Shown: positions 1-25,287 of the stretch, one piece after another | Layout of the letters: each line of letters opens with the position of its first letter | Numbering within the stretch: position 1 is the stretch's first letter | Virus record (IMG/VR): IMGVR_UViG_3300039159_000714 | Coordinates: 1 to 25,287 of that record | Source of the DNA: a virus | Length of the DNA stretch: 25,287 nt | Reading direction: 5' to 3' (one strand) | Notes under the pieces: generated by a model | Seen by the model: the letters and a program-made list of their open reading frames with translations, nothing else | What the model was told of the DNA's origin: nothing | Databases searched by the model: none | Program-made: the position numbers and the translations under genes

Positions 1-1338
1 ATCCATAATGTATAGAGCATATACGGCAGATGTGGTTTCAGCATCACCACTGAACAATTTAGCTCCAATCACGCGGGCAGACCCGAGCAATGTACCACCC
101 GAAGATGCAGAACTATCAAAAAACTCAATCGTTTGATAGTTGGAGATGTTCGGGAAACCAAACATATTAGTCACGAGGATATATTGGCCGTATTCAACGG
201 TCGCTGTGGCATTCAGAATAGTTCTAATGTGCGCAGGTGTGCGGGCCCGATCAACAGTAATATTGGACTGAGCGATTTTAGATATCTCGAATCCTTTTAC
301 ATATGCCTTACCAGGTGTTATAGTAATGGCCATCTTCTCCGGGTCACCACCCTGTAATTCAGTCCAGACACCACCCTCATCCTGGGTTGTTTTAAGATGG
401 GGCGAAGCCCCAACCACCAAACCGCTAGTAATATAATTGCCCGACTCATCAAAGGTTCTACGGGCGATAGTTTTTTCTAGTTCTGAGTACTGAGCAAACT
501 CTGATTGAATAGCCAGTACATTATTACTGTACCGCATTAGTTCTAAGAATTTCTCTGTAGGTTCGAAATTAATATCTCTGACCTGAAGATTCAGTTCGAT
601 TTTTACCCGATCGGCCCCGGGTGCAGCATAGTTATAAGATCCATTTGCTGGATCCAATAGAGAGTCATCATCGTCGGATGTAACCACAGTCTCAATAGCT
701 TCTAGGACTACGCGGCCATGAGCAACTGTACCGTATTTGTCCATAATGGCCGTTTGAGCCTCGGTATAAACAAATTGCCCACCAGTATAAAAGATACCCT
801 CGGATAGATTTACTAAGATGCTCTTCCCGGTTGGGGTGGCAGCTGCAACGGTGCACTTAAAGTTGTCGGATGTATTCAGAAGTCCATCTGCTGTCAGGCA
901 AGTTAATAGTTCGCCAGCCACAAAATTATTGGATAGCAGACCAGCCGAGCCACTGATGTACTTAATGAAAAGTGTATCTGGCTCGAGAATCGAGTTAACG
1001 GTTACATTTCGTGTGGTAGCTAGAACCACGGCCCTAACACCGTTGCCGTTTTGGATTGTTGCGCCCGCAAAGAAGGACAGATCGATTTGACCGCCACCAA
1101 ATGTCGGCTCTAGTTTAACAAAAACCACGTCACGATCAATAGCGGTTTTACCACCATATACAACAGAACCTTCTTTAAAGATATGGTCCCCGAAGCGCTT
1201 GATCTGTTCTTGGATAATCGTTTGGAGTTGCGTCAACTCCCGAGCTTGAACAGCGAACCCGGGCTTAAAAAGAATTTTGTGGAAATTCTTCTTTGGATCA
1301 AAGTCATCAAAATAGGGGCTGAATGAGTAGCTATTCAT
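1..1338 (-). CDS. DUF4815-type virion structural protein (C-terminus beyond left edge)
   Basis: The reading frame is open for 446 codons from an ATG at 1338 to the left edge, so the C-terminus lies outside the window. The N-terminus (MNSYSFSPYFDDFDPKKNFH, then a segment with KPGFAVQARELTQLQ and a FGDHIFKEGSVV stretch) matches what I know as the DUF4815 family of T4-like marine phages. These are large tail/fibre-associated virion proteins whose N-terminal part probably attaches to the baseplate. Later segments (TPGKAYVKGFEI) are also typical. It is the last gene seen in the baseplate operon and follows the gp8-like gene by 16 bases. A late promoter (1378-1385) inside the end of that upstream gene gives it its own transcript with a leader of about 33 nt. 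Family assignment is from memory of motifs; exact role is inferred. Confidence 0.8.
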   Translation of the reverse strand, partial: MNSYSFSPYFDDFDPKKNFHKILFKPGFAVQARELTQLQTIIQEQIKRFGDHIFKEGSVVYGGKTAIDRDVVFVKLEPTFGGGQIDLSFFAGATIQNGNGVRAVVLATTRNVTVNSILEPDTLFIKYISGSAGLLSNNFVAGELLTCLTADGLLNTSDNFKCTVAAATPTGKSILVNLSEGIFYTGGQFVYTEAQTAIMDKYGTVAHGRVVLEAIETVVTSDDDDSLLDPANGSYNYAAPGADRVKIELNLQVRDINFEPTEKFLELMRYSNNVLAIQSEFAQYSELEKTIARRTFDESGNYITSGLVVGASPHLKTTQDEGGVWTELQGGDPEKMAITITPGKAYVKGFEISKIAQSNITVDRARTPAHIRTILNATATVEYGQYILVTNMFGFPNISNYQTIEFFDSSASSGGTLLGSARVIGAKLFSGDAETTSAVYALYIMD

Positions 1339-1354
1339 GTTTTGTTCTTTATTC

Positions 1355-3427
1355 TCAGTATCTCAAATATGTCTTGATATTTATACCTTGGATTTCGTCC
1401 AGGGTGAATGGAACTTCGTTGCTGACAAAAAGTAGATTACCGGTGTAGCGATCTGTGGTTGGGTAGGTCAAAATACCCGAACACGCCCAAGAAGTCACAC
1501 CATCCAATGTTCGGAGAATTCCAATAGGTGATATAGGTTTTCTTCCCAGTGGCAATAGATGCACAGTGGTACCAGAGATATAGATAACCTTAAATGATGC
1601 GGTGTTGTTCTCGATCACCATATCAGCGGCTAGACCCACGGTACTATCAAATGTAGTTATGATAGCTTCATAACTGCTAACGGCTGTAAGCTTCCTATTC
1701 GTATTGAATTGGCGCACATTTTTAATCAAACCATATTGCCTAAAATCCTGGGCGATCAGTGTGAACTCTGGGATATCTTGGAGGATGGATGAGATACAAA
1801 CCGAATCAACTCGAAGTTCATTAACTGCGTTGCGGCCATGGCCGCCCGCGGGTGAAATAACTACTCGGGCAATTGCCAATGGAAGAATATTGCCGGGATC
1901 ACTTCTCCCTGAATCGGTAATAGTAGCCTCAGCCCAGGTGTATCCAGAGCCGGGATTGTCAATATTGATTTTGATAATAGCACCCTGCTGCACGATTGCG
2001 GAAGCAGTACAGCCAGTGCCATCACCGGTGATAGTTACTGTAGCAAAGGTGGTATAAGCAGCGCCCGCATCAGAGACCACAATAAGATGAATTCCCCCAT
2101 CCAAGGCAGATTGTTCCACGATAGACTGATCAGAGATAATATCCGAATCGTTTAGAATTATAGAAACAATAGCACCTGAGCCACCAACGCCGGAGACAAT
2201 AGCATTAGCATAGGTATAACCAACCCCGCCCGATTTAATAAAAATCTCGGCAATTGCACCAGAGGCGGTTATAACCGGCACCAATTCCGCGCCTGAACCA
2301 TCACCAATAACCGTAATTGATGTTGCACTATCGGCTAGATAATTAAGGCCCGGGTCGTTTATTGAAACTGTATCAATTCTGCCATTCAGCATGTTTGCCA
2401 CGATTAGGGCACTGCCGTTACCAACATACTTGCCTATACCAGCTGCATATCCTGGGAGAATAGAGATTGATATAGTTGGTGCTGCAGTGTACCCAGAGCC
2501 ACTATCAACAATCTTAACCGAAAGGATAGTACCTGTAATAGGATCTATCACGGGTAACAATATGGCACCGCCCACGCTGGAGGTAATAGCATTAGTTACA
2601 GAGTAATTAAAACCGGGGGTAACAATAGTAAAGCCCGTAATTACACCAGACGACAGAATGGGCTCTATAACAGCCCCTGTTCCGACGCCAGCAATAGTAA
2701 ACAAAGCACTTGTATAGCCAGAACCGCCGTTTGTCACAGAGATCGCAGTAATACCACCAGAACCACTGATTGCTGTAACTGTTGCGACTAACCCTGAACC
2801 AGAAGAAGCTCCACTAACATTCAAATTGGTAATCTGTAGATTCGGATATCCTGTGCCATTAGCAAGAATACTAACGCGCCCAATAGCGCCCTGGCTATAG
2901 AAGGTATCGGATAAAGCGACCTGGACTGGCATCCTATCAAAGCTATTGAACCTCTTTCGTTTGGCCACTGGGATAGTAAAAAGATACTTCCAGATATAAC
3001 CGTCCAGAAGTTTTATCGGGGTATAGAATCTGCCCACGGGCTCGATTGTAGATAAGGCTCCATTGTTGTTATCAAGGCATTTGTATACCTCGAAGTTGGA
3101 GTTTACTACGTGATAATCCGTAACACTGTTGGGCATAGTATCATCCCATTGCGTGTACACTTTATTGTTTGGTGCAATCGCCCATTCATTTCTGATTGCG
3201 CATAATGAAACTTCACCTGGCATCACCCGCCGGAAATAAGCCATGTTATTTCGAACTTCCCGCTCGGTAACCAATGTTGAGGTATAGACATCAGGGATAT
3301 CCGATGGGGATGTCCAACTATCAATCTTCCCAAAATAGAGATGGTAAATCTCCCTATTCAGTTGGATATTATCCACAAGATCGGATGCGGCCGAAATAGC
3401 CGCGCCGGGCAAAGTTACAATGGCCAT
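1355..3427 (-). CDS. gp8-like baseplate wedge protein with repeat expansion
   Basis: A 690-aa protein. Residues 1-170 resemble T4 gp8: a shared succession of an IYHLYFGKIDSW segment, an RR(V)MPG-type turn, YKCLDNNNGALSTIEP, and DGYIWKYLFTIP. In T4, gp8 is a 334-aa baseplate wedge subunit bridging gp7 and gp10. Here residues about 185-500 are a low-complexity Gly/Ser/Thr/Ile-rich region with about eight imperfect repeats built on G-x-G-Y-T (residues 191, 235, 271, 310, 359, 401, 455 and 493). The C-terminal 180 residues start with an SPAGGHGRNAVNEL motif that I associate with the T4-like marine versions. It starts one base after the stop of the 149-aa gene, so it is co-translated with the wedge genes. 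The doubled length compared with T4 is due mainly to the repeat block. Confidence 0.75.
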   Translation of the reverse strand: MAIVTLPGAAISAASDLVDNIQLNREIYHLYFGKIDSWTSPSDIPDVYTSTLVTEREVRNNMAYFRRVMPGEVSLCAIRNEWAIAPNNKVYTQWDDTMPNSVTDYHVVNSNFEVYKCLDNNNGALSTIEPVGRFYTPIKLLDGYIWKYLFTIPVAKRKRFNSFDRMPVQVALSDTFYSQGAIGRVSILANGTGYPNLQITNLNVSGASSGSGLVATVTAISGSGGITAISVTNGGSGYTSALFTIAGVGTGAVIEPILSSGVITGFTIVTPGFNYSVTNAITSSVGGAILLPVIDPITGTILSVKIVDSGSGYTAAPTISISILPGYAAGIGKYVGNGSALIVANMLNGRIDTVSINDPGLNYLADSATSITVIGDGSGAELVPVITASGAIAEIFIKSGGVGYTYANAIVSGVGGSGAIVSIILNDSDIISDQSIVEQSALDGGIHLIVVSDAGAAYTTFATVTITGDGTGCTASAIVQQGAIIKINIDNPGSGYTWAEATITDSGRSDPGNILPLAIARVVISPAGGHGRNAVNELRVDSVCISSILQDIPEFTLIAQDFRQYGLIKNVRQFNTNRKLTAVSSYEAIITTFDSTVGLAADMVIENNTASFKVIYISGTTVHLLPLGRKPISPIGILRTLDGVTSWACSGILTYPTTDRYTGNLLFVSNEVPFTLDEIQGINIKTYLRY
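1378..1385 (-). promoter_or_regulatory. late promoter TATAAATA before the DUF4815-type gene
   Basis: The minus strand reads TATAAATA, an exact match to the T4-type late promoter recognised by the gp55 sigma factor with gp33 and the sliding clamp. It lies within the last codons of the gp8-like gene. Transcription would start near 1371, giving a leader of about 33 nt before the ATG at 1338. Confidence 0.65.
1937..2857 (-). repeat. GSGYT-type protein repeats in gp8-like gene
   Basis: About eight degenerate repeats of 35-80 residues share a core of (D/N)-x-G-x-G-Y followed by a V-T-I strand and a G-x-G-x-G-A turn. They are encoded by residues 191-497 of the gp8-like protein. The DNA repeats are diverged, so this is an old protein-level expansion rather than a recent DNA duplication. 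Confidence 0.7.
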
Positions 3428-3428
3428 A

Positions 3429-3878
3429 TTAAGCTACAGTGATGTTCCAAGAGATAGCAAGAGTGTCCAGGGCGCCTTTGTTAACAACAGCAAACGTGAC
3501 CCGATTCAACATAACGCCAGAGTTGATAGCCGAGGCATTGAAGATACCCGCCTCCACAATAGCCCCGGTGCCAGCGCCAGCACCAAACGTGGCAGCAAAG
3601 TTGGCAACGTTTGCCGTGTTGGATGGAGTAGCCACCGCCCGACCACCCACAATCTCAGAGCCCAATTGAGTGTTACCAGCCGCTTCTGCAGCTGCAGAAG
3701 TTCCAACTGCCATCCATCCCATCAGCGCCGGTGAGCCCGATGTAATTCGTTGGGCAATATAAGTTCTACCCACGGTGGTGATAATGTTGTTCTCGGTCCG
3801 ATCGACCTTAACATTACCATTTTCATCCGTAAGAACAATTCTTAGGGTACCAACTGCTTTAAATGTTTCGTTTATCAT
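3429..3878 (-). CDS. small virion-associated protein of the baseplate operon
   Basis: A 149-aa protein. I chose the ATG at 3878 because it forms an ATGA overlap with the TGA of the upstream 588-aa gene, the same coupling used elsewhere in this operon. A longer form starting at 3926 would add 16 unconvincing residues (MGNRLHINRHSNFGNN) that overlap the upstream gene. The sequence has a beta-rich start (MINETFKAVGTLRIVLTDEN), an RTENNIITTVGRTYIAQR segment and a WMAVGTSAAA turn. This pattern (unscreened ends, 'VGTGTTAA'-like core) is shared by small structural proteins encoded next to tail fibre or baseplate genes in many myoviruses. No enzymatic motif is visible. A structural role is inferred from position between two wedge/tail proteins; the exact role is unknown. 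Confidence 0.75.
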   Translation of the reverse strand: MINETFKAVGTLRIVLTDENGNVKVDRTENNIITTVGRTYIAQRITSGSPALMGWMAVGTSAAAEAAGNTQLGSEIVGGRAVATPSNTANVANFAATFGAGAGTGAIVEAGIFNASAINSGVMLNRVTFAVVNKGALDTLAISWNITVA

Positions 3879-5641
3879 GTTATTTCCAAAGTTTGAATGT
3901 CTGTTGATGTGTAACCGGTTACCCAATATGTATTACTAGTTCCTGTGATATAGGGATTTACTAGCGTAAATGAACTTCCATCATTTATAGTCTGAGTCTC
4001 CCCAAAACCTGGTTTTGTAATATTCTTCGATAATGTTTCCGTGTGGGTGAAATTATCGGATAAGATCTTACCTAATGTTTTATTTATCAGGGATTCTGTG
4101 ACTGATAGATTATCCCCGAGAACCTTGTTCATATTGAACAATCGGAGAGTCTCTGTGGCAGCAATCGAATCTGATAGTATCTTTGTGAACGCCCGAAGTA
4201 CGGTTAATTCCGCGGGAGTAAAGGTATCGGCCACTGGCTTTGATGTAGATAGAGCAACAGTATCAGAAGAGAAGAATACATCAAATAGATTAATACTATC
4301 CTTACTGATAATTCTAGATACAACCGCAGCAAAATCGATGTCTGTCCGGAGAGCTAATTTTTTAAAGTACTTCATACCAGCCGGGTGGGCCAGATTGATC
4401 ATTCTATCCTGCAACGCATTGTTAACACGGGATGAAATAATATATGAGAAGGCTTGGTAATAGAAGTTATCCTGGAGTCGATAAACATCATTGGATAGCT
4501 GACCATCTTCGTTCTTCCAAACCCCTTTGTTTTTAGCAGAAAGACTATAGACAAGCCTCAGGGTGGCCCGCGATTCTAACCAATCATCCAACGAGATACC
4601 ACCGGGATCAAAATCGGTAACATCTTCTATCAGCTCGGCGGATTCACTAGCCAAGATTTGACCAACTCCAAAGTATCCTTGGAGTACATATGGCTCTGGC
4701 ACTGTATAGTCATTGATATCCAATCCAGCACTGACATTTTCATAAATGTCGTATACTATATCGTCAAATGTTAGGCTGTGGGCATAAGGCCCTGTGCCGC
4801 TTATAGAGTAATTGTACTTTGTCCCAAACGGCTTATATTTGTAGGGGGATATAATAAACTGTTGGCCCGTATTATGATACATCCCGAAGCTAATAACTTC
4901 TATACCAAGAATAGAACCTCTTCTATTTACTCTCGTTACTCGGGCAAAGGTATCACGATCGGACCCGGGGATAATTATCAAACTCCCGATCTGCCAAGCG
5001 GCCCCACCGGCTGCAATATCAATAGCAGAGACGCATTCAATATGATTTGCTGAATACGAGATAGCCCCTGCACCATCCTGCTGAATTAGTATACCTGTTG
5101 GGTCATACTGAGTTAATGATCTAACATAGAGTCTTAAAGTATTTCCGACTATCTCATGCCTAATGGGCAAAAGGGAATATCTAATTCCATCCTTTTTGAT
5201 CTCGTAGTACACCGGCCGCAACGGGTCATATGTCCCAAACTGCAGATTGGCCTCGATGAAATACTCTTGCTCCCATAGACCCGCTGAGGTCCGGAGCATG
5301 TTATCACCGGGATACTCGAATGAAATTTCCTCATTAAAGATAACACGGTATAGATATGCAAAGGATTCTGGTGAACCCCGGGAAGCATAGAACTCTTTGG
5401 CGTGTCTCAGAAACTCGCGGATGTTAATGGAGTCCAACCCCGGAATTCCAGCGGCAAAATCTCTCCGATAGTACTCTAGAAACTTGTCATCAACAAGATC
5501 AATGTCCTTTATGGAGAATAGATCTACTTTAATAGTTTCAAGGTAGTTGTAGTACTCTTGAATAAATGAGACAAACGCGGGATATTCTTCCCGAACTACT
5601 TCAGGGATGCTACGATCTATTGTGGCCGCTAGATAGGTCAT
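3875..5641 (-). CDS. baseplate/tail structural protein (gp7 position) with C-terminal 19-aa repeats
   Basis: A 588-aa protein directly downstream of gp6 (ATGA overlap at 5638-5641), the position gene 7 occupies in T4, although T4 gp7 is far longer (1032 aa). The first ~130 residues carry a conserved myovirus baseplate pattern: EYPAFVSFIQEYYNYLE, a DID-LVDDKFLEYYRRDFAAGIP stretch, then FYASRGSPESFAYLYRVIFN and a YPGDNMLR turn. This pattern is frequent in tail proteins of T4-like marine phages. The middle is beta-rich. Residues 488-544 are three consecutive 19-residue repeats (ILSDS..., VLGDN..., ILSDN...), followed by a short C-terminal beta segment. These resemble fibre shaft repeats. Assigning it as a gp7 counterpart rests on gene order and is uncertain; a baseplate role is well supported. 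Confidence 0.7.
   Translation of the reverse strand: MTYLAATIDRSIPEVVREEYPAFVSFIQEYYNYLETIKVDLFSIKDIDLVDDKFLEYYRRDFAAGIPGLDSINIREFLRHAKEFYASRGSPESFAYLYRVIFNEEISFEYPGDNMLRTSAGLWEQEYFIEANLQFGTYDPLRPVYYEIKKDGIRYSLLPIRHEIVGNTLRLYVRSLTQYDPTGILIQQDGAGAISYSANHIECVSAIDIAAGGAAWQIGSLIIIPGSDRDTFARVTRVNRRGSILGIEVISFGMYHNTGQQFIISPYKYKPFGTKYNYSISGTGPYAHSLTFDDIVYDIYENVSAGLDINDYTVPEPYVLQGYFGVGQILASESAELIEDVTDFDPGGISLDDWLESRATLRLVYSLSAKNKGVWKNEDGQLSNDVYRLQDNFYYQAFSYIISSRVNNALQDRMINLAHPAGMKYFKKLALRTDIDFAAVVSRIISKDSINLFDVFFSSDTVALSTSKPVADTFTPAELTVLRAFTKILSDSIAATETLRLFNMNKVLGDNLSVTESLINKTLGKILSDNFTHTETLSKNITKPGFGETQTINDGSSFTLVNPYITGTSNTYWVTGYTSTDIQTLEIT
4010..4180 (-). repeat. three tandem 19-residue repeats
   Basis: Residues 488-506, 507-525 and 526-544 of the 588-aa protein align without gaps on a pattern [IV]-L-[SG]-D-[SN]-x-x-x-T-E-[TS]-L. 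The DNA copies are diverged. Confidence 0.75.
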
Positions 5642-7413
5642 ACTGATGTCTTATTGGCGATTATGTTGATAGTCGTTAGATCTGGCGGAAGCGTGACAAT
5701 ATATTGTCTTCTTGGCACAATGTCATTTACATCTGGCTCAAACATGAACTCAAGTTCAGCGTCATATAAGCCAGAAATGTTTAGTTGTGGTATATTTATT
5801 CTTCCATTCCCATAATCAATAGTCCCAACCGGGCGGATGAATGTGGCCACACCCTTGATATCCTCGGAGAAAACATTTATTATACCGCGGCCATTATCCT
5901 TAATATAACAGCGATCGACCACGGTTTCTATGAAGAACCTAGTGCTCCAAAAGGTTGTATTCCCCACGTTATGCTTAATAGGGTTGTTGAATATCGTGGT
6001 GTAATTAGCATTAGAGTTGAAAAGAACTCTTACTGGTTTCCGAACTCGAATGGTGGATAGATTGCTGGTAATGCTAAAATCCGCGGCGTCAATTCGGCCC
6101 ACCAATGTAGAATATCTAAACTGAGAATCAAATGTATTCAGGGTAGTACCGTATTGTATAATGCTGTTGCGCACGATAGTCTGAAGTTGCCCTGAGTTCC
6201 ACTTGGCGATTAGGGGATCATAAAACACGCGGGTGTTGAATTGAATCCGCAGATACTCCGGATCAACGATGACTGGTGATACTGTAACAACTTTTCTGCT
6301 GTCCAAAATACTGCTGAGGATCGTGGCCTTCTCTGCCTCTGAAACAACCTCGCCCCCGAACGGCTTCATGGCAATAAAAACCTTACCAAAGATTGGAGGC
6401 ACATTGTCCTGCCCGCCCCAGACTCGGACTGTTTCGATATTCGTGTTGATCGAGCGAATCAGTGTTTCATAGTCGGATGATGTAACCGCCCGATTCTGAG
6501 TAATATAGGTCCTTGGGGCGTTGGTCTTGATGGAGTCGAGCGACTCTGGATTTGCACCACCCGAAGAATTCTGACCCGGTACCGTCAGCGTTGCGTCATA
6601 GAACAAATCGCCCCGGAAGCCAGAGGAATAAGTGAACGCAGACCCAAGATTTGCCCCAGGGCCGTTTGTGTCCGTATAGGTCATCACCACATTGTTACCA
6701 GGAACCAGGGCCTTACCGATGATGCCGTCCCCGAAGGATGCCTCATAGTATAGATCTTCTCTCTGCTTAATAAAAAATGTCTTCGAGGTCGGTGTGATTG
6801 TTAGAACCCCATCGGCCAGATTGTATTTTGTGAACTCGGAACCGTCCTGGATTCTTACCGAGAGGCTAGTCATATCGGCCCGAAGCGAGGGGATGACATA
6901 GTAAGAAGTTGGCGTAACAGGGATCGTGACGGTTCTTTGTTCGCCCTCGATCAGCTCGATGTTCGTGAAGTAATAGGAGCCCAAAACAAGTTCGGCACTC
7001 ACATCGATCCGAGTGTTGAAGTAATAAAGAACCCCGTTGATCGATGTGCTGAATCTGGTCCCAGTGGGGATCGTTAGAATTGGAACCGGCACCAGCCCTG
7101 GATCGGTCACGACTAGATCAATTCTGACCCGCGAAGCCCGAACGCTCTTGGCGGTGTATCCCATCATCTTTGCGAGAGACACTGCACTTGAATACTTTGA
7201 AACCGAGTCCATGAACATCTCGTTCACAGCAAAGTTCGTGGTCAATCCAGCATAATGAGTGTTGTAGGCAAGGACACTGATCAGTGTGCTAAGAGCAGAA
7301 CCTTCGAAGTTATAGTCCTTGAATACTTCTTGACCAGACAAATATGTCTTAATATTGGTGGCAATCTCATCAAAGTCGAGCTCTGTAGTCTGAATCTTTT
7401 TATTGGTAGCCAT
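5638..7413 (-). CDS. gp6: baseplate wedge subunit gp6
   Basis: A 591-aa protein, slightly shorter than T4 gp6 (660 aa). It has the typical gp6/baseplate-J-like N-terminus: a TTELDFDEIATNIKTYL segment, then F-KDYNFEGSALSTLISVLAYNTHY and NEMFMDSVSKYSSAVSLAKMMGY. The central part has a YYEASFGDGIIGKAL motif and an RAVTSSDYETLIRS motif, both standard in baseplate-J/gp6 proteins. gp6 dimers form the inner ring of the baseplate that holds the wedges together around the hub. It starts 3 bases after the gp25 stop and its stop overlaps the next ATG, so gp25, gp6 and the following protein are translated together, as their joint assembly would need. Confidence 0.95.
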   Translation of the reverse strand: MATNKKIQTTELDFDEIATNIKTYLSGQEVFKDYNFEGSALSTLISVLAYNTHYAGLTTNFAVNEMFMDSVSKYSSAVSLAKMMGYTAKSVRASRVRIDLVVTDPGLVPVPILTIPTGTRFSTSINGVLYYFNTRIDVSAELVLGSYYFTNIELIEGEQRTVTIPVTPTSYYVIPSLRADMTSLSVRIQDGSEFTKYNLADGVLTITPTSKTFFIKQREDLYYEASFGDGIIGKALVPGNNVVMTYTDTNGPGANLGSAFTYSSGFRGDLFYDATLTVPGQNSSGGANPESLDSIKTNAPRTYITQNRAVTSSDYETLIRSINTNIETVRVWGGQDNVPPIFGKVFIAMKPFGGEVVSEAEKATILSSILDSRKVVTVSPVIVDPEYLRIQFNTRVFYDPLIAKWNSGQLQTIVRNSIIQYGTTLNTFDSQFRYSTLVGRIDAADFSITSNLSTIRVRKPVRVLFNSNANYTTIFNNPIKHNVGNTTFWSTRFFIETVVDRCYIKDNGRGIINVFSEDIKGVATFIRPVGTIDYGNGRINIPQLNISGLYDAELEFMFEPDVNDIVPRRQYIVTLPPDLTTINIIANKTSV

Positions 7414-7416
7414 GTC

Positions 7417-7800
7417 TTATCGAGTCCGATTGAGTGAGAGTTCAAGGTTACTTCTCTGTAACGTATTTTTGATAGTGAATGTAATACTGATGAACAGACG
7501 GTTGTTATCAGGAGAGGCGTCGACCTCTATGCTGTTAAGATCGACCCTGGGCTCATATTGTCTGATCAGACCCGACAGGGCTTCCTTCAGAACAATTTCC
7601 GTCATCGGGGTGATATTCTCGAACTGCATACCCTTCACCGGGGAGCCTATTTCACTGTGGAAGGGCTTCTCATAGAAGTTGGTGAGAACAAGCATCTTTA
7701 CGGCGGATTTCACCGCAGCCTCATTCGTGCGAATCCCCACGTCACCGGTGATAGGATTTGCCGCGAAGGTAAGATCGATGTCGGAGTATACAGTTTTCAT
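7417..7800 (-). CDS. gp25: baseplate wedge subunit gp25
   Basis: A 127-aa protein (T4 gp25 is 132 aa) of the gp25/W lysozyme-like family, which in spite of the name is structural. Visible hallmarks are an N-terminal YSDIDLTF segment, an AVKSAVKMLVLTNFYEKPF helix, a SPVKGMQFENITP turn and a C-terminal ISITFTIKN strand. gp25 forms the first layer of the baseplate with gp6 and gp53 and nucleates sheath polymerisation. The ATG at 7800 follows the gp5 stop by 10 bases. Confidence 0.95.
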   Translation of the reverse strand: MKTVYSDIDLTFAANPITGDVGIRTNEAAVKSAVKMLVLTNFYEKPFHSEIGSPVKGMQFENITPMTEIVLKEALSGLIRQYEPRVDLNSIEVDASPDNNRLFISITFTIKNTLQRSNLELSLNRTR

Positions 7801-7810
7801 ACCCTATTTA

Positions 7811-10312
7811 TTACCGTAGAAGAACAAATTTATCACGGATGGTTTTTCCACCCCGACCCACGTCCATGGTAAGAATCTTACGACGATTCCCGGATCGATT
7901 CAGTCCCACGTGGACCCACATAGAGTTGCCAGAGTATTCGAGAATGATCTGATCGTAGTCCGGGAGAATCTTCTGAATCTCTATGGCCGCCTCATATTTT
8001 TGTCTTGCCGAGAAACCTATGAAGCCCATATCCAGGGCCAAGCCTGCCATGTGCCGGGATGTCGTGGAGGCACCGGGTGTGCTAGCATTCCCCGCGGCAG
8101 ACCGGTAACAGCTATTGATCTTCATGTTAGGATACTTTGCCTTCACCACCTCGGCCACGTTGAGGGCAATGAATCTCATGTTGCACCCAAGTTCTGCCAC
8201 GCTAAATCCAGCCTGCGGGGACGAAGGGATGCCTCGGGATACTGTGGATTCTCGGATAAAGTCTCCCATCGTGTAGTTGGGCGACAGCCGTGTGCCCGAG
8301 GTGAAGGGAAGAACCATGTCTTCGCAGTCTGCCGGCACAGGCTTGGATGGTACTTTCGCGAGGGGAGCCGGTGCTTCCTCTGCTACTTCCGTCTTCGGGG
8401 CCACATCCTCAGCAGCAATGTTACCCGCGGCTATTTGTGCATCCAAGAACTTTGTGTTGTCGCCATCCTCTGGTGAGTCGTAGTTTGTAACAATCTCTTG
8501 GTGGCGGGACGGCGTTTCAAGCACACCGAAGGCAGGAGACCCGGCAGCCCCAGCACCCCGAGGGCTAACCGAAGCTCTACCAGAGTTGAGATGGATCGCG
8601 CTTCCGTCCAGGGCAATCTCGCCACCCGCCCTCATCTTAATACTTCCGCCCACGCCCACGTCCCAGTTGCCATGAACCGAGGAATGCATGTTTCCACCCA
8701 CCTCGATGTTGGCGTTGTTATCCACACGGATGTTGCTGTCTCCCCTGATCGTAACATGGCAGTTCCCCTTGATCAGAAGATGGCCATGCCGTTCCAGAAT
8801 CTCGTAATCATCCCCCACGATCCTTGTAACTCTGGATCCGTTTACGTCGATCTCCTCATAGGTCCCTGCCTTGTGATACCGGTGAATTCTTTCGTTTCCC
8901 GGGGTATCGTCCCATTCTTCCACGTGGCCAGACTCTGTGACATGGGTGCGGTTGTATGGATACTTTGCGTTGTATGGAATCGGTGGCTGCGTCCAGTTGC
9001 TTGTGGCCCCGACCACGCCCCGAACCCGGGCGGCCTCCTTCGCGAATACTACCGTCTTGTCAATACTTTCGTGCCTTGCGAGCCTATGGGTATCGGGTTC
9101 GCCCAGCCAAGTGGCAAGAGGATACTTCTTGTTTGGATCCTTGAAGCCATAGTTGGTGCTTGTCCTTGTGACGGATGTAACCTTGCCGGTGTCGGTCCCG
9201 CGGGTAGAAGCTCTACCCGCGGCTGCTCTCTCTTCTGGCGTGGATCTTACCGCTGGATTCTCTGTTGCATCTGGGGCCACAGTTGCCACAGGGGCAGTGA
9301 TATCAAACTTGGGCTCATCAACGCCGTTCTCTTGGTTGGGAATTCCGCCCCGCAGAAAGTGTTTGGCCTCCCGCTCCCTGCGAGGTCGAAGCCCACCACC
9401 CGAAAGAAGCCCGGGAATCTGGGCCGCAGCGGCCTCATACTTGCCGGTGTTCAATGAGGTAAAGGCCTCGGAATTTAGTAGTCCGCTGGCCCCTGTGTTG
9501 TATCCGATAGAGACCAGAGTATCAAACATATCCTGGGTTACGGGCACTTTCAGATACCTGTTTACCGAGCGTTCCACTCTTGTGGTCACGTGGAATTCCA
9601 GCATCTTCCGCGCGTCATCGACTGTCACAAAAGTATCCGGACCAACTCTGCTGCCATCAAGCATAAAGGTAGAACCTACGCCAACAGTCCAAATCTTTTT
9701 AGTATCAAGATAAGCATAGAGTATTGTACCAGGGGGCGGATACTTTTTTATTGCCTTATTCGAGCCCTTCACCAGGCTACTAATACCTTCCTCGAAGATA
9801 ATCATATCGTAGCCAGCAGGGGACGTCTTCATAGCCCCGGGCTTCTTTGCGGCCACCGTGGCTGGTTTCAATTCTTTTGGTGCAACAGGAGCCGCAACCG
9901 GGGCCCCAGCTTGCACAGGGGCTCCCGAGGAATCCGTGACCGGTGCCCCATCACCGCTCGAGAGCACAGTGGTTCCAGAAGCAGTAGTTTCGACTACAGT
10001 ACTTGTGGGCGGAATCTCCTCCTCGGGAATACCTCCGATCGTACCAATGATGATAGGCTGCTGGCATGCCGCGTCCCGGAAGATCAAGATACACCAGGTG
10101 CCCTCGACCACACCGGTCGGGCTGATACCTATGCCGTTCATCGAGGCAGAGTTCACGGGCATCATCGGGTAGGCCCAGGGAAGGTCCTTGGTCGGCAGGA
10201 TTGTTTGATCCTCGGTATGCACGCCCACAATACGCACCCGGCATCGGCCCAGCTTAAATGGATCCGAGGTTCTCTCCTCTACCACGCCGTAATAAACATT
10301 AGAACTTTTCAT
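7811..10312 (-). CDS. gp5: baseplate hub spike/tail lysozyme gp5 with extra M15-like peptidase domain
   Basis: An 833-aa protein (T4 gp5 is 575 aa). Domain order: OB-fold (residues 1-96, binding gp27); Pro/Ala/Thr-rich linker (97-165); GH24 lysozyme (168-322) with predicted catalytic Glu175, Asp203 and Thr209 in FEEG and YLDTKKIWTVGVGS, ending in the GLRPRRERE motif; second linker with a REERA-like region (323-375); a segment ending in repetitive octads (about 490-575, HGHLLIKGNCHV and following) that forms the trimeric beta-helix needle; and a C-terminal domain (660-833). The last domain looks like a zinc D,D-peptidase of the M15/Hedgehog-like fold: SCYRSAAGN, then SRHMAGLALDMG with ligands His754 and Asp761, then WVHVGL with His801. 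T4 gp5 lacks that domain. The protein would puncture the outer membrane and locally degrade peptidoglycan during injection. Confidence 0.93.
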   Translation of the reverse strand: MKSSNVYYGVVEERTSDPFKLGRCRVRIVGVHTEDQTILPTKDLPWAYPMMPVNSASMNGIGISPTGVVEGTWCILIFRDAACQQPIIIGTIGGIPEEEIPPTSTVVETTASGTTVLSSGDGAPVTDSSGAPVQAGAPVAAPVAPKELKPATVAAKKPGAMKTSPAGYDMIIFEEGISSLVKGSNKAIKKYPPPGTILYAYLDTKKIWTVGVGSTFMLDGSRVGPDTFVTVDDARKMLEFHVTTRVERSVNRYLKVPVTQDMFDTLVSIGYNTGASGLLNSEAFTSLNTGKYEAAAAQIPGLLSGGGLRPRREREAKHFLRGGIPNQENGVDEPKFDITAPVATVAPDATENPAVRSTPEERAAAGRASTRGTDTGKVTSVTRTSTNYGFKDPNKKYPLATWLGEPDTHRLARHESIDKTVVFAKEAARVRGVVGATSNWTQPPIPYNAKYPYNRTHVTESGHVEEWDDTPGNERIHRYHKAGTYEEIDVNGSRVTRIVGDDYEILERHGHLLIKGNCHVTIRGDSNIRVDNNANIEVGGNMHSSVHGNWDVGVGGSIKMRAGGEIALDGSAIHLNSGRASVSPRGAGAAGSPAFGVLETPSRHQEIVTNYDSPEDGDNTKFLDAQIAAGNIAAEDVAPKTEVAEEAPAPLAKVPSKPVPADCEDMVLPFTSGTRLSPNYTMGDFIRESTVSRGIPSSPQAGFSVAELGCNMRFIALNVAEVVKAKYPNMKINSCYRSAAGNASTPGASTTSRHMAGLALDMGFIGFSARQKYEAAIEIQKILPDYDQIILEYSGNSMWVHVGLNRSGNRRKILTMDVGRGGKTIRDKFVLLR

Positions 10313-10313
10313 T

Positions 10314-11588
10314 TTATTTTAGATTGGTAGAGTTTTTACTTAATTCGAGAACACAAAAGTGCTTGGCTCGAGTTATCTTATGGGTAATAGCAGTGATGAT
10401 ATAGTCACCCGAATAGATGTTATCCACATAATCTTCTGGTTGATCCGAGGGAAGTATCATCTTCAATCTGGACACGGATACCGTAACCTTTTTGCCCACG
10501 GTATAGTCGGTCCGCCCATGCACATCAATTTCAATCACCTGAGAATACAATTGCCGAATCCGCACGATTCTCTGCTGTTTGTACTTATAATCAGACATAT
10601 CACCCATATCATTGGATCCATAATGCTGAGTCATCAACATTACCACGGGATCAATTGATTTCAGCATATCCTCCCTATATGGCCTATAGTTGTTCAATAG
10701 GGGCCCAGTATCCTGAATCATTTCATAGTTTTTGATATTTAACTTCTTTGTTACCAGATCGTGGCTATACATCTTTGTTTTGATCATGCCGGCTGCATAA
10801 TCATCAAAGAAGTTGTATATAGAATCAACTCGGATATCCTGAATTACCTGGTAGTCTCTAATAGGATCCCGAGTGGCTTGCCCATAGCTCAATTGGTTCT
10901 CACTGTTACTCTCCACGTCAATAGAAAAATTACTGTTACTGAACACTTGAATCGGGGGATTGCCCTCTGGTTTGATAATCTCATCAATCGAGAAAAGGTT
11001 AAATCCGTACCTATTCTCAAAGAACAATAGGGAAGGAACTCCTGTTTTATCCGTGGCGTGATCGGTGATATACCTGAAGTTCGTTGATGGGCTCCAGAAG
11101 TTAGATGTATACTTCAGTTGGCTGGCAGCACCCAATGTATTGAACTTCTTTGTAGAAGCCAGGGTATTCTTTAGAATGTTATCTACTATCTTATCGGCAT
11201 GGTCCGAATAGGTGCGGCTAATCTTTTTGGAGATATCAAAGAAGTATTCCTCGGAGGCAAAGAATATAGTATACTCTTGTGTTCGGGCTGCCCTACTAAA
11301 ACGATCCCCAATCTTATAGATAAGGAAATACGACCAGATATAGTTATCCTCATTGATCGAGGGTGTATACATCTTCAGGCGTAGAATATCTCTTCCACCC
11401 CTCCCAATCATATTAGGGATATCTTGGTTGTCGAGTAGAGTTATGTTGCCCGTAATGTATGGCGAATAGATATCTTCATAGAGTGTAACAGCGGATAGCT
11501 GTGATGTTACATCGATACCGTCTTCCCCGGGTTTCAGGATCATGCACTCTTCAATAACTATCTCGCCTGCCTGTATAATCTTTTCCAT
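10314..11588 (-). CDS. gp27: gp27-like baseplate hub subunit
   Basis: A 424-aa protein (T4 gp27 is 391 aa). The N-terminus (GEIVIEECMILKPGEDGIDV, then LSAVTLYEDIYSPYITGNITLLD) is the usual beginning of gp27-type hub proteins in T4-like marine phages, and the mid-section WSPSTNFRYITDHATDKTGVPSLLFFENRYGF matches the family's tube-like domain. gp27 forms a trimeric ring that links the tail tube to the gp5 spike. The gene lies one base upstream of gene 5 and overlaps gene 53 as TAATG, so hub and spike proteins are made from adjacent cistrons. In T4 gene 27 is in a different cluster; its location next to gene 5 agrees with cyanophage-type order. Confidence 0.85.
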   Translation of the reverse strand: MEKIIQAGEIVIEECMILKPGEDGIDVTSQLSAVTLYEDIYSPYITGNITLLDNQDIPNMIGRGGRDILRLKMYTPSINEDNYIWSYFLIYKIGDRFSRAARTQEYTIFFASEEYFFDISKKISRTYSDHADKIVDNILKNTLASTKKFNTLGAASQLKYTSNFWSPSTNFRYITDHATDKTGVPSLLFFENRYGFNLFSIDEIIKPEGNPPIQVFSNSNFSIDVESNSENQLSYGQATRDPIRDYQVIQDIRVDSIYNFFDDYAAGMIKTKMYSHDLVTKKLNIKNYEMIQDTGPLLNNYRPYREDMLKSIDPVVMLMTQHYGSNDMGDMSDYKYKQQRIVRIRQLYSQVIEIDVHGRTDYTVGKKVTVSVSRLKMILPSDQPEDYVDNIYSGDYIITAITHKITRAKHFCVLELSKNSTNLK

Positions 11589-12154
11589 TAGAGCTTCCGG
11601 TTAACCAAGAAAAGGTTATTGAATTCGTCGATCACGGATCCGATTTGATTGGGGCTAATCACTCTGATGGTCTTTTTGGCCTCATTCATTACCATCTCAT
11701 AGTCAATGTTTGAGACCGGTCGGGTAAAAGGATCGCCCGCATTTGAGACCTGATTCTTGTAATCCCAGATGAGTGGATTACCAAACAATACTTTCTGACG
11801 GCGGATTACTATCAATTTATCTTCCTGCACGGTACTCGGGGGAATCGGGGCAACACGGTACTTCCTATAGGTATATTCCTCTAGCTGTTCCTGGGCAATA
11901 GGAAAATCCTCCACCTCAAATTTGTTGTTGGCCAACATCACGACCCAGTGATACAGGGGAGTGCCGTATAGTTTCTCAGAGATGAGTTCGGGCGTCTCCC
12001 CCTCCCGGATGAAGTACTCGTTGAAGATGTCGATGTTGTCCAGAATCTCCGGACGGAATCGGGTGTTGAAGGCAATATCGGTAATTACCTTCAGCTCTGT
12101 TCTACCGTTGATTTCAAACTGGTAGTATATCTTGGGGAATTTTGAGAAGTACAT
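11588..12154 (-). CDS. gp53: baseplate wedge protein gp53
   Basis: A 188-aa protein (T4 gp53 is 196 aa). The LysM-like fold signature of gp53 is clear: YFSKFPKIYYQ at the start, then FIREGETPELISEKLYGTPLYHWVVMLANN, where T4 has RPEELANAIYGNPQLYWVLLMCND. gp53 clamps the gp25-gp6 core and contacts gp48/gp54 at the tube base. It overlaps both its neighbours by one base (TAATG). Confidence is high because motif, length and position all agree. Confidence 0.92.
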   Translation of the reverse strand: MYFSKFPKIYYQFEINGRTELKVITDIAFNTRFRPEILDNIDIFNEYFIREGETPELISEKLYGTPLYHWVVMLANNKFEVEDFPIAQEQLEEYTYRKYRVAPIPPSTVQEDKLIVIRRQKVLFGNPLIWDYKNQVSNAGDPFTRPVSNIDYEMVMNEAKKTIRVISPNQIGSVIDEFNNLFLVNRKL

Positions 12155-13209
12155 TATAGGCCCTGATCTGATTCCGGAGCGGTTTCTTTGGTAACGATGC
12201 CGATTTCCTTGAAGGTCATAGTCATGTTGATCTGCTGGGGCATGCCATCCTCAAAGGCATTGTACTGACCGTTGGGAGTATAATCCACGTTTAGTCGGGT
12301 GAGCACAGCTGTCATCTGTTTTTCCAAGTGGGGATTCTCTGCGGCCCCAAAGTAATACTTCACATTGAACTCTGAGGGATAGATAAACATAAACTGTGAG
12401 GTATCCTTGAATTCCGGGAGCATGTGGTGCCTAAACATTCGGATGATCTTCAGTACGTTGTCTGCCTCATCTCTATTCTTTGGGGAAAAGAAGTAGGAGA
12501 ACTCGAATTCCCTGAAGTCGACCGCCTGAAAGAGCTGCTCGGATTTCGAGTTGGACTGAGTTGTCTTTGTGGCCCGGGAGAGGTATTTTTCACCGGCTAG
12601 CCGGCGAGCAATAGCTGCCGAGGCCAGAGTCGTGCCGCCGGCTACAGCCTTGTTCCCAAAGCCATCCACCGCCATAGCCGCAGTAGCTGCCTGTGTTCCA
12701 GCTGGGCCGATTATACCCTCGGAGAGTTCCTTAATATCGGCCTCACCCCAAGATACAGACCATGATGATCTGACAGAATTTGGCATATGGAGACAGATTG
12801 CACTAGTGAGCCTCTTCATATTACCAGAGTTTAGTGAGCTAAGGCCATTCTGGATAGAAGTAACGGTCGATGCATCCATCTTTGTGTCGAGTCCCACTAC
12901 CGAACCAGCAGAGCCAGCAGCGTTATTGACATTCTCGATACCGGCACCCAATGTCTTAGCAGCCCCGTCAACAGCAGCGGTACCGCTCAGGACCCGTTGA
13001 TCTTCCTTGGGAACATCATAGAGAGTGGAATTCGTGTTGCCACCCGCGGCCTTACCGATACGACCCTCTGTGGAAACATTGATAAAGAACACGACCTTGT
13101 GGCTACCGTACTGAGTGCTACCCTCAATGTCCATGGGATAAGAAAGATTTTGGATCGAGTACTTCTTACTGTTTGAGTCGGTAAAAGTACTGTTTGGTGC
13201 TGTGGCCAT
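12154..13209 (-). CDS. gp48: baseplate tail tube cap gp48
   Basis: A 351-aa protein (T4 gp48 is 364 aa). The N-terminus has a QNLSYPMDIEGSTQYGSHKV segment followed by FFINVSTEGR. The middle (residues about 60-210) is Ala/Gly/Ser-rich. The C-terminal half has the tube-like domain: FREFEFSYFFSPKNRDEADN, then a KIIRMFRHHMLPEF helix, an FMFIYPSEFNVKYYF strand and a final QINMTMTFKEIGIVTKE strand. gp48 forms the ring on which gp54 and then the gp19 tube assemble. It is the first gene of the minus-strand baseplate operon and is preceded by a late promoter at 13233-13240. gp54 is encoded on the other strand of the same divergent promoter region. Confidence 0.85.
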   Translation of the reverse strand: MATAPNSTFTDSNSKKYSIQNLSYPMDIEGSTQYGSHKVVFFINVSTEGRIGKAAGGNTNSTLYDVPKEDQRVLSGTAAVDGAAKTLGAGIENVNNAAGSAGSVVGLDTKMDASTVTSIQNGLSSLNSGNMKRLTSAICLHMPNSVRSSWSVSWGEADIKELSEGIIGPAGTQAATAAMAVDGFGNKAVAGGTTLASAAIARRLAGEKYLSRATKTTQSNSKSEQLFQAVDFREFEFSYFFSPKNRDEADNVLKIIRMFRHHMLPEFKDTSQFMFIYPSEFNVKYYFGAAENPHLEKQMTAVLTRLNVDYTPNGQYNAFEDGMPQQINMTMTFKEIGIVTKETAPESDQGL

Positions 13210-13222
13210 AATTCTTTACAGG

Positions 13223-13230
13223 TATAAATA
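13223..13230 (+). promoter_or_regulatory. late promoter TATAAATA for the gp4 operon
   Basis: An exact TATAAATA on the plus strand, with an expected start near 13236 and a 16-nt leader before the gp4 ATG at 13252. It is the only convincing promoter for the plus-strand run up to 18934. Confidence 0.75.
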
Positions 13231-13232
13231 CA

Positions 13233-13240
13233 TATTTATC
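13233..13240 (-). promoter_or_regulatory. late promoter GATAAATA for the baseplate operon
   Basis: The minus strand reads GATAAATATG, one mismatch from TATAAATA. Its start would be near 13227 and the gp48 ATG is at 13209. It sits back to back with the plus-strand promoter, only two bases apart. Confidence 0.55.
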
Positions 13241-13251
13241 CCCTTACACGT

Positions 13252-13689
13252 ATGGCCCACCCCAAACCAAGGTTATGGACTCCCAAGCATCCAGAGAAAT
13301 ATATCGGAGATGCATCAAACATCATTGCCAGAAGTTCGTGGGAAGTGAAGATGTTCAATTGGTGCGACAAGAATCCTCAGGTGCTAAAGTACTGTAGTGA
13401 AGAGCTAGTGATCCCCTACTTCTCCCCGGTCGATAGGAAATGGCACCGGTACTTCCCTGACCTTGTTATGGAGATTGAGGATAACGACAAGATCATTACC
13501 AGGTACGTGGCAGAGATAAAGCCTCATGCCCAGACGCTCCCCCCAAAGAACACGAGAAAAACGAAACAACTATTTGAGGCCACAAAAACTTATGCTGTCA
13601 ACCAAGCAAAATGGGTTGCCGCAGAGGCCTGGTGCCAGAAGAACAACTTCAAATTTATCCTACTCACAGAAAAAGAATTGAATACCTAA
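13252..13689 (+). CDS. gp4: head completion nuclease-like protein gp4
   Basis: A 145-aa protein (T4 gp4 is 150 aa). The TnsA/PD-(D/E)XK-like nuclease core is visible: SSWEVKMFNWCD (Glu31), RYFPDLVMEI (Asp70) and YVAEIKPHAQ (Glu88-Ile-Lys90). gp4 acts after DNA packaging to prepare the filled head for tail joining. It is the first gene after the plus-strand late promoter and its stop is one base from the next ATG. Confidence 0.92.
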   Translation: MAHPKPRLWTPKHPEKYIGDASNIIARSSWEVKMFNWCDKNPQVLKYCSEELVIPYFSPVDRKWHRYFPDLVMEIEDNDKIITRYVAEIKPHAQTLPPKNTRKTKQLFEATKTYAVNQAKWVAAEAWCQKNNFKFILLTEKELNT

Positions 13690-13690
13690 T

Positions 13691-14275
13691 ATGGCAACCA
13701 AAAGCAAACCAACGGCGTTTGAGCTTTATCACATCAACCCCAATGAGATAAAGAAAAGTACTGCCTGGTTCAATGAGAAGATATCGCACGTCAGCATGAG
13801 AAAGATGACTGTGAGCTCTATGATGTCCGAGAGCAATAATCTCACCCACCTGCTGATGCCCGGACGGATGTATGCCTTTTTGTATGATCCGAAAACAAAG
13901 GAAGATCTGCCCTACTACGACTCGTTTCCTCTTGTTCTACCATACGACCGCACTGCGACACATTTCATTGGGTTGAATCTTCACTATCTTCCTTATGTAT
14001 TGCGCTTCGAGTTGCTCAAGGCCCTCCTGAAGATATCAAATACAAACATAGACAACCCCAGGGCAAAGATGAAGTATGACTGGGATCTGATAAAGAACGT
14101 GGCCCGCTGCGCCCCTGCAAAGGCTTGTATCAAGTCGTATCTTTTCAGCCATGTGAAGACTCCCTTCATGGAAATAGCGCCAAAGGAATGGCATACCGCA
14201 GCATTGCTACCGTTCCACCAATTCCACAAATCATCGTCCTCACGGGTCTGGTCCGAATCAAAGGGTAAATTCTAA
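13691..14275 (+). CDS. conserved T4-like protein, possibly gp2 (DNA end protector)
   Basis: A 194-aa protein. The core pattern MPGRMYAFLYDPKTKEDLPY, then PLVLPYDRTATHFIGLNLHYLPYVLR, a YDWDLIKNVARC helix, KSYLFSHVKTPFMEIAPKEW and a final SSSRVWSESK belongs to a family that I recall in most T4-like marine phages, often labelled DNA end protector (gp2). In T4 gene 2 lies next to gene 4, and here this gene follows gene 4 by one base and overlaps gene 54 as TAATG. That position supports a head-completion or DNA-end role. I see no enzymatic motif, and the homology to T4 gp2 itself is not evident to me from sequence. The family identity is fairly firm, the function is not. Confidence 0.6.
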   Translation: MATKSKPTAFELYHINPNEIKKSTAWFNEKISHVSMRKMTVSSMMSESNNLTHLLMPGRMYAFLYDPKTKEDLPYYDSFPLVLPYDRTATHFIGLNLHYLPYVLRFELLKALLKISNTNIDNPRAKMKYDWDLIKNVARCAPAKACIKSYLFSHVKTPFMEIAPKEWHTAALLPFHQFHKSSSSRVWSESKGKF

Positions 14276-15585
14276 TGTCGTATTCCTCATACAACGAGTT
14301 CAGGAGCCTAGTAAAGACACAGGGTCTTGTTACTGCCTCTCATTTTTCTGTCATACTTCCCTCTATCGTCGACGGTCAGGATACAAAAACTATTTCCATG
14401 CAGTGCGAGATGTCAGCCCTCCCTGGCCTTAACATTATGACCAACGAGCTTCGGGCCTTTGGTGAAATTACAGAGTACGCCTACGGGGTAACATATCCAG
14501 GCATATCGATGTCTTTTTATGTGACCCAGGACTTTGATACTCGCACCTACTTCAGAGAATGGATGCGGAAGGTATTTGATAATGATTCTAGAACAGTCGG
14601 ATACTATACTTCCTATGTGAAGCCCATCACTATTCTGGTCCAAGATCGTTCGGGTAAAGAAGTACATAAGGTTGTCCTCCACGAAGCCTTCCCCAAGAGT
14701 ATTGCGGATATTAGTCTGGCATATAGTGATCATAGCCCTCTAAAGGTAAATGTGATGATTCAGTACAAATGGTGGAGTAACAGTGAGGCCAGCATGGGTC
14801 CACCAGCGCCCCCAACACCGGGACGGGCCAGCGAGGGCCTTGCCAATGGCACCGGCGTTATTGGCGGTATCAACTTTGGGTCTGCGGCGTCATTCGCGAA
14901 CCCATTCAACACCAATCTTCCCACAAGTATCGGTTCTGGCTTCTCGGATATTTCAGACTTCCTCCCCCCAAATCCATTCTTGAATGTCGGTGCTGCCATG
15001 GCTCAGAACGGGCCTATCATCGGGGCCGATATCCTGGCTAGCTCTAACTCCGCGGCCAAGGCGATTTCATCCTCTGGTCTCGGGGCGGTTGCCGTTCCTG
15101 GCTCTGGCTCGGTGGGGAGTACTCTGGGTAATTTGACAAAATCGATGGGCACTGGTTTCAATAATTTTGGTGGAAACTTGGTTCAACTTGGTAGGAACCT
15201 AACTGAGCTCACCGCCCCAGTTGCCGCCCTCAAGGGTACCATCGTGACGATTTCAAATACTACAACTCAACTGGGGGCCTTGGCAGATGCCCTCGGGGTC
15301 AAAGACTCAGGGTTCCAGAAGATTAGCCAGAGACTGGGTGAAGCAAACGCCAAGCTGGGCCCACTTACCACAATCGGGGGCGTGTCATCTGGTCTCTCCA
15401 GTGTGGGCGCTAGTATGAGTGCAATCAATACAAGCATGGGTGTTCTCTCGAAGACTGTGGGGAATCTCCCTGGAGCCACTTCAGCAGCCACAGAATCTCT
15501 GACCAAACTAGGCGGCATGGTCGGCATGCATAGTTCGAACGTAAATAATATGGCCTCAGAATTATCTAACTTGGACGGTCTATGA
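14275..15585 (+). CDS. gp54: baseplate tail tube initiator gp54
   Basis: A 436-aa protein (T4 gp54 is 320 aa). The first 170 residues form a tail-tube-like domain: YNEFRSLVKTQGLVTASHFS, QCEMSALPGLNIMTNELRAFG, YGVTYPGISMSFYVTQDFD and a C-terminal LKVNVMIQYKWW strand. Residues about 178-436 are Gly/Ser/Ala/Asn-rich, probably flexible with helical stretches, matching the low-complexity C-terminus of T4 gp54. gp54 caps the gp48 ring and starts tube polymerisation around the tape measure. Its stop overlaps the gp16 start as ATGA. Confidence 0.82.
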   Translation: MSYSSYNEFRSLVKTQGLVTASHFSVILPSIVDGQDTKTISMQCEMSALPGLNIMTNELRAFGEITEYAYGVTYPGISMSFYVTQDFDTRTYFREWMRKVFDNDSRTVGYYTSYVKPITILVQDRSGKEVHKVVLHEAFPKSIADISLAYSDHSPLKVNVMIQYKWWSNSEASMGPPAPPTPGRASEGLANGTGVIGGINFGSAASFANPFNTNLPTSIGSGFSDISDFLPPNPFLNVGAAMAQNGPIIGADILASSNSAAKAISSSGLGAVAVPGSGSVGSTLGNLTKSMGTGFNNFGGNLVQLGRNLTELTAPVAALKGTIVTISNTTTQLGALADALGVKDSGFQKISQRLGEANAKLGPLTTIGGVSSGLSSVGASMSAINTSMGVLSKTVGNLPGATSAATESLTKLGGMVGMHSSNVNNMASELSNLDGL

Positions 15586-15980
15586 CAGACACTATCTCTA
15601 AACATTTTAACGTTGGCCCGATCAGGGATGAATTTGTTCCTGCGCTTCGAGACGACGAGGAAGCAACTATAGTTTCCGATGCAGCTGATGCCCGAACCAG
15701 CCTGAAGAACATCCTGGATCTGGGTGGCGTTGCTCTACAGTCGGCCTTGGCCCTGGCCCAGGGAAGCGAGGACCCGAAAGCATACGACTCGCTGGCCAAT
15801 CTCATGTCCACTATGGCAGACCTAAATAGTAAGATACTTGCGGTTCATGCAGCAGAACAAAAACTGGTCACAGCGGCGGGCGTCACTACGGCGGTTCAAA
15901 ACAACACTACCACCAACAATATTGTTTTCAGTGGTACCACTGAAGAACTTTCCAAACTTCTCTCTAACAAAGGCCAATAA
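15582..15980 (+). CDS. gp16: terminase small subunit gp16
   Basis: A 132-aa protein (T4 gp16 is 164 aa). The central helical hairpin (SLKNILDLGGVALQSALALA, then SEDPKAYDSLANLMSTMADLNSKILAVH) corresponds to the T4 segment containing [20 protein letters not shown]. The C-terminal NIVFSGTTEELSKLLS matches T4 NATVFMGSPTDLMDEI. gp16 forms rings that regulate the gp17 packaging motor. The large subunit gene (17) is not in this window, so the terminase subunits are separated, unlike in T4. It overlaps gene 54 and is 3 bases from gene 26. Confidence 0.85.
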   Translation: MTDTISKHFNVGPIRDEFVPALRDDEEATIVSDAADARTSLKNILDLGGVALQSALALAQGSEDPKAYDSLANLMSTMADLNSKILAVHAAEQKLVTAAGVTTAVQNNTTTNNIVFSGTTEELSKLLSNKGQ

Positions 15981-15983
15981 ATT

Positions 15984-16688
15984 ATGAGTATCCTTGATAT
16001 CGTAACCACACCGACGTATAGTACAACCATCCCCTCTTCCAAAGCAAAGGTATCATACCGTCCGTTCCTAGTGGGGGAAGAAAAGTCTCTCTTGGCTGCG
16101 TATGAATCCGAAGATGTTACCACCATGATTAACACAGTTTGTGCTGTGGTCCGGTCATGCATTACACCAAAGTCGGCCACTGAAAAACTTACCGCATTCG
16201 ACGTGGAATATCTATTCGTACAGATCCGGATGAAATCCATCGGGGAAGATTCTTCTATCGAAATTACGTGCCCGACATGCTCTGCTCAGACCGGCATCAC
16301 GATCCAACTAGATAGGGTAGAAGTGTATACACCGCCTGAGCACAAAACAACAGTGAAACTTTCTGATACCTTGGCCCTGAAGATGAAACATCCATCCCTG
16401 GAAGAGATGACCGCCCTGGTCGTTGATGGGGATTCGGGAGACACAAAAATGAAGTGTGTTGCCCTATGCATAGAAACCGTTTTTGACGGTGAACAACAAT
16501 ACCACGCCGCCGAGGAGACCCAAGAGACTATGCTGAAGCTAGTGAAAAAGTTCACCTCGTCCCAGTACAACAAGCTCGCTGCTTTCTTTGATACGATGCC
16601 AGAGACCAGACTCACATTTGATTGGAAGTGCCCGAAGTGTGGTACAGATCATACAAAAACCTTGAGGGGTCTGAATAATTTTTTTTAG
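15984..16688 (+). CDS. gp26: baseplate hub assembly protein gp26 (zinc-ribbon type)
   Basis: A 234-aa protein (T4 gp26 is 208 aa) of the T4 gp26 baseplate family: TTPTYSTTIPSSKAKVSYRP, FLVGEEKSLLAA and a KLTAFDVEYLFVQIRMKSIG helix at the N-terminus. Two CPxC knuckles, CPTC (Cys96/Cys99) and CPKC (Cys216/Cys219), probably bind one zinc. gp26 is needed for hub assembly and is thought to act as a chaperone. The frame ends in NNFF-stop on a run of eight T residues, which is the probable -1 frameshift site leading into the next reading frame. The TAG at 16686 is used by the unshifted product. Confidence 0.85.
   Translation: MSILDIVTTPTYSTTIPSSKAKVSYRPFLVGEEKSLLAAYESEDVTTMINTVCAVVRSCITPKSATEKLTAFDVEYLFVQIRMKSIGEDSSIEITCPTCSAQTGITIQLDRVEVYTPPEHKTTVKLSDTLALKMKHPSLEEMTALVVDGDSGDTKMKCVALCIETVFDGEQQYHAAEETQETMLKLVKKFTSSQYNKLAAFFDTMPETRLTFDWKCPKCGTDHTKTLRGLNNFF
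16679..16685 (+). promoter_or_regulatory. probable -1 ribosomal frameshift site T-TTT-TTT
   Basis: In the gp26 frame the sequence is AAT TTT TTT TAG, giving an ideal slippery heptamer T TTT TTT directly before the stop codon. A -1 shift continues with TTA GTA TGC... without stop into the downstream 50-codon ORF, yielding a product of about 293 residues. A short stem (TCAG/CTGA, 16701-16712) and a 14-bp palindrome (16717-16730) follow, but no strong stimulatory structure is obvious. Confidence 0.6.
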
Positions 16689-16711
16689 TATGCCTAAGTT
16701 CAGATAACCTG

Positions 16712-16864
16712 ATGAATCATCTGCAGATGAACTTTGCCCTCATGAAACATCATGGTTATACTTTAGGCGACCTAAACGGCATGATTCCTTATGAACGGGA
16801 AGTATATGTGATTTTACTTAAGCAGTATCTTGAAGAGAAAAAACAAAAATTACAAAACGGATAA
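16712..16864 (+). CDS. short ORF, probably expressed as -1 frameshift extension of gp26
   Basis: A 50-codon frame from the first ATG (MNHLQMNFALMKHHGYTLGD, then MIPYEREVYVILLKQYLEEK). The frame is open upstream without stop to the T-run at the end of gene 26 and lies in the -1 frame. No Shine-Dalgarno sequence precedes the ATG, and the nine codons before it (LVCLSSDNL) look like normal protein. The helix-rich sequence with a [WY]ERE(I/V)Y motif resembles what follows gp26 in T4-like marine phages (from memory). Tail assembly chaperones of other phages (lambda G/GT) use the same arrangement next to the tape measure gene, and here the tape measure follows by 3 bases. An independently initiated small protein is the alternative. 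Confidence 0.7.
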   Translation: MNHLQMNFALMKHHGYTLGDLNGMIPYEREVYVILLKQYLEEKKQKLQNG

Positions 16865-16867
16865 CGC

Positions 16868-18934
16868 ATGAACCAAGATAATCCAAACCGACCGCCAGAT
16901 AGTCAAGACGATATAGCACCGCAAAACCCCAACTCTTTAACGGGCGCCGGTTTGACGGGCGCCGGTCTGGCGGGCTTTGGGAATCTGGATGATGAGGCCG
17001 ATATCTTAAGGCAGCGCCAGATTGCTCTGGATGAACAGCGGCTTCGGCAGTCCCAGGAAGAAATAAAGAACAGTAGTATTCTAACAAAGGCCCTCCTGGG
17101 GCTGACACAGAGCATAAAGACTAGCTTCGGAATTAAGGCCACGGATGTAAAAAAGAAAGATGGGCTTTTCTCCTCCCTCAGTGGTGGTCTCGGGGCCTTC
17201 AAAGATGACAAGGTTCGTCAACTAAAGTCGGTAACATCAGCCGCTGGGTTATCTGGTCTCGTAGCGTCAAGGTTTGATCCCACAAGTATGATGGGGCAGA
17301 TGGCCACCGGTGTGGCAAATAATTATAAGGATCGGGATGAAAAAAGAACTAAGGCCGCAGACTTTCGAAAGGCGTTTGCCGAGAACACAGAGATGGGTCG
17401 GGAGCTATCGACCCGAGGTGTGGATGAGGCTGTTCAAACATTCAAGACCAGCAACCCAGATGCAACCCCGGAGCAAATAGAAGAGGCCCGTGTATCCGCG
17501 TCCAAGGACAAGGGCATTGCCAAGAGAACCGATCGAGCCATAACTTCTCGGGCATCAAGATTACAAGCTGTCTCCGAGGCCCGAACAGATCAGAAGCTGT
17601 TCTTAGAAAACAAACTCAAAAATGCTCAGAGTACTTTTGGGGCTGGTGCTTCTCTGAGCGATGAGGATGCGGCTCTATTGGCCAAGGCCCAAAAGTCTTT
17701 ATCTGGAAACAAAACCCCTAAGCCAAAAAGAACAAATCAACCTGCCGCTGGAGTCCTTGGTGCCGGTGCTCTCGGTGCGGCCGCTAGCGAGGATCTTTCT
17801 ACGTCCGGGACTCTTCAGCATAATTTAGCCACGCTGATCGTGGAGGAGTTTAAGAAGAATAACCCCAACGCCGACCCAGAAGTAACTAATGAGGTTTATG
17901 AGGGCGCCATGGAGGGGGCCTTGGCCGAACTGCGCGATCTTGGGCAGGAACAGCTCGAGGAACTAAGGAAGATCGTTGCTGCCGGCATTACAGAAGAAGA
18001 AACCACCGAGGAAATAGCCTCCGGTATTTCAGAGCTTGTATCGGATGGTAATGAAGCCCAGGCCCTGGCCGAGGAGGAGCGCCTCGAGAGAAGTGATGCT
18101 GGGCTTGAGGGTGACCAAAGGATTCAGAGACTAGAACCAGAGAAAGAGAAAAAGTCTGGTCTCTTGGACATGCTCATGAATTTAGTCCCAGGCGTGGGTA
18201 AACTAACCAAGGCACTCGGACCTATTGGTGCTAAGATCGGCGCGGTAGCCGCGTCACTCGGCCCTATGGCACTCAAGGTAGGCGCAGCGATCGGGCCTAT
18301 GGCTACAATGGCGGCAAAGATACTTGGGCCAGCGGCAGCGGTGGCAGCTTCCGGTGCTGCGGGCTATGCTGCGGGCGGGGCCCTGAATAAATTTGTTCTG
18401 GACCCTCTGGCTGGCAAAATGACCGGTGATGAGAATGATACAGTAGGGACTGCTTTATTCTCGGGCGTTGACAAGATGAAGAGTATTCTTGGTATGGAGA
18501 CCGAAGCAGACAAGCTGAAAGCAGCCGATAAGGCTGCAATGGAAAACTTGATTGAAACCAAAAAGAAAAGCGGTACTAAAATAAGTGCTATGAGTGCTGC
18601 TTCTGCTAAAGCAATGGGGATCGAAGTACCCGAAGATATGATCGGCGCGCAGGGTGAAAAAATATCTCCAGTAACACCGGCAACCGTGGTCCAACCTGAA
18701 CCCACCAAACCCGAAATTGTAAAGTCCGAAGATATCAGCGGTCTTCAGGACGCAATCAAGACAAACACCGAGGCCGTGGAGGATGCTAAAGATGAGGCGA
18801 AAAAAGAGGCGCCCACTACAATAGTAAGCGCCCCTGTTTCAAATGTGAACAACACTACATCCATAAAGAATCGGATCGCGATTCGTAATCAAGAGCCGTT
18901 CATTATGATGCACATGCGTCAGCACATGGTCTGA
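16868..18934 (+). CDS. gp29: tape measure / tail length determinator (gp29 counterpart)
   Basis: A 688-aa protein (T4 gp29 is 590 aa). It has a disordered N-terminus containing a TGAG-LTGAG repeat, long charged helical regions (residues about 45-410), a hydrophobic Gly/Ala-rich segment (about 431-515) that could enter the host membrane, and a C-terminus ending in a TTIVSAPVSNVNNTTSIKNR-type tail. Size, helical content, the hydrophobic segment, and the position after gp26 and its likely frameshift product all fit a tape measure that sets tail length and exits ahead of DNA. Direct similarity to T4 gp29 is not recognisable by eye. Convergent with the minus-strand 53-aa gene, only 2 bases apart and without an obvious terminator. 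Confidence 0.75.
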   Translation: MNQDNPNRPPDSQDDIAPQNPNSLTGAGLTGAGLAGFGNLDDEADILRQRQIALDEQRLRQSQEEIKNSSILTKALLGLTQSIKTSFGIKATDVKKKDGLFSSLSGGLGAFKDDKVRQLKSVTSAAGLSGLVASRFDPTSMMGQMATGVANNYKDRDEKRTKAADFRKAFAENTEMGRELSTRGVDEAVQTFKTSNPDATPEQIEEARVSASKDKGIAKRTDRAITSRASRLQAVSEARTDQKLFLENKLKNAQSTFGAGASLSDEDAALLAKAQKSLSGNKTPKPKRTNQPAAGVLGAGALGAAASEDLSTSGTLQHNLATLIVEEFKKNNPNADPEVTNEVYEGAMEGALAELRDLGQEQLEELRKIVAAGITEEETTEEIASGISELVSDGNEAQALAEEERLERSDAGLEGDQRIQRLEPEKEKKSGLLDMLMNLVPGVGKLTKALGPIGAKIGAVAASLGPMALKVGAAIGPMATMAAKILGPAAAVAASGAAGYAAGGALNKFVLDPLAGKMTGDENDTVGTALFSGVDKMKSILGMETEADKLKAADKAAMENLIETKKKSGTKISAMSAASAKAMGIEVPEDMIGAQGEKISPVTPATVVQPEPTKPEIVKSEDISGLQDAIKTNTEAVEDAKDEAKKEAPTTIVSAPVSNVNNTTSIKNRIAIRNQEPFIMMHMRQHMV

Positions 18935-18936
18935 GA

Positions 18937-19098
18937 TTACCCAAGCAGGATATTTTTGCCGCTGGGTGTCCCAGATTCATTCTGTGACTTCATGTCAGTG
19001 AGTTTGATCAGCACTTCTTGAGCCTTGGCAAAATCGCCGGTCTCAAGAAGTTTCCGATAGATAAACTCAAGCTCTTGGATGAGAGTTTGGTTATCCAT
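18937..19098 (-). CDS. small protein downstream of gp32
   Basis: A 53-aa frame (MDNQTLIQELEFIYRKLLET, then FAKAQEVLIKLTDMKSQN). It begins 3 bases after the gp32 stop on the same strand and ends 2 bases from the tape measure stop on the other strand. It would fold as a short helical hairpin. It fills the whole gap and the codons look coding, so I think it is real. I do not recognise the family; coupling to gp32 suggests a replication or recombination accessory role, but this is inference. Confidence 0.65.
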   Translation of the reverse strand: MDNQTLIQELEFIYRKLLETGDFAKAQEVLIKLTDMKSQNESGTPSGKNILLG

Positions 19099-19101
19099 TT
19101 T

Positions 19102-20007
19102 TTACTTTGCCAGCGAAGCGAAGTAGTCGGTCAGGTCCTCTTCTTCCGAAGCACCGCCTGGCTCAGGAGCCTCGACTGCCGCGGGGGCATTAACCTTCTT
19201 TTCCTTCTTTGCTGGTTCGGCATGCATCTGTTCAACCACTTTTTCAGCAGCCGAACCCGTACCACCTTCAGCGTCAACGGAGACCAATTTCTTGGAGAGT
19301 TCGTCGTACGACTTGAACTTGGCTGGAGCCAGAACAACATTCAAGGGAGTGACCTTGTTCATGATAGCCAGGATGGCATCATCAGAGTCCGCAATCTCCG
19401 AGGGAGCCTCGAAGGTGCTTTGGTCGTAGTTCGGGTAGCCCTCAACCTTGCGCATACGGAGTTTGAATGCCGCGCCTTCCCACAGGTCAAAGATATTGAC
19501 CGGAGCCTCATCTTCAAACGTTGGCTGGACCGCGCCCATCATCTTCTCGAAGATCTTTTTGCCATACTTGAAGGGCATTACCTTGCCGTTGTTGTCTGGA
19601 TTTTTTGGGTCCGAGATGACCATGATGTTGGACACATAGTGCTGACGGCGCTTACGCTTTGCGCCGATCTTCTTGTCATCATCCGTACCCTGATACAGCT
19701 TGCGAGTTGCCTCACAGACCGGGCAGGGTTGATTCAACGAAGATGGGCAGTTGTCAATCAACCACCTGCCGTTATCGCCTTGGAAACCATGGCTGTAATA
19801 GGTGACCCATGGCAGCTCGTCATCAGCGTGCTTAGGGAGAAAGCGGATAACTGCGGATGCGTTTCCAGCTTTGTCAGCCGTGAGCTTGAAGAAGTTGTCG
19901 TCGTCCCGGGCGTATTCACTCTTTTTGTTAAGAGCTTCCGTGATCTGACCAAAACCTTTGGAGCGGAGGGCCCGCAGGTCTGCAATTGATAGTGATAGAT
20001 TTGTCAT
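19102..20007 (-). CDS. gp32: single-stranded DNA-binding protein gp32
   Basis: A 301-aa protein, the same length as T4 gp32. The N-terminal cooperativity region is followed by a core with the zinc site His73-x13-Cys87-x7-Cys95-x2-Cys98 (T4: His64, Cys77, Cys87, Cys90), within WVTYYSHGF and QPCPVCEATRKLY. A basic patch (KRKRRQHYVSNIMVISDPK) and GKVMPFKYGKKIFEKM follow, as in other gp32s. The C-terminus is acidic (EEEDLTDYFASLAK), the tail that contacts gp59, the polymerase and UvsY. It covers ssDNA in replication, recombination and repair. A late promoter and a structured leader precede it (20008-20103). Its partner gp59 is encoded just upstream. Confidence 0.95.
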   Translation of the reverse strand: MTNLSLSIADLRALRSKGFGQITEALNKKSEYARDDDNFFKLTADKAGNASAVIRFLPKHADDELPWVTYYSHGFQGDNGRWLIDNCPSSLNQPCPVCEATRKLYQGTDDDKKIGAKRKRRQHYVSNIMVISDPKNPDNNGKVMPFKYGKKIFEKMMGAVQPTFEDEAPVNIFDLWEGAAFKLRMRKVEGYPNYDQSTFEAPSEIADSDDAILAIMNKVTPLNVVLAPAKFKSYDELSKKLVSVDAEGGTGSAAEKVVEQMHAEPAKKEKKVNAPAAVEAPEPGGASEEEDLTDYFASLAK

Positions 20008-20089
20008 AGTTTTCTTTCTGAGTCATAGACTCTACTTGTTGTAGGCCTCTAGGGCCTGGATAAACTACCAACCAGGAATGGTTATGGTA
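20008..20089 (-). promoter_or_regulatory. structured gp32 leader (candidate autoregulatory RNA)
   Basis: The minus-strand leader contains a strong hairpin (ACTACCA...TGGTAGT, with an inner ACCA/TGGT stem around a TTCC loop), a second one (AGGCC-CTAGA-GGCCT) and a third (GAGTC-TAT-GACTC) about 15 nt before the ATG. The CCTGG of hairpin 1 could also pair with the CCAGG downstream, giving a pseudoknot-like fold. T4 gp32 represses its own translation by binding a leader pseudoknot. No strong Shine-Dalgarno is seen other than AGAAAG. Confidence 0.5.
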
Positions 20090-20095
20090 GTGCTT

Positions 20096-20103
20096 TATTT
20101 ATA
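20096..20103 (-). promoter_or_regulatory. late promoter TATAAATA for gp32
   Basis: The minus strand reads TATAAATA, with an expected start near 20089 and a leader of about 82 nt. It lies just after the stop of the 82-aa gene, so gp32 could be expressed both from upstream promoters and late. Confidence 0.7.
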
Positions 20104-20105
20104 CA

Positions 20106-20354
20106 TCAAGAATTCCAGTCCTTCCTACGGATCAACGAGATTTTATCCCCGTCGATAGAGTAGATAACCTTCGGGTAGGTCGCCGCCTCATCATAAGAAC
20201 CCACGGCCTCCGTCAGCTTGTCCGTCCAGTCAATCGTAACGCCACCCGACATCACGTTGTAGACGGGTCGGCCCATCTTGCGCACGTTTTGGCTCATGCC
20301 GGCGCCAGCCCCTGGCTTCTTACCGGTTTTCACTTCACTTTTTGCTACAGTCAT
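20106..20354 (-). CDS. conserved-looking small protein, function unknown
   Basis: An 82-aa protein. The first ~30 residues are basic and Gly-rich (KTGKKPGAGAGMSQNVRK), the rest is a mixed alpha/beta region (RPVYNVMSGGVTIDWTDKLT). It has a good Shine-Dalgarno (AGGAG) 6-7 bases before the ATG at 20354, and a possible sigma70 promoter at 20373-20401. I do not recognise the family. Placement between gp59 and gp32 suggests a role near replication, which is inference only. Confidence 0.7.
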   Translation of the reverse strand: MTVAKSEVKTGKKPGAGAGMSQNVRKMGRPVYNVMSGGVTIDWTDKLTEAVGSYDEAATYPKVIYSIDGDKISLIRRKDWNS

Positions 20355-20372
20355 AATAACTCCTAAAAATCA

Positions 20373-20401
20373 ATTTTATCACACTTACTCGGAACCAACA
20401 A
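20373..20401 (-). promoter_or_regulatory. possible sigma70 promoter upstream of the 82-aa gene
   Basis: Minus strand TTGTTG (20401-20396), 17-bp spacer, TAAAAT (20378-20373), with TGTGA before the -10. It lacks the TTTATnnCTAC motif of the other three promoters in the window, so it may belong to another class. Confidence 0.35.
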
Positions 20402-20406
20402 TAAAC

Positions 20407-20589
20407 TTACTCAACCTCGTACTCATCCCCGGCGGATAGATCCTCCGAGAGCAAGCGATCAATTTCGGCCTCATCCTCAATGATGTAGTACCGCTTGTCC
20501 CGGACTGCCTTTCGGCTCTCTCGGTTGCTATGTTCTACAATTTTTTCCCGGCGATGTTCGGGGGAGATGAATGCTGGTTTATTTTTCAC
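20407..20589 (-). CDS. small charged protein, function unknown
   Basis: A 60-aa protein from a GTG start that overlaps the last codons of gp59 by 11 bases. The N-terminal half is basic (HRREKIVEHSNRESRKAVRD), the C-terminal half is very acidic (EDEAEIDRLLSEDLSAGDEY). Translational coupling with gp59 is likely. No family is recognised. The overlap and strand agree with a real gene of the gp33-gp59-gp32 group. Confidence 0.6.
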   Translation of the reverse strand: MKNKPAFISPEHRREKIVEHSNRESRKAVRDKRYYIIEDEAEIDRLLSEDLSAGDEYEVE

Positions 20590-21142
20590 TTTGTTTCTGA
20601 GAGATGAGGGATGAGATGCGTTCTTTGTTATATTTACAGAATCGAGATAGCTTGGTTAATTTTAACACAGTATCATCGAACCCGAAATAACTTTTCTTCT
20701 TCCATACGGATAGGAAGGGAATGTTTTCGTCTATGGCAACCGCGGTCTGGGGAATGATCTTTCCAGCCACGATATATTTTAGAAGGGTGGGGAGAACATC
20801 ATCGTGAAGATCTTTTTCCAGGTCAAGGATGTCCAGATTGTCAGCAATGAGTTTTGTGAGAGATTCCTTCTCTTTGATCCACCTGTTATAGTTATCCCAG
20901 GCGGTCACGGAGAAGGATTCGTCCGAAGATGTATAGATGATGTTGGAGACAAAATACTCCACGCAATCATATGGTCGTTCAAATTTAGAAGATATCATCT
21001 CATACTGAACACGCCGCCTGACCTTGGCAAAAGATTCCTCATTGTCTCGAACAAATCTTCCCTTGTATTGGAACAAGTCGTATTTTGATGTGAAGTGCAT
21101 CTTCACCGCCCGATGCACTTTCCATACATTGAAACCATTCAT
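20579..21142 (-). CDS. gp59: helicase loader gp59
   Basis: A 187-aa protein (T4 gp59 is 217 aa). The N-terminal HMG-like half matches T4: VWKVHRAVKMHFTSKYDLFQ against T4's VYKLYLMIKQHMNGKYDVIKYN, then a K-RRRVQYEMISSKF helix and YDCVEYFVSNIIYTSSDESF against LKELALIFISNLVAN. The C-terminal helices follow. gp59 loads the gp41 helicase on gp32-covered forks. It overlaps gp33 (ATGA) upstream, so late coactivator and loader are co-translated, the same neighbours as in T4. Confidence 0.88.
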   Translation of the reverse strand: MNGFNVWKVHRAVKMHFTSKYDLFQYKGRFVRDNEESFAKVRRRVQYEMISSKFERPYDCVEYFVSNIIYTSSDESFSVTAWDNYNRWIKEKESLTKLIADNLDILDLEKDLHDDVLPTLLKYIVAGKIIPQTAVAIDENIPFLSVWKKKSYFGFDDTVLKLTKLSRFCKYNKERISSLISQKQSEK

Positions 21143-21444
21143 CAGTAACCTTCTAGGGTATTCCGTTTGTCAAGGAGACCAGATTCGATCATCTCGTTTT
21201 CTATCTTGCCCTTGAGAGACTCGTTGATGAGTTTGCTCACGGCATCTGGTTCGATATCTTTTTCATCACAGTACTCAAGGATCATCTCGGTACAGGATTT
21301 GTCTTGACGGACTGCCTCTGTTTCAATGAACTGAGAAAAGTCGGTCGCGGTTCGGAACAAAACATTGTCTGAGAACTTTATCAGGCTGCTGGCAAGGGCC
21401 TCGGGCGTCATGATAAAGAACGAATCAGTTTTTGGTGTAGGCAT
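21142..21444 (-). CDS. gp33: late promoter transcription accessory protein gp33
   Basis: A 100-aa protein (T4 gp33 is 112 aa). The core EMILEYCDEKDIEPDAVSKL followed by an INESLKGKIENEMIESGLLD segment corresponds to T4's EFGMSYLEATTAFLEENSIP and FIPSGIIEKIQSEAIDENLL. gp33 bridges RNA polymerase (beta flap) and the sliding clamp to activate TATAAATA promoters, which are present in this window. It ends in an ATGA overlap with gp59 and starts inside the upstream 86-aa gene (20-base overlap). Confidence 0.85.
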   Translation of the reverse strand: MPTPKTDSFFIMTPEALASSLIKFSDNVLFRTATDFSQFIETEAVRQDKSCTEMILEYCDEKDIEPDAVSKLINESLKGKIENEMIESGLLDKRNTLEGY

Positions 21445-21685
21445 TGATAACTCTCATCAGGCGGGTGATTTTGGAATATTCCTCGTTCTGGATTTTCATG
21501 AACTTGAGATATTTGGATGGTTTTTCGGAGTCCAGCCTGGGGCCATACTGATCAATGAACCTATGGCAATTGTAGTCAATCTGTTCCTTGTAGGAATTTA
21601 GTTTGGAAACAACGTCATCAATAAAAGCCCTATCCCCGCTGCGGGAATATAAAATGTCAATCTCTGTTCTTTGAAAATCAATCAC
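21425..21685 (-). CDS. helical small protein upstream of gp33, function unknown
   Basis: An 86-aa protein starting with GTG that overlaps the upstream 45-aa gene's TGA (GTGA). It overlaps gp33 by 20 bases. The sequence is almost entirely helical and charged (FIDDVVSKLNSYKEQIDYNC, KPSKYLKFMKIQNEEYSKIT). I do not recognise it; it is not UvsY by sequence. Tight overlap with gp33 suggests coordinated expression in the transcription/replication block. Confidence 0.7.
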   Translation of the reverse strand: MIDFQRTEIDILYSRSGDRAFIDDVVSKLNSYKEQIDYNCHRFIDQYGPRLDSEKPSKYLKFMKIQNEEYSKITRLMRVINAYTKN

Positions 21686-21819
21686 AGACCAATCCTTTTT
21701 ACATAAAGAGGGATGATGCCAAAAAGGAAGAAACCTTCAAATTTATAGGGGGTATTAGCGTTCACGTGCCATCCATCTTTCTGTTTTTTGGGTCGAGCCC
21801 ACTCTCGATATTGAATCAT
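21682..21819 (-). CDS. 45-aa protein, function unknown
   Basis: A short frame (MIQYREWARPKKQKDGWHVN, then a GFFLFGIIPLYVKRIG ending). It starts one base after the stop of the ligase C-terminal half (TAA-A-ATG) and its TGA overlaps the next GTG, so it lies in perfect operon register. The ending is hydrophobic, but too short to call a membrane anchor. No family recognised. Confidence 0.6.
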   Translation of the reverse strand: MIQYREWARPKKQKDGWHVNANTPYKFEGFFLFGIIPLYVKRIGL

Positions 21820-21820
21820 T

Positions 21821-22258
21821 TTATTTTGTGTTCAATTTGTTGATGTACCAGCGGCGTGCCACATTGGCGATCGGGCCCCCGAGCCTTTTCACGTCGATCT
21901 GATTCTCCACGATCTCGTCCTGAGATTCTTTGATACAATCGGCATACACAAGTCGGATAAACTCGCCCATGGATTGCATCTCGAAAGGGAGTAGCTTTTC
22001 CCGAACCATGTTTTGAAGCATTTGCTCAAGCCGGTTCTCGGTAACAAACATCTCCACATAAGCATTGATGGTCTCGAGTTCGGCCACGTCGACCAGCTTT
22101 GTGGTTTTCACCTTCGTTACCGAGTGGAGCTCACCTTTAGATTTGAACCAGTAGCCAGAGTCATTGATTGTTTCCACGGGGGTCCACACTAAACCTTCAC
22201 CGATGAAATCGATATTGAATGCGCCGGAGGAGGTGTTACTTTTCCAATTGATTTGCAT
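21821..22258 (-). CDS. RNA ligase (Rnl2-type), detached C-terminal half
   Basis: A 145-aa protein holding only the last part of an Rnl2-type ATP-dependent RNA ligase: motif IV IGEGLVWTP (residues 19-27, Glu21), motif V YWFKSKGE (36-43, Lys39/Lys41), then the helical C-terminal domain (ELETINAYVEMFVTENRLEQ, and a region ending in NVARRWYINKL), comparable to the C-terminal domain of T4 Rnl2. There is no nucleotidyl-lysine, so alone it cannot form the ligase-AMP. The N-terminal half is encoded on the same strand about 1 kb upstream (23246-24028). The in-frame TAA upstream of the ATG rules out a longer frame. It has its own early-type promoter (22287-22315) and a weak GAG Shine-Dalgarno. Either the two halves reassemble or the gene is decaying; both frames are intact and compositionally normal, which favours function. 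Confidence 0.82.
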   Translation of the reverse strand: MQINWKSNTSSGAFNIDFIGEGLVWTPVETINDSGYWFKSKGELHSVTKVKTTKLVDVAELETINAYVEMFVTENRLEQMLQNMVREKLLPFEMQSMGEFIRLVYADCIKESQDEIVENQIDVKRLGGPIANVARRWYINKLNTK

Positions 22259-22286
22259 GTTTTTCTCGTGTTTAGGATTAAATTAT

Positions 22287-22315
22287 ATTATATCAGGTGT
22301 AGCGATAAAAGTAAA
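22287..22315 (-). promoter_or_regulatory. early-type promoter copy A, before the ligase C-terminal half
   Basis: Minus strand TTTACT (22315-22310), 17-bp spacer beginning TTTATCGCTAC, then TATAAT (22292-22287). Expected start near 22280 with a leader of about 22 nt. Shares its spacer motif with copies B and C. Confidence 0.75.
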
Positions 22316-22317
22316 AC

Positions 22318-22467
22318 TTATTTGTTCACTGAATGCTCATACATCCGCTTGGCGGCTTGTTCAACCGTCTCACAAAAAAGGCTGTAAAAACCGGCGTCGA
22401 TCATAGTTTGAATCTTGTTGATCCAAATGAGTTGTTGGCCGGAGGATAAGTTCTCAAATAGAAGCAT
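22318..22467 (-). CDS. 49-aa ORF inside the ligase split, function unknown
   Basis: A short frame (MLLFENLSSGQQLIWINKIQ, then FYSLFCETVEQAAKRMYEHS). Its stop lies 2 bases before the -35 of promoter copy A, the compact spacing expected of a real phage gene, and the amino-acid composition is normal and helical. There is no good Shine-Dalgarno before the ATG, and a hairpin (22493-22529) lies upstream. It does not fill the missing part of the ligase. It may have arrived with the endonuclease cassette or be a former neighbour. Confidence 0.45.
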   Translation of the reverse strand: MLLFENLSSGQQLIWINKIQTMIDAGFYSLFCETVEQAAKRMYEHSVNK

Positions 22468-22485
22468 AATCTAAAATCACAGGAG

Positions 22486-22493
22486 TATAAATA
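22486..22493 (+). promoter_or_regulatory. late promoter TATAAATA for the homing endonuclease
   Basis: Exact TATAAATA on the plus strand. The expected start near 22499 falls inside the left arm of the following hairpin, so late transcripts lack most of that arm. The endonuclease ATG is 54 bases further on. Confidence 0.7.
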
Positions 22494-22529
22494 AAGGGTA
22501 GCCGCGAACCGCCAAGTTCCGCTACCTTT
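22493..22529. other. hairpin in the endonuclease leader / possible terminator for the other strand
   Basis: Left arm AAAGGGTAGC, right arm GCTACCTTT (nine pairs with one bulged G), plus an inner GAAC/GTTC stem around a 6-nt loop. On the minus strand the hairpin is followed by CTTTATTTAT, resembling a weak terminator that could stop early transcripts arriving from the ligase N-terminal half. On the plus strand it sits between the late promoter and the AGGAG ribosome binding site (22543-22547). Confidence 0.55.
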
Positions 22530-22552
22530 ACTCAACCCAGTTAGGAGTCTCT

Positions 22553-23257
22553 ATGAGCAACAAAACTATTTATCATTACGTCTACCGTATCACCAACCTA
22601 GTAGAGAAAAAGCACTACTATGGAGCTAGAACTTCCAGAATCCACCCAAAATTAGATATCGGAGTTAAGTACTTTAGCTCTAGCAGAGATAAAGCCTTTA
22701 TGCGGGATCAAAAAGATAATCCGACGCACTTTTTGTATAAAGTGATTGGGCTTTATCAGACTCGAATTGAAGCATTAGAAATGGAGATAAAGCTTCACAA
22801 TAGGTTGAATGTTGCAGTCTCTAATAAGTTCTATAATAGATCAAAGCAAGCTTCATGGGGGTGGGATACTACTGGTATAGTTATAGTACGTACACCTTCG
22901 GATGAAACTATAGCAATTCCCGTCTCAGAGTATAATCCCGATTCAGCAGACTATAAACACCATAATTCCGGAAGAAAGCATAGTATCGAGCAAAATATAG
23001 CTAATTCTATTAGAAACTCTGGTTCGAAAAATGCTATGTATGGTTCTGCTCGGTTAGGAGATAAAAATCCGTTTTATGCAAAAACTCACTCGGTTGAGGC
23101 TAGAGAGAAAATACGGCTAGGAAGGCTTGAATTCTTGAAAACAAATGAAGATCCTACTAAGGGCCGAATTTGGTATACAAACGGCACAATCAATAAAAGG
23201 CTAAAGCCTGGCACTGCTATACCAGAGGGCTTCAGGCAGGGCCTTTCAAAAAGATAG
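22553..23257 (+). CDS. GIY-YIG homing endonuclease with NUMOD3-type DNA-binding motifs
   Basis: A 234-aa protein. Residues about 6-95 form the GIY-YIG nuclease: YHYVYRITNLVEKKHYYGAR carries the two signature strands (degenerate, YVY...YYG), then an FLYKVIGLYQTRIEALEMEI helix with the catalytic-type Glu and an HNRLN ending. Residues about 138-195 hold two to three NUMOD3-like helix units (GRKHSIEQNIANSIRNSGSK, GDKNPFYAKTHSVEAREKI). The end WYTNGTINKRLKPGTAIPEG is a C-terminal motif shared by many phage homing endonucleases. It nicks or cuts DNA of endonuclease-free relatives near its own insertion site, so that repair copies it across. It is AT-richer than its neighbours and points against them, as expected for an invader. 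Strong AGGAG site before the ATG. Confidence 0.92.
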   Translation: MSNKTIYHYVYRITNLVEKKHYYGARTSRIHPKLDIGVKYFSSSRDKAFMRDQKDNPTHFLYKVIGLYQTRIEALEMEIKLHNRLNVAVSNKFYNRSKQASWGWDTTGIVIVRTPSDETIAIPVSEYNPDSADYKHHNSGRKHSIEQNIANSIRNSGSKNAMYGSARLGDKNPFYAKTHSVEAREKIRLGRLEFLKTNEDPTKGRIWYTNGTINKRLKPGTAIPEGFRQGLSKR

Positions 23258-24028
23258 AGTGAATTCAGTCTCAGTCTGCAAAATCTTTTGGCACTCACCT
23301 CGCAACTGGATCGGCAAACTATCCACGGTTTCTTGATTCACAACAAACCCATTAAACTCTTTGAAGAATGCCATGGCAACCGGGCACTGGGCTTCCACCT
23401 TGTTCACGAGCTCAACGATATCATTCTGAACCCGGTGCGGATTCTCGAAGTCGATTTCCATCTCGTAGGTGGGGAAGTTGAGGATGTTGTGGATGCCGTC
23501 ATCCGGGAGCGTGATGTGTTTCACCCAATCTAGATCAATCCACAGATTATTTTCTTCGGTGCCATCTTCAACACTGGGGATAACCTTAACACCGAAGATC
23601 ACGAACATCTTGGGAATTGCGTTCAGCGCCACCGACTTCTGGATAGAACCGCCACACCATTCACCAAACACCACCATCCGGGCAGGATCAACACGCATCC
23701 CGATGGCCATCCGCATAACATCCATCATCTCGAGAATTTTTTCTTGCTTGCCCAGCATTGAGAGCATGAACCCGGCGTTATCTTGCTCAAGGGTAAGAGT
23801 TCGTTCACGGGATTGGAATGCAAGATCCTGAGTATGGGGATCATATACGATTGCGGCATTGGTGCCGTGCATCTTTACTGTACCACGGTACTCGATCGTG
23901 GGGAGCGGGGCATTATTGTAAACCGGATCACCGTTTTTATCCTTGCCCGAATAACGAGTACGCTGGGAAACATGGCGGATGGCATTGGCGAATTGGCCGA
24001 TAGAAGGGAAGGGGAAGAATGTTTTCAT
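23246..24028 (-). CDS. RNA ligase (Rnl2-type), N-terminal half
   Basis: A 260-aa protein with the first part of an ATP-dependent RNA ligase: motif I KMHGTNA (predicted nucleotidyl Lys52), an FQSRERTLT strand (71-79), motif III VVFGEWCG (119-126) followed by the Rnl2-like IQKSV, and motif IIIa KMFVIFGVKV (140-149). It stops before motif IV. The ligase-like sequence runs to about VEAQCPVAMAFF (to residue 222); the last 38 residues replace motifs IV, V and the C-terminal domain, which are encoded separately at 21821-22258. No intein block A or exon-intron signature is seen at the break. Promoter copy B places the transcription start on or next to the A of the ATG. T4 Rnl2 seals 3'-OH/5'-phosphate RNA nicks. 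The 3' end overlaps the endonuclease gene by 12 bases. Confidence 0.85.
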   Translation of the reverse strand: MKTFFPFPSIGQFANAIRHVSQRTRYSGKDKNGDPVYNNAPLPTIEYRGTVKMHGTNAAIVYDPHTQDLAFQSRERTLTLEQDNAGFMLSMLGKQEKILEMMDVMRMAIGMRVDPARMVVFGEWCGGSIQKSVALNAIPKMFVIFGVKVIPSVEDGTEENNLWIDLDWVKHITLPDDGIHNILNFPTYEMEIDFENPHRVQNDIVELVNKVEAQCPVAMAFFKEFNGFVVNQETVDSLPIQLRGECQKILQTETEFTLSF

Positions 24029-24034
24029 ATGCTT

Positions 24035-24063
24035 ATTATAAAACGGGTAGCAATAAAAGTAAA
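24035..24063 (-). promoter_or_regulatory. early-type promoter copy B, before the ligase N-terminal half
   Basis: Minus strand TTTACT (24063-24058), 17-bp spacer starting TTTATTGCTACC, TATAAT (24040-24035). The predicted start coincides with the ATG at 24028, implying a leaderless or almost leaderless mRNA. Confidence 0.78.
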
Positions 24064-24065
24064 CC

Positions 24066-24299
24066 TCAGTCTTTCAAACCGAAAACCCGATTCAAGATAG
24101 AAGAATCTACTTCACCCCGAGAAGTGATCTTGAGGGAATAACTTTCCCCGTAGCAGGTGAACATACGATCCTCGGCAATGAAGCAGAAACCTGCACCCAC
24201 GACTTTATTGAACATTGCACGGGCAACTTCTGAGTGCTGCTGGAGTTCCGAGAAAACCATGGGAATTCCGTCTTCCGAGATGATGTATTTCATTTTCAT
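24066..24299 (-). CDS. small protein of the early block, function unknown
   Basis: A 77-aa protein (MKMKYIISEDGIPMVFSELQ, then FCFIAEDRMFTCYGESYSLK). The pattern of an MKYI-EDG start and a CYGES-S-LKI strand resembles a small conserved protein that I have seen in several large myoviruses, without known function. The ATG lies one base after the stop of the upstream membrane protein gene. A second in-frame ATG two codons later (24293) is possible. Promoter copy B begins 2 bases after its stop. Confidence 0.7.
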   Translation of the reverse strand: MKMKYIISEDGIPMVFSELQQHSEVARAMFNKVVGAGFCFIAEDRMFTCYGESYSLKITSRGEVDSSILNRVFGLKD

Positions 24300-24300
24300 T

Positions 24301-24537
24301 TTAGAGCATCCAAATAGCCAGGGCCACTGCTACCAAGCCCGCGACGGTGTTAATCCAAACGGGCCATTTCTCGGTATATACCTTCCAACTACCAAAAATC
24401 ATTTCCTGAATTTTATGTGTAGCCAAGAAGGTGGCGATAAAAACAATCATGAAAATCATGATCGGAAAAAGCATTCCCGATTCCCAAAACTGTTGTTCCA
24501 AGGGGTTACGATATACAATGATAGATTGAGTATTCAC
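24301..24537 (-). CDS. small membrane protein with two predicted helices
   Basis: A 78-aa protein starting with GTG, preceded by an AGGA Shine-Dalgarno at ideal spacing and by promoter copy C. Two hydrophobic segments are predicted to cross the membrane: residues 22-40 (MLFPIMIFMIVFIATFLAT) and about 58-78 (WPVWINTVAGLVAVALAIWM). Separated by a short charged loop, they imply a hairpin in the inner membrane. It is not an obvious holin (no dual-start motif or lysis neighbour). Function unknown; its early-type promoter argues for host takeover or superinfection exclusion rather than lysis, which is inference. Confidence 0.72.
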   Translation of the reverse strand: MNTQSIIVYRNPLEQQFWESGMLFPIMIFMIVFIATFLATHKIQEMIFGSWKVYTEKWPVWINTVAGLVAVALAIWML

Positions 24538-24560
24538 TTGAGTTCCTGTGTTGATAAGTT

Positions 24561-24589
24561 ATTATACCACAGGTAGTAATAAAAGTAAA
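24561..24589 (-). promoter_or_regulatory. early-type promoter copy C, before the membrane protein gene
   Basis: Minus strand TTTACT (24589-24584), 17-bp spacer starting TTTATTACTACC, TATAAT (24566-24561). The start near 24554 gives a leader of about 17 nt that carries the AGGA ribosome binding site. Confidence 0.8.
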
Positions 24590-24592
24590 ACT

Positions 24593-24829
24593 TTATTTTG
24601 TACGCCAGAGCTCGACCCTGAACAATGCATCAGAAGTTAACTTGGGTAACATACCCTGGAAATCTGGGCTGCACTCAGAGATGTAATCTCGAACTCGATT
24701 GGATTCTGCTTTATCAAGCTCGGTTACGACCAGATAGAAATCAGAAAAGATCTTCTTTTTCATGGCGCGATTCACACGAGCCACAGATCCAATGTTGCCA
24801 TAACAAGTTTCGTATAGATAATCAGCCAC
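24593..24829 (-). CDS. small protein of the early block, function unknown
   Basis: A 78-aa protein from a GTG start that overlaps the epimerase stop by 8 bases, with AAGGA about 9 bases upstream. Sequence: an N-terminal DYLYETCYGNIGSVARVNRA helix, a KKKIFSDFYLVVTELDKAES strand-helix and a C-terminal FRVELWRTK strand. No family recognised. The stop lies just before promoter copy C. Overlap suggests expression with the epimerase. Confidence 0.7.
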   Translation of the reverse strand: MADYLYETCYGNIGSVARVNRAMKKKIFSDFYLVVTELDKAESNRVRDYISECSPDFQGMLPKLTSDALFRVELWRTK

Positions 24830-25287
24830 GATAGATATCCTTCATAATTTCTTGGATATACTCAGATAGGTTGCGTTTCGGTGCCCAGCCAAGTGCCTTA
24901 GTTTTTCCTGTTACCAGCTCGGAGGAAAGTCGGTTGCCTGGTTTTGCGGGCGTGAACTCGAAGTTACCACCGAACAGCAGTGCGATTTCTGTAACCGTGT
25001 AAGATGTATCCGAACCGATTCCGTAGCCATCCCCGACACCATCTTCACCTACCCGGATCAAGCCATCCACAATATCATCCACGTGAGTGAAGCTGCGCAG
25101 TTGAGTGCCCGGAAGAGTAACCGACAATATTTTACCATCTCGTACTAGCTTCGCGAACTTGGCGATCAGGGTCGCATAGGATCCTTCCTGGATCTCGTTC
25201 TTGCCGTACGCATTGTAGAAGTAAGTGATTGCATAGTTCAAGCCAAACCATTCACCATAGTTTTTCACGAGCTGAGTGTTCTTGGCT
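24822..25287 (-). CDS. NAD-dependent sugar-nucleotide epimerase/dehydratase (N-terminus beyond right edge)
   Basis: The frame is open to the right edge; an internal GTG at 25268 should not be taken as the start because the reading frame continues upstream as A-K-N-T-Q-L-V. That Lys is probably the Lys of the catalytic Tyr-x3-Lys of extended short-chain dehydrogenases. The visible 155 residues are typical of the C-terminal half: NYGEWFGLNYAITYFYNAYG, a PGTQLRSFTHVDDIVDGLIR substrate/NAD-side motif, then SSELVTGKTKALGWAPKRN and a final helix. Such enzymes (UDP-glucose 4-epimerase/GDP-sugar dehydratase-like) act on nucleotide sugars in the cytoplasm. In a phage this could alter host or phage surface sugars. 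The exact substrate cannot be read from this part. Confidence 0.88.
   Translation of the reverse strand, partial: AKNTQLVKNYGEWFGLNYAITYFYNAYGKNEIQEGSYATLIAKFAKLVRDGKILSVTLPGTQLRSFTHVDDIVDGLIRVGEDGVGDGYGIGSDTSYTVTEIALLFGGNFEFTPAKPGNRLSSELVTGKTKALGWAPKRNLSEYIQEIMKDIYRG

Follow-up and report, generated by a model that had tools for sequence, protein, structure and literature searches.

Enzymes split by the insertion of mobile endonuclease genes are so far known from few phage genes. In the T4-like Aeromonas phage Aeh1 (NC_005260), a free-standing endonuclease gene interrupts an enzyme gene in the order nrdA-A/mobE/nrdA-B (PMC2988022), and the two NrdA proteins, each with added ends, make up one active enzyme (PMC2988022; PMC3267527); according to the title of Crona et al. 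2011, as cited in PMC3267527, the interaction domains derive from the mobile element. In phage T4, insertion at a functionally critical region of the topoisomerase gene (gene 39/mobA/gene 60) resulted in separate subunits (PMC2988022), and in Aeromonas phage 25 the two polypeptides of the split DNA polymerase, 43A and 43B, co-purify with polymerase activity (PMC2988022). A survey from 2023 counts 'at least one instance' of function retained in an endonuclease-split enzyme (PMC10448857). The initial annotation of the locus described here had cited T4 39/60 and Aeh1 nrdA as genes split by mobile endonuclease insertions with function retained, which is correct (PMC2988022). It had also noted that a two-subunit RNA ligase split between motifs IIIa and IV was not known to be described; in agreement with this, a limited literature search, with subscription papers mostly outside it, found no split, bipartite or heterodimeric RNA ligase.

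The locus in question, an RNA ligase gene in two pieces, resembles the Aeh1 system in its free-standing endonuclease, its T4-like phage background, the splitting of an enzyme gene and the added ends. The Aeh1 case differs in the enzyme affected and in having an HNH endonuclease on the same strand; further, the tail and leader of Aeh1 NrdA have no significant sequence likeness to those of the ligases studied here, and reassembly was demonstrated experimentally for Aeh1, whereas the RNA ligase is known from sequence. With T4 39/60 it has in common an endonuclease insertion and separate pieces of one enzyme, but the T4 enzyme is a topoisomerase, mobA is of the HNH type rather than GIY-YIG, and gene 60 contains a 50-nt ribosomal bypass. 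Phage 25 43A/43B likewise presents two polypeptides with an adjoining endonuclease gene (seg-type); however, the endonuclease origin of that split is uncertain, whereas for the ligase intact relatives make the origin plain. Finally, phage PR1 has a two-chain ligase of the nucleotidyltransferase type, which, to judge by the title of the structure record 9hu3, is a heterodimeric DNA ligase and not an RNA ligase.

An Rnl2-type ligase gene in two pieces

The window, i.e., the whole stretch of DNA analysed, is a virus record of 25,287 bases. Its gene content is that of a T4-like myovirus, with genes for baseplate wedge and hub proteins, tail tube, head closure, DNA end protector, ssDNA-binding protein, helicase loader and late-transcription regulator. 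Adjoining the baseplate genes is a 688-aa ORF (16868-18934) with zero PHROG matches.

The N-half of the ligase (23246..24028, minus strand; 260 aa), recognized as an Rnl2-type RNA ligase by its motifs, PHROG match and phylogeny, carries motif I (K52 in TVKMHGTN), motif III (E123 in VFGEWCG) and motif IIIa (F145 in FVIFGV), and motif IV is absent from it. The C-half (21821..22258, minus strand; 145 aa) begins shortly before motif IV (E21 in GEGLVW), followed by motif V (K39 and K41 in WFKSKG) and a helical C-terminal domain. The motif set of Rnl2-type ligases (I KxHGTN, III, IIIa, IV and V) is hence complete across the two ORFs, and the catalytic residues of both halves are invariant across relatives. 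Against the RNA ligase family PHROG 548, the N-half matches positions 3-196 of 341 (E 9.5e-33) and the C-half positions 201-340 of 341 (E 5.8e-23); since the halves tile the family almost without a gap, essentially no part of the enzyme is missing.

The ligase ORFs are separated by 987 nt (22259-23245). Between them lies a gene on the plus strand (22553..23257) for a 234-aa GIY-YIG homing endonuclease with NUMOD3, identified by matches to NUMOD3 and to a PHROG homing endonuclease family; being antisense to the ligase, it shares 12 nt with the stop end of the N-half. The initial annotation, which had proposed two open minus-strand ligase frames divided between motifs IIIa and IV, an Rnl2-type C-terminal domain on the second, and an opposing GIY-YIG gene in between, is thus borne out in each of these elements by motif reading and the domain and family matches. 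By pattern match, each half also has a promoter-like site on the minus strand: TTTACTTTTAT...TATAAT ahead of the N-half (24035..24063) and TTTACTTTTAT...TATAATATAAT ahead of the C-half (22282..22315). The latter is situated inside the insert and has the phage-type consensus that also precedes the N-half and further genes in these phages, again going by pattern match.

Intact alleles and the added ends

Three relatives from other records (L011, L033 and L034; loci compared here carry L numbers) encode one fused ligase of 349 aa in the same gene order with the same flanks and without the insert, and two of them, L011 and L034, are the nearest relatives of the window ligase. The initial annotation had named, as an arrangement that would speak against a split, relatives with the 145-aa protein as a separate gene beside a full-length ligase; in L011 and L034 this arrangement is absent, the ligase being fused and its flanks syntenic. 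At the junction, L011 reads CPVGLAFGVDSIGEGLVW, which corresponds in the window to CPVAMAF followed by 39 unrelated residues in the first ORF, and to MQINWKSNTSSG followed by AFNIDFIGEGLVW in the second. The alignment indicates that the enzyme keeps all its sequence, to which a tail and a leader have been added.

The tail (FKEFNGFVV...EFTLSF; 39 aa; 23249..23365, minus strand) comprises residues 222-260 of the N-half, ligase homology ending at residue 221. As BLAST alignments extend beyond that residue, the tail was considered as a decayed motif IV-V region and this was rejected: tails score no higher than shuffled sequences against the family profile. A search for relatives of the tail found none. 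The leader of the C-half, delimited by alignment to relatives, consists of the 12 residues MQINWKSNTSSG (22223..22258, minus strand), and its sole other occurrence is in L010. The window tail and leader, known in one or two copies, are unlike the type-2 tail and leader described below.

Intact genes are the rule in this family: a script test in the first rounds found 158 of 167 ligase loci intact and flagged nine, two of which (L074 and L166) proved intact on inspection. No split ligase was seen among named phages, where in 146 of 149 matching records a single place accounts for 80% or more of the intact ligase; likewise, a search of 84,980 prokaryote genomes recovered five relatives of the C-half, every one in an intact frame. 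A different type of interruption was observed in L139 (4249-6396) and L138, where a 715-aa Rnl2-type ligase ORF contains an apparent intein directly after motif III (EWCG); the annotation of Pseudaeromonas phage KLEP7 likewise places an intein in the ligase at motif III.

The window insert and its endonuclease

Besides the endonuclease, the insert contains an orphan 49-aa ORF (22318..22467, minus strand) for which no significant relative was found; the insert of L002 likewise has two small ORFs between its endonuclease and C-half. Relatives of the window GIY-YIG protein (L014-L024) have the N-terminal catalytic domain in common and differ in the C-terminal part, a pattern that looks as if DNA-binding parts had been swapped; those inspected are antisense to their neighbour genes. 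The catalytic domain also shows 54% identity over 98 aa to that of the endonuclease splitting L186.

The L010 contig starts inside the window's insert, and its opening 121 bases match window positions 22304-22184 (22184..22304, minus strand) exactly, covering the insert edge and about 39 nt of ligase exon up to the motif IV codons; because this stretch sits at the end of a contig and is about as long as assembler k-mers, 121 nt should be taken as a minimum, and an assembly effect is possible. Beyond it, identity falls to 74.7%, and the C-half cores of the two phages have diverged to a pS of 0.72 and a pN of 0.13. A pattern of this kind would be expected from homing in which a short stretch of exon is co-converted. 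An exact-pattern search for further records with the window's insert returned L010 only, and the insert could be recent.

The same break in other phages

Further ligase genes are split between motifs IIIa and IV in L002, L167/L168 and L113, and a search with the tail as query added the split loci L186, L188, L189 and L190. Maximum-likelihood phylogeny of the ligase cores places the split genes in four distinct clades, the closest neighbours of each being intact genes: (i) the window with L011/L034 (support 100/99); (ii) L002 with L062/L066 (98/94, inside a clade with 100/100); (iii) the L191 group beside L076 (99/91); (iv) L113 with L035/L040 (98/96). The branch of the window ligase is not long. 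The tree thus indicates that the same break arose at least four times independently, at points only a few codons apart. Wherever the contig of a split phage spans the locus, both halves are retained together, and, with the exception of L113, every split case provides the C-half with a start codon of its own.

L113 (4488-6390) differs from the window in having an HNH endonuclease at the same break. Its ligase has lost the N-terminus to a fusion with a kinase-like gene upstream, and motif IV is preceded by no usable start; owing to both defects the gene looks broken. The probable explanations are a gene in decay or a fault of assembly, and the case suggests that insertions of this kind can also leave a gene defective.

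At the other extreme, L186 (4281-7670) encodes an RNA ligase in three pieces, interrupted by two different GIY-YIG endonuclease genes, one antisense (4630-5460) and one sense (6185-7192). Here the antisense gene interrupts the N-half a second time, near residue 81, where a 40-aa tail and a fresh start are found, and residues have been added at each new ligase end. In L200 (892-3422) it is a neighbour gene, encoding an ATP-dependent DNA ligase, that is split: the break lies before GIPRYESNG, the intervening gene encodes a related GIY-YIG protein, and a 27-aa tail and a leader have been added. Two tRNA genes are located immediately upstream of this DNA ligase. We also considered the tails and leaders of the window, L113, L186, L200, type 2 and Aeh1 as possible kin; this was unsupported: of the many pairs compared, a few gave p values of 0.002-0.046 without correction.

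A type-2 cassette and the selection on its tail

In the second type of split (L191, L188, L190 and L002), the endonuclease gene is on the ligase strand, and the cassette comprises an N-half tail of 55-58 residues, the endonuclease and a C-half leader of about 30 residues. This tail and leader occur in two ligase lineages that are only distantly related: L191 and L002 are 48.5% identical in their N-cores, 54.5% in their tails, 65.6% in their endonucleases and 44.8% in their leaders, while the L002 N-core is 77.7% identical to that of the intact L066. Further, among L188, L190 and L191, the endonuclease has a dS of 0.39-0.48 against 0.65 to over 1.9 for the ligase cores of the same phages; the cassette is thus younger than its surroundings. 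Signs of mobility, all of them read from sequence, comprise the four clades, the lower endonuclease dS and the 121-nt identity with L010.

The type-2 tail, which occurs in split form only, is under strong purifying selection: its dN/dS among L188-L191 is 0.03-0.12, and a comparison of synonymous with nonsynonymous changes gave Fisher p values of 1e-14 to 4e-4 for the pairs of L188-L191 (1e-14 for L188-L190, 6e-11 for L189-L190 and 4e-5 for L188-L189). The type-2 leader has too few changes for selection to be judged, and constraint on the ligase cores was left out as proof, as it may predate the split.

In one member of this group, L189, the endonuclease has been deleted down to a remnant of about 120 nt (6181-6303), on either side of which the N-half with its tail and the C-half with its leader have retained intact frames. 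The split has here survived the loss of the endonuclease. Since the tail is under selection and the halves outlive the endonuclease, the halves probably still work together, and L189 gives the clearest indication that the tail and the halves are of use to the ligase.

Structure models

The model of the intact L011 ligase (mean pLDDT 91) has as its best matches 2hvr, 2hvq and 1s68, all T4 RNA ligase 2. For the split form we used a proxy from L189, whose halves share one frame, so that the stretch including both could be read through as a single chain with stops replaced by glycine. In this model both cores are of high confidence and the Rnl2 nucleotidyltransferase fold is rebuilt, residues 6-380 superimposing on 1s68 with a Z of 15.6 and 3.6 Å over 203 residues. 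The model includes an artificial 41-residue linker, and its alignment consists mostly of intact ligases, so assembly is expected and the result speaks for compatibility of the halves, not for their association. The tail (pLDDT about 45-68) and leader (55-82) were modelled with low confidence, and we make no claim of a contact between the two.

Both models match the T4 Rnl2 fold, with its nucleotidyltransferase and helical C-terminal domains, and T4 RNA ligase 2 (2hvr, 1s68), the best structural match of each, also has the same motifs I, III, IIIa, IV and V. It differs in being one polypeptide and in having less than 20% sequence identity; moreover, L011 scores 32.9 bits against the T4 Rnl2 equivalog model of NCBIfam (TIGR02307), far below its cut-off of 197. 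The window-type ligase is hence best classified as a distant branch of the Rnl2 type, and not as a T4 Rnl2 equivalog.

Proposed mechanism and competing explanations

We propose that insertion of a mobile endonuclease gene has turned an Rnl2-type ligase into a two-subunit enzyme that is reassembled without splicing, a reading to which we assign a probability of about 0.7. Briefly, a free-standing GIY-YIG gene, with flanking DNA providing a promoter and a new start codon, would have entered the ligase gene of a T4-like phage and broken its nucleotidyltransferase domain between motifs IIIa and IV. The halves would then be made as separate proteins, with no splicing of RNA or protein, and join as one ligase, the N-half supplying the adenylated lysine and the C-half the motif IV glutamate, the motif V lysines and the C-terminal domain. 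The peptides at the new ends, i.e., the N-half tail and the C-half leader, probably help the halves meet. The endonuclease, for its part, would cut intact alleles, with repair copying the insert and a short flanking exon. We infer the association, the ligase activity, the part played by tail and leader, and the activity and cut site of the endonuclease, and consider two-subunit ligase function likely.

A simpler account would have the ligase dispensable and the split gene a young pseudogene, its halves just not yet decayed. Laboratory phages can often do without their RNA repair ligases, the like insertion in L113 accompanies a deleted N-terminus and a C-half without a usable start, and a recent date for the window insert would fit as well. 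Nonetheless, we regard this account as unlikely, though it retains a real chance of being right: the window halves keep every catalytic residue, their branch in the tree is not long and the C-half has, by pattern match, a promoter-like site of its own. Decay is also at odds with purifying selection on the type-2 tail, which is confined to the split form, and with the retention of both halves in L189 once the endonuclease was gone.

Homing endonucleases often reside in introns and inteins, and this ligase family does have inteins at motif III (L139; KLEP7); the insert might accordingly be spliced out of the RNA, as a group I or II intron, or out of the protein, as an intein or split intein, to give a normal one-piece ligase. 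Yet Rfam scans of the window, L002, L191, L186, L113, L200 and L189 found no group I or II intron, and the window endonuclease is antisense. An intein is contradicted by a tail that starts without Cys or Ser, by the lack of a terminal His-Asn ahead of the C-half core, and by searches for a Hint domain and for Pfam inteins, which gave no match. As the C-half also has a start codon everywhere but in the broken L113, splicing appears very improbable. Ribosomal bypass as in T4 gene 60 was likewise rejected, since the C-half starts by itself and the gap in L189 has several in-frame stops. Nor do we give much credence to one or both halves acting alone in a new role, such as a truncated adenylyltransferase or a nucleic-acid-binding protein. 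Isolated Rnl2 nucleotidyltransferase domains do keep some activity, and the C-half is separately promoted by pattern match, but the halves are kept together in all split phages with a contig covering the locus, and the break, being inside the nucleotidyltransferase domain, leaves the N-half without motifs IV and V.

Going beyond the two-subunit ligase itself, we tentatively advance a broader idea, which we hold at somewhat less than even odds: the cassettes of free-standing homing endonucleases in T4-like phages might carry portable peptides, one for each half of any gene entered, that bind each other and restore the enzyme, constituting a third way beside introns and inteins. A split thus fixed would become an ordinary two-subunit enzyme outliving its invader, as L189 may illustrate, and the process would be repeatable in one gene, as in the three pieces of L186, or in neighbours, as in the DNA ligase of L200.

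Implications

What is new here is the recurrence of the split in four clades, the selection on the tail, the loss of the endonuclease in L189, the three-piece ligase of L186 and the split DNA ligase of L200. A two-part RNA ligase with its active site shared between chains would offer a natural split tool with which to ligate RNA. In evolutionary terms, one ligase family displays the full course of events, from the intact gene through at least four splits to a selected tail, the loss of the endonuclease and a three-piece form. Two questions are thereby made testable: how the halves come together, and whether the means of doing so are supplied by the mobile endonucleases.
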